Of a DNA stretch of 63,987 nt, positions 1 through 63,987 are shown piece by piece. Under the pieces are notes generated by a model that did no database searches, was not told where the DNA came from, and saw only the letters and a list, made by a program, of their open reading frames with translations. The DNA is taken from assembly GCF_000765215.1 (NCBI RefSeq), contig NZ_JPJE01000022.1, positions 1-63,987 of the forward strand, written 5' to 3'. The DNA is from Eubacterium sp. ER2. GTDB taxonomy: Bacteria > Bacillota > Clostridia > Lachnospirales > Lachnospiraceae. Both the position numbers and the translations under genes were made by a program. Position 1 is the stretch's first letter; each line of letters opens with the position of its first letter.

Positions 1-87
1 TGACGCCCTTGCCATTAGCTGCACCCTTCCCACTGCCGGGCGGGTCAGGGACTTTCACCCGTTAGAACGTGTGCCCGCCGGGCACAC
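1..87 (-). mobile_element. 5' end of a group II intron (rest lies outside the window)
   Basis: Read on the minus strand from position 87, the sequence begins GTGTGCCC, which fits the bacterial group II intron 5' consensus GUGYG. A 9-bp hairpin follows at 69-87, then a GGGTGAAAGTCCC stretch and a CTAATGGCAAGGG stretch that I associate with domain I of such introns. The first intron base falls directly after the T-run of the azlD terminator. Class C group II introns are known to insert at that position, so class C is inferred, although the sequence alone does not fix the class. No intron-encoded protein is visible because only the first 87 bases are here. Confidence 0.6.
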
Positions 88-121
88 AAAACGGCAGGAG
101 GTCTTTCAAAAGACCGCCTGC
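88..121 (-). terminator. Rho-independent terminator of azlCD
   Basis: On the minus strand a stem of CAGG-C-GGTCTTT pairs with AAAGACC-T-CCTG around a two-base loop and is followed by CCGTTTT. The stem overlaps the azlD stop codon. The intron-like sequence starts right after the T-run. Confidence 0.75.
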
Positions 122-438
122 ACAAGAAACATATAGAGCACTGTGCCGGCTCCGATGCTGAGAAGGTTATTCCTCTTCCACACATGGAGCCCGGCCGTGA
201 CCAGCACCGCCGCTGCTTCCGGTATCCCATGAGGAGCCGAGAGCACCGGCGTTGTTTTTAGGCAGTAGACAACCAGCATGCCGATGACAGCCGGCGTCAG
301 CACCCTTCCCAGGTACTGGACCACATCCGGTATCTCCTTCCCTTTTGGAAAGATGAGGAAGGGGACCACCCTGGTGGCAAAGGTGGTCAGAGCCACCGCA
401 AGGATAATAAGCAGCGACATTCCCACACTTAACGGCAT
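106..438 (-). CDS. azlD: Branched-chain amino acid transport protein AzlD
   Basis: Small membrane subunit of the AzlCD branched-chain amino acid exporter family. The 110-residue product has about four hydrophobic segments and the RVVPFLIFPKGKEIPD stretch typical of AzlD. Its start lies inside the end of azlC (10-bp overlap), so the two are translationally coupled. The stop is embedded in the terminator hairpin. CodY, the usual branched-chain amino acid sensor, is encoded elsewhere in the window, but no CodY site was identified here. Confidence 0.9.
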   Translation of the reverse strand: MPLSVGMSLLIILAVALTTFATRVVPFLIFPKGKEIPDVVQYLGRVLTPAVIGMLVVYCLKTTPVLSAPHGIPEAAAVLVTAGLHVWKRNNLLSIGAGTVLYMFLVQAVF

Positions 439-1136
439 ACTCTCGCCCCCTCTCTCTCAAGGCGGGTCCGCCCCACAAAGAGGACAAGGACAATGAGCAG
501 CATGGAGGGCAGGACAAAGCTGTCCGCCCCGAAGATCTGCAGACAGATAAACGCCGCCGCCACGCCGATCACCTCCGGCGCCCTGTTCTTCGCGTCCATC
601 CACTGCTCCACAAAGATCACCACAAAGAGGGCTGTCATGGCAAAGTCAATGCCCTCCGAGTTGAAGGGGATCAGCGTCCCCGCAAGGGAACCGATGACTG
701 AGCCGATAACCCAGTAGGACTGATCCATGATGGAGATGGCAAAGAGAAATTTCTCCTCGTCCACATCCGGCGGCACCTTTGTGGTACACAAAAGCGAGTA
801 GGTCTCATCTGTCAGTCCGAAAATCATATACCATCTCTTTTTTCCCATGGAGTGAAATCTGTCCAGCAGGGATATCCCATAGAAAATATGTCTTATATTC
901 ACCATCAGCGTCATAAAAACGACCTGGACAAAAGAAATACCCGGCACGAAAAAATTCACCGCCAGATATTGTCCCGAGCCCGCGTACACCAGAAGGCTCA
1001 TCAGCATAGCCCACAAAAAATTATACCCTTTTTCCGCGTACATCACGCCGAAGGCGATCCCGATAAACAGATACCCTGTCAGAACCGGTATCGTGTACGG
1101 GAACGCCTTCCGAAATGCATGTCTGTATCCTCTCAT
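429..1136 (-). CDS. azlC: Branched-chain amino acid permease/exporter AzlC
   Basis: Large subunit of the AzlCD exporter, 235 residues with several hydrophobic helices. The early segment containing GYLFIGIAFGVMYAEKG and the YAGSGQYLAVNFF motif are characteristic of AzlC/YgaZ. Length is normal for the family. It precedes and overlaps azlD, forming the two-subunit transporter. Only 38 bases separate it from the upstream secreted-protein gene, so a shared transcript is possible. Confidence 0.92.
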   Translation of the reverse strand: MRGYRHAFRKAFPYTIPVLTGYLFIGIAFGVMYAEKGYNFLWAMLMSLLVYAGSGQYLAVNFFVPGISFVQVVFMTLMVNIRHIFYGISLLDRFHSMGKKRWYMIFGLTDETYSLLCTTKVPPDVDEEKFLFAISIMDQSYWVIGSVIGSLAGTLIPFNSEGIDFAMTALFVVIFVEQWMDAKNRAPEVIGVAAAFICLQIFGADSFVLPSMLLIVLVLFVGRTRLEREGARVCR

Positions 1137-1174
1137 ACTTCCTGCGTCCTTTTTATCCTTCTCGTATATTCAAT

Positions 1175-1828
1175 CTACTGCTGCCCCGTCGAGGCCGCCT
1201 CCAGATCGGCCAGAGCCTCCGCCAGGATAGCGTCCGACGCCACAGCCTGGTCGTAGGCCGCCTGGACCTGGTCCATCAGCCGGGCCGCATCCTCCTGGGA
1301 TGCCAAAAGCTGCGCCGCATCCTTCGTGTCCTCATCCGGCAGCTCCTCCTCCACACAGGGCTTCCCTGTCTCCTTGTCCTCCCCGATATAGAGAGTCTCA
1401 AGGCCGGGAACCATAGTGTAGATATCCTTTATCTTCATATCATAGCGGACGAACGCCAGATATGTGTCCCTGTATTTTCCCCGCTTCGTGTAGATCCTCA
1501 GATTTTCGTATCCTTCCGCGAAGGGGCTCTGCGCAGTCCTCTCCTCATAGTACCTTCGGACTGCCTCTGTAATTTGGGAGTCTGTCTCCTCCGTCAGCGG
1601 ATTGCTCTCCGCCTCCTGCCATCCTTTGTTCTCTGTCTGCACGTCTTCACTCTGGACGGATACGGCCTGGGCCTTCCTGTCCCTGGCACTGTCCTGTGCA
1701 GCTTTGTCCCCTCCGTAAACAGCTCCGGCAGCTGCTGCGGCCACGGCCAGCAGCGCACAGACAGCGATCACTGTCATGCGACTTCTGCTTCCCGCGTCCT
1801 GGCTGCCCTTTTTTCTGTTTTCTTTCAT
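1175..1828 (-). CDS. Membrane-anchored extracytoplasmic protein of unknown function
   Basis: I do not recognise the family. The start at 1828 is chosen because GGAGG sits five bases upstream; the longer frame to 1897 lacks such a site. The 217-residue product begins with a basic stretch (KENRKKG), then a hydrophobic segment of about 20 residues (VIAVCALLAVAAAAAGAV) that should anchor it in the membrane. A charged region and a compact middle part rich in Tyr and Lys follow, with an acidic, Ala-rich, probably helical C-terminus. The topology suggests a domain outside the cell. It lies upstream of azlCD on the same strand. Confidence 0.7.
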   Translation of the reverse strand: MKENRKKGSQDAGSRSRMTVIAVCALLAVAAAAAGAVYGGDKAAQDSARDRKAQAVSVQSEDVQTENKGWQEAESNPLTEETDSQITEAVRRYYEERTAQSPFAEGYENLRIYTKRGKYRDTYLAFVRYDMKIKDIYTMVPGLETLYIGEDKETGKPCVEEELPDEDTKDAAQLLASQEDAARLMDQVQAAYDQAVASDAILAEALADLEAASTGQQ

Positions 1829-1949
1829 GATAACCTCCATTACATCTGTGATCATCAGGCGCCGGCAGACAAGGGGCACTACAAATGATACTCGCAAACA
1901 TTTAAAAAGTCAAGGCAGGTCCATCAGGCAGTTTTTTTCAAATTTCCCC

Positions 1950-1978
1950 TTGTTTTTTCCAGTTGGTTGTGCTATTAT
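1950..1978 (+). promoter_or_regulatory. Promoter of tRNA-Arg
   Basis: TTGTTT at 1950-1955 and TATTAT at 1973-1978 with a 17-base spacer. The predicted start is within a few bases of the mature tRNA 5' end at 1986. Confidence 0.7.
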
Positions 1979-1985
1979 ACTATTT

Positions 1986-2057
1986 GTCTCTGTAGCTCAG
2001 TGGATAGAGCACTGCCCTCCGGAGGCAGGTGCGCCAGTTCGACTCTGGTCAGAGACG
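1986..2057 (+). tRNA. tRNA-Arg (anticodon CCG)
   Basis: A full cloverleaf can be drawn. The acceptor stem GTCTCTG pairs with CAGAGAC. The D arm is GCTC...GAGC and the anticodon stem is CTGCC/GGCAG, with loop CTCCGGA giving anticodon CCG. The T arm is GCCAG-TTCGACT-CTGGT. The discriminator base is G and CCA is not encoded. It reads the CGG arginine codon. Confidence 0.95.
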
Positions 2058-2061
2058 TAAA

Positions 2062-2095
2062 GAGGAACAGCTTCAACGGCTGTTCCTCTTTTTTT
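2062..2095 (+). terminator. Terminator of tRNA-Arg
   Basis: Nine-base-pair stem GAGGAACAG / CTGTTCCTC followed by a run of seven T. Confidence 0.9.
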
Positions 2096-2122
2096 GTGGG
2101 ATACGCCCCGAGGACGTCTCCT

Positions 2123-3049
2123 TCAGCTCTCCGGCCTGTCCATCGCCCAGAGGGGCAGGCTCAGCCTGTCTTCCTTCCGCTTGTAGTGGTAGGGAATGTC
2201 TGACAAAACCTCCTCCTCCCTCACCTGGGTCTCATTGATCTCCTTTACGATCATGGCCGTCTCCCGCCAGGAGGGGGCGCTGCTGTCAGGCACGATGATC
2301 ACCTCGTGGATACTGCTTGGAAGCACGTAGAAGTCCTCCTTCAGATAGCTTCCGATATGCTTCAGGACATCCTTATATAGGACTGCCGCTGCCCCGAAGT
2401 TCCGAATGCGGTTTGTGAGGATGTACATGCTGTATCCCCGCCGCTCATCCGGATCCTCCTCCGGGGCGGCCGGCCCCTCCTCCTCCGTCAGGAGGGCGTA
2501 CAGCGTTGTAAACTCCTCCGGGAGGAGCCTTTCTGTGTTGGCGCGGGCCTCCTCGTAGATCTCCTCTTTGGTGACCTTCCACCACTCCAGATGCTCGTTC
2601 CTCACAAGCATGGTGGCGATCCTGTCATCCTCCTTCATGTCCACCAGCACGTGGAAGACGATGGCCAGATCCAGATAGGGGACGTAGGGCACCTGCCGGA
2701 GCAGCTCCCGGTTCTTCTCCCTGTTGATGAGCTGATAAATCAGCCTGGGCCGCACATTGACGTACTTTGTCACAAACTCCCCCTCCCAGGAATGCCGCGT
2801 CCGCACATGGGCGTAGAGGCTCAGGATCTGGTCCGCCACCTGTTCAAAGGGACAGCCCTGCCTGTACCGCTCATAGTACTCCTCCAGATAGATGGTGGGG
2901 GACACATTGACGCCTGGCTCGCAGAACACGATCCCCTTCCTCTTCATCCCGTTGTTTTTTGTCACCTGTCTGACGTAGAGAGATCTTCCCCCGTCAAGAC
3001 TGCCTCTTAACTTCTCTTCCATCCGCTCTATAAACTGTTCATACGACAT
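2123..3049 (-). CDS. DUF5688-like protein
   Basis: Cytoplasmic-looking protein of 308 residues with no signal peptide or membrane segment. The start at 3049 is preferred over an upstream in-frame codon because AAAGGAG lies just before it. The KNNGMKRKG, NVSPTIYLEEYYERY and late GGYSMYILTNR-type stretches resemble the DUF5688 proteins common in Lachnospiraceae. These occur in large families and have no known biochemical role. Its 3' end faces the tRNA-Arg terminator, so it may share that hairpin. Confidence 0.7.
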   Translation of the reverse strand: MSYEQFIERMEEKLRGSLDGGRSLYVRQVTKNNGMKRKGIVFCEPGVNVSPTIYLEEYYERYRQGCPFEQVADQILSLYAHVRTRHSWEGEFVTKYVNVRPRLIYQLINREKNRELLRQVPYVPYLDLAIVFHVLVDMKEDDRIATMLVRNEHLEWWKVTKEEIYEEARANTERLLPEEFTTLYALLTEEEGPAAPEEDPDERRGYSMYILTNRIRNFGAAAVLYKDVLKHIGSYLKEDFYVLPSSIHEVIIVPDSSAPSWRETAMIVKEINETQVREEEVLSDIPYHYKRKEDRLSLPLWAMDRPES

Positions 3050-3171
3050 AGTTCTCCTTTCCCTGCATGTCAACTTGTGAAGTGCTGCCTGAAACAGGCT
3101 GATCTGAAAAAAGATATTCAGAGCTCCCATGACCCGGGCTCCCGGAACGAATATTATGGTGACTTATATTA

Positions 3172-3206
3172 TAAAAAAGCCCTGCAAAAAATGCAAGGCT
3201 TTTCAG
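3172..3206 (-). terminator. Terminator of efp
   Basis: On the minus strand AAAGCC-TGC pairs with GCA-GGCTTT around a T-rich loop and is followed by a further T-run; it lies 27 bases past the efp stop. Confidence 0.8.
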
Positions 3207-3232
3207 ACATTCTTTTTAATTTTCAGAGCAGA

Positions 3233-3790
3233 TTATACTCTGGACAGATACTCGCCTGTACGTGTGTCGATCTTCAGCACATCGTCCTGGTTCACAAAGA
3301 GGGGAACCATGATCTGCGCGCCTGTCTCCACGATAGCCGGCTTTGTAGCGCCTGTGGCTGTATCGCCCTTCACGCCCGGCTCTGTCTCTGTCACGCGGAG
3401 CTCAACTGTGATAGGCGGCTCGATAGCAAACACATTTCCCTCGTGGGAGATCACCTTTACTGTGTCGTTCTCTTTTACGAACTTGAGGGAGTCGCCCACA
3501 ACGTCCGCGTTGACAGCCAGCTGGTCAAAGGTCTCCATGTCCATGAAGTTGTAGAGATCTCCGTCTGAGTACAGATACTGCATATCCTTTCTGTCGATAT
3601 GAGCTGTCTCAAATTTCTCTGTGGGGCGGAATGTCTTCTCAACAACGCCGCCGTTGATAATGTTCTTTAACTTTGTACGAACAAAAGCCGCGCCTTTACC
3701 CGGCTTTACGTGCTGGAAATCAAGAATCTGATAAATGTTTCCCTCAATCTCCACAGTTAATCCGTTTTTAAAATCTCCTGCTGAAACCAT
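3233..3790 (-). CDS. efp: Translation elongation factor P
   Basis: EF-P relieves ribosome stalling at polyproline stretches. The 185-residue length and three-domain OB-fold pattern are normal. The loop [11 protein letters not shown] near residues 27-37 carries the lysine that is modified in many bacteria. No modification gene was seen nearby. A GGAGG site lies seven bases before the ATG, and a sigma-A-type promoter (3850-3878) and a terminator flank it, so it is probably monocistronic. Confidence 0.97.
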
Positions 3791-3849
3791 TATAATCCTC
3801 CTTAAACTGTACCTTCAGATAGCACATGTCGTTCTTTTTCACTTGTTCC

Positions 3850-3878
3850 ATTTTATAATACTCTGGTACTTTTTTCAA
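3850..3878 (-). promoter_or_regulatory. Promoter of efp
   Basis: On the minus strand TTGAAA (3873-3878) and TAAAAT (3850-3855) with a 17-base spacer. The -35 box overlaps the end of yqeG. Confidence 0.6.
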
Positions 3879-4384
3879 CCTTTTTTTCCATTCAGGCTCT
3901 TTCTGTAAAAATGGAGCACGATTTTTTCCAGATAGCGCTTCAGGACGATCTGGATCTCCTCCCTGGGGTGGATGGGCTTTACGAGGATGCTCGGGATCCC
4001 CGCCCGCTTTGCTCCCCACACGTCGGTAAAGAGCTGATCCCCTATGAACACCGTGCTCTCCCTGTCCGTGCCCATAATCTCCATAGCCCTGAGATAATTT
4101 TTCACAGAGGGCTTATGGGCATTGTAGACATAGTCCACCTGGATGGGCTCATTGAAGGTCTTCACCCGCTTCTCCTGGTTGTTGGAGATCAGGCAGCACC
4201 GAAAGCCAATATCCTTGAGTCTTGCAAAGAGACGCACCGCCCGCTCGTCGGCAGGCGCCCCGTGGGGGACAAGGGTGTTATCGATGTCAAAGATCAGGCC
4301 CCGCACACCCTCCTCGTACAGCTTCTCAAAATCTATCACGTATGTGGAAGCCACATACCTGTCGGGAAAAAATCGATCAAACAT
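3875..4384 (-). CDS. YqeG-type HAD-superfamily phosphatase
   Basis: A 169-residue HAD hydrolase of the YqeG family. The nucleophile motif DIDNTLV is near residue 33, the second motif LISNN near residue 66, and GDQLFTDVWGA near residue 116. Related members act as phosphatases, for example on phosphatidylglycerophosphate, but the substrate here is not determined. Its ATG overlaps the stop of the shikimate kinase fusion by one base (TAATG), so it is translationally coupled to it. Confidence 0.88.
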   Translation of the reverse strand: MFDRFFPDRYVASTYVIDFEKLYEEGVRGLIFDIDNTLVPHGAPADERAVRLFARLKDIGFRCCLISNNQEKRVKTFNEPIQVDYVYNAHKPSVKNYLRAMEIMGTDRESTVFIGDQLFTDVWGAKRAGIPSILVKPIHPREEIQIVLKRYLEKIVLHFYRKSLNGKKG

Positions 4385-5169
4385 TATTTATCTTCCATCT
4401 CCGTCAGCTTCTGGATCATTTCCTCGCACACCTGGAGCACAGTCTTTCCGTCTGTGTTCACCACAATGTCCGCGGCCGCCTCATATTTCTCCCGGCGCTG
4501 CTCCATCAGCTCTGAAATCCCCTGCACATTCTTCCGCCCGTTGAGCACTGGGCGGTTGTTGCTGTCCTTCACTCTCTCATAGATGGTCTCCGGACTTGCG
4601 GTCAGAAGAACGACCCGGCCGTTCTTCTTCATCTCAGCCACATTTCTCTCCCGCATGGCTACGCCGCCTCCGCAGGAGATAACCGTGTTCTTCCTGGACT
4701 GCATCTCGATCAGCAGGTTCGTCTCCAGCTCGCGGAAATACTCCTCACCGTATGTGGCGAAGATATCCTGGATACTCATCTCTTCCCGCTCCTCGATCAC
4801 CTGGTCCATCTCCACGATATTCATGGCGAACATGGTGCTCAGATAATCGGAGATGGTTGTCTTTCCGGCCCCCATAAATCCGATGAGGATAATATTGTAG
4901 TCAAACAGCTTTCTCGCCTGGATACGCTTGCTGTTGCGGTTGATCCGGCGGAAGACATCGTAGATCTCTTCTCTGTATTTATTGTCACCAAGCTTCTCCT
5001 TCAGACGCGCCGCCTGCTTTGCCTCCTGCTGGGGCTGGAGAATGGGCATGCCGTACTCTTCCTTGTAGGCCATGATCTTCTCCACTATGGCGTTTCTCTC
5101 TACCAGCGCATCAATAATCTTGTCGTCGCACAGCGCAAGCTGTTCACGGTACATCTCCAAATCGTTCAT
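4384..5169 (-). CDS. aroK: Chorismate mutase-shikimate kinase fusion
   Basis: Two domains in one 261-residue chain. Residues 1 to about 88 form an AroQ-type chorismate mutase-like helical domain (LEMYREQLALCDDKIIDALVER). Residues from about 92 form a shikimate kinase with P-loop GFMGAGKTT, a core DQVIEE region and SCGGGVAMRE. Shikimate kinase phosphorylates shikimate three steps before chorismate, and the mutase turns chorismate into prephenate, so the fusion joins early and late steps of aromatic synthesis. Whether the mutase domain is catalytic or an allosteric sensor is not visible from sequence. Confidence 0.88.
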   Translation of the reverse strand: MNDLEMYREQLALCDDKIIDALVERNAIVEKIMAYKEEYGMPILQPQQEAKQAARLKEKLGDNKYREEIYDVFRRINRNSKRIQARKLFDYNIILIGFMGAGKTTISDYLSTMFAMNIVEMDQVIEEREEMSIQDIFATYGEEYFRELETNLLIEMQSRKNTVISCGGGVAMRERNVAEMKKNGRVVLLTASPETIYERVKDSNNRPVLNGRKNVQGISELMEQRREKYEAAADIVVNTDGKTVLQVCEEMIQKLTEMEDK

Positions 5170-5335
5170 CGCTTTTCTCTCCTGTTATATTATCCCAAAA
5201 TACATTTTCATATTATAGCAAAACACATGCAGATTTTCAATGAGTATAGGCGAAAAAGCGGGCTTTCCTTCCTTACGTTTAATCTTTTGGCAGAAACCAT
5301 AGATATATTCTATCATCCGCCACAAAAACATGAAT

Positions 5336-5364
5336 TTGTTTTATCTTTAACAATATTTTATAAT
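5336..5364 (+). promoter_or_regulatory. Promoter of the flavoprotein gene
   Basis: TTGTTT at 5336-5341 and a perfect TATAAT at 5359-5364 with 17 bases between. The start codon at 5420 has GGAGG at 5407-5411. Confidence 0.65.
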
Positions 5365-5419
5365 AGTATCATAGCAAGTTCAGATTATCTGAAAAACCAA
5401 AATAACGGAGGTATATTAA

Positions 5420-7420
5420 ATGAAGAACAACTTCAAACACATCTTCAGCCCCCTCACGATCAACGGCATGACACTGCCGAACCGCGTTGTCATGATGCCC
5501 ATGGGAAGCGACTTTGCCGGACACACTGGAGAGCTGAGCGATGAGCACATCAAATACTACGAGCTGCGCGCCAGAGGCGGCACAGGACTCATCATCGTGG
5601 AAAATGTATGTGTGAAATATCCGGAGGGCTCCAACGGGACAACCCAGCTGCGCATTGACAAGGACTGCTACATTCCCCGTCTTTTCAATCTGACAGAGGC
5701 CTGTCACAAATACGGCGCCTGCATGGGTGTACAGCTGAACCACGCCGGCGCTTCCGCCATGTCCTCAAGGATCGGCATGCAGCCCGTCTCCGCCTCCACT
5801 CTTCCCTCCAAGGAAGGCGGAGAGAGACCCCGCCCGCTGACAAGGGAGGAGCTCGAGAGTATCGCAAAGGATTACGGCGCTGCCGCACGCCGCGCGGTAA
5901 ACGCAGGCTTTGACATGGTGGAGATCCACGCCGGACACTCCTACCTGATCAGCCAGTTTCTCTCACCGACTATGAACGACCGTACAGACGAGTTCGGAGG
6001 CTGCGCCGAGAACCGCGCCCGCTTCTGCCGCATGGTCATCGATGAAGTGCGCGCGGCCGTCGGACCGCGAGTGCCGATTTCCCTCCGTCTGAGCGTGGAC
6101 GAGCTTGTAGAAGGCGGAAACACAGTGGAAGACTGCCTGGAATACCTGGAGTTCTTAAATGACGGTGTGGACATGTTCGACACCTCCTCCGCCCTGAACC
6201 CCTCCATCCAGTACCAGATCGACGCCAACTATCTGGAGGACGGATGGCGCTCCTACATGGCAAAGGCTGTCCGTGACAAATTCCACAAACCGACCATCGC
6301 TATCGGAAACATCCGCAATCCCCAGGTGGCTGAGGACATCCTGGATCGGGGCGACGCGGATCTGATCGGTATGGGCCGCGGACTGATCGCAGACCCCGAC
6401 TGGTGCAACAAGGCAAGATACGGACATGTGGAAGACATCCGCAAGTGTATCTCCTGCAACATCGGCTGCGTGGGCAACCGTATCGGAGGCAACAAGCCTC
6501 TGCGCTGCACCGTGAACCCGGACCTCATAAACGGAGAAGCCTACAAGAAACAGAAGGTAAACAAGCCCTGCAATGTAGTTGTAGTGGGCGCCGGCACCGC
6601 CGGACTTGAGGCTGCCTGCACAGCCGCTGAGGTGGGCTGCAATGTTACACTTCTGGAAAAGCAGGACCACATCGGCGGACTTTCCGTGGAGATTTCCAGA
6701 ATTCCGGCCAAGAAGCGTCTGGCGGACTTCCCCACCTACCTGAAGCACCGGGCAGAGGGACTTTCGAACCTGACCATCAAGACAGGCGTGGACGTAACTG
6801 TGGACATGATCAAATCCTATGAGCCGGATCTGGTTGTAAACTCCACCGGTTCCGTACCGCTCCTTCCGCCTATCGAGGGACTCCATGAGAACCTGGGCAA
6901 GGAGGGCACAGGAGTGTACGGCATCAAGGATCTGATGGGCGACATCCCGGCCTTTGACAAGGACATGACTGGCAAGAAGGTCATCGTCATCGGCGGCGGC
7001 GCTGTGGGACTTGACGTGGTAGAGTTCTTCGCTCCCCGCGGAGCCGAGACGACCATCATCGAGATGATGCCTGTGATCGGAAAGGGTCTGGACGCTTCCA
7101 CTACCTCCAGCATGAACGAGTGCATGGGAAAGCACAATGTAACGCAGCTCGTAAACACAGCCCTGCAGAAGGTAAATCCCCACTCCTTCACCGTAAAACG
7201 CGACGGCAAGGAGGAGGAGCTCCCCTTCGACTACGGCTTTGTCTGCCTCGGCATGAAGGCCTACGCTCCTCTCTGGAATGAGATCGCAGAGGGCTTTGAC
7301 GGCGAGGACACAGAGATCCTCAACATCGGCGACTCCGTTCGCGCCCGCCGTATCATAGACGGAACAGACGCAGGGCGCCACATGGTGCTTGCCACATTAG
7401 ACAGACTGGGATACCTGTAG
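5420..7420 (+). CDS. Old-yellow-enzyme family NAD(P)H:flavin oxidoreductase (2-enoate / 2,4-dienoyl-CoA reductase-like)
   Basis: A 666-residue flavoprotein with the layout of 2-enoate reductase and FadH. It has an FMN-binding TIM barrel (about 1-340) with the catalytic HAGH pair at 170-173. A CxxCxxxC cluster motif starting at residue 343 plus a later Cys indicates one 4Fe-4S centre. An FAD Rossmann motif (GAGTAG) starts near 390 and a second nucleotide motif (GGGAVG) near 525. Such enzymes reduce activated C=C bonds with NAD(P)H. It has its own promoter and terminator. BaiCD/BaiH-like bile-acid or steroid reductases share this architecture, but no bai genes are near and the substrate is unknown. 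Confidence 0.88.
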   Translation: MKNNFKHIFSPLTINGMTLPNRVVMMPMGSDFAGHTGELSDEHIKYYELRARGGTGLIIVENVCVKYPEGSNGTTQLRIDKDCYIPRLFNLTEACHKYGACMGVQLNHAGASAMSSRIGMQPVSASTLPSKEGGERPRPLTREELESIAKDYGAAARRAVNAGFDMVEIHAGHSYLISQFLSPTMNDRTDEFGGCAENRARFCRMVIDEVRAAVGPRVPISLRLSVDELVEGGNTVEDCLEYLEFLNDGVDMFDTSSALNPSIQYQIDANYLEDGWRSYMAKAVRDKFHKPTIAIGNIRNPQVAEDILDRGDADLIGMGRGLIADPDWCNKARYGHVEDIRKCISCNIGCVGNRIGGNKPLRCTVNPDLINGEAYKKQKVNKPCNVVVVGAGTAGLEAACTAAEVGCNVTLLEKQDHIGGLSVEISRIPAKKRLADFPTYLKHRAEGLSNLTIKTGVDVTVDMIKSYEPDLVVNSTGSVPLLPPIEGLHENLGKEGTGVYGIKDLMGDIPAFDKDMTGKKVIVIGGGAVGLDVVEFFAPRGAETTIIEMMPVIGKGLDASTTSSMNECMGKHNVTQLVNTALQKVNPHSFTVKRDGKEEELPFDYGFVCLGMKAYAPLWNEIAEGFDGEDTEILNIGDSVRARRIIDGTDAGRHMVLATLDRLGYL

Positions 7421-7506
7421 AGCGCACCCCGAAAAATGCTCCGGGTACAGTCAAAAACATCCTTATCCTATGAATAATGAATAAATGAACACATTCGTGT
7501 TCGCAG

Positions 7507-7572
7507 AGAAATGATCCCGCGGGATCCGGACCTCTTTCAGTCTCCGGAACTTCGCGGGATCATTTCTTTTTC
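7507..7572 (+). terminator. Terminator of the flavoprotein gene
   Basis: A 15-bp arm (7507-7521) pairs with 7553-7567 and an inner CCGGA/TCCGG adds to the stem; a T-run follows. The rest of the 327-base gap to the next gene is AT-rich and holds an upstream region with a TACAAT box near 7656 but no convincing -35 box. Confidence 0.85.
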
Positions 7573-7747
7573 CTCGGCTGAAGGCGATGCATAAATAAAC
7601 GTTTTTAAATAATATTTATAAATAATATGAATTTTTAAAACAGTTTAACCTGTGGTACAATCGAATAGTTTTAGGTAGGACGGCCGATTTACCAGAACAT
7701 TGTAACTCCTCGTATGTAATGATTTACAGAAAGGAATGTGAGAGAAA

Positions 7748-8974
7748 ATGAAAAAACTCTTAAAGACACCTCTGTGGGCACAAATTCTCGCTGGTATCAT
7801 AATCGGTATCATAATCGGTATTGTGTCCCCGAAAGCAGCAGATTTTATTTCTCCGCTGGGCGACATCTTTCTCAACCTGCTGAAAATGCTGATCGTACCG
7901 CTTGTGCTCTTCAGTATTACAAACGGCATTTGCTCCATGAAGGATGCCAAACAGCTCCGCTCTGTCGGCGGAAGGATTGTCATTTACTACACGCTTTCAA
8001 CTGTGGCGGCATCCATCTTCGGCGTGATCGGCGGAATGATCACCCAGCCGGGCAAAAACGTATCTGATTTCGTTTTATCAGGAGAGGCCGCGGAGGCTTC
8101 TGACTTTGATATGGTGGAGAACATCATCTCCTGGTTCCCGGACAACATCGTCAAGGCCATGGTGGACGCCAACATGATCCAGATCATCGTGTTCTGTCTG
8201 TTCTTAGGTGTGGCCCTGCTGGCGTTGGGCGACCAGGCATCCACCTTTGTAAAGATCATCAAGGAAGGCAACGATATCATGCTGAAGATCACATCCTACG
8301 TGATTGGCTTTTCCCCCATCGGTATCCTGTCCTTGATGGCCTCCATGGTTTCAACCTTATCCGGAGCAATGGTAAAGGAAGTAATCGTATTTATCCTCAC
8401 GATAGATATCACCATCCTTGTGTTCATGGTTGTATTCTATCCCACGGTGCTGAAGCTTCTGGCCAGGGTAAATGTGGGCAAATTCTTCAAAAAGATATCC
8501 ACATCCATGCTGGTTGCCTTTACCACAACCTCATCAGCGGCCACACTTCCGGTATCCATCAAGATTGCGGAGGAAAGGCTGGGATGTTCAGAGAAGGTTT
8601 ACGGCTTTACCCTTCCTCTGGGAAATACATGCAACATGGATGGAGCCGCCATCCAGTACAGTGTCATCGCAATCTTTGCCTGCAACCTGTTTGGGCTTGA
8701 CATCACGCCGGAAAGGATCTTCCAGTTTATTTTCTTAAGCCTGATCCTCTCCATCGGCGCAGCCGGCGTAAAGGGCTCCGGCATTGTCATGTCCACTATC
8801 ATCATCCAGACCATCATCGGAGATGCAGGCCTGACGCTCATCCCGATCCTGGCCGCAGTATGGCCGATCCTCGATCCATTCGCCACCATGGCCAACAACG
8901 TGGGAGACCTGACCGGCACCACGCTTGTGTCGAAGAGCCTGAAGATGCTGGACGAGGATGTATATAACAGCTAG
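7748..8974 (+). CDS. Dicarboxylate/amino acid:cation symporter (DAACS family)
   Basis: A 408-residue membrane carrier of the GltP/DctA/SstT family, which imports glutamate, C4-dicarboxylates or serine/threonine with Na+ or H+. Visible family features are the N-terminal helix with IIGIIIGIVSP, the serine-rich re-entrant loop TTTSSAATLPVSIKIAEE, the NMDGAAI motif in helix 7, and MANNVGDLTGT near the end. The exact substrate cannot be read. It follows the flavoprotein gene but is separated from it by a strong terminator. Confidence 0.92.
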   Translation: MKKLLKTPLWAQILAGIIIGIIIGIVSPKAADFISPLGDIFLNLLKMLIVPLVLFSITNGICSMKDAKQLRSVGGRIVIYYTLSTVAASIFGVIGGMITQPGKNVSDFVLSGEAAEASDFDMVENIISWFPDNIVKAMVDANMIQIIVFCLFLGVALLALGDQASTFVKIIKEGNDIMLKITSYVIGFSPIGILSLMASMVSTLSGAMVKEVIVFILTIDITILVFMVVFYPTVLKLLARVNVGKFFKKISTSMLVAFTTTSSAATLPVSIKIAEERLGCSEKVYGFTLPLGNTCNMDGAAIQYSVIAIFACNLFGLDITPERIFQFIFLSLILSIGAAGVKGSGIVMSTIIIQTIIGDAGLTLIPILAAVWPILDPFATMANNVGDLTGTTLVSKSLKMLDEDVYNS

Positions 8975-9062
8975 GGCAGACAGCTACAATCTCCCTCTGG
9001 ACATTTCCACCCTTTTCTTTTAAAATAGAAACTACATTTCAGGCAAAAGAGAGGATAAACCA

Positions 9063-9257
9063 ATGGCAGAAAAGACACTGGAACAGGTCACAAGGGAGAT
9101 AGAGCAGGTTCTGAAGTTTAACGACGCAGGCCAGACCATAAAGCAGATCAGCCAGGCGCTGGAGCTGGAGGAGGACTACATCAGCAGCATCCTCGTCTGC
9201 CGCCAGAGCCACTCTGACGATGCGGCCTCCATCGCCCACATGGTCATGATGGAGTAG
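9063..9257 (+). CDS. Small conserved-looking protein (64 residues), unknown function
   Basis: Starts at ATG 9063 after a GAGAGGA site. The chain is helical and mixed in charge. The stretch AGQTIKQISQALELEEDYISSILVCRQ resembles a helix-turn-helix, but no family was recognised. No membrane segment is present. It sits 88 bases after the symporter gene and ends at a strong bidirectional terminator, so it may be the last gene of that transcript. Confidence 0.65.
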   Translation: MAEKTLEQVTREIEQVLKFNDAGQTIKQISQALELEEDYISSILVCRQSHSDDAASIAHMVMME

Positions 9258-9285
9258 CAAAAGACAGGAATAACAGAAAACAGCC

Positions 9286-9350
9286 CAAAAAAAGGCGGCA
9301 GCGCCGGGTCATGCACATGGCATGTTCACCCGGGCGCTGCCGCCTTTTTC
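9286..9350. terminator. Strong bidirectional terminator between convergent genes
   Basis: AAAAAGGCGGCAGCGCC pairs with GGCGCTGCCGCCTTTTT (apart from one extra base) around a loop of roughly 30 bases. A-runs and T-runs on both sides let it serve the small gene on the plus strand and thrS on the minus strand. Confidence 0.92.
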
Positions 9351-9395
9351 TATCTTATATTTCAGTCCCATGCTTTACTGCGGTCCTGAAGCGTC

Positions 9396-11147
9396 CTACT
9401 GATCCTCCAGCACAAGCTTTGCGAACTCGTCCACACTCATGCTGCCGATATCTCCCTCGTCTCTTCTGCGGACGGAAACGCACTCTCCCTCCACTTCCTT
9501 CTCGCCGACGATGAGCATATAGGGAACCTTCTCCATCTGGGCGCTGCGGATCTTGTAGCCCAGCTTCTCGCTCCTTAAGTCTGTCTCCACGCGGACGCCT
9601 GCTGCCTTCAGCTCGTCAGATACCTTCTTCGCGTAGTCGGCAAACTTCTCGGACACAGGAAGGATCTTCACCTGCACAGGTGAGAGCCATACCGGGAATT
9701 TTCCGGCGTAATGCTCGATGAGGATACCGATGAAGCGCTCGATGGAGCCAAATGCCACCCTGTGGATCATGATGGGACGGTGCTTCTCTCCGTCTGCCCC
9801 CGTGTACTCCAGGTCAAATCTCTGGGGCATCTGGAAGTCAAGCTGGATGGTTCCGCACTGCCAGGTCCTTCCGATGGAGTCCTCCAGATGGAAGTCGATC
9901 TTCGGGCCGTAGAAGGCGCCGTCTCCCTCGTTCACTACATAGTCCAGTCCAAGAGACTCCAGAGCGCCTCTGAGGGCGTTTGTAGCCATCTCCCACTCCT
10001 CGTCCGTACCCATACTGTCCTCGGGCCTTGTGGAGAGCTCTACGTGGTATTTAAAGCCGAATTTGGAGTACACCTCGTCGATCAGCTTTGCCACGCCCTT
10101 GATCTCGTCCTGCACCTGATCCTCTGTCATGAAGATGTGGGCATCGTCCTGTGTGAAGCAGCGCACCCGCATCAGACCGTGGAGCTGTCCGGATTTCTCA
10201 TGGCGGTGTACCAGTCCCAGCTCGCCCACCCGCATAGGCAGGTCCTTGTAGGAGCGGGGCTCCACCTTGTAGACCAGCATGCCGCCGGGGCAGTTCATGG
10301 GCTTCACCGCATAGTCCTCGCCGTCAATGACTGTGGTGTACATATTGTCCTTATAGTGATCCCAGTGTCCGGAATTCTCCCAGAGATGGCGGCTCAGGAT
10401 GATAGGTGTGGAGATCTCCACATAGCCTTCTCTTGTGTGCAGCTTTCTCCAGTAGTCGATGAGCAGGTTCTTGAGCACCATTCCCTTGGGAAGGAAGAAC
10501 GGAAATCCCGGGCCTTCCTCCATGATAGCAAAGAGTCCCAGCTCCTTTCCAAGCTTTCTGTGGTCCCTCTTCTTGGCCTCCTCGATCTTGGCCAGATACT
10601 CGTCCAGCTCCGCCGCCTTGGGGAAGGAGGTGCCGTAAATCCTTGTCAGCATCTGGTTGTGCTCATCGCCGTGCCAGTAGGCGCCTGCCACGCTCTGAAG
10701 CTTCAGGGCCTTGATCACGCTTGTGTTGGACACGTGTGGGCCTGCGCACAGATCCACGAACTCGCCCTGCCTGTAGAGGCTGATCTCCTCTCCCTCAGGG
10801 AGATCCTGGATGAGCTCCACCTTGTAGGGCTCTCCTCTGTCCTCCATGAGCTTTAAGGCCTCCTCCCTGCTGACCGCGCTCCTCTCCAGAGGAAGGGCCT
10901 CCTTCACGATCTTCTTCATCTCTTTTTCCACTTCAGCCAGGTGCTCCGTGGTAAACGGAAAGCTGAATTCAAAGTCATAGTAAAAGCCGTCCTTGATAGC
11001 CGGTCCGATGGCGCACTTTGTGTCCGGCCAGAGGCGCTTCACTGCCTGCGCAAGGATGTGGGATGTGGTGTGGCGGAACGCCTCCTGTCCCACTTCGTCC
11101 GCGAATGTCAGATCCTGAACAGACCCGTCTTTCATGCTTACTTTCAT
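9396..11147 (-). CDS. thrS: Threonyl-tRNA synthetase lacking the TGS domain
   Basis: Charges tRNA-Thr. The 583-residue chain starts almost directly with the editing domain (HTTSHILAQAVKRLWP) and lacks the usual ~60-residue N-terminal TGS domain. The editing-domain Cys/His set (VDLCAGPHV, WHGDEHN) is present. The class II catalytic core has MNCPGGM, whose Cys is a zinc ligand, and RVGELGLVHRHEKSG (motif 2). The anticodon-binding domain is at the C-terminus. AAGGAG precedes the ATG. It is controlled by the T-box leader at 11208-11546. Confidence 0.97.
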   Translation of the reverse strand: MKVSMKDGSVQDLTFADEVGQEAFRHTTSHILAQAVKRLWPDTKCAIGPAIKDGFYYDFEFSFPFTTEHLAEVEKEMKKIVKEALPLERSAVSREEALKLMEDRGEPYKVELIQDLPEGEEISLYRQGEFVDLCAGPHVSNTSVIKALKLQSVAGAYWHGDEHNQMLTRIYGTSFPKAAELDEYLAKIEEAKKRDHRKLGKELGLFAIMEEGPGFPFFLPKGMVLKNLLIDYWRKLHTREGYVEISTPIILSRHLWENSGHWDHYKDNMYTTVIDGEDYAVKPMNCPGGMLVYKVEPRSYKDLPMRVGELGLVHRHEKSGQLHGLMRVRCFTQDDAHIFMTEDQVQDEIKGVAKLIDEVYSKFGFKYHVELSTRPEDSMGTDEEWEMATNALRGALESLGLDYVVNEGDGAFYGPKIDFHLEDSIGRTWQCGTIQLDFQMPQRFDLEYTGADGEKHRPIMIHRVAFGSIERFIGILIEHYAGKFPVWLSPVQVKILPVSEKFADYAKKVSDELKAAGVRVETDLRSEKLGYKIRSAQMEKVPYMLIVGEKEVEGECVSVRRRDEGDIGSMSVDEFAKLVLEDQ

Positions 11148-11207
11148 AGTCTTTTTCTCCTTTCTCTGCTTTCATCCAGACAGCCGCCGGAGGACTTTTC
11201 TCCAAAT

Positions 11208-11546
11208 TAAAAAGCGCCCCTGCCGGGACTGCCTCTTCGTCCTCCGCAAGGGTGCATCTTTTCTCTGCACGGTTCCACCTTTATTTTTCACTCAAAAGGA
11301 TTTCCTGAAAACAAAATCCTGTCCCTTAACGCGGGCTGCGTCACCACTTACTGAGCCATTGGGCTGTTCCGCAGTGCGGCTCGGGAATGGTTTTCATCGT
11401 CCATCTGCTATAAGGGACTTCCAGCATCACGCCCCTCTCTCTGGATAGCTCCGGAGGACTACTCGTTTCCGTCTGTGCCTTTCCTGTCTGAGATTGTGTT
11501 TTTGTTCCTCGCCGGCCTTTCTGTCCGTGCTTTGGACCTGCCAGCT
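11208..11546 (-). promoter_or_regulatory. T-box leader of thrS (threonine specifier)
   Basis: The minus-strand leader holds the T-box sequence AGGTGGAACCGTGC (11267-11280), whose UGGN-type core pairs with the uncharged tRNA acceptor end. A terminator follows at 11208-11254: GCACCCTTGC pairs imperfectly with GCAGGGGCGC, with an inner GGAC/GTCC and a T-run. In Stem I the likely specifier is ACC, a threonine codon, at 11389-11391 just before ATTCCCGAG. Uncharged tRNA-Thr should favour the antiterminator and thrS expression. Confidence 0.9.
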
Positions 11547-11552
11547 ATTTTT

Positions 11553-11580
11553 ATTATATCCATCTGACGGAAAAAGTCAA
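11553..11580 (-). promoter_or_regulatory. Promoter of the thrS T-box transcript
   Basis: TTGACT (11575-11580) and perfect TATAAT (11553-11558) on the minus strand with a 16-base spacer, just downstream of the amidase stop. Confidence 0.8.
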
Positions 11581-11609
11581 TCCTTTTATCCCGGAAACAG
11601 ACAGCTCCT

Positions 11610-12305
11610 CTAGGTCCGGTCAATGGCCGCTCCCACATCCACCCGGAACTGATCCCAGGCGTCCTCATGCTCCACAAAGTATTTGGGACAGATCTTTCCC
11701 GTCACATCGTAGTGACGGATCACATCGTTTTCATCCAGCCCGAACTTCAGACAGAGCCAGGCGGTGAGCTGCACCATGGAGCGGTAGGTGGCGTCGTTAA
11801 ACTTCCCCGTCTCGTCCGGATGGCAGCACTCGATAGACACAGTGTCGATGTTCCTGGAGTTGGAGGCGTAGGCCACCTCCCAGGTGGGCACACACTGGAC
11901 GATCTCCCCGTCCAGGCCCACGATAAAGTTGCTGCTGGCCTGGGTCTCGTGGCTGTCCTTGAGCCCCTCAAAGTAGTTCCGGTTGTCCATGGCCGTAGAG
12001 CCGGGATTAGCCGTGTAGTGGATCACGATACCGGTGATGCGCTGTGTGGCGTCCCCCGGCCTGGAGTAGGGGTTGACGGTCAGAAGCTCCACGTCTATAT
12101 CCGGCCTGGTGGCGTCCACCTGGGCGTTGTCGTACTCTATGTAGCCGCCGCCCAGCCACTGGGGACGGGCCACCCGGATGACCGCCAACACGGCAAGCAG
12201 GGCTGCCAGAATGATCAGCCCTGCCTTCCAATATGTTTTCATCTGTCTCTGATGCTGTACCTTTGTCTTTCTCTTCTTTATTCTTCCTGTTCGCCTGCTC
12301 ATCAT
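11610..12305 (-). CDS. Membrane-anchored N-acetylmuramoyl-L-alanine amidase (Amidase_2 type)
   Basis: Cell-wall hydrolase that cleaves the amide bond between MurNAc and L-Ala. The N-terminus is very basic (RRTGRIKKRKTK), followed by one transmembrane helix (AGLIILAALLAVLAVI), so the enzyme faces outward. The zinc ligands of the fold are visible as IVIHYTANPG (His) and RHYDVTGKICPKYF (His, Cys). The length of 231 residues gives one catalytic domain and no separate cell-wall-binding repeats. A GGAG site precedes the ATG pair at 12305. Confidence 0.88.
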   Translation of the reverse strand: MMSRRTGRIKKRKTKVQHQRQMKTYWKAGLIILAALLAVLAVIRVARPQWLGGGYIEYDNAQVDATRPDIDVELLTVNPYSRPGDATQRITGIVIHYTANPGSTAMDNRNYFEGLKDSHETQASSNFIVGLDGEIVQCVPTWEVAYASNSRNIDTVSIECCHPDETGKFNDATYRSMVQLTAWLCLKFGLDENDVIRHYDVTGKICPKYFVEHEDAWDQFRVDVGAAIDRT

Positions 12306-12387
12306 AGGATCTCCATCTTCCTTACCTGTTCATTCTATCATATTCAGAGTAAGAAAATATGAAGACTTACTTATGATTTTATAAATT

Positions 12388-13422
12388 TTATCTGCCGAAT
12401 GTAAATTTATAGCTGGTGACTGTGTCGTAGGTCTCTCCCGCCCGCACCACAGGGCCGGCAAAATTCTCCTTGTGCACAGCATCCGGAAAATACTGGGTCT
12501 CAAAGCAGACGCCGCTCCTCTTTCCGTAGGCGTATCCGCCCTTCCCGATGTCTCCCTCCAGGAAATTGCCGCAGTAAAGCTGCATGCCCGGAAGATCTGT
12601 GTACACCTCCATGGAGATGCCGCTCTTCTCACAGCTCAGGCTGGCCACCTTCCGGAAGCCGGAGCCATTCAGGGCCCAGTTGTGGTCGTAGCCGCCGCCG
12701 AACTTCAGCGCCTGGTAGTCTTCTTCGATATCCCTGCCAATCTCTTTGCTCTCCCGGAAATCCATGGGAGTTCCCTCCACTGGTGTGATCTCTCCTGTGG
12801 GGATGGACTGGGCGTCCGCCTCTGTGTAGGCGTCCGCATCGATCCACACCTCCTGGTCCAGGATAGTGCCCGAGCTCTGCCCTGCAAGGTTGAAGTAGCT
12901 GTGGTTGGTCATGTTGAGAAGGGTATCCTCCTTTGGCACAGCGTGATAGTGGATCTTCACCTCATTGTCCCCTGTCAGAGTGTAGGTGACTGTGATATCC
13001 ACTTCTCCCGGGTATCCCTGATCTCCGTCCGGGCTGTGAAGACTCAGCACGATGTGATCCTTCCCGTACTCTTCCACTCTCCACATCCGCTTGCTGTAGA
13101 AGTCCATGCCGCTGTGGAGATTGTTTCCATTGTCATTTTTGTCCAGCTGATACGTCCTTCCATTCAGCTCAAAGGAGGCGCCTCCGATGCGGTTGGCCAC
13201 TCTTCCCACGATAGCTCCGAAAAATTTGTCTCCGGCCTCATATCCAGCCGCATCATCATAGCCAAGAACTACATCGACCAGCTTTCCTTCCCGGTCCGGC
13301 ACAAGCACCTTCACCAGAGTGGCGCCGTAATCTGATACTGCGATCTGCATGCCGTTTTTATTATCCAGTGTGTACAGAGTGGTCTCCCACCCTGCGGATG
13401 TCTTTCCAAATGTCTCTGTCAT
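12388..13422 (-). CDS. galM: Aldose 1-epimerase (mutarotase)
   Basis: Interconverts alpha and beta anomers of galactose, glucose and related sugars. The 344-residue length is normal. The catalytic residues are visible as NNLHSG (His103), NMTNHSYFNLAG (His173) and CFETQYFPDA (Glu307). No signal peptide is present, so it is cytosolic. It follows guaB on the same strand, but no other galactose genes are adjacent. Confidence 0.95.
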   Translation of the reverse strand: MTETFGKTSAGWETTLYTLDNKNGMQIAVSDYGATLVKVLVPDREGKLVDVVLGYDDAAGYEAGDKFFGAIVGRVANRIGGASFELNGRTYQLDKNDNGNNLHSGMDFYSKRMWRVEEYGKDHIVLSLHSPDGDQGYPGEVDITVTYTLTGDNEVKIHYHAVPKEDTLLNMTNHSYFNLAGQSSGTILDQEVWIDADAYTEADAQSIPTGEITPVEGTPMDFRESKEIGRDIEEDYQALKFGGGYDHNWALNGSGFRKVASLSCEKSGISMEVYTDLPGMQLYCGNFLEGDIGKGGYAYGKRSGVCFETQYFPDAVHKENFAGPVVRAGETYDTVTSYKFTFGR

Positions 13423-13447
13423 ATGCTTTACCCCCTGTCTGTCAGAA

Positions 13448-13473
13448 GCCCGCCCAAAAAGGGCAGGCTTCGT
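13448..13473 (-). terminator. Hairpin between guaB and galM (possible terminator)
   Basis: AAGCCTGCCC pairs with GGGCGGGCTT around TTTTT on the minus strand. No T-run follows the stem, so efficient termination is doubtful; it may act as a processing or attenuation site. Confidence 0.35.
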
Positions 13474-13487
13474 CCTGAAATCTCTTT

Positions 13488-14945
<1,458 letters not shown>

Positions 14946-14980
14946 TTATTCCTCTCTTTCTTTTGTCATGTTTAACTGCT

Positions 14981-15010
14981 ATCATACCCAAAGACTGCTG
15001 TCTTTGTCAA
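14981..15010 (-). promoter_or_regulatory. Promoter of guaB
   Basis: TTGACA (15005-15010) and TATGAT (14981-14986) on the minus strand with an 18-base spacer. Confidence 0.7.
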
Positions 15011-15047
15011 TAACTTTTCCTTTATTGCACCAATTTTGTCGTGCCTG

Positions 15048-15542
15048 CTATTTCCGGATAACTTTTCTTGGCGCCATGAGGAAAAAGCCCTCCACCAGGT
15101 CGCTGTTTGGCTCAATAAGTATCTTTGCCGTCTCCCCTGCCCTTGTAAATACGAGGACATAGCGGTTCGGGGCAGATGTGATGCCGCTGCTGTAATCATA
15201 GATCTTTCCTGTTTTGTAGGACTGCAGCTGGAAGGCTCCCTCCGGGGCAAGCAGCTCCATATCCTTCACATTTACAGAGAGCATGTGCTTCCTGCGCTCC
15301 TTGTGCATCACCTTGTCAATGTCCAGGTCTCCGTTAATGTAAATGTATTCGTACTCCACATCCATCCTCCTGAACAGAAATACGTCAGCCACAACAAACA
15401 GTATAGGCACAAGAATTAAAAGGGGCACTAAAAAAGCGATAAAAAAGCTGATTACTGTCAGCACGATCAGCAGGATTTTCATCGCTATATCCTTCCCGTC
15501 TGTCTTCTTCTTGACCAATTGCTCTGTATAGAAGTCACCCAT
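15048..15542 (-). CDS. DUF6106-like membrane protein
   Basis: A 164-residue protein. Near the N-terminus (about residues 23-55) there is a double hydrophobic segment (LLIVLTVISFFIAFLVP and ILVPILFVVADVF), then a soluble domain with the stretch DVEYEYIYINGDLDIDKVM. The overall pattern resembles DUF6106 proteins of Lachnospiraceae, which have no known function. It lies between guaB and groEL, and the terminator downstream of groEL separates it from the chaperonin operon. Confidence 0.75.
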   Translation of the reverse strand: MGDFYTEQLVKKKTDGKDIAMKILLIVLTVISFFIAFLVPLLILVPILFVVADVFLFRRMDVEYEYIYINGDLDIDKVMHKERRKHMLSVNVKDMELLAPEGAFQLQSYKTGKIYDYSSGITSAPNRYVLVFTRAGETAKILIEPNSDLVEGFFLMAPRKVIRK

Positions 15543-15606
15543 CTTTCTTCCTCCAATGTCAGTTTCTCAGGCAGGATTTGCCTGTGGACATTATAGCACA
15601 TCCAAA

Positions 15607-15638
15607 TATAAAAAGAAAACTCCCCGGGGGGAGTTTTC
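15607..15638 (-). terminator. Terminator of groESL
   Basis: GAAAACTCCCC (15615-15625) pairs with 15628-15638 and is followed by TTTTTAT on the minus strand. Confidence 0.9.
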
Positions 15639-15667
15639 TAAATTTTCATCTTTATAAAGAAGCGTGA

Positions 15668-17320
<1,653 letters not shown>

Positions 17321-17365
17321 TTATTCTCAGATTTGATGTTAAAATTCTGATGCACTAAGCTGATC

Positions 17366-17650
17366 CTACTCGATCACTGCAAGGATATCACTCTGTCTTA
17401 CGATGATGTAGGACTCCTCGTCCAGCTCCACTTCTGTTCCCGCATATTTGGAATAGATAACCTGCTGGCCTTCCTTCACATGCATCTCCACTTCTTTGCC
17501 GTCCACTACTCCGCCCGGGCCAACTGCGATCACTTCAGCCTGCTGGGGTTTCTCTTTGGACTGTCCCGGCAGGACGATACCGGACTTTGTAGTCTCTTCA
17601 GCAACTAACTGTTTCAATACAACTCTGTCTCCCAATGGTACTAATTTCAT
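17366..17650 (-). CDS. groS: 10-kDa co-chaperonin GroES
   Basis: Lid of the GroEL chamber. The 94-residue length is normal, with the mobile-loop region KQLVAEETTKSGIVLPG around residues 13-30. GGAGG precedes the ATG. It is the first gene of the operon; the gap to groEL is 78 bases. Confidence 0.98.
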   Translation of the reverse strand: MKLVPLGDRVVLKQLVAEETTKSGIVLPGQSKEKPQQAEVIAVGPGGVVDGKEVEMHVKEGQQVIYSKYAGTEVELDEESYIIVRQSDILAVIE

Positions 17651-17693
17651 GAATGGTTCCTCCTTTAAGCTATCTATATAAATTTTATATTTG

Positions 17694-17763
17694 TCAGCAC
17701 TCTTAAATGGAGAGTGCTAATAAACTCTAGTAATAAAATAGCACTCTCCATTTGTTTTGTCAA
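17694..17763 (-). promoter_or_regulatory. groESL promoter with CIRCE operator
   Basis: On the minus strand TTGACA (17758-17763), a 17-base spacer and TATTTT (17735-17740). A CIRCE element lies downstream at 17694-17720: TCAGCACTC, nine bases, GAGTGCTAA as read on the plus strand, with one mismatch to consensus. CIRCE is bound by HrcA, which is not encoded in this window. A further half-site (GAGTGCTA on the minus strand, near 17739-17746) overlaps the promoter spacer and -10 edge. Confidence 0.93.
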
Positions 17764-17774
17764 CACACTTTATT

Positions 17775-18074
17775 TCAGTTTATATTATTTTTATAAAATC
17801 CATTTTCCACAGAGAAAACGAGCCGGCTCCCCTCTCTGTCGAAATACCGCTCCTTCACCGAGCCCTGACAGCTCACCTCCTCCGGCCTTATGCTGCAGTC
17901 GTACTCTGCATCCAGGGAGAGGTCCGTCAGCTCCCCCTCCTCCACTGTCATATACATATACTCTCTGTCCGGGTCATATGCAGTGATCCTGCAGACATAT
18001 TCTCTTTCATCCATCAGCTCCCCCTCCAGGTAGACGTGGAGCATCCTGAGCACTGCAGTGCTTCCCTCGTACAT
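17775..18074 (-). CDS. Small hypothetical protein (99 residues)
   Basis: The family is not recognised. The start at 18074 is chosen for its GGAGG site; an in-frame codon 18 bases earlier lacks one. The product is acidic and probably beta-rich (VYLEGELMDEREYVCRITAY), which recalls small PilZ-like barrels, but the RxxxR and D/NxSxxG motifs of PilZ are not seen. It lies between groES and codY on the same strand. Confidence 0.6.
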   Translation of the reverse strand: MYEGSTAVLRMLHVYLEGELMDEREYVCRITAYDPDREYMYMTVEEGELTDLSLDAEYDCSIRPEEVSCQGSVKERYFDREGSRLVFSVENGFYKNNIN

Positions 18075-18154
18075 AGTCGTCCTCCTTCCCAAAAGAAGGG
18101 CATCAGTTTCCCGATACCCTTTCTCTTCATCATTCGTCTTATTTTTATAAAAGA

Positions 18155-18937
18155 TTATTTGTTTCTCTCAGCCTTGATCTTTTCCAGCTCTGTGAAGACA
18201 TAGTCGTTGACTACCTTGATATATGTCCCCTTCATGCCGGATGACCTGGACTCGATGACGCCGGCGCTCTCAAACTTGCGCAGCGCGTTTACGATGACGG
18301 ACCTTGTGATGCCCACGCGGTCAGCGATCTTGCTGGCGACCAGGATGCCCTCTGTGCCCTCCAGCTCGTCAAAAATATGGATGATGGCCTCCAGCTCAGA
18401 AAAGGAGAGTGTACTGATAGCTGACTGGACGATATGTTCTTTGCGTGTCTCCTCTGCGTTTTCTTCATTGACGGACCGGAGCATCTCAAGCCCCACGATC
18501 ATCGTTCCATATTCACTTAAAATAATGTCGTCAATCTCGTAGTCCTCGCCCTGCTTGTAGATAAACAGAGTTCCAAGCCTCTCTCCCGCGATCTCGATGG
18601 GCGTGACAATAGCCTGGTAGCCCTTCGCTGTCTCCTGGGAAAAGCCCAGGGTCTCCAGATTGACATTTTCCTTTGTGGAGAGGATGTTCAGCAGACGCTC
18701 ATTGAGCATCTCGTCTATATGGCATCCGACCTCTCCCTTGATGAGTTCCGTGATCACACCTACACCACTGCACCTGCTGACACCTAAGACCTTTCCCTTC
18801 TTGCTGATGACCAGCACGTTGGAATTCAGGATTTCCGTCAACACCTCACAGATATCATTAAAGACAACCTTGCTGGAGTTGTTGCTGTGCAGTAATTTAT
18901 TGATTTTTCTTGTTTTATCTAATAATTGTACACTCAT
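18155..18937 (-). CDS. codY: GTP- and branched-chain amino acid-sensing regulator CodY
   Basis: Global repressor of amino acid uptake and biosynthesis genes in Firmicutes, active when isoleucine/valine/leucine and GTP are abundant. The start MSVQLLDKTRKINKLL at 18937 is preceded by GGAGG. The 260-residue chain has an N-terminal GAF-type sensing domain and a C-terminal winged helix (ASKIADRVGITRSVIVNALRKFESAGVIESRS), the most conserved part of CodY. It follows topA, recalling the dprA-topA-...-codY order of Bacillus. Confidence 0.97.
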   Translation of the reverse strand: MSVQLLDKTRKINKLLHSNNSSKVVFNDICEVLTEILNSNVLVISKKGKVLGVSRCSGVGVITELIKGEVGCHIDEMLNERLLNILSTKENVNLETLGFSQETAKGYQAIVTPIEIAGERLGTLFIYKQGEDYEIDDIILSEYGTMIVGLEMLRSVNEENAEETRKEHIVQSAISTLSFSELEAIIHIFDELEGTEGILVASKIADRVGITRSVIVNALRKFESAGVIESRSSGMKGTYIKVVNDYVFTELEKIKAERNK

Positions 18938-19032
18938 ACGCAACCTCCATCCTTTGTTGAATATATTATCATACAATTCTGGAAATATCAACAATCTTCT
19001 GTTAATTTTTGCGCATTTTTTATAAATAATTT

Positions 19033-21108
19033 CTATGAATTTTCTCTATTGTTTTCATTATACCCACATTCTGCGTTCATGCAGACAAGCTTGCTGCCTT
19101 TTTCCACCATGTAGCCGCCGCATTTCGGGCACTTCTTCTCAGAGGGCTTCTGCCAGGACATGAAATCGCACTCCGGATTGTCCTCGCATCCGTAGTACCT
19201 TCTTCCCTTCTTCGTCTTGCGAATCACAATGTCCTTGCCGCACTTGGGACACTTGACGCCGATCTTCTCCAGATAGGGCTTTGTGTTGCGGCACTCCGGG
19301 AAGCCGGGACAGGCCAGGAACTTGCCGTGGGGGCCGTACTTGATGACCATGTTGCGGCCGCACTCCTCGCAGATCACGTCTGTGACCTCGTCCTCGATCT
19401 TCACGGTCTCCAGCTCCTTCTCCGCTGTCTTCACCGCCTGGTCAAGGTCAGGGTAGAAGTTTTCGATCACTGACTTCCACTCCACTTTTCCCTCTGCCAC
19501 CTTATCCAGGAGCCCCTCCATGTTGGCGGTAAAGTTCACATCCACAATGGCCGGGAAGGACTGCTTCATAATGTTGTTCACCACTTCCCCCAGCTCTGTC
19601 AGATACAGGTTCTTGTTCTCCTTTGCCACGTACCTTCTGGCAATGATGGTGGAGATGGTGGGGGCGTAGGTACTTGGCCGCCCGATGCCCAGCTCCTCCA
19701 GCGTCTTTACAAGGGCCGCCTCTGTGTAGTGTGCCGGAGGCTGTGTGAAATGCTGTTTTGTGTCAAACTCCTTCTTCGTGAGGACAGAATTTTCATCCAG
19801 TCCCTTCAGCAGTACGTTGGACTCCTCCTTCTCCTCGTCGGACTCAGTGTACACCGTGCGGAAGCCCTCAAATACAATCTTGGAGGCAGCCACGGTAAAC
19901 CGGTAATCTCCGGCATCGATCTTCACGGAGGTAGTCTCGTATTTGGCGGGCTGCATGCGGCTTGCCACGAACCGTTTCCAGATAAGCTGATACAGGCGGA
20001 ACTGATCTCTTGTGAGGGAATCCTTCATGGCCGCGGGGGTTCTGGTCACATCTGTGGGACGGATAGCCTCGTGGGCGTCCTGGATCTTCCTGTTGTCAGC
20101 CTGCTTTGCCGTTCCGGTGGCCACAAACTGCTCCCCGTAGCTCTTTCCGATAAAGTCCCGGACACTGCTCTCCGCCTCCTCGGACACGCGGGTGGAGTCT
20201 GTACGCAGGTAAGTGATCAGACCCACTGTTCCGTTGCCCTTAATGTCAATTCCCTCGTAGAGCTGCTGAGCGATCCGCATGGTCTTCTGGGTGGCAAAGT
20301 TCAGAACCTTGGACGCCTCCTGCTGCATGGTACTGGTGGTGAAGGGCACGGGAGCCTTCTTGAAGCGCTCCCCCTTCTTCACTTCCTCCACACTATAGTC
20401 GGCCCCCTCCAGATCCTTCAGGATCTTATCAAGCTCCTCCCTGGAGTGGATGGTCATTTTTTCTTTTTCCGTGCCGTAGAATTTGGCCCGGAGGGGCTTT
20501 TTCTCCCCCTTTACGTTCAGGATGGCATCCAGCGTCCAGTACTCCTCCGGTATGAACGCATTGATCTCATCCTCCCTGTCCGCGATGATGCGCAGTGCCA
20601 CGGACTGCACGCGGCCGGCGCTAAGGCCTCTCTTGACCTTGGCCCACAGAAGAGGGCTGATCTCGTACCCCACGATCCTGTCCAGGGCGCGGCGGGCCTG
20701 CTGGGCGTCCACCAGATCCATGTCGATCTCCCTGGCGTTCTTGATGGACGCCTTTACCGCGTTCTTTGTGATCTCGTTAAAGCTGATGCGGTAGGTCTTC
20801 TTGTCCTCCAGCTTCAGAGCCTTGCACAGATGCCAGGAAATAGCCTCCCCCTCCCGGTCCGGGTCGGTTGCCAGATAGACCTTGTCAGCCTTCTTGACTT
20901 CCTTCCTGAGGGCCGCGAGGATCTCTCCCTTTCCGCGTATGGTGATATATTTGGGCTCAAAGTCATGCTCCACGTCAATTCCGAGCTGGCTTTTGGGCAG
21001 GTCCCTCACATGTCCGTTGGAAGCCATGACTGTGTAGTTGCTTCCAAGGAATTTTTTGATCGTCTTCACCTTTGCCGGAGACTCCACGATTACAAGATAA
21101 TGAGCCAT
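19033..21108 (-). CDS. topA: DNA topoisomerase I (type IA)
   Basis: Relaxes negative supercoils. The 691-residue chain has an N-terminal Toprim domain (IVESPAKVKTIKKFLG and ATDPDREGEAISWHL) and the active-site tyrosine in GLITYLRTDSTR near residue 298. Three Cys4 zinc ribbons lie at the C-terminus (CEECG, CPKCGKD, CPKCGGY). It sits between dprA and codY on the same strand, probably within one long transcript from the promoter upstream of comM. Confidence 0.98.
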   Translation of the reverse strand: MAHYLVIVESPAKVKTIKKFLGSNYTVMASNGHVRDLPKSQLGIDVEHDFEPKYITIRGKGEILAALRKEVKKADKVYLATDPDREGEAISWHLCKALKLEDKKTYRISFNEITKNAVKASIKNAREIDMDLVDAQQARRALDRIVGYEISPLLWAKVKRGLSAGRVQSVALRIIADREDEINAFIPEEYWTLDAILNVKGEKKPLRAKFYGTEKEKMTIHSREELDKILKDLEGADYSVEEVKKGERFKKAPVPFTTSTMQQEASKVLNFATQKTMRIAQQLYEGIDIKGNGTVGLITYLRTDSTRVSEEAESSVRDFIGKSYGEQFVATGTAKQADNRKIQDAHEAIRPTDVTRTPAAMKDSLTRDQFRLYQLIWKRFVASRMQPAKYETTSVKIDAGDYRFTVAASKIVFEGFRTVYTESDEEKEESNVLLKGLDENSVLTKKEFDTKQHFTQPPAHYTEAALVKTLEELGIGRPSTYAPTISTIIARRYVAKENKNLYLTELGEVVNNIMKQSFPAIVDVNFTANMEGLLDKVAEGKVEWKSVIENFYPDLDQAVKTAEKELETVKIEDEVTDVICEECGRNMVIKYGPHGKFLACPGFPECRNTKPYLEKIGVKCPKCGKDIVIRKTKKGRRYYGCEDNPECDFMSWQKPSEKKCPKCGGYMVEKGSKLVCMNAECGYNENNRENS

Positions 21109-21181
21109 TTTAACTTTCTTCCTCCAATACTTCCTGGTGCCATTCCCCCCGCCCGATTTTCCATCTGCTTTCCCCGTCCGG

Positions 21182-22297
21182 TCATTCGGCGCGGATGTAA
21201 TAGCCTTTTGAAATTTCCTTTACGTATCCCTTGATCTGGAGAGCTACCAGCGTCTCCATGAGGACCGCCGGCGCAAGAGCTGTCTCCTCCAGCAGCGAGC
21301 TGATATCCCTGGGATACAGACCAAGGCAACTATACACTATATTTTCGGCACTTTCAAGCACTTTTTTATTTTTGTCTGATTTTTCACATTCTCCTTTTCC
21401 CCTCATACGGCCCGGCAGAAGAGCCGCCAAGGCGGGCTCACTGACCAGCTCCTCCAGCAGTTCCTCCGGCCCGATAAGGAGTCCTGCCCCCTGCCTGATC
21501 AGCTGGTTGCAGCCCCGGCTCAGGGGACTGTCCACGGGCCCTGGAAGGGCGTACACGTCCCTCCCCTGCTCCAGCGCCATGTCCGCTGTGATGAGGGAGC
21601 CGCTGCGCTCCCTTGCCTCCAGCACAAGAACCGCGTCTGCCAGACCGCTGATGATCCTGTTCCTGGCGGGGAAGTTCTCTCTCCTTGGGGCTGCTCCCGG
21701 AAGCTGCTCCGACAGGATGCCGCCCTTTTTCAGAATATCGCCGTAGAGTCCCCTGTTCTGAGCAGGGTAGCACACATCCACTCCGGATCCCAGTACAGCA
21801 TATGTGTCTCCTCCCCCATTTATGGCTCCTCTTCCCGCCGCCCCGTCGACGCCCCTGGCCATACCGCTGATGACCTGGACGCCCCGGCCCGCCAGATACT
21901 CCGCAAACGCAAGGGCCTGTCTCTCCCCGTAGGCGCTGCACTGCCTGGCGCCCACAATGGCCACCGAGAGTCTGTCATCGGCAGGCAGGCGGCCCTTCAC
22001 AAACAGGGCGTAGGGGTGCCCGGCGCACTCTCTCAGCCGCCTGGGGTAGGCCGGATCATGGCAGGGCACAAGCCGGATTTCTTTTTCCAGAAGCCTGCCG
22101 TATTCTGTCGACAGGTCTTTCTTTTTCTGGAAGCTCAGGATCACCTGCCTGTCCTTTTCTGTCAGAAATTCCATCTCCTGCAGCCTTTTCTCTTCTATAT
22201 AATATACCGCCTCCCCGCTGCCCGCGCGGCTTCTCAGCTTCTCCTTTTTCCCTCCCGCCAGCGGGCGGACACAGGCAAGCCAGTACTCGTACTTCAT
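21182..22297 (-). CDS. dprA: DNA-processing protein DprA
   Basis: Loads RecA on incoming single-stranded DNA during transformation. The Rossmann-like core is seen as VAIVGARQCSAYGERQA, ISGMARGVDGAAG and AVLGSGVDVCYP, with FPARNRIISGLADAVLVLEA following. A C-terminal winged-helix-like part completes the 371 residues. The second of two close ATG codons (22297) fits the GAGGAGG site better. It lies between comM and topA, its usual company. Confidence 0.95.
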   Translation of the reverse strand: MKYEYWLACVRPLAGGKKEKLRSRAGSGEAVYYIEEKRLQEMEFLTEKDRQVILSFQKKKDLSTEYGRLLEKEIRLVPCHDPAYPRRLRECAGHPYALFVKGRLPADDRLSVAIVGARQCSAYGERQALAFAEYLAGRGVQVISGMARGVDGAAGRGAINGGGDTYAVLGSGVDVCYPAQNRGLYGDILKKGGILSEQLPGAAPRRENFPARNRIISGLADAVLVLEARERSGSLITADMALEQGRDVYALPGPVDSPLSRGCNQLIRQGAGLLIGPEELLEELVSEPALAALLPGRMRGKGECEKSDKNKKVLESAENIVYSCLGLYPRDISSLLEETALAPAVLMETLVALQIKGYVKEISKGYYIRAE

Positions 22298-22378
22298 CCC
22301 CATCCCCTCCTCTTTTCACACTCTCTGTCACTCTCTGTCCTACTATGTCTTATTTCTCTGGCCTGATCCCGGGCGCTG

Positions 22379-23920
22379 TCAGCGCAGATTTCCCCAATAT
22401 TTCGCGTCCGGCAGACGGTAGCCGATGGCCTCCGCCAGATGACTGGTCTGAATCTTCTCTTTTCCGTCAAGGTCCGCGATGGTCCTGGCCACCTTCAGCA
22501 CCTTGTGGCAGGTCCTGGCAGTCAGCCCCATCTGCTCAAAGGCGCTCTCCATGATCCTCTCCTCCTTTGTTCCCAGGGAGCAGTATTTGGGTATCAGCCT
22601 GGCCGGGAGGGAGGCGTTCGTCTTTCCCTTCTCCCCTCTGTACCGCCCGAGCTGTCTCTCTCTTGCCATACAGACCCGCTCCCGTATCTTCTCCGATGTC
22701 TCCTCCTGCCCGCTGCTCTGCAGGCTTCTGTAATCCACAGCAGGGGTGTCCATGCAGATGTCGATGCGGCCAAGGAAGGGCTGGCTGACCTTTCCCAGAT
22801 ACTGGCTGATACCGGCAGGGGTGCAGGTGCACCTGTCCAGGTCCGGATAGTAGCCGCAGGGGCAGGGGTTCATGGCTGCCGCCAGCATGAAATCTGCCGG
22901 GAACTCGTAGACGCCCTGCTTCCTTGTCAGGCGGATTTTCTTCTCCTCCAGGGGCTGGCGCAGCACCTCCAGGACAGACCGTGGAAACTCCGTCAGCTCG
23001 TCCAGGAAAAGGACACCCTTGTGGGCCAGGGAAATCTCCCCCGGGGCCGGGATTAGCCCTCCTCCGATTAGGGCCGCCTTTGTGGCCGTGTGGTGCACTT
23101 CCCGGAAGGGCCGCCGCCGAATGAGGGGCGTCTCCTTCTCCAGCATTCCCTGGACACTGTAGATCTTTGTGATCTCCAAAGCCTCCTCCATCGCAAGCGG
23201 CGGCAGGATGGTGGGAATTCTCCTGGCGATCATGGACTTTCCGCTTCCTGGTGGGCCGATCATAAGGAAATTGTGGCCTCCCGCCACGGCAATCTCCGCC
23301 GCACGCTTCACGGCTCCCTGCCCTTTCACCTCCTGGAAATCGCCCTCGAAGGCTGGCTCCACGCTGTCGGCCTTTTGAGAGTTCACAGACCTGGGCTGGG
23401 GCAGCTCTTTTCCTGACAGCAGATCCAGAAGATGGGCAAGGCTGCCTGCTGCCAGAACAGGGATCCCCTCCAAGAGGGCCGCCTCCGCCTCGTTGCCTGC
23501 CGGCACAATACACAGCCTGTATCCCTGCTTCCTTGCCTCCCACACAATGGGCAGCACACCTGGCACGTCCCGGATGCTGCCGTCCAGTCCCAGCTCACCC
23601 ACCGCCAGCACCTGCTCCAGCGCCTCCTGCCCGATGAGTCCCTGGGATGCCAGGATGGACAGGGCAATGGGCAGGTCAAAGGAGGCCCCTCTCTTTCGCA
23701 CGCTGCCTGGCGACAGGTTGATCACCGTCTTTTTGACCGGAACCTCCAGACCGCTGTTGCGGATAGCCGTGCGCACCCGCTCCCCCGCCTCCTTCACCTC
23801 TGAGGACAGATAGCCCACCATGTGGAACATGGGCAGGCCGTTGCTCAGATCCGCCTCCACGCGGATGAATTTCACCTCCATGCCGTGAAGGGCCGCGGAA
23901 TATACCATGCCAAGACTCAT
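22379..23920 (-). CDS. comM: ComM/YifB-type AAA+ ATPase (Mg-chelatase-like)
   Basis: Branch-migration helicase of the ComM family, which extends heteroduplex during natural transformation in some species. The 513-residue chain has an N-terminal Lon-protease-like domain, a Walker A motif GPPGSGKS near residue 223, a Walker B motif LFLDELTEF, and a C-terminal Mg-chelatase-type domain. The start at 23920 is chosen because GGAGG is seven bases upstream. It is the first gene of the comM-dprA-topA run. Confidence 0.95.
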   Translation of the reverse strand: MSLGMVYSAALHGMEVKFIRVEADLSNGLPMFHMVGYLSSEVKEAGERVRTAIRNSGLEVPVKKTVINLSPGSVRKRGASFDLPIALSILASQGLIGQEALEQVLAVGELGLDGSIRDVPGVLPIVWEARKQGYRLCIVPAGNEAEAALLEGIPVLAAGSLAHLLDLLSGKELPQPRSVNSQKADSVEPAFEGDFQEVKGQGAVKRAAEIAVAGGHNFLMIGPPGSGKSMIARRIPTILPPLAMEEALEITKIYSVQGMLEKETPLIRRRPFREVHHTATKAALIGGGLIPAPGEISLAHKGVLFLDELTEFPRSVLEVLRQPLEEKKIRLTRKQGVYEFPADFMLAAAMNPCPCGYYPDLDRCTCTPAGISQYLGKVSQPFLGRIDICMDTPAVDYRSLQSSGQEETSEKIRERVCMARERQLGRYRGEKGKTNASLPARLIPKYCSLGTKEERIMESAFEQMGLTARTCHKVLKVARTIADLDGKEKIQTSHLAEAIGYRLPDAKYWGNLR

Positions 23921-24078
23921 AGGCATTCCTCCTTTACCGCTCAGAACGCACTGACACTGCGCTCCTATCGCGCTTTTGCTCTTTTGTCTGCTTCCTTCTG
24001 AAATCCTCCGGGCGAACTGCCCTGGAATACATAAATGAAATCTCCTGAATATAGATCGATTGTTTTTAGAATGTTTTC

Positions 24079-24107
24079 ATGATACACCCGTTACGTTAAC
24101 TTGTCAA
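24079..24107 (-). promoter_or_regulatory. Promoter of the comM-dprA-topA transcript
   Basis: TTGACA (24102-24107) and TATCAT (24079-24084) on the minus strand with a 17-base spacer. This gives a leader of about 150 bases before comM in which no riboswitch fold was recognised. The remainder of the gap 23921-24280 is AT-rich, with several GATATTTT-like words and the prsW terminator. Confidence 0.7.
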
Positions 24108-24199
24108 CCGGTATTTCCTCAGATATAGATATTTTTCTCGAATGTCGATATTTTCTCTGATATTGTTATGTTTTTCTTGGCACTGACATTTCTCCGAAC

Positions 24200-24238
24200 A
24201 CAAAACAACAGGGCCACTATAACAGCAGGCCCTGTTGC
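24200..24238 (-). terminator. Terminator of the PrsW-like gene
   Basis: CAACAGGGCC (24206-24215) pairs with GGCCCTGTTG (24228-24237); the minus strand continues TTTTG. Confidence 0.88.
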
Positions 24239-24280
24239 TCCTTTTATCCGTTGTCCTATTTACCGTTTGCTTCCCCTCTG

Positions 24281-25594
24281 TCACATATTTACATTTCTCT
24301 TCTGCCGTCTGGCTCTCTCTGACACCGCGGACACCTGCCGCAGGCCGGAGCTGAGCAGCACAAGGACAATAATCACCGCCACAGCGCAGAGCACCCACTG
24401 CACAAGGTGGACAGAGCGTCCCAGCGTGATGGGCATGTCCCAGACAGCGTGGAGCACGATCACAAGGAGCAGGAATTTCAGGAATTTCGGATCCAGATAC
24501 ATTTTCCTGTCAAAGGGCCTCTCCCCCTTGGCAATGACAAGGCCCGCCGTGGAGATAGCCGCCCACAGCGTATGTCCGCCTACAGCTAGAGCTCCCCGCA
24601 GGACCAGCACGTCAATCATGCCCTGGACGCCTCCGTACATCAGGGAGGAAAAGGCGTAGCCGGCGGTCTCAAACACCGCAAAGCCGGCGCCCACGCAGGC
24701 CCCCAGGAGCAGTCCGTTCAGAATGTAGGAGGTATTCCGCTTCTTCACGTAGTGTCCTGCCACAACGATCTTGCCGATTTCCTCCACGATCCCCACCAGG
24801 ATGGCACCGGTGTAGTTCAGCTCCCCTACATAGATGTAGCCGTACAGTATAAGCGTAAAGATCAAAGACATAACCCCGCCTATAAAGAAAATGCTCACCA
24901 CGTCAAAAATGCTGATGTTCCTCGGGATATTGGTCTCCCAGAAGAAGATCACCAGGGAGAAGGGGACGATGAGGGCCCCTATAAACATAGCGCCGGGGAT
25001 GGCATTGGTGTTGGTAAACTCCAATATCATCACAAGAAGCCCGATGAACACCACCAGGAACATGAGGAAGATCCTGGCGAAGAGCCATGGATGGGGCCAG
25101 TCTGCCGTCATATTCTCCGGCGCCGGAGTAGTCTTTTTTGTCCCGCTGATGAAGAGCTCCTCCCGCTCCTCTACTGTGTGGTGCCTGAACACCTCGCTCA
25201 CCAGCTCCCGCAGGCGGATGTCCGTCTTTCCCTCCTGGCCTGTCATGTCGTTGATGGCGTCCACGAATTTTCCCATCCCGCTCTTGGACATGGATATAAA
25301 CTCATCCTTCGTAAATCCGCCGGCCTGGCCTGCGTTCTGCTGGCTCGCGCTCTGCTGGCCTGTATTTTGCTGGCCTTTATTTTGCTGGCCTGTGTTCTGC
25401 TGCGCTGTGCTCTGCCGGGGCCCGCCCTGGCTCAGGCTTCTGCCGCACTCAGGGCAGAACCTGTCGCCGCTCTCCACCTTTGCCCCGCACCAGAGACAGA
25501 AAAGCTGTCTCTCTTCAAATCTGTACCCGCACTGGTTGCAAAATTTTGCTGTGTCACTCATTTCCTTTCCGCATTTCGGACATATCCTGCTCAT
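24281..25594 (-). CDS. PrsW-family intramembrane protease with two N-terminal zinc ribbons
   Basis: Domain order: two CxxC...CxxC zinc ribbons within the first 55 residues, then a low-complexity linker of repeated QQN(T/K/A)GQ units. A helical cytosolic part follows, then a multi-helix membrane domain with the PrsW signature EE (GIVEEIGKIVVAGH) plus FAVFETAGYAFSS and a late VLHAVWDM. PrsW proteases cut membrane anti-sigma factors such as RsiW in Bacillus. The start at 25594 fits GGAGG better than the ATG six bases upstream. The partner of this 437-residue protein is unknown. Confidence 0.85.
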   Translation of the reverse strand: MSRICPKCGKEMSDTAKFCNQCGYRFEERQLFCLWCGAKVESGDRFCPECGRSLSQGGPRQSTAQQNTGQQNKGQQNTGQQSASQQNAGQAGGFTKDEFISMSKSGMGKFVDAINDMTGQEGKTDIRLRELVSEVFRHHTVEEREELFISGTKKTTPAPENMTADWPHPWLFARIFLMFLVVFIGLLVMILEFTNTNAIPGAMFIGALIVPFSLVIFFWETNIPRNISIFDVVSIFFIGGVMSLIFTLILYGYIYVGELNYTGAILVGIVEEIGKIVVAGHYVKKRNTSYILNGLLLGACVGAGFAVFETAGYAFSSLMYGGVQGMIDVLVLRGALAVGGHTLWAAISTAGLVIAKGERPFDRKMYLDPKFLKFLLLVIVLHAVWDMPITLGRSVHLVQWVLCAVAVIIVLVLLSSGLRQVSAVSERARRQKRNVNM

Positions 25595-25775
25595 TCTCAT
25601 CCCTCCGCTATCTTTTGGCTGTCACTGGTTTCATCTTTGTCTCTTTCATTCTCTCTACCATTATAGTCTCCCCCGGCGCTACAGTCCAACAATAATTTCT
25701 TCTTCCTTTTGGAAAAGCACAAAACTCCTCATTTTGACATAGACTGTAATTAACCACGCCAGAGAGGTGCTTCAT

Positions 25776-26393
25776 TTGAAATCCTTTCCACAACCACTGA
25801 CAGCGGCCGAGGAGCAGTATTATCTGCAGAAATATACGGAAGGTGACCAGGAAGCGAAGCACATTCTGATCGAGCGGAACATGCGCCTTGTGGCGCATAT
25901 TGTCCGAAAATATCAGTCCATGGACGAGGAGACAGAGGACCTTCTCTCCATCGGAACCATCGGTCTGATCAAGGGAGTTGTGACCTTTAACCCTGACAAG
26001 GCTGTACGGCTTGGAACCTACGCCGCAAGGTGTATTGAAAACGAAATCCTCATGTACCTGCGCACCCGGAAGAAGTCTGCCCGGGACGTGTCCCTCTACG
26101 AGCCCATCGGCACAGACCGGGAGGGCAACGAGATCCAGCTCTTTGACATCATCGAGTCGGACACAGCTGACGCGCATGAAAAGGTCGCCCTTGGCGACGA
26201 TATCCGGCTCCTCTATTCCAGGATAGAAACCGTTCTCTCTCCCCGGGAACGGCTTGTTCTGAAAATGCGGTACGGTCTCTATAACGGAGATGAATTCACA
26301 CAGCGGGAGATTGCCAAGAAGCTTGGGATCTCCCGTTCTTATGTCTCCAGGATCGAGAAGAGCGCAATAGAAAAGCTGCGGGACTATTTTTAA
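25776..26393 (+). CDS. sigK: Sporulation sigma factor SigK without a pro-sequence
   Basis: Late mother-cell sigma factor. Region 2 is seen as IERNMRLVAHIVRKY and DLLSIGTIGLIKGV, and region 4 as FTQREIAKKLGISRSYVSRIEKSAIEKL. The N-terminus begins at KSFPQPL, matching mature SigK; the ~20-residue hydrophobic pro-peptide of Bacillus is absent. The start is probably TTG at 25776 with AGAGG eight bases upstream; GTG at 25767 is the alternative. The gene is intact, with no skin-element interruption. An AC-N17-CATAGACTG pattern just upstream could be a sporulation promoter, a weak call. Confidence 0.92.
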   Translation: MKSFPQPLTAAEEQYYLQKYTEGDQEAKHILIERNMRLVAHIVRKYQSMDEETEDLLSIGTIGLIKGVVTFNPDKAVRLGTYAARCIENEILMYLRTRKKSARDVSLYEPIGTDREGNEIQLFDIIESDTADAHEKVALGDDIRLLYSRIETVLSPRERLVLKMRYGLYNGDEFTQREIAKKLGISRSYVSRIEKSAIEKLRDYF

Positions 26394-26404
26394 ACCCGCA
26401 GCTT
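26373..26404. terminator. Hairpin between convergent sigK and U32 genes
   Basis: AAGCTGCGGG (26373-26382) pairs with CCCGCAGCTT (26395-26404), overlapping the sigK stop codon; T-rich sequence follows on both strands. Confidence 0.65.
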
Positions 26405-26420
26405 CCTCTGTCTATTTTCT

Positions 26421-27647
26421 TTACTCTTCTTTTCTTCTCAGAATGTCGCAAAGATCCGCCTCCGCCCCCAGGTCCACATAGATGGTCTGCTTTGCGTGGG
26501 GCGCGCTCTCCTGCTCCTGTCCGTCCTCATTCACGATGCGGTGGACAGTCACCTCCACATTTCTCCCGTCCGGCTTCATAATCTCGATCTGCTCACCCAC
26601 GGAAAACTTATTTCTCTGCTCGATCTGGTAGAGCCCGTCCTTCTCCCCGCCGATGATGCCCAGATAAGTGTAGTCCTTTGCGTAGGTATTGTTGTCGTAG
26701 ATCTGGGCGCTCTCATCCGGCTTTCCAAAGTAAAATCCGGTGGTGAACTGCCGGTAGGTGCAGTTTGAAATCTGGTCCAGATACCAGGGCATATTTTTCT
26801 CGTAGAGAGCCGGATCCTCCAGATAATCGTCTATGGCCTTCCGGTAGGTCCGGGCCACTGTGGCCACGTAGAGGGCTGTCTTCATCCTTCCCTCGATCTT
26901 GAAGCTGTCGATGCCCGCGTCGATGAGCTCCGGTATATGCTCGATCATGCACAGATCCTTGGAGTTAAAGATAAATGTGCCTCTCTCATTTTCATAGACA
27001 GGCATATACTCCCCGGGCCTTGTCTCCTCCACGATGGAGTATTTCCAGCGGCAGGGGTGGGTGCAGGCTCCCCTGTTGGCGTCCCTTCCGGTAAAATAGC
27101 TGCTCAGAAGGCATCTGCCTGAGTAGGAAATGCACATGGCCCCGTGGATAAAGCTCTCAATCTCCATCTCCTCCGGTATGTTCCGGCGGATTTCCTTTAT
27201 CTCCTTCAGGGAGAGTTCCCGGGCTGTGACAACTCTTTTGGCTCCCTGCTTCCACCAGAAATTAAAGGTCCCGTAATTGGTGTTGTTGGCCTGGGTGCTG
27301 ATGTGCCGCTCGATTTCCGGGCACACCTCTTTCGCGATCTCAAAGACCGCCGGATCGGCGATGATGAGGGCGTCCGGCTGCATTTCCCGCAGCTCCTCAA
27401 AATATTTCCGCACGCCGGGGAGATCACCGTTGTGGGCCAGGATATTGGCCGTCACATGGACCCGCACGCCGTGGTCGTGGGCAAAGCGGATCCCCTCCGC
27501 CATGTCCTCCCGGGAGAAATTTTTCGCCTTGGCCCGGAGGCCGAAGGCCTCGCCGCCTATATACACTGCGTCCGCGCCGAAGATCACAGCTGTCTTCAGC
27601 ACTTCCAGGCTGCTGGCCGGGATGAGCAGTTCAGGATATCTGTTCAT
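26421..27647 (-). CDS. U32-family tRNA hydroxylation protein (TrhP-like)
   Basis: Annotated families call this peptidase U32, but homologues (TrhP/YrrO) act in prephenate-dependent 5-hydroxyuridine formation at tRNA position 34. The 408-residue chain shows the AVYIGGEAFGLRAKAKNF start, the IESFIHGAMCISYSGRCLLSSYFTGRDANRGACTHPCRW-type Cys-rich core (here described by position, about 164-203) and SFKIEGRMK. Its ATG overlaps the trmR stop by four bases. That pairing supports the tRNA-modification role, since the methyltransferase would then methylate the new hydroxyl. Confidence 0.85.
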   Translation of the reverse strand: MNRYPELLIPASSLEVLKTAVIFGADAVYIGGEAFGLRAKAKNFSREDMAEGIRFAHDHGVRVHVTANILAHNGDLPGVRKYFEELREMQPDALIIADPAVFEIAKEVCPEIERHISTQANNTNYGTFNFWWKQGAKRVVTARELSLKEIKEIRRNIPEEMEIESFIHGAMCISYSGRCLLSSYFTGRDANRGACTHPCRWKYSIVEETRPGEYMPVYENERGTFIFNSKDLCMIEHIPELIDAGIDSFKIEGRMKTALYVATVARTYRKAIDDYLEDPALYEKNMPWYLDQISNCTYRQFTTGFYFGKPDESAQIYDNNTYAKDYTYLGIIGGEKDGLYQIEQRNKFSVGEQIEIMKPDGRNVEVTVHRIVNEDGQEQESAPHAKQTIYVDLGAEADLCDILRRKEE

Positions 27648-28297
27648 AGTGTCTTTCCTTTCTTTACGCTGACTGCCAGCCCGTCCCCCAGGGGGAGGAT
27701 ACTGGTCAGGAGCCGTTCATCGTGCTTCAGCTGGTAGAGGTACTCCCTCATTCTCTTGTGGATGGTCCGGTTGCGCCTCTCCACCGCAAAGCGGGACTCC
27801 ATGATGTCCCCGTCCTGGAGCACATTGTCCGTCACAAGGACGCCGCCCTCCTCCAGAAGCCGCAGCGCCTCCGGCAGATAGTGGATGTACTGTGCCTTGG
27901 CCGCGTCCATGAAGATGAGGTCAAAGGGCCCCTCCAGCCCCCGCATTACCTCCAGGGCATCCCCCTCCAGGAGGGTGATGTCCTTTTCTTTTCCGGCCCG
28001 GCGGAAATTCTCTCTGGCAATGGGGATCCTCTTCTCATAGTTCTCTATGGTAGTGATCCGGCACCCCTCCGGGGCGTAGGCGCTCATCAGAAGAGCGGAG
28101 AAGCCCACCGCCGTGCCAAGCTCCAGTATGCTGCCAGGCCTTTCGATCTGCAGCAGCACCTTCAGAAAGCTCTGGGTCTCCTTGCGGATGATTGGCACCC
28201 GGTCCGCCAGCGCCTTATCCTCGATCTCCTCCAAAAGCGGGCTTTCCGGCGTCTCCAGGGAATGGATAAATGTCGTAATTCTCTCATCAATAAACAT
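27644..28297 (-). CDS. trmR: O-methyltransferase, TrmR-like (tRNA 5-hydroxyuridine)
   Basis: SAM-dependent class I O-methyltransferase of the YrrM type. Motifs are LELGTAVGFSALLMSAY (SAM loop, about residues 66-82), TTIENYEKR and DLIFMDAAKAQY, whose acidic residues bind the divalent metal. In Bacillus YrrM/TrmR makes 5-methoxyuridine in tRNA, and it is encoded next to U32 proteins as here. The start at 28297 (MFIDERITTF) has only a weak ribosome site; a TTG 24 bases upstream is possible. Confidence 0.85.
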   Translation of the reverse strand: MFIDERITTFIHSLETPESPLLEEIEDKALADRVPIIRKETQSFLKVLLQIERPGSILELGTAVGFSALLMSAYAPEGCRITTIENYEKRIPIARENFRRAGKEKDITLLEGDALEVMRGLEGPFDLIFMDAAKAQYIHYLPEALRLLEEGGVLVTDNVLQDGDIMESRFAVERRNRTIHKRMREYLYQLKHDERLLTSILPLGDGLAVSVKKGKTL

Positions 28298-28344
28298 ATT
28301 TACACACCAGTTTATACACAATTACACACCAGTTACGTTAATTT

Positions 28345-28377
28345 GGGACGTAATACTTTTAAAAAGTATTACGTCCC
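28345..28377. terminator. Long perfect hairpin between rnj and trmR
   Basis: GGGACGTAATACTTTT (28345-28360) is followed immediately by its reverse complement, leaving no loop beyond the central TTAAA. The minus strand after it is AAATTAACG, not a T-run, so it may be a processing site as much as a terminator. Just beyond lies TTACACACCAGTT in two direct copies. Confidence 0.5.
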
Positions 28378-28395
28378 TCTTTACACTTTTTTAAA

Positions 28396-30069
28396 TTATC
28401 TGTCTACATCCATAATTATCGGTAAAATCATGGGTCTTCTCTTTGTTCTCTTCCAGATGAACTCGTTCATCGTGTCGCGGACAACCAGCTTGATCTTGCT
28501 CCAGTCTGCGCCTCTCTGGCGATGGAGACAGTTATCTACCGCGTCCACGAGGACTTTTCTGGCGTCCTCCATCAGCCCTTCTGACTCGCGCACATAGACA
28601 AAGCCGCGGGATACGATATCCGGGCCGGCCAGGAGACGGTTGGTTCTCTTCTCCAGGGTCATGACCACGATGAGGATACCGTCCTCCGCCAGGTGCTGGC
28701 GGTCGCGAAGAACGATATTTCCCACATCGCCAACGCCAAGTCCGTCTACCAGCACTTCGCCGGTGTGGACCTTGTCCACCACCTTGGCCTCCTTGCTATC
28801 AAGCTCCAGCACGTCGCCGGACTGCAGCATAAAGACGTTCTCCTTGGGGATTCCAAGGGACAGTGCCAGGCCCGCGTTAGCCTTCCTGTGGCGGAACTCG
28901 CCGTGGATGGGGATGGCGTACTTTGGTTTCACAAGGGAGTAGATCAGCTTCAGCTCCTCCTGACAGGCATGTCCGGATACGTGGGCATCCTGGAAGATCA
29001 CGTTGGCCCCCTTCTCGGAGAGCTCGTTGATGACCTTGGAGACGGATTTCTCATTTCCCGGAATGGGATTGGAGCTAAAAATAACCGTGTCTCCCGGCAT
29101 AATGGTCACTTTCTTGTGGATGTCCGCCGCCATTCTGGACAGGGCCGCCATGGACTCTCCCTGGCTACCTGTGGTGATGAGCACCGTCTTCTCCGGCGGA
29201 TAGTTCTTCAGCTGGTCGATCTCGATAAGGGTCTTGTCCGGCACGTTCAGGTAACCCAGCTCCTGGGCCGTGGAGATGATGTTCACCATGCTCCGGCCCT
29301 CCACAACCACCTTCCTGTCATACTTGTAGGCAGAATTGATGATCTGCTGCACACGGTCCACATTGGACGCGAAGGTGGCAATGATGATCCTTGTATTCTT
29401 GTACTCGGCGAAGAGGTGGTCAAATGTGCGTCCCACAGTCCGCTCGGACTGGGTAAATCCGGGACGCTCCGCGTTGGTACTGTCCGACATGAGGGCCAGC
29501 ACGCCCTTTTTCCCGATCTCACCAAATCTCTGAAGGTCGATGGCGTCGCCAAAGACCGGTGTGTAGTCCACCTTAAAGTCTCCTGTGTGCACCACAATGC
29601 CCGCCGGCGAGTAGATGGCAAGGGCTGAGGCGTCCTGGATACTGTGGTTTGTCTTGATAAACTCGATTCGGAACTGTCCCAGATTGATGGACTGACCGAA
29701 CCGGACCACCTTTCTCCTTGTGCTCCTCAAAAGATTATGCTCTGTCAGCTTCTTCTCAATGATACCCATTGTCAGCTTTGTAGCGTAAATAGGAAGATTC
29801 ATTTCCCTGAGCACGTAGGAGAGGGCTCCGATGTGGTCCTCATGTCCGTGGGTGATGACAAAGCCCTTGACCTTCTGGATATTGTCCTTCAGATAGGTAA
29901 TATCCGGGATGACCAGGTCAATTCCCAGCATATCGTCCTCCGGGAAGGCCAGACCGCAATCCACCACAATAATACTGTCTCCGTACTCAAAGGCAGTAAT
30001 GTTCATTCCGATCTTTTCCAGGCCTCCGAGCGGAATGATGCGCAGTTTTCCATTGTTTTCTTTTTTCAA
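28396..30069 (-). CDS. rnj: Ribonuclease J
   Basis: Metallo-beta-lactamase/beta-CASP ribonuclease with 5'-3' exo- and endonuclease activity in mRNA turnover and rRNA maturation. The zinc motif is THGHEDHIGAL near residue 74. Other visible parts are MSDSTNAERPGFT, the beta-CASP segment with FSSNPIPGNE, and HVSGHACQEEL. The 557-residue length is normal for a single RNase J. It follows a Fur-family gene on the same strand with a 29-base gap. Confidence 0.97.
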   Translation of the reverse strand: MKKENNGKLRIIPLGGLEKIGMNITAFEYGDSIIVVDCGLAFPEDDMLGIDLVIPDITYLKDNIQKVKGFVITHGHEDHIGALSYVLREMNLPIYATKLTMGIIEKKLTEHNLLRSTRRKVVRFGQSINLGQFRIEFIKTNHSIQDASALAIYSPAGIVVHTGDFKVDYTPVFGDAIDLQRFGEIGKKGVLALMSDSTNAERPGFTQSERTVGRTFDHLFAEYKNTRIIIATFASNVDRVQQIINSAYKYDRKVVVEGRSMVNIISTAQELGYLNVPDKTLIEIDQLKNYPPEKTVLITTGSQGESMAALSRMAADIHKKVTIMPGDTVIFSSNPIPGNEKSVSKVINELSEKGANVIFQDAHVSGHACQEELKLIYSLVKPKYAIPIHGEFRHRKANAGLALSLGIPKENVFMLQSGDVLELDSKEAKVVDKVHTGEVLVDGLGVGDVGNIVLRDRQHLAEDGILIVVMTLEKRTNRLLAGPDIVSRGFVYVRESEGLMEDARKVLVDAVDNCLHRQRGADWSKIKLVVRDTMNEFIWKRTKRRPMILPIIMDVDR

Positions 30070-30098
30070 GCTTACACCTCCATAGGTTTATTTTTCCG

Positions 30099-30560
30099 TT
30101 ATTTTTCTTTTTCACGGCATTTTCTGCACACGCCGTAAAATTTCAGTTCATGGTCAGTCACCTGAAAGCCCGTCTTCTTTTCAATGTAGGCCTCCAGATC
30201 CTCGAGAAGATCGTCTCTGAACGCAGAGACACTTCCGCACTCCGTACAGATCAGGTGATGGTGATGATGACGGTGTCCCTCCTGCTCATCCAGGAAATCA
30301 CCGATCTCATACCGCACGCATCCGTCGTCCAGCATGATCCGATCCACAAGCTGCATGTCCAGGAGAAGCTGGACTGTCCGGTAAATGGTGGCAAGACCGA
30401 TCTCCGGGTAGTCCTCCTTGACCAGCTCAAAGATATCCTCCGCGGTCATATGCTCGTCCCCGTGCTCCGCAAGCACCTGCAGAACAAGAAGCCTCTGATT
30501 GGTCACCTTCAGACCCTTTTCCTTCAGCATCTCTTTGAATTTTTCCTGGCTTATAGACAT
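30099..30560 (-). CDS. Fur-family metalloregulator
   Basis: A 153-residue repressor with the N-terminal winged helix (GLKVTNQRLLVLQVL, DYPEIGLATIYRTVQLL) and a C-terminal metal-binding dimer domain. A histidine-rich stretch HRHHHHH and two CxxC pairs (CTEC, CRKC) provide structural zinc and sensing sites. The sequence does not decide between Fur, Zur and PerR. It sits in the ireB-ruvX-DUF1292-fur-rnj run, six bases after the DUF1292 gene. Confidence 0.92.
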   Translation of the reverse strand: MSISQEKFKEMLKEKGLKVTNQRLLVLQVLAEHGDEHMTAEDIFELVKEDYPEIGLATIYRTVQLLLDMQLVDRIMLDDGCVRYEIGDFLDEQEGHRHHHHHLICTECGSVSAFRDDLLEDLEAYIEKKTGFQVTDHELKFYGVCRKCREKEK

Positions 30561-30566
30561 AGTATA

Positions 30567-30824
30567 TTACCTTTCTATCTCGATATCCTCAAGCAGCTCT
30601 TCGAACACCTTCGACACAGCGGAAAGCTCTGTGTCATCTTCTACGATCTCGTAAATGCTTTCTGTATCTTCTGCCTCTGATCTGTCCTTGAGGATGAGAC
30701 ACTCCGCGTCTCCCTCCTCCGAGTCCGTGACCAGAATGTAGGACGTTCCATTGATAGTCGTCTGCTCCAGGACAAAAAACTCCGCCGTCTCCGCCCCGTC
30801 AGACTGAAATTTGATCTTTTCCAT
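30567..30824 (-). CDS. DUF1292 protein (YrzB-like)
   Basis: Small acidic protein of 85 residues with the DUF1292 pattern (FVLEQTTINGTSYILVTDSEEGDAECLILKD type, residues about 15-45). The start at 30824 is chosen for GAGGTGT seven bases upstream. In Firmicutes it lies regularly between ruvX and downstream genes, as here. The function is unknown. Confidence 0.88.
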   Translation of the reverse strand: MEKIKFQSDGAETAEFFVLEQTTINGTSYILVTDSEEGDAECLILKDRSEAEDTESIYEIVEDDTELSAVSKVFEELLEDIEIER

Positions 30825-30877
30825 TACAATACACCTCAAAAAATCCAGTAGTTTAACGACAGTACTTAAGACAGTAC

Positions 30878-31327
30878 TTAAAGACGGTCCTCTCTAATGG
30901 CCGCCTCATGGTATTTCGAGTCCAGATATCCCTGCAATATAAAAACAGCCGCAATCTTATCAATGTATTTCTTGCGGTCTTCCCTTCTCACGTTGCTCTC
31001 AATTAAAGTCCGCTCTGCTTCTACCGTGGTCAGACGCTCGTCCCACATAATGACCTCAAGGCCGGTACGCTGGCGCAGCATCTCACCGAATTCCAAAGAT
31101 TTTTCCGCCCGATCTCCCACGTCGCTGTTCATGTGGCGCGGCAGTCCGAGTACAATGCTCTCGACCTCATACTCCCGTATCAGCTCCTCGATGCGGGCAC
31201 ACGTCTTTCTAAGCTTGTTCTCATCCTTGCGCCAGATGGTCTCAATCCCCTGTGCTGTAAGACCAAGGGGGTCGCTCACCGCCACTCCCACTGTCTTAGA
31301 GCCGTAGTCCAGTCCCATCACTCTCAT
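30878..31327 (-). CDS. ruvX: Holliday-junction resolvase-like RuvX (YqgF)
   Basis: RNase H-fold protein of the YqgF family, reported to work in 16S rRNA 5' processing and proposed as a Holliday-junction nuclease. The 149-residue chain opens with [19 protein letters not shown], the first acidic catalytic motif. [16 protein letters not shown] and [13 protein letters not shown] carry later motifs. It is six bases from ireB. Confidence 0.95.
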
Positions 31328-31333
31328 ACAAAA

Positions 31334-31597
31334 TTATTCCCATCCGTGATACTTGATATACGCTTTCAGCATCTCTTCTACCAGTTCGTCTCTCTCCACC
31401 TTCATGATCAGGCTCCTGGCGCCGTTGTGGCTTGTAATATAAGTAGGATCCCCTGACATGATGTAGCCGACGATCTGGTTGACCGGATTGTAGCCTTTCT
31501 CGCTCAGTGCCTTGTACACAATTTCAAGTATATCTTTTGCCTGAATTTGTGGGCCGCTTTCTACCTGGAAAAACTGGGTGTTGGTTAATTCTTTCAT
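31334..31597 (-). CDS. IreB-family regulatory phosphoprotein
   Basis: An 87-residue DUF965/IreB protein. In Enterococcus IreB is a substrate of the PASTA kinase IreK and affects cephalosporin resistance. Family features here are TQFFQVESGPQIQAKDIL, YNPVNQIVGYIMSGDPTYI and ARSLIMKVERDELVEE. Threonines near the N-terminus are the likely phosphosites by homology. It heads the ireB-ruvX-DUF1292 cluster. Confidence 0.93.
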   Translation of the reverse strand: MKELTNTQFFQVESGPQIQAKDILEIVYKALSEKGYNPVNQIVGYIMSGDPTYITSHNGARSLIMKVERDELVEEMLKAYIKYHGWE

Positions 31598-31654
31598 ATA
31601 CTCACGTCCTCCAAAAATACTTCATATTTATTCTACTCTATTCCATTCTGAAAT

Positions 31655-32989
31655 TCAATGAATTATTTGTAAACGGTTCTCAATTTCTACATTTATCAAC
31701 TGATTTGCCAAATTCTCTGTCGTTTTTTGTCCGACTTTCACATATTCCTTCGTGTGCCCCACCTGGTAAATGCCGTCCTCTCTCTCCACAGCCTCCTCCA
31801 TCAGGACCTCCACGCATTTCCCTATGAGCCGGTCCTCATAGGCCTGCTGTTTGCGTCTTCCCAGGGCAATGAGCTGAGCGCTCCTTGCGTTCTTCACCTG
31901 CTCCGGCACCTGCCCCTCCATGTCGGCTGCCTTTGTCCCCTCCCGGCGGGAGTACTTGAAAATGTGGGTCTCGTAGAAGTCCACCTTATCCACAAAGGCC
32001 ATGGATTGTTCAAACTCCTCCTCGCTCTCCTGGGGGAAGCCCACGATCACGTCCGTGGTCAGAGCCGGGTGGTCAAAATACTTCCGGAGGAGCTGGCATT
32101 TCTCATAATACTCCTCTGTCGTGTACCGCCGGTTCATGCGCCGCAGCGTCTCGTCGCAGCCGCTCTGCAAAGAGAGGTGGAAATGGGGGCAGATCTTGGG
32201 GAGGGAGGCAAGCGTCCGCGCAAATTCCTCCGTGATGATCCGGGGCTCCAGGGAGCCCAGGCGGATCCGGCAGATACCCTCCACCTCGTGGACAGCGCAG
32301 ATGAGGGAGAGAAGGTCCTCCCCCCGGTCCAGATCCAGCCCGTAGGAGCTTAGGTGGATGCCCGTCAGCACCACCTCCTTGTAGCCCTTGTCAGCCAGCG
32401 TGCGCACCTGGTCCACCACGTCCTCCATGCGCCTGCTGCGGACCCGTCCCCTGGCGTAGGGGATGATACAGTAGGAGCAGAACTGGTTGCAGCCGTCCTG
32501 CACCTTGATGTAGGCCCGGGTGTGCTCCCCGGTCCGGGTCAGGCGCAGTTCCTCGTACTCCGGCGTACGGCTGATGTCGATGATGTCTTTTCTGCCCGGG
32601 CCTGTCTTCTCAGCCTCCGCCCCGTCTGTACCGGCCGCCTGTCTCTCCCGGAAAAACTCCTCCAGGATCCGGGCCAGCTCATGCTTTTTGTTGTTCCCGA
32701 TGACAATGTCCACGCAGTCGTCCACTTCCCCTGCCTTGGCCTGGACATAGCAGCCCGCCGCCACCACCACAGCGTCCGGATTCAGCTTCTTGGCCCGGTG
32801 GAGCATCTGGCGGGACTTCCGGTCCGCCATGTTGGTGACCGTGCACGTGTTGATGACGTAGACGTCCGCCCTTTCATTAAAGGACACGATTTCATAGCCG
32901 CTCTGCTCCAGTATTTCCTGCATGGCCTCCGTCTCGTAGGCGTTTACCTTGCATCCCAGATTGTGAAGTGCTGCCTTTTTCATTTCCAA
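31655..32989 (-). CDS. mtaB: tRNA t6A37 methylthiotransferase MtaB
   Basis: Radical-SAM enzyme that adds a methylthio group to t6A37 in tRNA. The 444-residue chain has the N-terminal UPF0004 domain with cluster cysteines (LGCKVNAYE, INTCTVT, AAGCYVQ), the radical-SAM CxxxCxxC (CNQFCSYCIIPYARG near residue 155) and a C-terminal TRAM domain. It lies 57 bases from ireB on the same strand. Confidence 0.95.
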   Translation of the reverse strand: MEMKKAALHNLGCKVNAYETEAMQEILEQSGYEIVSFNERADVYVINTCTVTNMADRKSRQMLHRAKKLNPDAVVVAAGCYVQAKAGEVDDCVDIVIGNNKKHELARILEEFFRERQAAGTDGAEAEKTGPGRKDIIDISRTPEYEELRLTRTGEHTRAYIKVQDGCNQFCSYCIIPYARGRVRSRRMEDVVDQVRTLADKGYKEVVLTGIHLSSYGLDLDRGEDLLSLICAVHEVEGICRIRLGSLEPRIITEEFARTLASLPKICPHFHLSLQSGCDETLRRMNRRYTTEEYYEKCQLLRKYFDHPALTTDVIVGFPQESEEEFEQSMAFVDKVDFYETHIFKYSRREGTKAADMEGQVPEQVKNARSAQLIALGRRKQQAYEDRLIGKCVEVLMEEAVEREDGIYQVGHTKEYVKVGQKTTENLANQLINVEIENRLQIIH

Positions 32990-33078
32990 CCTCTCTTTTC
33001 TTCTGCTCTCTTGTTGCTCTCGTGTAAATTGTTGTATGCTTTAACGAAATTTATCCCAATTCTTTGGCAAATTGTTCC

Positions 33079-33107
33079 TTGACTTTTACACTTTCAGCTC
33101 TTAAGAT
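33079..33107 (+). promoter_or_regulatory. Promoter of the HPr-like gene
   Basis: TTGACT (33079-33084) and TAAGAT (33102-33107), spacer 17. A strong GGAGG precedes the start codon at 33149. Confidence 0.65.
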
Positions 33108-33148
33108 GATTATAGAAACTGATATAAGAAATCAAGGAGGTTATTCCA

Positions 33149-33379
33149 ATGAAAACAGTACAAATTTCTTTAAACTCAATCGACAAAGTAAAATCTTTCG
33201 TAAACGACATCACAAAGTTTGACTATGACTTTGATCTTGTATCCGGAAGATATGTGATCGATGCAAAATCCATCATGGGTATCTTCAGCCTGGATCTGTC
33301 CAAGCCTATCGACCTGAACATCCACGCTGACGCAGGCATCGATGAGGTACTTGAGACTCTGAAGCCCTACCTTGTATAA
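33149..33379 (+). CDS. HPr-like protein lacking the active-site histidine
   Basis: A 76-residue protein of the PTS HPr fold. The regulatory serine region is retained (IDAKSIMGIFSLDL, matching KSIMG around Ser46 of Bacillus HPr). Where HPr has the phospho-accepting IHARPA, this protein reads IDKVKS, so His15 is replaced by Asp and Arg17 is lost. It therefore cannot relay phosphate through the PTS in the usual way. A Crh-like regulatory role through Ser phosphorylation is inferred. It is monocistronic with its own promoter and terminator. Confidence 0.88.
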   Translation: MKTVQISLNSIDKVKSFVNDITKFDYDFDLVSGRYVIDAKSIMGIFSLDLSKPIDLNIHADAGIDEVLETLKPYLV

Positions 33380-33405
33380 TCGGACAGGTTTAAAGCGAAC
33401 ATATG

Positions 33406-33444
33406 AATACGCCGAAATGCGCTGACATTCCGGCGTATTTTTTA
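33406..33444 (+). terminator. Terminator of the HPr-like gene
   Basis: AATACGCCG pairs with CGGCGTATT and is followed by TTTTT. Confidence 0.9.
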
Positions 33445-33475
33445 TTTAACAGGAAACTTTCCGTTCCCTGTTAAA

Positions 33476-33510
33476 CAAAAACGCTCCGGGGGATCCCCTC
33501 CGGGCTCCCC
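33476..33510 (-). terminator. Probable terminator of thiI
   Basis: GC-rich imperfect hairpin (GGAGCCCGGAGG...CCCCCGGAGCG on the minus strand) followed by TTTTTG. A second palindrome (TTTAACAGG / CCCTGTTAAA) lies just beyond. Confidence 0.55.
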
Positions 33511-33522
33511 TGCAGAGCAATG

Positions 33523-34707
33523 CTAGCCCTGCACGTCTATGATCTCCACCGTGTCGATGGCTGTCTGTACCAGCTCGTCGATCTTCTCCGCCAGATTTTC
33601 CTCTGACCTGTGAATGATGTTGATGTTCGGCTTTGTCACCGGATGCTTTGCCACAAAGATGGTGCAGCAGTCCTCAAAGGGCTGTATGGATGTCTCGTAG
33701 GAGCCGATCTTCTCGGACACCTCCACGATCTCCTTCTTGTCAAATCCGATCAGGGGACGGTACACCGGCAGAGTGCACACCTCGTTGGTAGCCGCCAGGC
33801 TCTGCATGGTCTGGCTTGCCACCTGACCGATGCTCTCCCCTGTGATGAGACCCAGGCAGCCGTCCTCCTTCGCAAAATGCTCCGCGATCTTCATCATGTA
33901 CCTTCTCATGATGATGGTCAGCTCATCGTGGGGGCACTGGTCGTAGATGTAGAGCTGGATGTCTGTAAAATTCACCACGTGGAGACGGATGGGACCTGCG
34001 TAGGCTGCGATGATCCTGGCCAGATCCACCACCTTCTCCTTGGCCCGCTCGCTTGTGTAGGGCGGCGCGTGGAAGTAGGTTGCCTCCAGGGCAACGCCCC
34101 TCTTGGCGATCATGTAGCCAGCCACCGGGCTGTCGATTCCGCCGGACAGAAGGAGCATGGCTTTCCCGTTTGTCCCCACAGGCATGCCTCCCGGCCCGGG
34201 AATGATCCTGGAGTAGACGTAGATATCCTCCCTGACCTCGATGTTCAGCATCACATCCGGATGGTGTACATCCACACGGATCCCGGGAAACGCGTCCAGA
34301 ATAGCCTCCCCGATGTCGCAGTTGATCTCCATGGAATTCTTCGGATAATTCTTCCGGCTTCTCCTGGCCTCCACCTTGAAGGTAATGTTTTTGTCCGGGT
34401 ACAGCTCATCCATGTAGGCCACCACGTCTTTTTTCAGCTGCTCAAAGCCCTGGTCCTCAAGCCGCACCACAGGGCAGATGCCCACAATGCCGAAGACTCT
34501 CTGGAGAGCCTCTGTCACCTCGTCATAGTCGTAGGGGCCGTCACAGTCCACATAGATACGGCCTCGCGTCTTATGCACCTTAAAGCTGCCGTCCGCCTCC
34601 CGCAGGGCGTAGCGGATCTGACGCACCAGGGCGTCCTCGAACATATAGCGGTTCTTTCCCTTGATCCCGATCTCACCGTACTTGATCAAAAATGTGTGAA
34701 ATGTCAT
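33523..34707 (-). CDS. thiI: tRNA 4-thiouridine sulfurtransferase ThiI
   Basis: Makes 4-thiouridine at tRNA position 8 and can supply sulfur for thiazole synthesis. The 394-residue chain has the ferredoxin-like and THUMP domains, then the PP-loop SGGIDSPVAGYMIAKRG that adenylates the uridine. No C-terminal rhodanese domain is present, as usual in Firmicutes. It is immediately downstream of a cysteine desulfurase gene, its normal sulfur donor. Confidence 0.96.
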   Translation of the reverse strand: MTFHTFLIKYGEIGIKGKNRYMFEDALVRQIRYALREADGSFKVHKTRGRIYVDCDGPYDYDEVTEALQRVFGIVGICPVVRLEDQGFEQLKKDVVAYMDELYPDKNITFKVEARRSRKNYPKNSMEINCDIGEAILDAFPGIRVDVHHPDVMLNIEVREDIYVYSRIIPGPGGMPVGTNGKAMLLLSGGIDSPVAGYMIAKRGVALEATYFHAPPYTSERAKEKVVDLARIIAAYAGPIRLHVVNFTDIQLYIYDQCPHDELTIIMRRYMMKIAEHFAKEDGCLGLITGESIGQVASQTMQSLAATNEVCTLPVYRPLIGFDKKEIVEVSEKIGSYETSIQPFEDCCTIFVAKHPVTKPNINIIHRSEENLAEKIDELVQTAIDTVEIIDVQG

Positions 34708-34786
34708 GGTTCTTTCCTCTTTTCTTCCTGGTGTGCAGACGAACTGTCCCGGCTGCGGCCCAGGCGCTCCCTATGCGCCTCTGGCA

Positions 34787-35944
34787 TTACCGTCTCGTAT
34801 ATCTGCGCAATACTGGTACTAAATTATATAGGGTTTCCAGCGTATAGTCAATCTCTTCTTCTGTTGTAAATTCTGACATGCTGAAGCGCAGCGTGGCGTC
34901 CAGATACTCCTTCTGTGCCCCGATCCCCTTCAGCACCCCGCTGATGGCCGGGTGGTTGGAGGCGCAGGCTGAGCCGGAGGACACGTAGATGCCCTTCTCC
35001 TCCAGAGCGTGGAGCAGGACCTCGCTCCTCACCCCGGCAAATCCCACGCTGATGATGTGGGGCGCGCTGGTCTCGTCGTAGAGGCCGTGGATGGTGATGT
35101 CATCCAGCTTCTGCACACCGTCTATGAACCGGGCCTTCAGCGCCCGCATCCGGTCCACCTTCTCCTCCAGCCCGTCGTAGATAGTCTTTGCCGCCAGGCC
35201 AAGGCCTGCGATCCCGGGCACGTTCTCCGTCCCGGAGCGGATGTTCTTCTGCTGCTCACCGCCGAAGACGATGGGCTTTATCTTCACCTGCTCGCCGAAG
35301 TAGAGGGCTCCCGTCCCCTTGGGCCCGTGTATCTTGTGGCCGCTTAGGGTGAGCATGTCGATCTTCTCCTTCTTCGGGTAAATCCTGTATTTTCCAAAGC
35401 CCTGGACCGCGTCCACATGGAACAGGATATCCTTATTATAGGCCTTCACCATATCCGCCGCCTGCCGGATGGGCTGCACGGATCCCACCTCGTTGTTCAC
35501 GTACATAATGGACACAAGGATCGTCTCCGGACAGAGGGCCTCCTGCAAAGCCTCCAGCTTCACTCTCCCGTACCGGTCCACCGGCAGGAAGGTGACGCGG
35601 AAATCCTCTTCCTCCTCCAGGTAGCGCATGGTGTTCAGGATCGCCGGGTGCTCGATGGAGGAGGTGATCAGGTGATTCCCCCTGCGCCTGTTGGCCCTGG
35701 CCGCTCCGATAAGGGCCAGGTTGTCGCTCTCCGTGCCGCCGGACGTGAAGACGATCTCCTTGTCCTTCACCTTCAACAGCTTTGCCAGTATTTCCTTTGT
35801 CTCTTTTATATAATGCTCTGCCTGCACTCCCTTGGCGTGCATGGAGGAGGGGTTGCCGTAGTCCTGGCACATGACCTTGCGCACAAGGTCCCCCACGCAG
35901 TCGTAGGCCCGGGTGGTGGCAGAATTGTCAAGATAAACTTCCAT
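34787..35944 (-). CDS. Cysteine desulfurase (NifS/IscS-like, ThiI partner)
   Basis: PLP enzyme that takes sulfur from cysteine. The 385-residue chain has the PLP lysine in TLSGHKIHGPKGTGAL and the catalytic cysteine in SSGSACASN. The start at 35944 (MEVYLDNSATTR) is preferred over a TTG one codon upstream. Being directly ahead of thiI on the same strand, it most likely serves tRNA thiolation (NifZ-like role in Bacillus) and not general Fe-S assembly. Confidence 0.94.
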   Translation of the reverse strand: MEVYLDNSATTRAYDCVGDLVRKVMCQDYGNPSSMHAKGVQAEHYIKETKEILAKLLKVKDKEIVFTSGGTESDNLALIGAARANRRRGNHLITSSIEHPAILNTMRYLEEEEDFRVTFLPVDRYGRVKLEALQEALCPETILVSIMYVNNEVGSVQPIRQAADMVKAYNKDILFHVDAVQGFGKYRIYPKKEKIDMLTLSGHKIHGPKGTGALYFGEQVKIKPIVFGGEQQKNIRSGTENVPGIAGLGLAAKTIYDGLEEKVDRMRALKARFIDGVQKLDDITIHGLYDETSAPHIISVGFAGVRSEVLLHALEEKGIYVSSGSACASNHPAISGVLKGIGAQKEYLDATLRFSMSEFTTEEEIDYTLETLYNLVPVLRRYTRR

Positions 35945-35985
35945 CAAAGATCACTCCTGTACTTTTTACTATTAATTTATGCGCC

Positions 35986-36723
35986 TCAGGGCTCCAGGTG
36001 ATAGCCCAGGATGGCCAGCACCATGAGGGGCGCTGTCTCGGTGCGCAAAATCCGCCTGCCCAGGGTGATGACCCTGGCGCCGGCGGCCAGCGCCTTCTCC
36101 TCTTCCTCTCTCTCAAATCCGCCCTCGGGCCCGATAAAGATGCCCACAGACTGGCCCGGCCGTATCTCCTCAATGACCTTTCGCGTGTAGTCCATGCCCT
36201 CTGCCAGCTCGTAGGGAAAGAGGATCACATCCAGACTGCCCGCCGCCTGCAGGGCCTCGTCAAAGCTGCACACGCTCTTCACCTCCGGGATGATGCCCCG
36301 GCCCGCCTGCTTGGCCGCGCTTTTGGCGATCTCGTTCCACCGCTTTACCTTTTTCTCCGCCTTGGGTCCGTCCAGCTTCACCACGGAGCGCTTCGCCGCC
36401 ACAGGGACCACGCCCCGGGCTCCCAGCTCCACTGCCTTCTGCACCACCAGCTCCATCTTGTCGCTCTTGGGAAGTCCCTGGAAGAGCCAGATGGGGGAGG
36501 GAAGCTCTGTGTCCAGCTCCCTCTCCTCCTCTATCTCAAGCCGGGCCCGGCCCTCCTCGTAGCCTGTGACCTGGCAGATATATTTGCGGTTGTTGCCGTC
36601 GCTGACCTCCAGCCTCTCGCCCTTTTTCATGCGGAGCACATTTTTCATGTGGTTCACATCAGAACCTTCTATATAAATGTATGGCTTTTCCACCTGATCC
36701 GGCGTCACAAAAAAATGCTGCAT
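35986..36723 (-). CDS. rsmE: 16S rRNA (uracil1498-N3)-methyltransferase RsmE
   Basis: SPOUT-class methyltransferase of 245 residues. The N-terminal PUA-like domain (IYIEGSDVNHMKNVLRMKKG) and C-terminal knot motifs (VGIFIGPEGGFEREE, ITLGRRILRTETA) are both clear. Its ATG follows the prmA stop with no gap, so the two are cotranslated. Confidence 0.96.
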   Translation of the reverse strand: MQHFFVTPDQVEKPYIYIEGSDVNHMKNVLRMKKGERLEVSDGNNRKYICQVTGYEEGRARLEIEEERELDTELPSPIWLFQGLPKSDKMELVVQKAVELGARGVVPVAAKRSVVKLDGPKAEKKVKRWNEIAKSAAKQAGRGIIPEVKSVCSFDEALQAAGSLDVILFPYELAEGMDYTRKVIEEIRPGQSVGIFIGPEGGFEREEEEKALAAGARVITLGRRILRTETAPLMVLAILGYHLEP

Positions 36724-37677
36724 CTATCGTTTCCTCGCTGTGACGGAGACCCACTCTCCCTGGTGATGTACCTCCAGAAGCTCCATGCCGGCTTCCTTCA
36801 CTGCCTCCACCACGGTCTCCTCCTTGTCCTCTATGATCCCGCTTGTGATGTAAATACCGCCGCTTTTCAGCTGGGCCTGGATCACCGGCGTCAGGGGTAC
36901 CAGCACATCCGCCAGGATGTTGGCGGCCACAATGTCGTACTTTTCATAGCCAGCCCTGTCCTGAACCTCTCTGTCGTCAATGATGTTTCCGATCATGACC
37001 TCGTACTGATCCTTCTCAATGCCGTTGACAGCCATATTTTCGTGGGTGGCGTCAATGGCGCAGGGATCCAGGTCCGTGCCCACGGAGTAGCCCGCGCCGA
37101 ACTTCAGGGCCAGCATACCAAGGATGCCGCTGCCGCAGCCAACATCCAGGATCCTCATGCCCGGCTCCACGTATTTCTTCAGCTGGCGGATACACAGCTG
37201 GGTTGTCTCGTGCATACCTGTGCCAAAGGCCGTCCCCGGATCAATGTGGATGATCAGCTTGTCCTCATCCTCCGGCTTTACATCCTCCCAGGAGGGGATG
37301 ATGAGCACGTTGTCCACGGTAAACTGGTGGAAATACTGCTTCCAGTTGTTCACCCAGTCCACGTCCTCTGTCTGGGACTCCTCGATGGAGGCCTCCCCGA
37401 TATCCACAAAGGCAGAGATGTCCTCAAGCTCTGCGCGCACCTTCCCCAGCATCTCCTCCTTGTCGTCTTCCTCCTCCATATAGAAGGTAATGTAGGCCAC
37501 GCCGTCGTCCTCCTCAGTCTGGGGAAGGATATCCACAAACATCTGCTCCTTGTCCGCCTGGGTGAGAGGAATTTTATCCTCGATCTCCACCCCCTGGATA
37601 CCCAGCTCCATGAGGGAACTGCTGACGATCTCCTCCGCCGCGGTTGTTGTCTTCAAACGAAATTTATTCCATTTCAT
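36724..37677 (-). CDS. prmA: Ribosomal protein L11 methyltransferase PrmA
   Basis: Trimethylates ribosomal protein L11. The 317-residue chain has an N-terminal recognition domain and a class I SAM domain with HIDPGTAFGTGMHETTQLC and MRILDVGCGSGILGMLAL, followed by DIVAANILADVL. It pairs with rsmE, a common ribosome-modification duo. Confidence 0.96.
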   Translation of the reverse strand: MKWNKFRLKTTTAAEEIVSSSLMELGIQGVEIEDKIPLTQADKEQMFVDILPQTEEDDGVAYITFYMEEEDDKEEMLGKVRAELEDISAFVDIGEASIEESQTEDVDWVNNWKQYFHQFTVDNVLIIPSWEDVKPEDEDKLIIHIDPGTAFGTGMHETTQLCIRQLKKYVEPGMRILDVGCGSGILGMLALKFGAGYSVGTDLDPCAIDATHENMAVNGIEKDQYEVMIGNIIDDREVQDRAGYEKYDIVAANILADVLVPLTPVIQAQLKSGGIYITSGIIEDKEETVVEAVKEAGMELLEVHHQGEWVSVTARKR

Positions 37678-37735
37678 ACCGTCTCACCTCTGTCCCGCCT
37701 CTTCCCGGCGGAACATTCCTTTCCACATCAGTTTA

Positions 37736-38296
37736 TCATATGAGCCCCAAATGCTCAACGAGGATTTTCACCCCGAGACAGACGAGGATCACGCCCCCTG
37801 CGATCTGGGCTCCCTTCTGCCAGCGGGAGCCAAACACGTTGCCGATCCTTACGCCCGCCGCGGAGATGACAAAGGTGGTCACGCCGATGAAGGATACCGC
37901 AGGCACGATCTCCACCTTCAGAAAGGCGAAGGTGATACCCACCGCCAGGGCGTCGATACTGGTAGCCACCGCCAGGGGCAGCATGGTCCGCACATCCAGG
38001 GAGTCGTCCGCCTCGCAGTCCTCCCCTCCAAAGGCCTCCTTTATCATGCCGGCGCCGATAAGTCCCAACAGGATGAAGGCGATCCAGTGGTCTATGGAGG
38101 TGATGATCTCCTTGAACTGGCTCCCCAGGAGATACCCGATGACCGGCATCCCCGCCTGGAATACCCCAAAATAAAGTCCCACGATCCCCGCCTTGGCCCA
38201 GGTGCATTTCTTCATGGCGAGGCCCTTACAGACTGACACGGCAAAGGCGTCCATGGACAGCCCCACCGCCATCAGAAAAAGTTCGATCAGTCCCAT
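37736..38296 (-). CDS. mntP: Manganese efflux pump MntP
   Basis: A 186-residue membrane exporter with about six helices and the acidic residues typical of MntP ([13 protein letters not shown] in helix 1, [15 protein letters not shown] in helix 4). It lowers cytosolic Mn2+. The leader carries a yybP-ykoY manganese riboswitch (38392-38524), which independently supports the substrate. Confidence 0.95.
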
Positions 38297-38391
38297 TTTT
38301 CTTCTCCTTTTGTCTTCTTTTGTGTCCCTCCCGGGGCCGAAAGCCCCTCTCCCCTGTCAGCGGCCGGGCGGATGCAGCGCGGGCAGCGCGT

Positions 38392-38524
38392 AAAAAAAGA
38401 CCCATCCGCGGCAGATACTCTCTGCGCGGATAAGTCTCATTATTTCAAGTAATGCCAGATGCCAGGACAGCATCAGTATGTTGACAGTACTGCGCCCCAG
38501 GCGCCAACTACTCCCTTATCGCTT
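38392..38524 (-). promoter_or_regulatory. yybP-ykoY manganese riboswitch of mntP
   Basis: The minus-strand leader reads GGGAGTAG, then ACATACTGATGCTGTCCTGGC and later TAATGAGACTTATCC. These correspond to the conserved L1/L3 elements of the yybP-ykoY aptamer. An ATCCGCG/CGCGGAT hairpin with a seven-T run (38392-38430) follows as terminator. In this class Mn2+ binding prevents terminator formation and turns on efflux. Confidence 0.88.
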
Positions 38525-38530
38525 CTGTTC

Positions 38531-38559
38531 ATTATAAGGAGAAGAACGAGGCTTGTCAA
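38531..38559 (-). promoter_or_regulatory. Promoter of mntP riboswitch transcript
   Basis: Perfect TTGACA (38554-38559) and TATAAT (38531-38536) on the minus strand, spacer 17. The -35 box overlaps the stop codon of the upstream AlkD-like gene. Confidence 0.88.
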
Positions 38560-39413
38560 TCATTTTTTATCAACTTTCCTCTTCGCATAGCCCGAACCCT
38601 CTCCTTCATCTCCCGGTCTGCCCTCCTGGACTCGCAGATTTTCTGCAGCGTCTTATTATAAGTGAAGTCATCCAGACGGCAGGCCTCAAGAAAAGCCTCC
38701 GTCTCCTTGGGGAACTCCAGGTAAAACATGGAAAGGGCCCAGGCCACGGCCATCTTCACATAGTAGGAGTCCTGGTCCACCTGCTCCAGCTCTGCCAGGG
38801 CCTCCCCAAGGTACTCCCTGTCCACATAGTAGTCCAGCAGCATGACCGCCCCGAAGCGGGCCGTGTACTCCTCCCCGCTCCGGAGGCAGCCCGTGACAAA
38901 GGGCCAGAGCTGCGCCCGGTGCCTGCCGGCGATCTTCAGGGTGCTGCAGAAGCTGTCGCAGACAGACCAGTTGTCAATCCTTGGCAGGAACCAGCAGATC
39001 AGCCGCCGGGCCTCCCCCAGGAGTTCCTCCTGTCCGCGCTCCTCCCGGCCATGCTCCTCCTGGCCTCGCAGCCTGCGCGCTCCGCCTGCCCGCCGTTCCA
39101 TGTTATCCAGCCCGTAGCCGATGACCATCCCCTGGAGCATCACCTCCTCGAAGCTGTCCTGCCCGGCCCGGGAAAGCCACTCCTCCCACCGGTCCGCGGC
39201 AATGCGTCGGGCGATTTTTCGCAGCAGGGGAAGACGGATCCCCAGGAACCGCTCCACAGGCAGCTCCGGGATCAGGGAGCTGGCGAACCGCAGATAGGAG
39301 GGCTCCCCCAGGCTCTCCAGATACTTCCTCATTTTCTCCCGGCTCTCCAGACAGCCGGGCGGCAGGCTGACAGATGCTTTTTCGGCAGATGCTTTTGTTT
39401 TGCTTTTCGGCAT
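38556..39413 (-). CDS. AlkD-like DNA alkylation repair protein
   Basis: Predicted HEAT-like helical protein of 285 residues resembling AlkD glycosylases that remove bulky cationic alkyl bases. Matching stretches are ERFLGIRLPLLRKIARRI, DNWSVCDSFCSTLK and YYVKMAVAWALSMFY. An acidic/basic insertion rich in Glu, Gly and Arg (GGARRLRGQEEHGREERG, about 113-130) interrupts the usual domain. It has no operon partner on the upstream side. Confidence 0.85.
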   Translation of the reverse strand: MPKSKTKASAEKASVSLPPGCLESREKMRKYLESLGEPSYLRFASSLIPELPVERFLGIRLPLLRKIARRIAADRWEEWLSRAGQDSFEEVMLQGMVIGYGLDNMERRAGGARRLRGQEEHGREERGQEELLGEARRLICWFLPRIDNWSVCDSFCSTLKIAGRHRAQLWPFVTGCLRSGEEYTARFGAVMLLDYYVDREYLGEALAELEQVDQDSYYVKMAVAWALSMFYLEFPKETEAFLEACRLDDFTYNKTLQKICESRRADREMKERVRAMRRGKLIKND

Positions 39414-39579
39414 ACAGGTTCTCCTTTCCAGAGCTGAAATCCCTTTTAAACTCTATTTTCACATCTGTTTCAGGAAAAATCAAGCATATCCGCCTCTGTC
39501 TTTCTCCCGGGACTGTGCTATAATGAGAGCAGTCTGATTTTTACAGAAACAGAAATTTTACACGAAACGGGGGATTATC

Positions 39580-41304
39580 TTGCAGGACCTGAAACGCGTT
39601 TTCACACACCTTGGGCCATTTAAGAAGGAATTTATCCTCAGCATCCTGTTCATCATTGCTGAGACAGGCTTTGAGCTGACCATACCGCTGATCATGGCGG
39701 ACATCATCGACGTGGGCGTCCAGACAAGGGACATTCACTACATCTGCATGAAGGGCGTGCAGATGGGCTTTTGCGCCCTCTTCTCCCTCATCACAGGGCT
39801 CCTCTACGCCAGATACGCCGCCAGGGCCGCCCTGGGCTTTGGCTCCGGCGTGCGGGAGGCTGAGTTTTCCAGGATCCAGTCCTACTCCTTTGCCAACCTG
39901 GACCACTTCAGCACCTCCTCCCTGATCACCCGCATGACCACGGACATCACCGTCATGCAGAACGCCATCACAGGGGGCATACGGCCCATGGTCCGGGGAC
40001 CGGTGATGCTCATCATGGGGCTCTTCCTGGCTTTCTGGATGAACGCCGCCCTGGCCCTCGTGTTTGTAATCTGCACCCCTGTCCTGGCCTGCATCCTGTT
40101 TTTCATCGTGCGCAAGGTGGCGCCCCTGTACGGGAAGCTGCAGGTCTGCATGGACAGGGTCAACGCGGCCATCCAGGAAAACCTCACCGCCATCCGGGCT
40201 GTCAAGGCCTTTGTGCGGGAGGAGTACGAGGAGGAGGTCTTTGAAAAGGCCAACCGGGATCTGGCGGACACAAGCCGCACCACCTTCCACTTCGCGGTGC
40301 TGAACCTGCCCGCCTTCCAGCTCACCATGTACACCTCCATCGTGCTCATCCTCTGGTTCGGCGGCGGCTTTATCCAGGCCGGCAGCATGCAGGTGGGAGA
40401 GCTGACCGGCTTCTTAAGCTATGTGCTCCAGATCGTCAACTCCCTCATGATGATATCCAACGTGTTCCTCATGCTGACCCGGTCCCTGGCCAGCGCCCGG
40501 CGCATCAACCAGGTCTTCGACGAGACAAGCACCCTGTCCGACCCGGAAAATCCCTGCCAGGTGATCCCGGACGGACAGATCGACTTTGACCACGTGTCCT
40601 TCAAGTATAAAAAAGAGGCAAAGGAGTACACCCTCTCCGACATCGACCTCCACATAGAGGCCGGGGAGACGGTGGGCATCATCGGCGGCACAGGCTCCTC
40701 CAAGAGCACCCTTGTGCAGCTCATCCCCAGGCTCTACGACGCCACCTCGGGTTCTGTCCGCGTGGGAGGACGGGACGTGCGCTCCTACAGCCTGGAGGCT
40801 CTCCGGGACGGGGTAGGCATTGTGCTCCAGAAAAACGTCCTCTTCTCCGGCACCATCCGGGAAAATCTCCTGTGGGGCAACCCCAGAGCCACGGAAGCTG
40901 AGCTGCAGGCGGCCTGCCGCGCCGCCTGCGCCGACGAGTTCATCCGCACCCTCCCGGAGGGGCTGGACACCCGGCTGGACCAGGGAGGGGTCAACCTGTC
41001 GGGAGGGCAGAGGCAGCGCCTGTGCATTGCCCGGGCTCTCTTAAAACGGCCGAAGATCCTCATCTTTGACGACTCCACCAGCGCCGTGGACACGGCCACA
41101 GAGAGCCGGATACGGGAGGCTCTGGAGGCCATCCCCTCCATGACAAAGCTGGTCATCGCCCAGCGCATCCTGTCCGTCATGCACGCGGACAAGATCGTGA
41201 TACTGGACGACGGACGGATACACGCGGTGGGGACCCACCAGTCTCTCCTTGCAGAGAGCCCCATTTACCGGGAAATCTACGAGTCACAGAAAGGAGGCAG
41301 ATAG
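39580..41304 (+). CDS. ABC exporter, degenerate-site subunit of a heterodimer
   Basis: Half-transporter of 574 residues with six membrane helices then an ATPase domain. Walker A is GGTGSSKST (Ser in place of the central Gly), the signature is LSGGQRQR, and Walker B ends LIFDDST with Asp instead of the catalytic Glu. This marks the non-hydrolysing site of a heterodimeric exporter. The start is TTG at 39580 with GGGGG seven bases upstream. Three bases separate it from the partner gene. The substrate is unknown; multidrug or lipid export is typical of the class. Confidence 0.9.
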   Translation: MQDLKRVFTHLGPFKKEFILSILFIIAETGFELTIPLIMADIIDVGVQTRDIHYICMKGVQMGFCALFSLITGLLYARYAARAALGFGSGVREAEFSRIQSYSFANLDHFSTSSLITRMTTDITVMQNAITGGIRPMVRGPVMLIMGLFLAFWMNAALALVFVICTPVLACILFFIVRKVAPLYGKLQVCMDRVNAAIQENLTAIRAVKAFVREEYEEEVFEKANRDLADTSRTTFHFAVLNLPAFQLTMYTSIVLILWFGGGFIQAGSMQVGELTGFLSYVLQIVNSLMMISNVFLMLTRSLASARRINQVFDETSTLSDPENPCQVIPDGQIDFDHVSFKYKKEAKEYTLSDIDLHIEAGETVGIIGGTGSSKSTLVQLIPRLYDATSGSVRVGGRDVRSYSLEALRDGVGIVLQKNVLFSGTIRENLLWGNPRATEAELQAACRAACADEFIRTLPEGLDTRLDQGGVNLSGGQRQRLCIARALLKRPKILIFDDSTSAVDTATESRIREALEAIPSMTKLVIAQRILSVMHADKIVILDDGRIHAVGTHQSLLAESPIYREIYESQKGGR

Positions 41305-41307
41305 GCC

Positions 41308-43155
41308 ATGGCAACAGCGAACAGAAAGCGCCCCAAAAACCTGCGGCGCACATTTGGGAAGCTCCTCTCCTACATGGGCATGCATAAATTCCTGCTGGCG
41401 GCGGTGGCCCTTCTTGTCACCGTCAGCGCGGGAGCCAACCTGCTTGGCACCTACATGGTAAAGCCCATCATCAACCAGTATATCGTGCCGGGGGACCTGA
41501 AGGGGCTCATCTTCGGCGTGGCGGTCACCGCCGCCATCTACCTGACCGGGGCGGCCGCAGCCTTCGGCTACAGCCAGACCATGGTAAAAGCCGCCCAGAA
41601 GATCATCTATGACATCCGCCGGGACCTCTTCCACACCATGGAAAAGCTGCCTCTCGGGTACTTTGACTCCCACCCGGACGGGGACACCATGAGCCGCTTC
41701 ACCAACGACGTGGACACCATCTCCGACGCCCTCAACAACAGCTTTGCTATGATCATCCAGAGCTTTATCCAGGTTGTGGGGACGCTGACCATCCTCTTCA
41801 TCCTGAACTGGCAGCTCAGTTTCCTGGTTGTCCTCGGGTACGCCTCCATGTTCCTCTACATCCGCTACAGCGGGAAAAAGAGCACCTACTATTTCAATCA
41901 CCAGCAGCAGTACCTGGGCGAGCTGAACGGCTACATCGAGGAGATGATCCGGGGCCAGAAGGTGGTCAAGGTCTTCAACCACGAGGCGGACAGTCTGAGG
42001 GCCTTCCACGAGAAAAACGCTCTCCTGCGGGAGGCGGGGACAAAGGCCACCGCCTACTCCAGCACCATGATCCCCATGGTGGTCAGCATTTCCTACATCA
42101 ACTACGCGGTGGTGGCTGTCCTGGGCGGCCTGATGGCCATCTGGGGCCGCATCGACATTGGCACCCTGGCAAGCTATCTCATCTTTGTGCGCCAGTCCAC
42201 CCTGCCGGTAAACCAGTTCACCCAGCAGTCTAACTTCATGCTGGCCGCCCTGGCCGGCGCGGAGCGGATCTTCGACATGATGGACGAGACGCCGGAGGAG
42301 GACGCAGGCCACGTAGTCCTTGCAAACGTCACGGCGGACAGTCAGGGAAACCTGGAAAAAAGCGCGCAGCGGACAGGGAAATGGGCCTGGGAGGATACCC
42401 GCACCCACGCCCTCACGCCCCTTCGCGGGGACGTCCGCTTTCACGATGTGTCCTTCGGGTACAGGGAGGACAAAAAGATACTGGACAAGGTCAGCCTCTA
42501 CGCCAAGCCGGGCCAGAAGATTGCCTTCGTGGGCTCCACCGGCGCCGGGAAGACCACCATCATCAACCTGATCAGCCGCTTTTACGACATCAGCGGAGGC
42601 GCCATCACCTACGACGGCATCGATATAAGAGACATAAAAAAAGAGGCCCTGCGAAGCTCCATGGCCGTGGTGCTCCAGGACACTCATCTCTTTACCGGCA
42701 CCATTGCCGACAATATCCGCTTCGGGAAGCTGGACGCCACAGATCAGGAGGTGGAAAATGCCGCCCGTCTGGCCGGCGCCGACTCCTTCATCCGCAGGCT
42801 CCCCGACGGCTACGATACCATGATCACCGGAGACGGGCAGCGCCTCTCACAGGGGCAGCGCCAGCTCCTTGCCATCGCCAGGGCCGCTGTGGCCGACCCG
42901 CCGGTGCTGATTCTGGACGAGGCCACCAGCAGCATCGACACGAGGACAGAGAGCCTCATCGAGAAGGGGATGGACCGGCTCATGGAGGGCCGCACAGTGT
43001 TTGTCATCGCCCACCGCCTCAGCACGGTCCGCAACGCCAACGCCATCATGGTGCTGGATCACGGCCGCATCATCGAGCGGGGCGACCACCAGGAGCTGCT
43101 GGACCAGAAGGGCATGTACTACCAGCTCTACCACGGCATGTTCGAGCTCTCCTGA
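41308..43155 (+). CDS. ABC exporter, catalytic subunit of a heterodimer
   Basis: Partner of the preceding gene, 615 residues. Six membrane helices are followed by an ATPase domain with Walker A STGAGKTT, signature LSQGQRQ and a canonical Walker B LILDEATSSIDT. An extra loop of about 30 residues between the membrane and ATPase domains (around NVTADSQGNLEKSAQRTG) is typical of these LmrCD/BmrCD-like pairs. It is expected to supply ATP hydrolysis for the dimer. Confidence 0.92.
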   Translation: MATANRKRPKNLRRTFGKLLSYMGMHKFLLAAVALLVTVSAGANLLGTYMVKPIINQYIVPGDLKGLIFGVAVTAAIYLTGAAAAFGYSQTMVKAAQKIIYDIRRDLFHTMEKLPLGYFDSHPDGDTMSRFTNDVDTISDALNNSFAMIIQSFIQVVGTLTILFILNWQLSFLVVLGYASMFLYIRYSGKKSTYYFNHQQQYLGELNGYIEEMIRGQKVVKVFNHEADSLRAFHEKNALLREAGTKATAYSSTMIPMVVSISYINYAVVAVLGGLMAIWGRIDIGTLASYLIFVRQSTLPVNQFTQQSNFMLAALAGAERIFDMMDETPEEDAGHVVLANVTADSQGNLEKSAQRTGKWAWEDTRTHALTPLRGDVRFHDVSFGYREDKKILDKVSLYAKPGQKIAFVGSTGAGKTTIINLISRFYDISGGAITYDGIDIRDIKKEALRSSMAVVLQDTHLFTGTIADNIRFGKLDATDQEVENAARLAGADSFIRRLPDGYDTMITGDGQRLSQGQRQLLAIARAAVADPPVLILDEATSSIDTRTESLIEKGMDRLMEGRTVFVIAHRLSTVRNANAIMVLDHGRIIERGDHQELLDQKGMYYQLYHGMFELS

Positions 43156-43232
43156 CAGTCCCGGCCTGAAGCGCCATCCCGGCGCCGTCTCAGCGCAACC
43201 CGGTGCCATCTCAGCGCCGTCTCAATACTGCC

Positions 43233-44051
43233 TCAGGGACGCCCATGCAGGTCATAGTAAAAAATATACTGCTGCAGCACCCCCTGGAAGCCTGCATATC
43301 GCTCAAAGGGGAAACCCTCCGGGTACTGCTCATCCAGCACCTTTTTGATGTGGGTGTCCACCGGGAAGGCCTCCAGGTGGTGGAGGGCAAAGAGGCAGAT
43401 ACAGTCCGCCACCTTGCCGCCCACGCCGCTAAGCCTCATAAGCTCCGCCCTGGCAGCGGGATAGTCCATCCCCTCCAGGGCCTTCAGATCCACCTCACCC
43501 CCAAGGACCATTTCCACGGTCTTTCGGATATACCGGCTCCGGTAGCCCAGGTTACAGGCCCGCAGGTCTGCCTCCGTGGCCCGGGCCAGCTCCCCCGGGC
43601 CGGGGAACGAATCGTAGACCTTCCCCTCACCGGAAACACATTTCTTACCATATGTTTCTGATAAGAGCTGCACGATCCTTCTGATCCGCCGGATATTGTT
43701 CTGCTGGGAAATGATAAAGGTGACGATCATCTCCCACAGATCCTGCTTAAGGATGCGGATCCCCCGTCCAAAGTCCGCCGCCCGGACAAGGTAGGCGTCC
43801 GCCGGGTCTATCCGCTTCTTATACGCCCCGTAATCCCCCTCCAGGTCAAAGTAGGGGGCCCAGAAATCCCGCAGCTCCTCTTCCCCGCAGTGAAACCGGA
43901 AAACGTGCTCCTCCTCTGTCTCTTCTATCTTCAGGTACCTGTCCCCGGCCACAAGCTCCCAGATCCCTTCTTTCACTTCCTCCATGCGGAAGCACTGGCC
44001 GGAAGCCAGGATCTGCCCCGGGGAAAAATGCTCTTTTGTAACGGTTACCAT
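43233..44051 (-). CDS. 8-oxoguanine DNA glycosylase (Ogg type)
   Basis: HhH-GPD base-excision repair enzyme of 272 residues. The N-terminal OGG_N-like domain contains ASGQCFRMEE. The helix-hairpin-helix region LSGVGGKVADCICLFALHH carries the catalytic lysine, and the catalytic aspartate follows in FPVDTHIKKVL. Such enzymes remove 8-oxoguanine and nick the backbone. It is transcribed alone, convergent with the ABC exporter genes. Confidence 0.92.
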   Translation of the reverse strand: MVTVTKEHFSPGQILASGQCFRMEEVKEGIWELVAGDRYLKIEETEEEHVFRFHCGEEELRDFWAPYFDLEGDYGAYKKRIDPADAYLVRAADFGRGIRILKQDLWEMIVTFIISQQNNIRRIRRIVQLLSETYGKKCVSGEGKVYDSFPGPGELARATEADLRACNLGYRSRYIRKTVEMVLGGEVDLKALEGMDYPAARAELMRLSGVGGKVADCICLFALHHLEAFPVDTHIKKVLDEQYPEGFPFERYAGFQGVLQQYIFYYDLHGRP

Positions 44052-44150
44052 AGTCTTCCTCTCTTATCGCTCTTTTGTCTTTTTATGATTTTACAGGTAA
44101 AGTGAGGCTTTTGCAATCCAAAATCAACATGTGCAGGCACGCCTGGACAT

Positions 44151-44180
44151 AAAAAAGGCGCCTGAAAACTCAGACGCCTT
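44151..44180 (-). terminator. Terminator of the DnaJ-like gene
   Basis: AAGGCGTCTGA pairs with TCAGGCGCCTT on the minus strand and is followed by TTTT. Confidence 0.88.
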
Positions 44181-44199
44181 CTATCTATTTCAAAATGGC

Positions 44200-45285
44200 T
44201 TATGCCGCACTTTTTCTTCCATGGGTGCCTGTGCTGTGGCCGCCGCTTCCCCGGCTTCCAGAGCCGCCTGCTGCCCGCTCATATTCTCTCAGCTTTTGCC
44301 TGGCCTCCTGGCTTAAGTTCCTTGGAACCTGGATCTGGACCGTCACATAGTGGTCGCCGTGCACAGCCGGATCCTTCATGGAGACAATTCCCTTGCCCCG
44401 CAGCCGGATCTTTGTGCCGGACTGGGTGCCCTCATGGATCTTGCACATGACATTTCCGTAGAGCGTGTTTACAAGGGCCTCGCCGCCGAATACCGCCGTC
44501 GTGAAGGGGATCTGCACGGTAGTGTACACATCCATTCCCTTCCGCTCAAAGCCTGGCTTTGTCCCCACCTGTACCTTCAGGAGAAGGTCTCCCGGTTCAC
44601 CGCCGCCGGTTCCCGGCATGCCCTTGCCCTTCAGGCGAATGCTCTTGCCGCTGTCAATGCCGGCCGGAATATGGACCTGCAAAGTCTGGGGATTCCCCGA
44701 CCCGGACGGATCCTGGAAGGTAATGATCTTGTCACAGCCAAAGGCCGCCTCGTCAAAGGACACCTCGGTCTGCGCCCGCAGGTCTGAGCCCTTCTGGCGG
44801 AAGGAGCCGCCTCCGAAGCCGCCACGTCCAAAGCCGCCGGTTCCTCCGTAGTAGGACTGGTGGAAGCCGCCTCCGTCTCCTGTGTGGAAGCTGCCGGAAA
44901 ATCCTCCTTTGTTTTTCCCGTGGAAAATATCTCCGAACAGGTCATCAAATATATCGTCCATATTTCCGTTTTCGAAATGGAATTCTCTGTAGCCGCCGTT
45001 GCCGGTGCTGTAGGCTCCTCCGGTGTAGCCGCCTGCGCCTGCTCCGCCACCGGTCCCGTCAAAGGCCGCATGCCCGAACTGGTCATACATCTTCTTCTTT
45101 TCCGGGTCGCTGAGCACCGTGTAGGCCTCTGTTACCTCTTTAAACTTCTGTTCAGCCTGTGGATTTCCCGCATTTGTATCCGGGTGATATTTCTTTGCAA
45201 GCTTCCGGTACGCTTTCTTTATCGCATTTTGATCTGCGTTTCTGTCAACACCAAGCACTTCATAGTAGTCTCTCTTTGCTTCCAT
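44200..45285 (-). CDS. DnaJ-like co-chaperone without zinc fingers (type II, CbpA-like)
   Basis: J-domain protein of 361 residues. The J domain (residues about 1-70) has the HPD motif in KKYHPDTN, then a long Gly-rich linker and the two C-terminal substrate-binding barrels. No CxxCxGxG zinc repeats are present, so this is a type II DnaJ such as CbpA. The start at 45285 is chosen for GGAGGTGAT. dnaK is not nearby. It lies downstream of hsp20 but past a terminator. Confidence 0.93.
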
Positions 45286-45434
45286 CTCTATCACCTCCCG
45301 ATCGTCCACATCTGTAAACTGTCAAAATCTATATAAATTTCTAATTCATATATTTAATAGAATATACCTGTCATATCTGAAATCTATATGAACGGCCCTT
45401 CAGCCGGAATATTTTCTATACTCCAAATATCATA

Positions 45435-45467
45435 TAAAACCTCCCCGGGACAGGCTGCCCGGGGAGA
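45435..45467 (-). terminator. Terminator of hsp20
   Basis: CTCCCCGGG (45441-45449) pairs with CCCGGGGAG (45458-45466); the minus strand continues GTTTTAT. Confidence 0.88.
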
Positions 45468-45474
45468 AATCTCA

Positions 45475-45912
45475 TTATCCTTCGATGGTCACGTAGCGGT
45501 TCTCCTCCACCTGCTTCTGATCCTTCTTCGGGATATCCAGGGTGAGGATACCATTTTCAAACTTCGCGTGGATATCTTCCTGCGTCAGGTTCTTGCCCAC
45601 ATAGAAGCTTCTGCTCACATTTCCTGTGAAGCGCTCCTGCCTGATGTACTTGCCATCCTTCTTCTCATCCTTGTTCACATTCTTGGCCGCGCTGATGGTC
45701 AGGTAGCCTTCCTTCAGCTCTGCCTTGATCTCGTCTTTCTTAAATCCCGGCAGGTCAATCTCTACTTCGTAAGCGTCGTCCTTCTCTTTCACATCTGTCC
45801 GCATCACCTGATCTGCTGAGCGTCTTCCGTAATACTTTCTGTCAACATCCGGGAAGGAAAAATCAAACCAGTCATTAAATAAATCTTCTCCAAAAATACT
45901 AGGCATCATCAT
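45475..45912 (-). CDS. Small heat-shock protein (Hsp20/alpha-crystallin)
   Basis: ATP-independent holdase of 145 residues. The alpha-crystallin domain spans about residues 42-140, with YEVEIDLPGFKKDEIKAEL and the signature FENGILTLDIPKKD near the end. The short N-terminal arm begins MMMPSIFGEDLFNDWFDF. GGAGA lies before the three consecutive ATG codons. A CIRCE element overlaps its promoter, so heat induction through HrcA is expected. Confidence 0.95.
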   Translation of the reverse strand: MMMPSIFGEDLFNDWFDFSFPDVDRKYYGRRSADQVMRTDVKEKDDAYEVEIDLPGFKKDEIKAELKEGYLTISAAKNVNKDEKKDGKYIRQERFTGNVSRSFYVGKNLTQEDIHAKFENGILTLDIPKKDQKQVEENRYVTIEG

Positions 45913-46024
45913 AAGTCATCTCTCCTTTGATCATTCATTTATATTGGCACTCCGTGCGACCGGAGTGTTGGTTTTGAACTACTGGAAGGGGATCTTTTTA
46001 TTTCCTTTCCTTTGTTCTAGATGT

Positions 46025-46067
46025 AATATAACACTTATTGTTAGCACTGTCAAGAGGTGAGTGCTAA
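46025..46067 (-). promoter_or_regulatory. hsp20 promoter overlapping a CIRCE operator
   Basis: TTGACA (46048-46053) and TATATT (46025-46030) on the minus strand, spacer 17. CIRCE at 46041-46067 reads TTAGCACTG, nine bases, GAGTGCTAA, one mismatch from consensus, and covers the -35 box, so HrcA binding would block polymerase directly. A small hairpin (CACTCCG/CGGAGTG, 45948-45967) lies in the leader. Confidence 0.92.
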
Positions 46068-46082
46068 TTTTTTTAAAAAATT

Positions 46083-46490
46083 TTTGACCCGGTTAAATGA
46101 AAAACTTATTTCTACCTTTTTAGTCGAGTAAAGTATTTTATGTAATTATGGGTAGACGTTAGTCTTACATTTTCCCTGATCTGGGGGTAGCTTTTTCTCT
46201 TTCATTATTGTACGGTTAAATGAGAAAGTAAATGCAGGTCACGGATAACATAAAAATGTCCCCCTGAATTTGTACCTACAGTAAGCCCTGCAAAAATGGG
46301 GTGGCATTTACTCCTGCAATGCTTTATGATACTCCCATCTGGACTGAAGCCCGATAGAGAGATGTCCCCTCCTTGCTGGACAAAACCAGAAAGGAGGGGA
46401 CATCTCTCTAAAGACAATTACATATTATTCAAAAAGCCCATTTAATTTCTATACAACACTTCCAAACAGAATCATATGACCTATCTTATA
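46083..46490. other. AT-rich non-coding stretch, possible mobile-element remnant
   Basis: No convincing gene is present. GGTTAAATGA occurs twice (46091-46100 and 46214-46223), and a 20-bp inverted repeat sits at 46355-46410. The base composition changes here from the GC-rich core to the AT-rich island. A 70-codon open frame (46205-46417, minus) has no ribosome site or recognisable family. The repeats could be the end of a lost insertion sequence, but no terminal repeat pair or transposase was found. Confidence 0.4.
46355..46410. repeat. 20-bp perfect inverted repeat with 16-base loop
   Basis: The arm 46355-46374 (TAGAGAGATGTCCCCTCCTT) is the exact complement of 46391-46410. Neither side is followed by a T-run. 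It lies 80 bases past the GIY-YIG gene and may end its transcript or mark an element boundary. Confidence 0.75.
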
Positions 46491-48236
46491 TTAAGCATCT
46501 GCTCGAACGAGTGCTTCCTGTAATTCAGGGTCGCACGCATAAATATAAATTCCTTCGACACCTCGTGTCATCAATATACGAACTTCATGCCGAAGGAGTA
46601 TCTCTCCGAATTTTTGTCTACTGCCATCTGATAATGTTCGATTTTGCACTGCTTTTCTATTACAGCTTTCTGCTGGATCAAAAACTATTTTCCCTTTACG
46701 ATATTTGACTGACGGTCCCAAAATGACACCTGCATAGTTTAAATCAAATCCCTGTATCGTAAAAGTTGACCCAATCTCGTCTATCGTCTGAGGCTGTTCG
46801 GCCCAAGCCAGACTTTTATTCTTCCTTTTTGTATTTTTATCCAAATCTTTTTCTAATTCGTAATTCCATGGTTTATGCCATTTTCCAATAATTACTTCCC
46901 AGTATTTTAACAGTCTTTTTTTCGCTACGGGCTTAGGATTATAGCTCCAATCATATGTTGCAATCATTCTGGATAATTTGTGATCATCATTCTTGGTCTT
47001 TTCTTTTATCGCCTTTTCCAATTGAAAGGGATCATCAAATATTTTAATTTCGTATCCCCCCTTTTCTTTAGGGATTGGATGGATTTCCTGCTTCTTAGTC
47101 AAACAATCAATCCAGTCTATGATTTCTTCAGACGCCTTGATACGAAGTTGCTTCGTTAATACAAAATAATTCCCTTGTTTTTTTGATAAAGCCCGGAAAT
47201 ATTCTAATTTTTCAAATTCCCAGTATTGTTCCGTAGTTAATATTTGATTTTCATCAAACATCACAACCGTCACCTTTGCTCGACACATAATGTCCTGCAG
47301 CTGATTCCGTCCCTTATAAGCCTGCTTACCCTGAGTCAATAACAGATGGGCCTCGTCAATAAAAGCAACATCTATCGGTGCCTCCGAAGTGTGATGATTG
47401 ATAAACCGCGTTGGTTTCCAAATAATCTCCCCATATTTGTCTTCTAAACCTAGCTTTAACGCAATCTGCTTATAAACTCTTATTTGCTCATCATGATTGA
47501 CAATCAAACAACATTGGAGTGATTTGTCTCCTTTTTCTTCCGCATAAGAATAGATGTCATAAAAAGTGCTGCTGTTAAGAACTGTTTTACCTGTTCCCGC
47601 TTCCCCCTCAATAAATATCAGCTGATTTTCCATCTCAGTATCCAATGCATTGAATACCCTGTCAATTATTTTATCTTTAATCTGCTCCTGTTCTCCTGTC
47701 AATCTATGAAGTGGTGAGGCTTTAAAAACAGCAGAATCTTTTATAACACTCTCCTGGGGAAACAGCTCTTTATTGTCTCTTCTGAGTTTTTTCCAAATCC
47801 TTTGAAAAATACTATCCATTTCAAAATCAGGATAATATTTTCTTTGTGGATTCCCACGCAAATTATGTATCTTGCGAACATGTTCCGAACTCATGAGATA
47901 CAGCATTAATCGGTTCTCAATATCTAATGTTAATGACTTATTAAAGTGCTCATGACCAATAATATAGAGATTGGCATTATTTTTACTCAATGAATCGTTC
48001 CATTTTTCCTTCATACCAGTTGATCCAAAATGTTGTCTTGTTCTTTGAATAATATTATTGGTCTCACCTATATAAACGTCATAATCATCTGTATCTTTCC
48101 AGCTATGAATATAAACCGTAGGAAACTCTAAAAGAATTTCCTTGACTTTCTGCAAATCTTTAACATCCAGTTTTCTCTCTAACTCTTCTAATCCTTGTAT
48201 ACTGTCATTGATTTTTTCTACTATAGGATATTTCAT
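46491..48236 (-). CDS. GIY-YIG nuclease-DUF2075 P-loop helicase fusion
   Basis: A 581-residue two-domain protein. Residues 41-110 form a GIY-YIG nuclease: VYI at 41-43, VYIGET at 54-59, the catalytic arginine in QRTRQHF and the metal-binding Glu in DIENRL (107). From about 205 follows a DUF2075/Schlafen-like ATPase with Walker A GEAGTGKT (211-218), FIDEAH (292-297) and a C-terminal LMTRGVEGIYIYACD. Nuclease plus helicase suggests attack on or remodelling of nucleic acid, but the biological role is not known. It is the third gene of a probable AT-rich three-gene operon. Confidence 0.85.
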   Translation of the reverse strand: MKYPIVEKINDSIQGLEELERKLDVKDLQKVKEILLEFPTVYIHSWKDTDDYDVYIGETNNIIQRTRQHFGSTGMKEKWNDSLSKNNANLYIIGHEHFNKSLTLDIENRLMLYLMSSEHVRKIHNLRGNPQRKYYPDFEMDSIFQRIWKKLRRDNKELFPQESVIKDSAVFKASPLHRLTGEQEQIKDKIIDRVFNALDTEMENQLIFIEGEAGTGKTVLNSSTFYDIYSYAEEKGDKSLQCCLIVNHDEQIRVYKQIALKLGLEDKYGEIIWKPTRFINHHTSEAPIDVAFIDEAHLLLTQGKQAYKGRNQLQDIMCRAKVTVVMFDENQILTTEQYWEFEKLEYFRALSKKQGNYFVLTKQLRIKASEEIIDWIDCLTKKQEIHPIPKEKGGYEIKIFDDPFQLEKAIKEKTKNDDHKLSRMIATYDWSYNPKPVAKKRLLKYWEVIIGKWHKPWNYELEKDLDKNTKRKNKSLAWAEQPQTIDEIGSTFTIQGFDLNYAGVILGPSVKYRKGKIVFDPAESCNRKAVQNRTLSDGSRQKFGEILLRHEVRILMTRGVEGIYIYACDPELQEALVRADA

Positions 48237-48315
48237 CAGATTACTTTACACACCTCTTTTACCGCTCGAAAAACAACCCATATACCGAACGTCTAATACT
48301 GTTACTTGCATATCC

Positions 48316-48648
48316 TCACAGCTCCGTATACTTTTCTTTATGTCCGTACGCTTTTTCTACCGGATACTTCTCCGCATTCTTCTTTATCTTTTCCTGTATA
48401 ATCTCATCCATATCCAGCCCACAGGTATCCGCCATCAGAATGCAGTAATTCAACACATCCGCAAGCTCTTCCCTGATCTTATCTTTTTTCTCCTCACACC
48501 TGACATCTTCTGCGCTCCACTGAAAAACCTCTAACAGCTCTGCCGCCTCCAGACTAATGGAGATTGCCAGATCCTTCGGATTGTGAAATTGCTTCCAGTT
48601 ACGCTCGTCTCTGAATTTTAATACCTGCTCAATTGTTTCCTTTGTCAT
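48316..48648 (-). CDS. MazG-like nucleotide pyrophosphohydrolase
   Basis: A 110-residue all-alpha NTP pyrophosphatase of the MazG/dCTPase type. It has the ISLEAAELLEVFQW and EELADVLNYCILMADTCGLD motifs, whose acidic residues bind Mg2+. Such enzymes hydrolyse (d)NTPs to NMP and pyrophosphate. The start overlaps the end of the DUF2075 gene upstream by 20 bases, so the genes are coupled; GIY-YIG-DUF2075 follows after 79 bases. In this context nucleotide depletion or signal removal is possible but unproven. Confidence 0.85.
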   Translation of the reverse strand: MTKETIEQVLKFRDERNWKQFHNPKDLAISISLEAAELLEVFQWSAEDVRCEEKKDKIREELADVLNYCILMADTCGLDMDEIIQEKIKKNAEKYPVEKAYGHKEKYTEL

Positions 48649-50282
48649 CTTTAACCCTCGCTTTTTGCATGCCCAGACATTTTTTCAGATAAGCAGACAA
48701 ACGTTGATCTGTACAATATACATAACAACCTTTCATACCCCGTGTCATCAGTGTCCGATAAGTATTTTTTATGATTTCATCTGCTTCTTTCTCTGCCAGA
48801 TACGGATTTTCTTTATATAATTTTTTAATTCCCTTCAACGACTGATCTGTTCTGGCTCGTCTTGTAAAGTCTGTAACAATCCTTCCATTTTCATATCGCA
48901 TATCATCTCCAATAATGACTCCGACATAATCAAATTCCAACCCTTGAGACGTATGTATACATCCCGCCTCATGGACGGAATCTTCATCTATAGCATAAGT
49001 AGTTGTATTTTTCAAATTCCAGCTAATTTCAAAATCTCCGATTTTTATATCGTATACAGATGAATCGTTCACTCCTTCTTTCTTCCAATCCCAACAGTAT
49101 CCCGCCAAAATCCTTGCCCTGTTATGCGATGACCGATTTCTTTCAATGATCATCTTCTGCATTTCCACAGGTGAATCAAGTATTCTAATATCAAAATCAA
49201 TATCAACCATATCAAAATTGGCAGTATCACGAATTTCCAATATATGATCCAGCCATGCCAGATATCCGTCAGACCCGTTACACCTAAATTGAGATATTAA
49301 TTCCATTTCCGTAATCTGAGCATTTTCTTGGTCAGCCCATTTTCTTATCTCTCCTACACTTCCTATATCCTGCAGCGTGACTCTTTGTCTTTCATCAATA
49401 AAAAATACACTACATTTCGCTGCATGAATAATCTCTTTAATCTGGTTTTCACCCATGTTATGAAACATCCCGGATTTTTTATTCAAACGATGGGCTTCAT
49501 CAACAAGAACTGTGTCAACCATATTATTTTCTGCTTCTGTATAAATTCCCGAGCCCTTGAACATATTATCAACGCTGCTTTTCCTTATACTGCCCTTTAG
49601 CTTTTTTCGATACACATTTCTTGGTGCGGAATTTTTAGATACATATTGACAGAACTGATCCTCTTTCGTCAATTCAGCAAGAAGATTCACTGCTACTACG
49701 CTCTTTCCTGTTCCAGGACCACCTTTTACGATCACGACCCGCTTATTGTCATCTTTGGCAGAAAGCCTTGCTTCATCCAAAATCTCCTCATAAACAACCT
49801 TCTGTTCATCCAGCATAATAAATTCACGATTGCCTTTCAGCATTTTGGCAATAGAGTCCTGCAAACTTTTTGATGGCTTAATACGTCCCGAATCAATCTT
49901 ATAGATCAATTCTTTCTTATCACCAAGCCGAATACTCTTCTTAATGAAATCTCTCAGTTTTGTAACTTCACCGCGTGTAAATGCCGGGGCATTTTCCAGA
50001 TATATTTCATACTGTTTGGCGTCAATTGGATCCTGCTCATGCCGTCTGTAATTGTGTAAATAGGCACATGGGAAGATGGAAATCATGCCCTCTTGCACAG
50101 AAGCATTGTAATCGCTGATCAGCATAGCATATGACCATGCCTGGTATGAAGGATGAACAACTTGCCTCACAGCATTTCCGGTATAAGTCTGTACCAGGCC
50201 ATCCCGCCCCGGAACCGCTTCCAGTTCATCCCACTGTTTCAGTTCAATCAAGACAACATTGGCATCTCCTTTTTTTCCATAA

Positions 50283-50290
50283 CCAGATAT
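50283..50290. repeat. Target-site duplication, left copy
   Basis: CCAGATAT directly before the left inverted repeat; the same eight bases follow the right repeat at 52016-52023. Confidence 0.95.
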
Positions 50291-50315
50291 GGCTATGTCA
50301 CAACAAACAGTTGAT
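50291..50315 (+). repeat. Left inverted repeat of the lnu(C) element
   Basis: Matches the complement of 51991-52015 at 22 of 25 positions, differing at positions 5, 18 and 19. Confidence 0.92.
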
Positions 50316-50330
50316 AAATAGCCATTTTTA

Positions 50331-50354
50331 TAGGGGAGTATCAGAACTCCCCTA
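50331..50354 (-). terminator. Hairpin downstream of lnu(C)
   Basis: TAGGGGAGT (50331-50339) pairs with ACTCCCCTA (50346-50354); only a short AT-rich tail follows on the minus strand, so it is a weak terminator or a structured site such as part of a transfer origin. Confidence 0.5.
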
Positions 50355-50371
50355 CAAACTGTTATTTGCAG

Positions 50372-50866
50372 TTATCTATACTCATTTGGAATTTCGATAT
50401 GAAGTGTCTCACACAATAACTTCACATCATGTGCATCATTTTCATCAAACTCGTATCCCAGATGGAACATTACTTGACTATATGGTTCAATACAGGAAAC
50501 CTCTATTTCCTCAATTCTTCCTTTACCCGAAAAAGTTTCTACCGGAAAACAATCCCCATCATAAAGAATTTCACCTTCGTCCGTATATTCAAAACAATGC
50601 AAATCAATAATTCTGTTTTTCAAATCTTCCCATACAGTATGGTTCAATGTTGTATATTCCATCTTAATCTCATAAAAGCCATTAGCTTTCATTATTTCTA
50701 TAAAGTTCTGATAATCGTTCTTTTCTACAAAAATGTCAATATCATTATGGGCTCTTGACTGATATCCAAGAAGAGCATCTACACCCCAGCCACCATCAAG
50801 AAAGACTTTAATCTCCGCATCTATTGCAAATTGAAGAATCTGTTTTACATCTGTTATATTGACCAT
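50372..50866 (-). CDS. lnu(C): Lincosamide nucleotidyltransferase, Lnu(C)-type
   Basis: Inactivates lincomycin and clindamycin by adding a nucleotide. The start at 50866 (MVNITDVKQIL) has GGAG eight bases upstream and gives 164 residues, the length I recall for Lnu(C). The nucleotidyltransferase core is seen as FLDGGWGVDALLG followed by HNDIDIFVEK, whose two Asp bind metal, and later HLGYEFDENDAHDVK. It lies 23 bases after the transposase gene and probably uses a promoter inside it or outside the element. Allele assignment needs alignment; resistance is predicted, not shown. Confidence 0.9.
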   Translation of the reverse strand: MVNITDVKQILQFAIDAEIKVFLDGGWGVDALLGYQSRAHNDIDIFVEKNDYQNFIEIMKANGFYEIKMEYTTLNHTVWEDLKNRIIDLHCFEYTDEGEILYDGDCFPVETFSGKGRIEEIEVSCIEPYSQVMFHLGYEFDENDAHDVKLLCETLHIEIPNEYR

Positions 50867-50889
50867 CTTATCATCTCCACAAATTCTGA

Positions 50890-51927
50890 TTAGGCGACCA
50901 GAGGAACTGCTGGTCTGTTTGATAAATCTCTGCATTTAGCAGTTTTCAATGTTGCCAAAACGAAAGTTAAGAAGATGTTCCTTTTCTCCATGTCGCTTTC
51001 TTTGGCGTAATTTACAAGGTTATTCCACACAAGATAGTTGTTCAGATACTTGGTAGAAACACCGTTAAAGCCACGCATAAACCTCTTTAGCTGGCTATGG
51101 TAGCTATTGATATGTTGGATATTATAAATGCCTTTCTTGGCTTTGCCAGTCTTTAACTGCACAAGGTCAATGCCATTGGCATTTGTAAATCTCACATAGG
51201 AGTTCATCTTGTCCGTAACAAGAGTGGAATTGGTCTTAATCCTACCATCATAAATATGATGTAAATCTCTTGTAGAAACTCTACCAGTATTCGTAATCTT
51301 GGAGATAGACAAGCCATTCCTATTAACCGCACAAGGAACACATACCTTTTCTTGGGACAAGCCTCTGATATGTGTAGAATGACCACGCTTATGAGCCTTG
51401 CGTGGCATAGCAAATGTCTTACTCTTGCTATGATTGCCCTTGTACGAGATGGCGAAAAAAGTTTCGTCAGCCTCAATAATGCCGTCAAGGGTAACATCGT
51501 CTGCCATATTCTGAAGTGCATCCAAAATCTTGTGTCTCCAAAGGAATGCGGTGTTTCTGTGAATCCCACAAGCAACAGCAGTCTTACGAATGGATAAGCC
51601 ATTCATCATACAATCAATGTACTGCTCCCACACGGACAAGTCTTTTCTTGTACCAGACACAATGGAGTTCGTAGCAATCACGAAGGACTTGCCACAATCC
51701 TTACATACATATCGCTGTGTGCCATCTTTACGATGACCATTGCGAACCACATGGATACAGCCACAAAGAGGGCATACACGACCATTTGCAAAGCGTTCCT
51801 TTGCTACGAAATCTTCAATATTCAAAGACTTTACAAAGGCAGGACTTAAAAGCATTGTTTTAAGGCTTTCCTGCTCTGCGACAGTCAACTTACCGATAAT
51901 ATCTAATGCGTCTTTGATAGTAGGCAT
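50890..51927 (-). CDS. IS1595-family transposase
   Basis: A 345-residue DDE-type transposase of the IS1595 (ISXO2-like) group. An N-terminal zinc ribbon (CPLC at 52-55, CKDC at 75-78) precedes a helix-turn-helix (SIRKTAVACGIHRNTAFLWRHK). The catalytic domain shows IIEADETFF (Asp154), LVTDKMNSY and NSYHSQLKRFMRGFNGVSTKYLNNYL. The start at 51927 has GGAGGT eight bases upstream. The frame is intact, so the element may still be active. Confidence 0.93.
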   Translation of the reverse strand: MPTIKDALDIIGKLTVAEQESLKTMLLSPAFVKSLNIEDFVAKERFANGRVCPLCGCIHVVRNGHRKDGTQRYVCKDCGKSFVIATNSIVSGTRKDLSVWEQYIDCMMNGLSIRKTAVACGIHRNTAFLWRHKILDALQNMADDVTLDGIIEADETFFAISYKGNHSKSKTFAMPRKAHKRGHSTHIRGLSQEKVCVPCAVNRNGLSISKITNTGRVSTRDLHHIYDGRIKTNSTLVTDKMNSYVRFTNANGIDLVQLKTGKAKKGIYNIQHINSYHSQLKRFMRGFNGVSTKYLNNYLVWNNLVNYAKESDMEKRNIFLTFVLATLKTAKCRDLSNRPAVPLVA

Positions 51928-51990
51928 ATCCAATTACCTCCTTCGGTGGTACTGTTTCTTACTATTATTATACGCTATTTCTCGTCAAAA

Positions 51991-52015
51991 ATCAACCATT
52001 TGTTGTGACAGAGCC
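51991..52015 (-). repeat. Right inverted repeat of the lnu(C) element
   Basis: On the minus strand it begins GGCTCTGTCACAACAAATGG, mirroring the left end. Confidence 0.92.
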
Positions 52016-52023
52016 CCAGATAT
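52016..52023. repeat. Target-site duplication, right copy
   Basis: CCAGATAT, identical to 50283-50290. Confidence 0.95.
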
Positions 52024-52430
52024 TAAAAAATCAACACGTTTCGATGTCTGGGGAATATTATATTCAATAGCAATCCCTGCATCCGACGGAATATCTTGAT
52101 CATTCAGAACCTTATACATATATTCCATGGAATTTTCCCATGCACGAAATTCATTTTTTGCCGTGTGGCGATGCATTCTTTCATAAATATTGTTTTCAAT
52201 TTCCACAGCAATTGTATCCTGCTCTACGCTTGTTAAGAAATTGTCTTTTGTTCCTTCATAAATCAGCATATGGTCACCCCTGCCATAGATTGTTTAATAT
52301 ATGTTCTATTCTATCATATTTACATTTTGTTGTCGCCTGCACAACCCTCTTACTATTGCTCATTTTTAAATTTTTCTAATTCTAACAGATATTTACCAAA
52401 ATCCGACCTGCCGTTCCCGCCACACTGAGA

Positions 52431-52904
52431 CTACTGCAGCCGCTTTCTCTCTGCGGCCGCATCAATCAGCTCCTTTGATTCCTGAAAAGCGTCCGGCAGA
52501 TAGGCCTCTGTCCATTCTTTGCCAGCCTTTTCCTGCTTTTTGATCTCATCCCATCTGGTCAGCGCCTCGCCCGAATCGGAAACTATCTCTTCTCCGAATA
52601 CATGGGGATGGCGCCGCAGCATTTTGTCCGTAATCCCCTGTATCACGTCATTCATCGTAAAGTAGCCTTCCTCTTCCGCTATCTGCGCGTGCATTACCAC
52701 CTGCATAAGCAGATCGCCCAGCTCTTCTTTCAGATTTTCCGGATCCCCTGTCTCCTCCAGTATATTGATCGCACCGATCACCTCCGCCGCTTCTTCTATA
52801 CACGTCTTCTTCAGGCTTACATGAGTCTGCTCCCTGTCCCACGGACATCCGTCCGGTCCCCGAAGCTTTGCAATAACCTGCTGGAATTCTTCAAACTTTG
52901 TCAT
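52431..52904 (-). CDS. mazG: Single-domain MazG nucleotide pyrophosphohydrolase
   Basis: A 157-residue MazG protein. FEEFQQVIAKLRGPDGCPWDREQTHVSLKKTC-type opening, EEAAEVIGAIN and EELGDLLMQVVMHAQIAEEEGYF carry the metal-binding Glu/Asp residues. Full MazG of many bacteria has two such domains in about 260 residues, so only the N-terminal one is present here; the clean end argues for a natural short form. It hydrolyses aberrant or surplus (d)NTPs. A truncated copy of its 5' end exists at 58560-58706. Confidence 0.92.
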   Translation of the reverse strand: MTKFEEFQQVIAKLRGPDGCPWDREQTHVSLKKTCIEEAAEVIGAINILEETGDPENLKEELGDLLMQVVMHAQIAEEEGYFTMNDVIQGITDKMLRRHPHVFGEEIVSDSGEALTRWDEIKKQEKAGKEWTEAYLPDAFQESKELIDAAAERKRLQ

Positions 52905-53153
52905 GGTGTTTTTACTCCTTTGTCTTGCTGAGATTATTGTACCGCAAAATTGAGGAAAATGGGAATGGTGTGGGGTAATTTCATTGTGAAAATACTATTG
53001 AAGTAATCACTGCTCTCTTTACCCTGCCCCTTGTTCCGCCAACTGATTTTTCTATCCAAGGCGGCGCGCCAACTTGCGGCGGTGCGGCGCTTGCGACCTA
53101 GCCCTTGCCCCAACCACTCCCCAAAGCAAAGATCATTATGGAACATTTATCCC

Positions 53154-54371
53154 CTACCTAACCTCCACCCTCCTGCACACCCCATAAATCACAGGCTGCA
53201 GGGCGAAAACAGCTATGGCGTAGACCAAAATCAAAACTGGCGGGAGGCCCACCACTTTTCCACCGATCTCCAGCAGGCTGAAATCCTGGACTGCATTGTA
53301 GATATCCATGAGCCGGTCTGGGAAGAAGGAGCAGATTGCCGGCAGGGTAATGATCCGACTCAGGAAGGGAAGCACGCACAGCACCACAAATGGGGCCATG
53401 ATGGCGATCACAGTGGAGCGGGTGATGGCTGACACGAGCATGGCGGCGGAGACGGCGAACATCGTTCCCACATAGCCTCCCAGCACGATGAGCAGGTAGG
53501 TCTCCAGGAACGTGGCATTGTAAAAATCTCTCCACATCTCAAGCTGAATGGGACTGCCCGCCCCGCCGGCGCCGAGTACGAAGAGCACGATGAAGGTGTA
53601 CGCAAAGATAAAGGCAGCGAACAGTGCGGTGGCCATCAATAGACCTGCCGCAATTTTGGCCAGAACCGCCCTGCTCCTTCCCAGCTTTGCCGACAGGAAC
53701 ACAGCGTCCGCTCTGAGCTGGAATTCGTCCGAAAAGATGCCTGACACGAAAAAGCCGATAAAAAGCGCCAGGATCATCATAAATGTGGAGATGTTTTTCA
53801 GGAGCGCTCCCCAGCCGTCAAAGTATTCATAGTAGAAGGGAGTGTCCAGACTTTTGTACTGGTCGAGAAGAAAGGCCTGCTGAGCCTCCGGGAAATCTTC
53901 CTCCCCGGAGGCAAACCATTCCTCCAGTCCGGAAATGCGTTTTTCATAGACCTTTGCGGCCTCGTCCTCCGTGATATTGTCAATGGCGTAGTAATCATAC
54001 TCCCTCCAGGGGCTGTTGGCCAGATTGATCACATCGGCAATGGACGAGATCCCCTGCTTCTCCTGAAACATCCGGTTTTCAGCCTCTGTGGATCCCTCCG
54101 CGGAGCCGGACGAATACTCCCCGTTGATCCTGCTGTTCTCCTGGTAAACACTCCGAAAGACATCCCCCGTCAGATATCCGGCCCAGACATTTTTCTCCTC
54201 TCTGAGCTTTCCAGCCGCCCCCATTCCGGTCCTGTGGTTTCCGCTCTCGTCCACGTACTCCACTCTGCTGATAGTCAGCATGGACACGGCCAAAAGCACG
54301 ATGACAAGGAGCAGGGCCGCTGTTTTGCTCCTTGTCCTGGAAAATACTTTTTTAATCTCAAATCTTATCAT
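53154..54371 (-). CDS. ABC-2 type transporter permease
   Basis: A 405-residue permease. One N-terminal helix (AALLLVIVLLAVSMLTIS) is followed by a long extracytoplasmic loop rich in Glu/Asp (about 35-175) and five or so further helices. The start at 54371 has GGAGTG upstream and overlaps the ATPase stop by 14 bases. It is the last gene of the sigma factor-membrane protein-ATPase-permease operon. Substrate unknown; peptide or lipid export is typical. Confidence 0.85.
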   Translation of the reverse strand: MIRFEIKKVFSRTRSKTAALLLVIVLLAVSMLTISRVEYVDESGNHRTGMGAAGKLREEKNVWAGYLTGDVFRSVYQENSRINGEYSSGSAEGSTEAENRMFQEKQGISSIADVINLANSPWREYDYYAIDNITEDEAAKVYEKRISGLEEWFASGEEDFPEAQQAFLLDQYKSLDTPFYYEYFDGWGALLKNISTFMMILALFIGFFVSGIFSDEFQLRADAVFLSAKLGRSRAVLAKIAAGLLMATALFAAFIFAYTFIVLFVLGAGGAGSPIQLEMWRDFYNATFLETYLLIVLGGYVGTMFAVSAAMLVSAITRSTVIAIMAPFVVLCVLPFLSRIITLPAICSFFPDRLMDIYNAVQDFSLLEIGGKVVGLPPVLILVYAIAVFALQPVIYGVCRRVEVR

Positions 54372-55248
54372 AGTCTTCACTCCCCGCTTTTTCTCCGAAA
54401 TAATATAAAAATACATCCTCCAGCGTCGGCTTTACCGGAACCGCCCCCTGCAGCGGCCTCTCAGACGAGATGACCCTGAGCTTCACCTTCTCTCCCTCAG
54501 TCTTCATGTTTGAAATCCTGTACCTGTCGACCAGGGGCGGAACTCTCCTTTTCTCCACGCGGCAGCTCCACACCCTTTCCGGCATGGATCGGATGACCTG
54601 ATCCACGGCGCCCTGCCGGATGATCCTGCCATCCTTCATGAGCCATATTTCGTTCGCTATATACTCTATGTCAGAGACAATGTGGGTGGACAGAAGCACG
54701 AGCCGCTCCCCGGACAGCTCGCTGATCAGGTTGCGGAAGCGTATCCTCTCGTTGGGATCCAGCCCGGCCGTGGGCTCGTCCAGGACTAATATTTTCGGGT
54801 TGTTCAGCATTGCCTGAGCGATCCCGGCGCGGCGCTTCATGCCCCCGGACAAAGTCTTCATCTTTTTGTTTGCCGCCTTTCCAAGTCCCACCTTCTGGAT
54901 CAGCATTTTCGTCCTCTTCCTGGCAACAGCAGGGCGAATTCCCTTGATGGAGGCGATGTAGAGCAGATAGTCCTGTACTGTAAACTCAGGGTAAAACCCG
55001 AACTCCTGGGGAAGGTAGCCAAGCAGCTTCCTGTATTCCCCGTCCATGTCAAAAATATCCCTTCCCCTGTAGGTGATAGTTCCCTCTGTAGGACGGATGA
55101 GGGTGCAAAGCATCCGCATTAGCGTAGTCTTCCCCGCGCCGTTGACTCCCAGCAGTCCATAGACTCCGTTTGTCATGGCAAGGTCCACATGGTCCACAGC
55201 CGTGAAATCCCCAAAGGTCTTTGTCAGATCATTTAATCTCAGCTCCAT
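54358..55248 (-). CDS. ABC transporter ATP-binding protein
   Basis: A 296-residue ATPase with Walker A GVNGAGKTTLMRML, a Q-loop LGYLPQEFGFYPEF, signature LSGGMKRRAGIAQAML and Walker B ILVLDEPTAGLDP. The C-terminal extension of about 80 residues is typical of CcmA/antibiotic-efflux-type subunits. It overlaps the genes on both sides, giving tight coupling with the permease. Confidence 0.92.
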   Translation of the reverse strand: MELRLNDLTKTFGDFTAVDHVDLAMTNGVYGLLGVNGAGKTTLMRMLCTLIRPTEGTITYRGRDIFDMDGEYRKLLGYLPQEFGFYPEFTVQDYLLYIASIKGIRPAVARKRTKMLIQKVGLGKAANKKMKTLSGGMKRRAGIAQAMLNNPKILVLDEPTAGLDPNERIRFRNLISELSGERLVLLSTHIVSDIEYIANEIWLMKDGRIIRQGAVDQVIRSMPERVWSCRVEKRRVPPLVDRYRISNMKTEGEKVKLRVISSERPLQGAVPVKPTLEDVFLYYFGEKAGSEDYDKI

Positions 55249-55990
55249 CAGCTATTCCCTCCCAATCATACATATTCGTTTTCAGCATCCGGTACAGGAC
55301 AAGGCCAAAATACGCCCCGGCCGCCGCCAGAAGAGACAGCCACACAGGAACCGTGAGCAGCGTGTACACCCTGTCATTGAGCACAAGAAACAGCCACAGG
55401 GCGCTCCACAGCATGCACAGCGCCGCCGCTGTCACCTCATTTACCCGGCTGCTGCACAGTGTGCGCAGGCAGATGCAGGCAGTGACCGTCATGGGTAAGA
55501 GGAATTCCACCAACAATTCCGTCACAGGGACATGCAGCCGGGACACAGCCACGCCGAAAAACAGGGTGAGAAGCAGGGTATCCGCCAGTCCAAAGAGGAG
55601 CATCCTGGCTGCGTAAATCTGTCTCAGTGTATAGTAGGAGGCCAGCTCGACCTCCATGCTCTGGCAGGCCCTGTTCTTCCAGATCTCCGGAATGACAAGG
55701 ATGACAAACAGTGTGGCCGCCACCCCCATGCTTCTCTGCACATAGGCGTCATCCTCCACAGACACAAGGGCTATCCACAGCAAAATGAGCAGAGCGAGCT
55801 GACACAACCACCACCTCTTGCGTATCAGCGCCAGCTGTCCCCAGACAAATTCATGGAAGGTCAGCAGCCTGTCCTGCTCGGACAGAAGGAACGCCTCCTT
55901 TGACCTCCTGACCGTCTCCTGCAGTCTCTCCTCCTCTGCGTCTTTTTGCAGCATACTTCTGTACTTTTCCAGCTTGTTTTCAAATTCCAT
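55229..55990 (-). CDS. Integral membrane protein in the sigma-ABC operon (possible anti-sigma factor)
   Basis: The family is not recognised. The 253-residue chain starts with a soluble charged helix of about 70 residues containing EKYRSMLQKDAEEERLQETV, then has about six membrane helices. The start at 55990 uses the GGAGGT site located ten bases upstream, inside the sigma gene. A cytosolic N-terminal helix followed by membrane segments directly after an ECF sigma gene is what an anti-sigma factor would look like, but no known anti-sigma motif is seen. It could equally be a second permease subunit. Confidence 0.75.
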   Translation of the reverse strand: MEFENKLEKYRSMLQKDAEEERLQETVRRSKEAFLLSEQDRLLTFHEFVWGQLALIRKRWWLCQLALLILLWIALVSVEDDAYVQRSMGVAATLFVILVIPEIWKNRACQSMEVELASYYTLRQIYAARMLLFGLADTLLLTLFFGVAVSRLHVPVTELLVEFLLPMTVTACICLRTLCSSRVNEVTAAALCMLWSALWLFLVLNDRVYTLLTVPVWLSLLAAAGAYFGLVLYRMLKTNMYDWEGIADGAEIK

Positions 55991-56543
55991 CTTCCTCTTC
56001 ACCTCCTGGCTGCAGCAGCTGTCTTAGCACATTCTTCGCCTGTCTCAGGCGGTATTTGACCAGCGGCGTCTTAATTCCCAGAGTCTCGGCGATCTCCCGG
56101 AGCTTCAGGCCGCTGAAATAGTAGAGGATCACCGCCTCCCTCTGCTCCTCCGGAAGCTTTTTCAGGGCGGACTCTATGGCGATCCTGTCCAGATGGAATT
56201 CCCTGTCCGGAGAGCTCTCCCTGTTCAGATCTGTCTGTTCCAGCTTTTCTGTCAGCTCCCGATCCGGAGTCGGCATTTCCTTCCTTTTTTTCAGATAGTC
56301 AAGGCACAGATGCCTTGCTATGGTATACAGGTAATTTTTTGCCTTCTCCCTGTGACAGTAGGCAGACAGCCGGGCGAAAAAGCGGATAAAGGTCTCCTGG
56401 GTCAGGTCCTGGGCCTCCTCTCTGTTCCCACAGCGGCAGATGCAGTAAACCAGGATATCCCTATAATATTTTCGCACAAACAGATCAAAGGCCTCTTCGT
56501 CCCCCTGCTTCATCCTTCTGATCAGGACAAAATCCAAGTCCAC
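55980..56543 (-). CDS. ECF-type RNA polymerase sigma factor
   Basis: A 187-residue sigma-70 protein with only regions 2 and 4. Region 2 has EEAFDLFVRKYYRDILVYCICRCGNREEAQDLTQETFIRFF. The region 4 helix-turn-helix is LPEEQREAVILYYFSGLKLREIAETLG. It heads a four-gene overlapping operon with a membrane protein and ABC transporter, and probably controls it. The trigger is unknown; envelope stress or antimicrobial peptides are common for such arrangements. Confidence 0.92.
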   Translation of the reverse strand: MDLDFVLIRRMKQGDEEAFDLFVRKYYRDILVYCICRCGNREEAQDLTQETFIRFFARLSAYCHREKAKNYLYTIARHLCLDYLKKRKEMPTPDRELTEKLEQTDLNRESSPDREFHLDRIAIESALKKLPEEQREAVILYYFSGLKLREIAETLGIKTPLVKYRLRQAKNVLRQLLQPGGEEEDGI

Positions 56544-56666
56544 ACACCCCCTTTTCGCCTTTTATCCTTCCCTCTATTATATATAACGGCTCAACCGGCC
56601 AAAAGGATAGTCCATCCTCGCAAAAAATGCAGCCTCCCTGCGCCTTCTCAGGTACATATTTTGCAT

Positions 56667-56702
56667 CAAAAAACACCAGGCCCGCAACCCCGGACCTGGT
56701 GT
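56667..56702 (-). terminator. Terminator downstream of the MutS-like gene and small ORF
   Basis: ACACCAGG pairs with CCTGGTGT around a GC-rich loop; the minus strand continues TTTTTTG. It insulates the ECF operon from the MutS-like transcript. Confidence 0.88.
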
Positions 56703-56746
56703 CAAAAACCTCTGCCATACTCTCCTTTTTTCTGGCCATACACTTC

Positions 56747-56836
56747 CTACCTTTCCCCGCCGTCCCTGCGCTTTCTAATCCTTCTCTCCCTGACAAAAAC
56801 GACAAGTCCCACTACAAGTAAAATCGTAAAATCCAT
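56747..56836 (-). CDS. Putative 29-residue single-span membrane peptide
   Basis: ATG at 56836 with AGAGAGGTG about eight bases upstream. The product has one hydrophobic helix (FTILLVVGLVVFV) followed by a strongly basic tail (RERRIRKRRDGGER), which should stay in the cytosol. It lies between the MutS-like gene and its terminator, so it would be the last cistron. No family was recognised. The clear ribosome site and topology support it, but chance cannot be ruled out at this length. Confidence 0.4.
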   Translation of the reverse strand: MDFTILLVVGLVVFVRERRIRKRRDGGER

Positions 56837-56888
56837 ACCGTATGTCACCTCTCTGACAACACGCCCTCGCGGGCGCTGACAGCAGCGC

Positions 56889-58550
56889 CTACTCCTCCAG
56901 GCTCCTCCTCGCCTCCCGGGTAATCTCCTCCGGGAACCCGAACACCTCCAGCAGGCGCACTGCGTTGGTCTGGCGGCAGATGCCGGGATGGATCCTGTAG
57001 TCAAAGGCGAGGCCCTGCTCGTAGGCCTCCTCGCAGAAATAGAAGCCTTCATACCCTGCCGGCCCGCTGACCAGATTTTCCGCGATCTCCAGGTCGTGGG
57101 TGGCGGCGATCACAAGGCAGCCCTTCTCCCGGAGATACTGAAGGACGGCCGTGGAGGCGGCGATCCGCTCCTTTGTGTTGGTTCCCCGCAGGATCTCATC
57201 TATGACAGCCAGCACGGGCCGGCCCTCATCCACCTTCCGGATGATCCGCTCCATGGACCTTATCTCCTTGATGAAATAGCTCTCCCCCGCCAGCAGGTTG
57301 TCCCGTATGGCGATGGAGGTGTACACGTCAAAGGGATACAGGCGGGCCCTGGAGGCGGCGCAGGTGTGGACGGACGCGGCCAGCACCGCGCTGATGGCCG
57401 CCGCCTTTATAAAGGTGGATTTCCCCGAGGCGTTGGAGCCGGTGATGATGCACCCGGTCTTCAGGGACAGGTCATTGTACACCGGCTCGTCGATGAGGGG
57501 ATTATAGAGATCCCGCAGCTCCAGCTCCCTCTGGCTGGAGTACTCCGGCACGCAGAAGAGGGGGAGGCTCCTGCGGAAGGAGGCCGCGCACACCGCCACG
57601 TCCAGCTCTCCTGTGATAAGAAGGATGCGAAGGACCTCCTCCCTGTGGGCGCTGATCTCCTTCATGGCCCTGTTGTAGTGGACAAAATCCACCAGGAAGG
57701 CTCCCTTCACATACACCCTGACCAGCTCCGACAGATCTGTGCTGTACTGGCTCTGCTGCCTTTTGCGGAGAACCCGGAGCACCTTGTTCAGCTTTGCGGC
57801 CGCCTCCTTTGTCCCCTGGAACTTTTCCCGGAAATGTCCGCCGCAGATCCTGTCACTCTCTGCAAGATTTCCTGCAAGTGAGGTGAGAGCCTGAACCGCG
57901 CTGATGATTTCCAGATTGATCTCATAGCTGCTCCTTTTCAGCGCGTACACGCACATGTTGACGAGAAAAAGGAACAGGAAGGGCGACAGCATCTCCATAT
58001 TTCTGAAGAAAATGGCGGCCCCAAGGCCGCCCAGAAGGCTGGCAATGAGGAGGATCTGCAGCACCCGGTAGACCCAGGGGTGCTCCAGCTCAAAAATCTC
58101 CGGCTCTGTGATGAGCTCAGGCACATAGCAGCTGTTTTCCCTTTTGCCCAGGTCAAACAGGCGAAGCTGTAGCTCCTGCCTTTCCTTTTCGTTCCGGTCC
58201 AGCCAGGTGATGTCCTCCTCCAGTGCCGCCAGCCTGTCCGGCTCTGTGTCCATATCCCTCATTCTCTTGTAGAGAACCTGCTCCCCCATCCAGGAGCAGC
58301 AGGTGTTGACCCTGGCAAAGACGTCGTCCATGTCCAGATCGCTCCAGGTGATGTCGTCCAGCCCGTTTTCTGCCTTTGTCTTCTCCCAGAGTATCCTGGT
58401 CTGCTCAGAGGGGCGCTCCCCCTCCTCCGGCTTCTGTCCGAAGGAGGAGAGAAGCCTTGCTCTCTTCCATTTTCTTCCTGTACGGTGGTTCCAGGCGGAA
58501 ACCAGGACTGTAAAAACAACCAGGCCCGCCACTATGATCATACCTGTCAT
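56889..58550 (-). CDS. Membrane-anchored MutS-family ATPase
   Basis: A 553-residue protein with a C-terminal MutS ATPase domain: Walker A GSNASGKST near residue 372, AVIDEILRGTNTKERIAAS as Walker B region and IAATHDLEIA. The mismatch-recognition domain I is absent. Hydrophobic segments at the very N-terminus (MIIVAGLVVFTVLVSAW) and at about 160-205 (VLQILLIASLLGGLGAAIFF and a second) place it in the membrane. The function is not known; mismatch repair is unlikely. AAGGAG before its ATG overlaps the stop of the mazG remnant upstream. Confidence 0.88.
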   Translation of the reverse strand: MTGMIIVAGLVVFTVLVSAWNHRTGRKWKRARLLSSFGQKPEEGERPSEQTRILWEKTKAENGLDDITWSDLDMDDVFARVNTCCSWMGEQVLYKRMRDMDTEPDRLAALEEDITWLDRNEKERQELQLRLFDLGKRENSCYVPELITEPEIFELEHPWVYRVLQILLIASLLGGLGAAIFFRNMEMLSPFLFLFLVNMCVYALKRSSYEINLEIISAVQALTSLAGNLAESDRICGGHFREKFQGTKEAAAKLNKVLRVLRKRQQSQYSTDLSELVRVYVKGAFLVDFVHYNRAMKEISAHREEVLRILLITGELDVAVCAASFRRSLPLFCVPEYSSQRELELRDLYNPLIDEPVYNDLSLKTGCIITGSNASGKSTFIKAAAISAVLAASVHTCAASRARLYPFDVYTSIAIRDNLLAGESYFIKEIRSMERIIRKVDEGRPVLAVIDEILRGTNTKERIAASTAVLQYLREKGCLVIAATHDLEIAENLVSGPAGYEGFYFCEEAYEQGLAFDYRIHPGICRQTNAVRLLEVFGFPEEITREARRSLEE

Positions 58551-58559
58551 AATCGCTCC

Positions 58560-58706
58560 TTATCTGAAAATTATCTGCCTTTGAAATCTGATTTCTTCTA
58601 TACATGTCTTCTTAAGACTTGCATGTGTCTGTTTCCTGTCCCACGGATATCCGTCCGGCTCCCGAAGCCGCGCGATGACCTGCCGGAATTCTTCAAACTT
58701 CGTCAT
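58560..58706 (-). pseudogene. Truncated copy of the mazG 5' end
   Basis: Reads MTKFEEFRQVIARLREPD and continues to KKTCIEE in close match to mazG at 52431-52904, including the bases before the ATG. After about 38 codons homology stops near 58593 and a short unrelated tail leads to a stop at 58560-58562. The stop lies in the AAGGAG site of the MutS-like gene. The 48-residue product cannot form a MazG fold. It may persist as a translated leader coupled to the next gene. Confidence 0.85.
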
Positions 58707-58841
58707 AGTGTTTTACTCCTTTGTTGTATTGAAGAATTGTAACATTTTTTCCATGTACTTTCTACTTTTTCTTCTTCCATTTCTCCATTTCTGCTATAAT
58801 GAGATAAGTTCTAATAGGAAAAGCGGCAAAGGAGGAGCGCC

Positions 58842-59573
58842 ATGCACTATGTGATCAGTGATATTCACGGATGCTACGATGAATACAGGGAAGCTCTGGA
58901 GAAAATAAATTTTCAGGACTGTGACCTTCTGTACGTTCTGGGTGACTGCATTGACCGGGGTTACGCCTCTGTCAAAGTCCTCAAAGACATGATGTACCGG
59001 CCTAATGTCATCCCGATCGTAGGAAATCACGAATATATGGCCCTGGATGTATTAAAGGACCTGTGTGTGGAGATCACGGCTAAAAATGCTGAAACACTGC
59101 TGGACGCGGAAATGCTTTTGAAGTATGCTGACTGGATGAAAAACGGGGGAGACCGGACAATCCAGGAGTTCCGCGCTCTCCCTATGGACGAAAAACTGGA
59201 AATCCTGGACTATCTTGGTGATTTTTCTCTGTATGAGGAAGTGTCTCTCAGCGGAAGGAATTACCTTCTTGTACACGGTGGTCTGGAGCCGTTCCGCGAG
59301 GGCATGGATGTGGAGGATTTCTCCGTGGCACAGCCTCTCTTCTCAAAGGCCGACTACGACAGGATGTATTTTTCTGACAGGTTCACTGTTACCGGGCACA
59401 CGCCTACCATCTCACAGCCGGGAAATAAGGGGACTGTCATCAAACGGAACAACCACATTGCCATTGACTGCGGCTGTGTATTCGGCTATAATCTGGCAGT
59501 GTACTGTATGGAGACAGACCATGAAATCTACATTCCTTATAAACATAAAAAAGACTGCGGACCGGAGCCGTAG
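58842..59573 (+). CDS. PPP-type metallophosphatase
   Basis: A 243-residue serine/threonine-type phosphatase fold. The metal motifs are ISDIHGCYDE, LGDCIDRG and VGNHEYM, with later VHGG and GHTP, matching the PrpA/ApaH-like branch. The substrate may be a phosphoprotein or a dinucleotide. AAAGGAGGAG precedes the ATG, and TATAAT at 58795-58800 marks the likely promoter, though the -35 box is poor. It is monocistronic. Confidence 0.92.
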   Translation: MHYVISDIHGCYDEYREALEKINFQDCDLLYVLGDCIDRGYASVKVLKDMMYRPNVIPIVGNHEYMALDVLKDLCVEITAKNAETLLDAEMLLKYADWMKNGGDRTIQEFRALPMDEKLEILDYLGDFSLYEEVSLSGRNYLLVHGGLEPFREGMDVEDFSVAQPLFSKADYDRMYFSDRFTVTGHTPTISQPGNKGTVIKRNNHIAIDCGCVFGYNLAVYCMETDHEIYIPYKHKKDCGPEP

Positions 59574-59595
59574 ACAGAAGAAACTCCCCGCTCTC

Positions 59596-60264
59596 CTAAA
59601 ACTCTTTCTTCTCCAGTATCCTCGCGCTGATAAATATGGAGACCGCCATCACGGCCGCCGCTGCGGCTATGCACACCGCAGCCACGCCGGCCAGTCCCAT
59701 GCGCCCCATAGTCCTCACAGCCGCCTGCAGGGCTTCATTGTCCAGATCCGTCAGCTTTACGATGCCAAAGACGAGAGCCATGACGCCCAGCAGGACGATG
59801 AGCATGGCGATCCGTCCCTTTTCCGGCCCGAATTTGAGCTGGAAGGGGATCATGACAGCCAGGAAGAGGAGCAGAAGGGCCGCGCTCACTCCGGCAGTGA
59901 ACAGGGTCTCTCCCATTTGCCCGGCGTCGGCCGTCCGGCCGGTGTACACAAGGATAAAGGCCAGGATGAGGAGGAGCCCCGCTCCGCCTGTCACGACACC
60001 GAAGATATATTTCTCCGCCGCGTATACTTTTCTCTCAAAGGGCAGCGTAAAGAGGAAGGCGTTACCGTTGTCGTACTCGTCGTAGCTGATGGTGCTCAGC
60101 ACGAAAAAGGAGCTGACAAATCCCACATAGGGGAGCACAAAGGTGGCAGGCGACGACCCGGCCCCGTTTGTGATCGTGAGAAATGCCGCCATGACAAACA
60201 CTAATATAAAGAAGTTTTTCTGATTTTTCAGCAGTTTGAAATCCTTGATCAATAATCCTTTCAT
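59596..60264 (-). CDS. ABC-2 type permease of a GntR-regulated transporter
   Basis: A 222-residue membrane protein with about six helices. It opens MKGLLIKDFKLLKNQKNFF, as in ABC2_membrane_5-type permeases such as those of PmtABCD-like exporters. The start overlaps the ATPase stop by four bases. It is the last gene of the GntR-ATPase-permease operon. Substrate unknown; antimicrobial peptide or lipid handling is typical for this arrangement. Confidence 0.87.
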   Translation of the reverse strand: MKGLLIKDFKLLKNQKNFFILVFVMAAFLTITNGAGSSPATFVLPYVGFVSSFFVLSTISYDEYDNGNAFLFTLPFERKVYAAEKYIFGVVTGGAGLLLILAFILVYTGRTADAGQMGETLFTAGVSAALLLLFLAVMIPFQLKFGPEKGRIAMLIVLLGVMALVFGIVKLTDLDNEALQAAVRTMGRMGLAGVAAVCIAAAAAVMAVSIFISARILEKKEF

Positions 60265-61112
60265 ACTCGTTCACCCCTTATCATCATTGTGATCATATCG
60301 TCGATGCCGCTGTTTTCTATCACGACCTTCGGATAGTTTTCCAGGTAAAACTGCTTCTGGTCCGTGAGGGCGCTGTAGCCGTAGGGCTCCTTTTTCACCC
60401 GCAGGAGATACTGCCGGTCCACAGAGGCGTACTGCTCCGGATCCAGCTTCAGAAGGCCGTAGCTTCCAAGCAGCACATCCGTCTCCTCGTGGAGGATGAT
60501 GCGCCCCTCATGGATCATGTAGAGGTCGTCACAGATCCCCTCCAGGTCTGTGGAAATGTGGGAGCTGATCAGGATCGACCTGTTCTCGTCCTCCTCCATA
60601 TACTCCCGCAGGATGCCAAGAAGGCTGTCTCTTGCCACCACGTCAAGCCCTGCCGTGGGCTCATCCAGCAGAAGGAAATCCGCCCTGTGGCTGATGGCGA
60701 TGAGAAGCTTCAGCTTCGCCTTCATGCCGGTGGAAAATTCTTTGATCTTCCTGTCCACGGGGATCTGGTATCTGCGGCACTTCTCCAGAAAGTCCGCCCG
60801 GTCAAAGGTGTGGTAAAAGCCTCTCAGCATGGCCGCCGTGTCCCGGACTGTCAGATATTCGCTGACACCGGAATTGGACAGCACCACGCCCAGCCTCTCC
60901 TTATCGGCTGTTGTCAGAGCTTTCGTCTCCTTTCCCATCAGGGTGATCCGGCCGCCGTCCGTGTGGATCAGTCCCAGGATTGCCTTAAATGTCGTGCTCT
61001 TTCCCGCGCCGTTCTGTCCCACAAGGCCGGTGATACAGCCGGGCTGCACCTCCAGAGAGCACTCCAGAGTGAAGCGGTCGTAGTTTTTTCTGACATTTTC
61101 TAACTTTAACAT
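60261..61112 (-). CDS. ABC transporter ATPase of a GntR-regulated transporter
   Basis: A 283-residue ATPase: Walker A GQNGAGKSTTFKAIL, Walker B FLLLDEPTAGLDV and a C-terminal part of about 75 residues. The signature region reads EFSTGMKAKLKLLIAI, with STGMK in place of LSGGQ, a form common in YtrB/PmtA-like subunits. It lies three bases after gntR. Confidence 0.92.
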   Translation of the reverse strand: MLKLENVRKNYDRFTLECSLEVQPGCITGLVGQNGAGKSTTFKAILGLIHTDGGRITLMGKETKALTTADKERLGVVLSNSGVSEYLTVRDTAAMLRGFYHTFDRADFLEKCRRYQIPVDRKIKEFSTGMKAKLKLLIAISHRADFLLLDEPTAGLDVVARDSLLGILREYMEEDENRSILISSHISTDLEGICDDLYMIHEGRIILHEETDVLLGSYGLLKLDPEQYASVDRQYLLRVKKEPYGYSALTDQKQFYLENYPKVVIENSGIDDMITMMIRGERV

Positions 61113-61115
61113 AGC

Positions 61116-61487
61116 CTAGTCCTCCAAAATGAGTGAAAATAATTCTTTTATCTCTTCATCCTGCATCCCATATCTTCTGCCTTTCTGAATGGCCAGTTCA
61201 AGATCGGCTTCCACTTCCTTTCGCTTCTCTTCCTTCATCAGTTCCGTGTTGGAGGCTGCAATGTAGGTGCCTTTCCCGTGTACAGTAACTGTGAAGCCCT
61301 CCTGCTCCAGGTTGTCATACGCTTTTTTTACAGTCAGGGCGCTGATCTTCAGCTCCTTTGAAAGCGACCTCACAGAAGGAAGCGGGTCGTTTTCCTTCAG
61401 TTCACCTTTCAGGATCAGGGCCTTCACCTGCTCGATGATCTGCTCGTAAATCGGGATCATGGATGAATGGTTGATGATGATCTGCAT
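61116..61487 (-). CDS. GntR-family (YtrA-type) repressor
   Basis: Short GntR regulator of 123 residues: a winged helix with MIPIYEQIIEQVKALILKGEL and LPSVRSLSKELKISALTVKKAYDNLEQEGF, and a small C-terminal helical dimer part, as in YtrA. The start at 61487 is preferred because AAGGAGG is about seven bases upstream. It heads its own operon and probably represses it through the inverted repeat at 61506-61554. Confidence 0.93.
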   Translation of the reverse strand: MQIIINHSSMIPIYEQIIEQVKALILKGELKENDPLPSVRSLSKELKISALTVKKAYDNLEQEGFTVTVHGKGTYIAASNTELMKEEKRKEVEADLELAIQKGRRYGMQDEEIKELFSLILED

Positions 61488-61505
61488 ATTCATCCTCCTT
61501 CTGAT

Positions 61506-61554
61506 AAACAGTATATAACAGTATATCACTGTTGTCAACTGTTATATACTGTTT
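61506..61554 (-). promoter_or_regulatory. GntR operon promoter inside a 17-bp inverted-repeat operator
   Basis: AAACAGTATATAACAGT (61506-61522) is the exact complement of 61538-61554, with 15 bases between. On the minus strand TTGACA (61533-61538) and TATACT (61510-61515), spacer 17, lie within this structure, so a bound dimer would cover the promoter. A further ACAGT/ACTGT pair fills the centre. Confidence 0.85.
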
Positions 61555-61584
61555 GTTCCAAACATTTTTTCCGGATTTTTATCA

Positions 61585-61645
61585 TTGACTCTCCCATCAT
61601 TTTAGTATAGTATATAAGTAACCAGTTACTTATATACTATACTAA
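61585..61645 (+). promoter_or_regulatory. marR promoter with a 44-bp near-perfect palindrome
   Basis: Positions 61602-61622 are the exact complement of 61625-61645, two 21-base arms with only CA between. TTGACT (61585-61590) and TAGTAT (61608-61613), spacer 17, place the -10 box inside the left arm. The core is AGTAAC-CA-GTTACT. It is the likely autoregulatory MarR operator. The gap between the divergent gntR and marR genes contains both control regions. Confidence 0.85.
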
Positions 61646-61663
61646 GAAAGGAATGATTGAGAC

Positions 61664-62185
61664 GTGCAGCTATCGGATCTGATTGAAAAATTCAGGCACA
61701 CAAGAGACGGGCAGGCGCGGGCCGTCTTCAGCACCATCTTCATTGCGGGGAACCGGCTCCAGACCTCCTTTGACAGGGCGGACGGCCAGGTCACTATGAA
61801 ACAGTTCATGCTGCTGACCATGTTGCGCCAGTCCGGGAAGGACATGACCTTCACCCAGCTGGGAGAGCTTCTTGGCTGCTCCCGGCAGAACATCAAAAAT
61901 CTGGCCGCCTCCCTGGAGAAGAAGGGGCTGGTCACCATCTCCCGAAATCCCCGCGATGGCAGGGCCTGCGTCATCAGTCCCACAGAGCAGCTGCCACGAT
62001 ATTTTCAGCAGGCAGCTCAGCTCCACACAAGGAAGCTGAGGGATCTTTTTTCCGTCTACTCAGACAAGGAGATAGAGCAGCTGTTCCGGCTTCTCATGAA
62101 GCTGTACAGCGGGATAGACCGGCTGGAGCAGCCGGAACAGCAGTCGGAACAGCAGCCGGAACAAAAAGAGCAAAATGAGGGATGA
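61664..62185 (+). CDS. MarR-family transcriptional regulator
   Basis: A 173-residue winged-helix regulator. The DNA-binding part is MTFTQLGELLGCSRQNIKNLAASLEKKGLVTISRNPRDGRA. The C-terminus is a Gln/Glu/Pro-rich tail of repeated EQ(Q)PEQ units (about 150-173) that is unlikely to be structured. The start is GTG at 61664 with AAAGGA upstream. It overlaps or abuts the flavodoxin gene and is transcribed with it. Confidence 0.92.
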   Translation: MQLSDLIEKFRHTRDGQARAVFSTIFIAGNRLQTSFDRADGQVTMKQFMLLTMLRQSGKDMTFTQLGELLGCSRQNIKNLAASLEKKGLVTISRNPRDGRACVISPTEQLPRYFQQAAQLHTRKLRDLFSVYSDKEIEQLFRLLMKLYSGIDRLEQPEQQSEQQPEQKEQNEG

Positions 62186-62201
62186 AAGCAGGAGGGATAC
62201 T

Positions 62202-62741
62202 ATGAGTGAGACGATGGTGCTTTACAGCTCCAGATACGGAGCAGCCAGGCAGTATGCCCACATAGCAGCGGAGGAGCTGGGCCTGGGCGTACGGGATGTT
62301 AAGGATGTCAGGAGCGCTGCCAGCGGGGATATCATGAAAGCTGACCGTATCATCCTGTGCGGCGGCATCTACGCCGGGGGCCTCTCCGGCGTCTCCTGGC
62401 TGAGAAAGAACAGCGCAGCGCTTGCAGGTAAGAAGGTGGTCCTCTTCGCCGTGGGGGCCTCCCCCTGGGATGAGAGGACTGTGGGGCAGCTCAAGGAACG
62501 GAACTTAAAAGGACTGCCCGGGAACGTAGTCCTCTTCTACGGCCGGGGCGCCTGGGATGAGTCCGCCATGAGCTTTAAGGACAGAACCCTCTGCCGGATG
62601 CTGCAAAAATCAGTGGCCAAAAAGGACCCGGCCGCCTGGGAGCCCTGGGAGAGAGCCCTTCTTGAGGCCGCCGGCCGCTCCTGCAGCTGGATCGACAGAA
62701 AATATCTGGAGCCGGTATATGAATACCTGGCCGCGCCCTGA
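62202..62741 (+). CDS. Flavodoxin-domain protein
   Basis: A 179-residue flavodoxin of the HemG-like type. The FMN phosphate loop is LYSSRYGAARQYA near the N-terminus, and the later ILCGGIYAGGLSGVSWLRKN and FAVGASPWDERT fit the flavin-binding loops. The start at 62202 has GGAGGG just upstream; an in-frame ATG at 62175 lies inside marR. Coupling with a MarR regulator suggests an inducible redox function. Confidence 0.88.
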   Translation: MSETMVLYSSRYGAARQYAHIAAEELGLGVRDVKDVRSAASGDIMKADRIILCGGIYAGGLSGVSWLRKNSAALAGKKVVLFAVGASPWDERTVGQLKERNLKGLPGNVVLFYGRGAWDESAMSFKDRTLCRMLQKSVAKKDPAAWEPWERALLEAAGRSCSWIDRKYLEPVYEYLAAP

Positions 62742-62780
62742 GAGGGACATCTGCCGGGATCTGCGTTTCCCGGGATTTAC

Positions 62781-62812
62781 AAAAGAGGGATGAGCCTACT
62801 GCTCATCCCTCT
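62781..62812. terminator. Bidirectional terminator between flavodoxin and apbE
   Basis: GAGGGATGAG (62785-62794) pairs with CTCATCCCTC (62802-62811). The apbE stop codon lies in the loop, and TTTTG follows on the minus strand. Confidence 0.85.
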
Positions 62813-63890
62813 CTATCACATGGGTATCCATATTTCCGAAATCACTGCTCAGTGTAAACTGATCTTCAATCCCCTCTGTGAGATAAATCTGACCGTCCTG
62901 GGTAACCAGGATCATCTCAAAATCCTGGTGGTCCTGCCAGTACCGGGAAGCCTCATCCAGCCCCTTTACGAACATGGACGTAGAGAGGGCGTCCCCTCTT
63001 TTTCCCTCCTCCGTGATGATGGTAACGGAGGCCAGGCCGTTGTCCACAGGGTATCCCGTGTCCGGGTCAATGATGTGCCCGTATTCTTTTCCGTCTTCCC
63101 CCACAAAATACCGCTCGTAGTTGCCGGAGGTGACGACCGCGCAGTCGGAGGCAAGGAGCATGCCCAGGACTCCCTCACCCCCGTCAAAGGGGCTGCGGAT
63201 CCCCAGCCGCCAGTCTCCCCCGCCGGGCCTTTCGCCCACAGCCTGGATGTTGCCTCCCAGGTCGAGAAGGGCCGATGTGACGCCTTCGTCTTCAAGGAGC
63301 TGAGCCAGTATGTCCCCTGTGTATCCCTTTCCCACAGCGCCCAGATCAAACTCCATGCCGGCGGGAAGCTGGACTGTGGTGCCGTCCAGCTGCACCCTCT
63401 CATATCCCACATTGGCCAGGAGGGCGTCCAGCTCCTCCTGGGAGGGTATCCGGTTCTCGTCTGTGGTAAATCCCCAGGCCTCCAGCACCGGGTAGATGGT
63501 GGGGTCCAGGTCTCCCCCCGTCTCCTCTGCCATCTCCAGGGCAAAGCCCACAATATCCGCCGTGTCCTCGCTCAGGATCACCGGATTTCCCCCGCTGTGA
63601 TTGAGCTGGTAGATCTCACTGTTCTCATTTGTCACGGACCACTCGTCCTCCAGCTTCTCCACCTCGTCCTGGGCCTTTTCCAGGGCCGCCTGGGCCCCGT
63701 CGCCGTAGGCTGTGAGGGTCATGTAGGTGTCCATGGCAAAAAATTCCACCTGGGCCTGGTCTGCGCCCTGCCTTCCTCCCCCGGAGGACGAAGCCTGCCC
63801 GGAGCAGCCCGCCAGAGCCGCCGTGCTTCCCATGAAAGCTGCCGCGCACGCCAGGGCGGTCAGGCCGGTCCATCTCTTTTTATACTTCAT
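62796..63890 (-). CDS. apbE: FAD:protein FMN transferase (ApbE), lipoprotein
   Basis: Attaches FMN covalently to Ser/Thr of target flavoproteins such as Rnf/Nqr subunits. The N-terminus is a lipoprotein signal (KRW, hydrophobic stretch, then LAGC with the lipidated Cys near residue 29). The ApbE core has FFAMDTYMTLTAYG, DLGAVGKGYTGDI, ALLDLGGNIQAVG and a late GDALSTSMFVKG with the metal-binding Asp. AGGAG precedes the ATG. No flavinylation target gene is in the window. Confidence 0.95.
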   Translation of the reverse strand: MKYKKRWTGLTALACAAAFMGSTAALAGCSGQASSSGGGRQGADQAQVEFFAMDTYMTLTAYGDGAQAALEKAQDEVEKLEDEWSVTNENSEIYQLNHSGGNPVILSEDTADIVGFALEMAEETGGDLDPTIYPVLEAWGFTTDENRIPSQEELDALLANVGYERVQLDGTTVQLPAGMEFDLGAVGKGYTGDILAQLLEDEGVTSALLDLGGNIQAVGERPGGGDWRLGIRSPFDGGEGVLGMLLASDCAVVTSGNYERYFVGEDGKEYGHIIDPDTGYPVDNGLASVTIITEEGKRGDALSTSMFVKGLDEASRYWQDHQDFEMILVTQDGQIYLTEGIEDQFTLSSDFGNMDTHVIERDEQ

Positions 63891-63987
63891 CTGTATTCTC
63901 CTCGTATAATAAGCCTGTACCCCAGATATACAGGGGTGGGATTATTCACTTTTAATGGTATAGAGGAGTCATCCCTCCGGAGGTTCT

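Follow-up and report, generated by a model that had tools for sequence, protein, structure and literature searches.

A complete MTnSag1 copy in Eubacterium sp. ER2 whose lnu(C) gene may be a movable cassette

MTnSag1, or tISSag10, is described from Streptococcus agalactiae as an element of 1.7 kb with 25-bp repeats that makes 8-bp duplications at AT-rich targets, forms a circular intermediate, and is mobilized by Tn916 via an oriT in lnu(C) (PMC5704250). The same source describes tISCpe8 of Clostridium perfringens, which likewise joins an IS1595-family transposase to a lincosamide resistance gene, but to another one, lnu(P) (PMC5704250), and MTnSag1 has been reported from many hosts and plasmids (PMC8845278 and PMC6233522). 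We analyzed a stretch of 63,987 nucleotides from Eubacterium sp. ER2 (contig NZ_JPJE01000022.1, positions 1 to 63,987 of the forward strand), referred to below as the window. Taking the evidence jointly, we consider it very probable that the window holds a complete MTnSag1, probably still active, which arrived fairly recently in a Schlafen-type helicase gene and whose lnu(C) most likely entered as a cassette. The element itself is ordinary and already known, and this copy adds one host and one insertion site; the candidate novelty may lie in the cargo rather than the element.

Sequence reading and a repeat search delimited a 1,725-bp unit, from 50291 to 52015, bounded by 25-nt inverted arms and identical 8-bp flanks. 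The arms (50291 to 50315 on the lnu(C) side and 51991 to 52015 on the tnpA side) are complementary at 22 of 25 positions (88%), leaving three mismatches, and the flanks are the left and right copies of the target-site duplication CCAGATAT, at 50283 to 50290 and 52016 to 52023. The unit carries two genes on the minus strand. The ISSag10 transposase gene (50890 to 51927) encodes an intact IS1595-family protein of 345 aa, matching NF033547 with 196.5 bits (cut-off 75) and PF12762 with 50.6 bits (cut-off 27), and lnu(C) (50372 to 50866) encodes a lincosamide nucleotidyltransferase of 164 aa, matching NF000141 linco_LnuC with 380.1 bits (cut-off 300). Just 3′ of lnu(C), also on the minus strand, lies a hairpin of the form GGGGAGT-loop-ACTCCCC (50327 to 50358), terminator-like by eye, which is part of the ISSag10 backbone. 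A sequence-only reading of the window had already claimed the span of the unit, its imperfect inverted repeats with three mismatches, the identical flanking copies, the two-gene content, and an intact transposase; each of these held up, the coordinates of span and repeats exactly and both genes above curated cut-offs. The unit is not a product of chance, because 36 other full-length copies share both ends and all 36 have the 345-aa transposase. The window's genome assembly contains one MTnSag1 copy. Judging from their families, the DDE transposase would act at the 25-bp ends and make the 8-bp duplications, and lnu(C), the passenger, should inactivate lincomycin by nucleotidylation.

The interrupted gene, on the minus strand, is split into an N-terminal piece of 82 aa (52024 to 52269) and a C-terminal piece of 554 aa (48629 to 50290) with a Schlafen group 3 DNA/RNA helicase domain (PF09848). 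Neither piece contains a stop, and in all 11 relatives compared the two, when aligned separately, match adjoining stretches of a homologue that is not interrupted at this point. A fairly recent insertion is supported, since the target gene is uninterrupted in relatives and the element is highly identical to copies in other genomes. Recency had also been proposed in the sequence-only reading, partly from the unmutated duplication; the duplication is indeed identical, but on its own it is weak evidence of age. The opposite view, an old insertion carried by the whole species, we regard as very improbable: nothing was found in its favor in the one genome of the species compared, and the identical duplications, the open halves of the target gene, and the 99.94% identity to copies in other genomes all speak against it. 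Beside the interrupted gene, both on the minus strand, are a second Schlafen-type helicase gene (46491 to 48236), whose GIY-YIG match is weak and slightly below cut-off, and a gene of MazG-like type (48316 to 48648). These genes may form a small defence-like cluster; PADLOC returned weak AbiO-like and candidate-defence matches only, to the interrupted gene and its neighbor.

A search of genome contigs with the Lnu(C) protein found 133 relatives, from which we kept 80 lnu(C)-like loci: 36 with full-length MTnSag1, 40 without MTnSag1 beyond the gene and its edges, and 4 with one MTnSag1 end. The 36 full-length copies, some of which come from the same genome (e.g., L045 and L046; L016, L022, and L028), are 99.25 to 99.94% identical to the window element, and the best matches are eight copies in other genomes with a single mismatch (99.94%). 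Perfect 8-bp duplications, of 24 distinct sequences, flank 29 of the 36; five copies lie at a contig end and two have unlike flanks. Seventeen plasmid records match, and 10 of them hold the whole element at 99.7% identity or more, with Streptococcus, Cetobacterium, Glaesserella, Ligilactobacillus, and Enterococcus as plasmid hosts and annotations of ISSag10 transposase and lnu(C); the transposase is 100% identical in nine plasmid records, and a Streptococcus salivarius plasmid copy (NZ_CP018188), annotated as ISSag10 plus lnu(C), is 99.9% identical to the window element. Phage records gave seven matches, two of them holding the whole element at 99.3%. By sequence comparison the window element is MTnSag1/ISSag10 (type sequence AY928180), the comparison having been made with annotated copies and the published description. 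This near identity across the whole unit bears out the likeness to MTnSag1 that had been suggested in the sequence-only reading. The whole element was absent from all 194 relatives searched, and G148 has both ends on separate contigs. Calling the window copy a link in the spread of lincosamide resistance, as had been done, is fair, but the copy is not special in this respect, the element being already known from many hosts and plasmids.

Some of the other copies have features of their own. Those in L042, L038, and L186, from streptococci and their phages, measure 1,735 bp, 10 bp longer, at ∼99.3% identity. Six copies (L021, L034, L048, L049, L050, and L085) share the duplication TAATGAAA, and therefore a larger MTnSag1-bearing region seems to have moved; a phosphorylase-like stretch lies near the element in L021, L034, L048, L050, and L085, and not in L049.

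Various genes are found in one fixed slot of the ISSag10 backbone, which lies after the tnpA stop codon and before the terminal hairpin. In the window the 5′ junction of this slot, S1 (50873 to 50900, minus strand), consists of an outer arm containing the tnpA stop codon, the spacer TCAGAA, and TTTGTGGAGAT; the 3′ junction, S2 (50348 to 50375, minus strand), reads ATAACTGCAAA-TAACAG-TTTGTAGGGGA and looks like a decayed site. The sole position at which the window copy differs from all 36 full-length copies, base 50888, falls in the 6-nt spacer of the upstream site, which may be chance. Campylobacter coli pAR-0411 (L182) carries a GNAT gene in the same backbone (99.4% identity over 1,144 bp and 97.4% over the last 78 bp), Campylobacter jejuni pGMI16-002 (L183) has a CPT/AAA-kinase-like gene after the transposase (backbone 95.4%; 5′ junction only), and viral contig L195 encloses a lipoprotein-like gene (backbone 95.9% over 145 bp and 89.7% over the last 78 bp). 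All three depart from MTnSag1 at or just after GGTCGCCTAATYAGAATTT and, where visible, rejoin it at CAG(T/C)TT(G/A)TAGGGGAG, and the hairpin is kept behind the other cargoes in L182 and L195. In G338, seen on the 5′ side only, what remains of an ISSag10-like tnpA (88% over 175 bp) precedes a perfect ACAAA-NNN-GAATTTG site, after which comes a different gene of 169 aa. The slot was not seen in ISCaje5, ISCaje6, the Ligilactobacillus salivarius IS1595 element, or the 82% relative L194, and no cargo-free ISSag10 occurred in the 398 phylum genomes drawn, the window's own included; among these, one other genome, G648, has two close copies, both with lnu(C).

Stand-alone copies of the GNAT gene, with GAATTTG...CAAAT as their boundary, occur in G112 (99.1% over 460 bp) and on plasmids of Enterococcus faecalis, Kurthia, and Campylobacter. 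The beginning of the kinase-like gene known from C. jejuni comes after the GNAT unit in E. faecalis, and two Campylobacter plasmids, L221 and L222, have a single site separating the GNAT gene from that beginning. One fixed slot thus holds different genes, some of which are found elsewhere bounded by the same near-palindromic site, and because of this we think that the ISSag10 backbone most likely acquired lnu(C) as a gene cassette of ∼0.54 kb. The sequence-only reading, although supported in its account of the MTnSag1 copy, had not considered lnu(C) as an exchangeable cassette.

The site itself was read from the edges of stand-alone lnu(C) loci. It has the near-palindromic form ACAAA-6 nt-TTTGT, appearing upstream as ACAAA-6 nt-TTTGY just before the ribosome-binding site and downstream as RCAAA-6 nt-TTTGTC just after the stop. 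We could score 31 of the 40 stand-alone loci on both flanks, nine being dropped (truncated gene, contig edge, or too distant), and used as background 246 unrelated ORFs from MTnSag1-bearing loci. Both ends were present with at most two mismatches in 21 of 31 loci versus 0 of 246 ORFs, with at most three in 25 versus 0, and with at most four in 29 versus 14. The contrast is only descriptive, given that the motif came from these same, mutually related loci. An lnu(C) of 495 nt, identical base for base, is carried by seven loci (L053 to L059), each from a different species; of the six for which both flanks are available, L056 and L058 have their context in common, and all other pairs are 15 to 40% identical over 60 nt on each side. 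These copies of the identical gene differ outside GAATTTG...CAAATT. The observations suggest that lnu(C) is a movable cassette which, like other genes of the slot, also travels without the element.

A plainer explanation is that this is simply MTnSag1, that ACAAA-6-TTTGT is leader or terminator-side sequence of small resistance genes, and that cargo was swapped by illegitimate or short-homology recombination. Promoter-like sequence near the sites is consistent with it: after redundant stand-alone loci had been removed by hand, a perfect TATAAT lay within 45 nt upstream of the site in 10 of 28 loci (versus 1.9% of 158 further-upstream windows and 4.9% of shuffles), and TATAAT with one mismatch in 18 of 28 (versus 20% and 34%, respectively). 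S1 itself falls after the promoter and before the ribosome-binding site, so the sites occupy the positions of expression signals. The same explanation would also fit the results on recombinases and target symmetry. In most of 12 stretches inspected no tyrosine-recombinase gene was found nearby, and no recombinase shared among the loci was found; across 23 loci a test for a locus-specific target dyad showed no excess of symmetry (4.87 matches within versus 4.91 between; permutation p 0.59). It accounts poorly for the finding that unrelated genes (lnu(C), GNAT, nucleotidyltransferase, phosphorylase, and others) have the same site pair, for the divergence of copies of one identical gene outside GAATTTG...CAAATT, and for the rarity of such pairs among background ORFs at up to three mismatches. 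We consider this explanation unlikely, if far from negligible.

Other genes lie at the same sites. The pattern CAAATTCCARTTTRTCGAAC, with at most two mismatches, occurs at 29 places in 11 of the 14 genomes with stand-alone lnu(C), some of these being the lnu(C) sites themselves, versus none for the reversed control; when 194 relatives are searched together with the window's own genome (195 in all), it occurs at 54 places in 35 genomes, versus three for the control, and some of the 54, inside unrelated ORFs, are probably chance. The window's own genome has no match at this threshold. Genes found between two sites include those for a nucleotidyltransferase, a phosphorylase, an RlmA-type methyltransferase, a SnoaL-like protein, and glyoxalase-like proteins, and a streptomycin adenylyltransferase gene ends at such a site; no close plasmid copies of the RlmA and phosphorylase units were found. 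Twenty-two ORFs have their end no more than 40 nt ahead of a pattern-selected site, and on the upstream side, which was not used for selection, a partner site is present with at most two mismatches in 7 and at most three in 10, versus 3 and 20 of the 246 background ORFs. One of the seven is a divergent lnu-like gene; with it excluded the counts are 6 of 21 versus 3 of 246 (Fisher p 8e-6), a comparison in which the foreground is favored by taking the best of several start codons. L234 and L073 diverge near the sites. The pair L234 and L235 was rejected as evidence, its flank being shared beyond the site.

No clean empty cassette site was found in L056 versus L060, in relatives of G106, or in relatives of G199, and the search around G199 led to a second platform. 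In this Oscillospiraceae MAG and related genomes, a dispersed stretch contains a slot that is framed by a promoter-like sequence and a hairpin resembling a terminator (both judged by eye) and that holds four alternative cargoes: lnu(C) in G199, an AadA_C-domain gene in G225, a DUF6796 gene in G224, and GNAT in G243, where the 3′ end of the same GNAT unit is present and the contig ends. In G106, the stretch beside the site-bounded gene recurs within the genome at 70 to 81% identity (C19, C25, C26, C27, and C29) and is possibly a dispersed repeat.

Given these boundaries, shared cargo, two slots, and promoter proximity, we infer that cargo exchange is site-specific and integron-like, without an integron integrase. 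We put at about even the chances that an undescribed class of mobile cassettes exists in gut Firmicutes and in Campylobacter, Enterococcus, and Kurthia plasmids. Its small genes would be bounded by sites of about 28 bp, of the form (GTTCG)ACAAA-6 nt-TTTGT(CGAAC), and a recombinase acting in trans would swap them between promoter-served slots. The predicted cargo range includes lnu(C), GNAT, nucleotidyltransferase, RlmA-type methyltransferase, phosphorylase, and CPT/AAA-kinase-like genes, among others. MTnSag1 would be one platform-plus-cassette combination, and the platform in Oscillospiraceae-related genomes would alternate lnu(C), the same GNAT, the AadA_C-domain gene, and the DUF6796 gene. 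Tyrosine-recombinase sites such as dif have arms of ∼11 nt around a 6-nt centre, and because the sites described here share that layout, our leading guess, held at well below even confidence, is that an Xer-like enzyme of the host, or a tyrosine recombinase carried by an element, acts in trans. A tyrosine-recombinase gene ends within ∼80 bp of the site in three lnu(C) loci, G204 (L123), G208 (L140), and G205 (L062, 84-aa end only).

We also weighed ordinary integron cassettes whose integron has been lost. The cargo is alike, consisting of single small resistance-type genes, insertion is behind a promoter, and the single site between two genes in L221 and L222 would fit. The attC consensus has the order RYYYAAC...GTTRRRY, whereas our site, as read by eye, runs GTT..AAC from the outside in on both strands; and the integron integrase model TIGR02249 scored above cut-off in 0 of 14 genomes, with sub-cut-off matches in all 14 and in all 14 control genomes alike. 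An integron origin is not supported, and we judge it very unlikely.

If the cassette reading is true, it would explain why the same few small resistance genes appear in unrelated gut species and in carriers without a transposon of their own, and it would amount to integron-like exchange without an integron integrase. The interest of the window copy is the hint it gives about the origin of its passenger lnu(C). COG0645, which we take to be a kinase family, appears under another name in the table of a survey of horizontal gene transfer. That 2023 survey lists, in its Table 4, 15 genes common to Gram-positive and Gram-negative gut bacteria, including RlmA(II) methyltransferase twice, streptomycin adenylyltransferase, uridine phosphorylase, ANT(9), the COG0645 gene, ISSag10 transposase, and LnuC (PMC10782964). 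Several of the listed names correspond to cargo that lies at or between the sites described here, and the available text around Table 4 makes no mention of cassettes (PMC10782964). In the literature covered, including the available parts of PMC5704250, PMC6233522, PMC10782964, PMC7471000, and PMC8845278, we found no published description of such cassettes, and with preprints and most subscription papers outside that scope the absence of one is unproven.

Compared with known systems, the stand-alone genes resemble mobile insertion cassettes of the IS231-MIC type, in which a gene lies between short inverted repeats without a transposase. They differ in that no partner transposase was found and no target duplication was established. 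With integron gene cassettes they share a slot behind a promoter, single genes, resistance-type cargo, and the occurrence of the same cassette in different carriers, and they differ in the lack of an above-cut-off integrase in 14 genomes and in a site that by reading is not attC-like. The pdif (XerC/XerD) modules of Acinetobacter plasmids have ∼11-nt arms around a 6-nt centre flanking resistance genes, and their two-arm layout is similar to the one here; the arm sequence GTTCGACAAA/TTTGTCGAAC is not known as a dif sequence and differs from Firmicute dif. The element itself matches MTnSag1/tISSag10, with its ∼1.7 kb, IS1595-family DDE transposase plus lnu(C), 25-bp repeats, and 8-bp duplications, from which the window copy differs in occupying a new site, a Schlafen-type helicase gene, and in having at position 50888 a base unlike that of the 36 compared copies.
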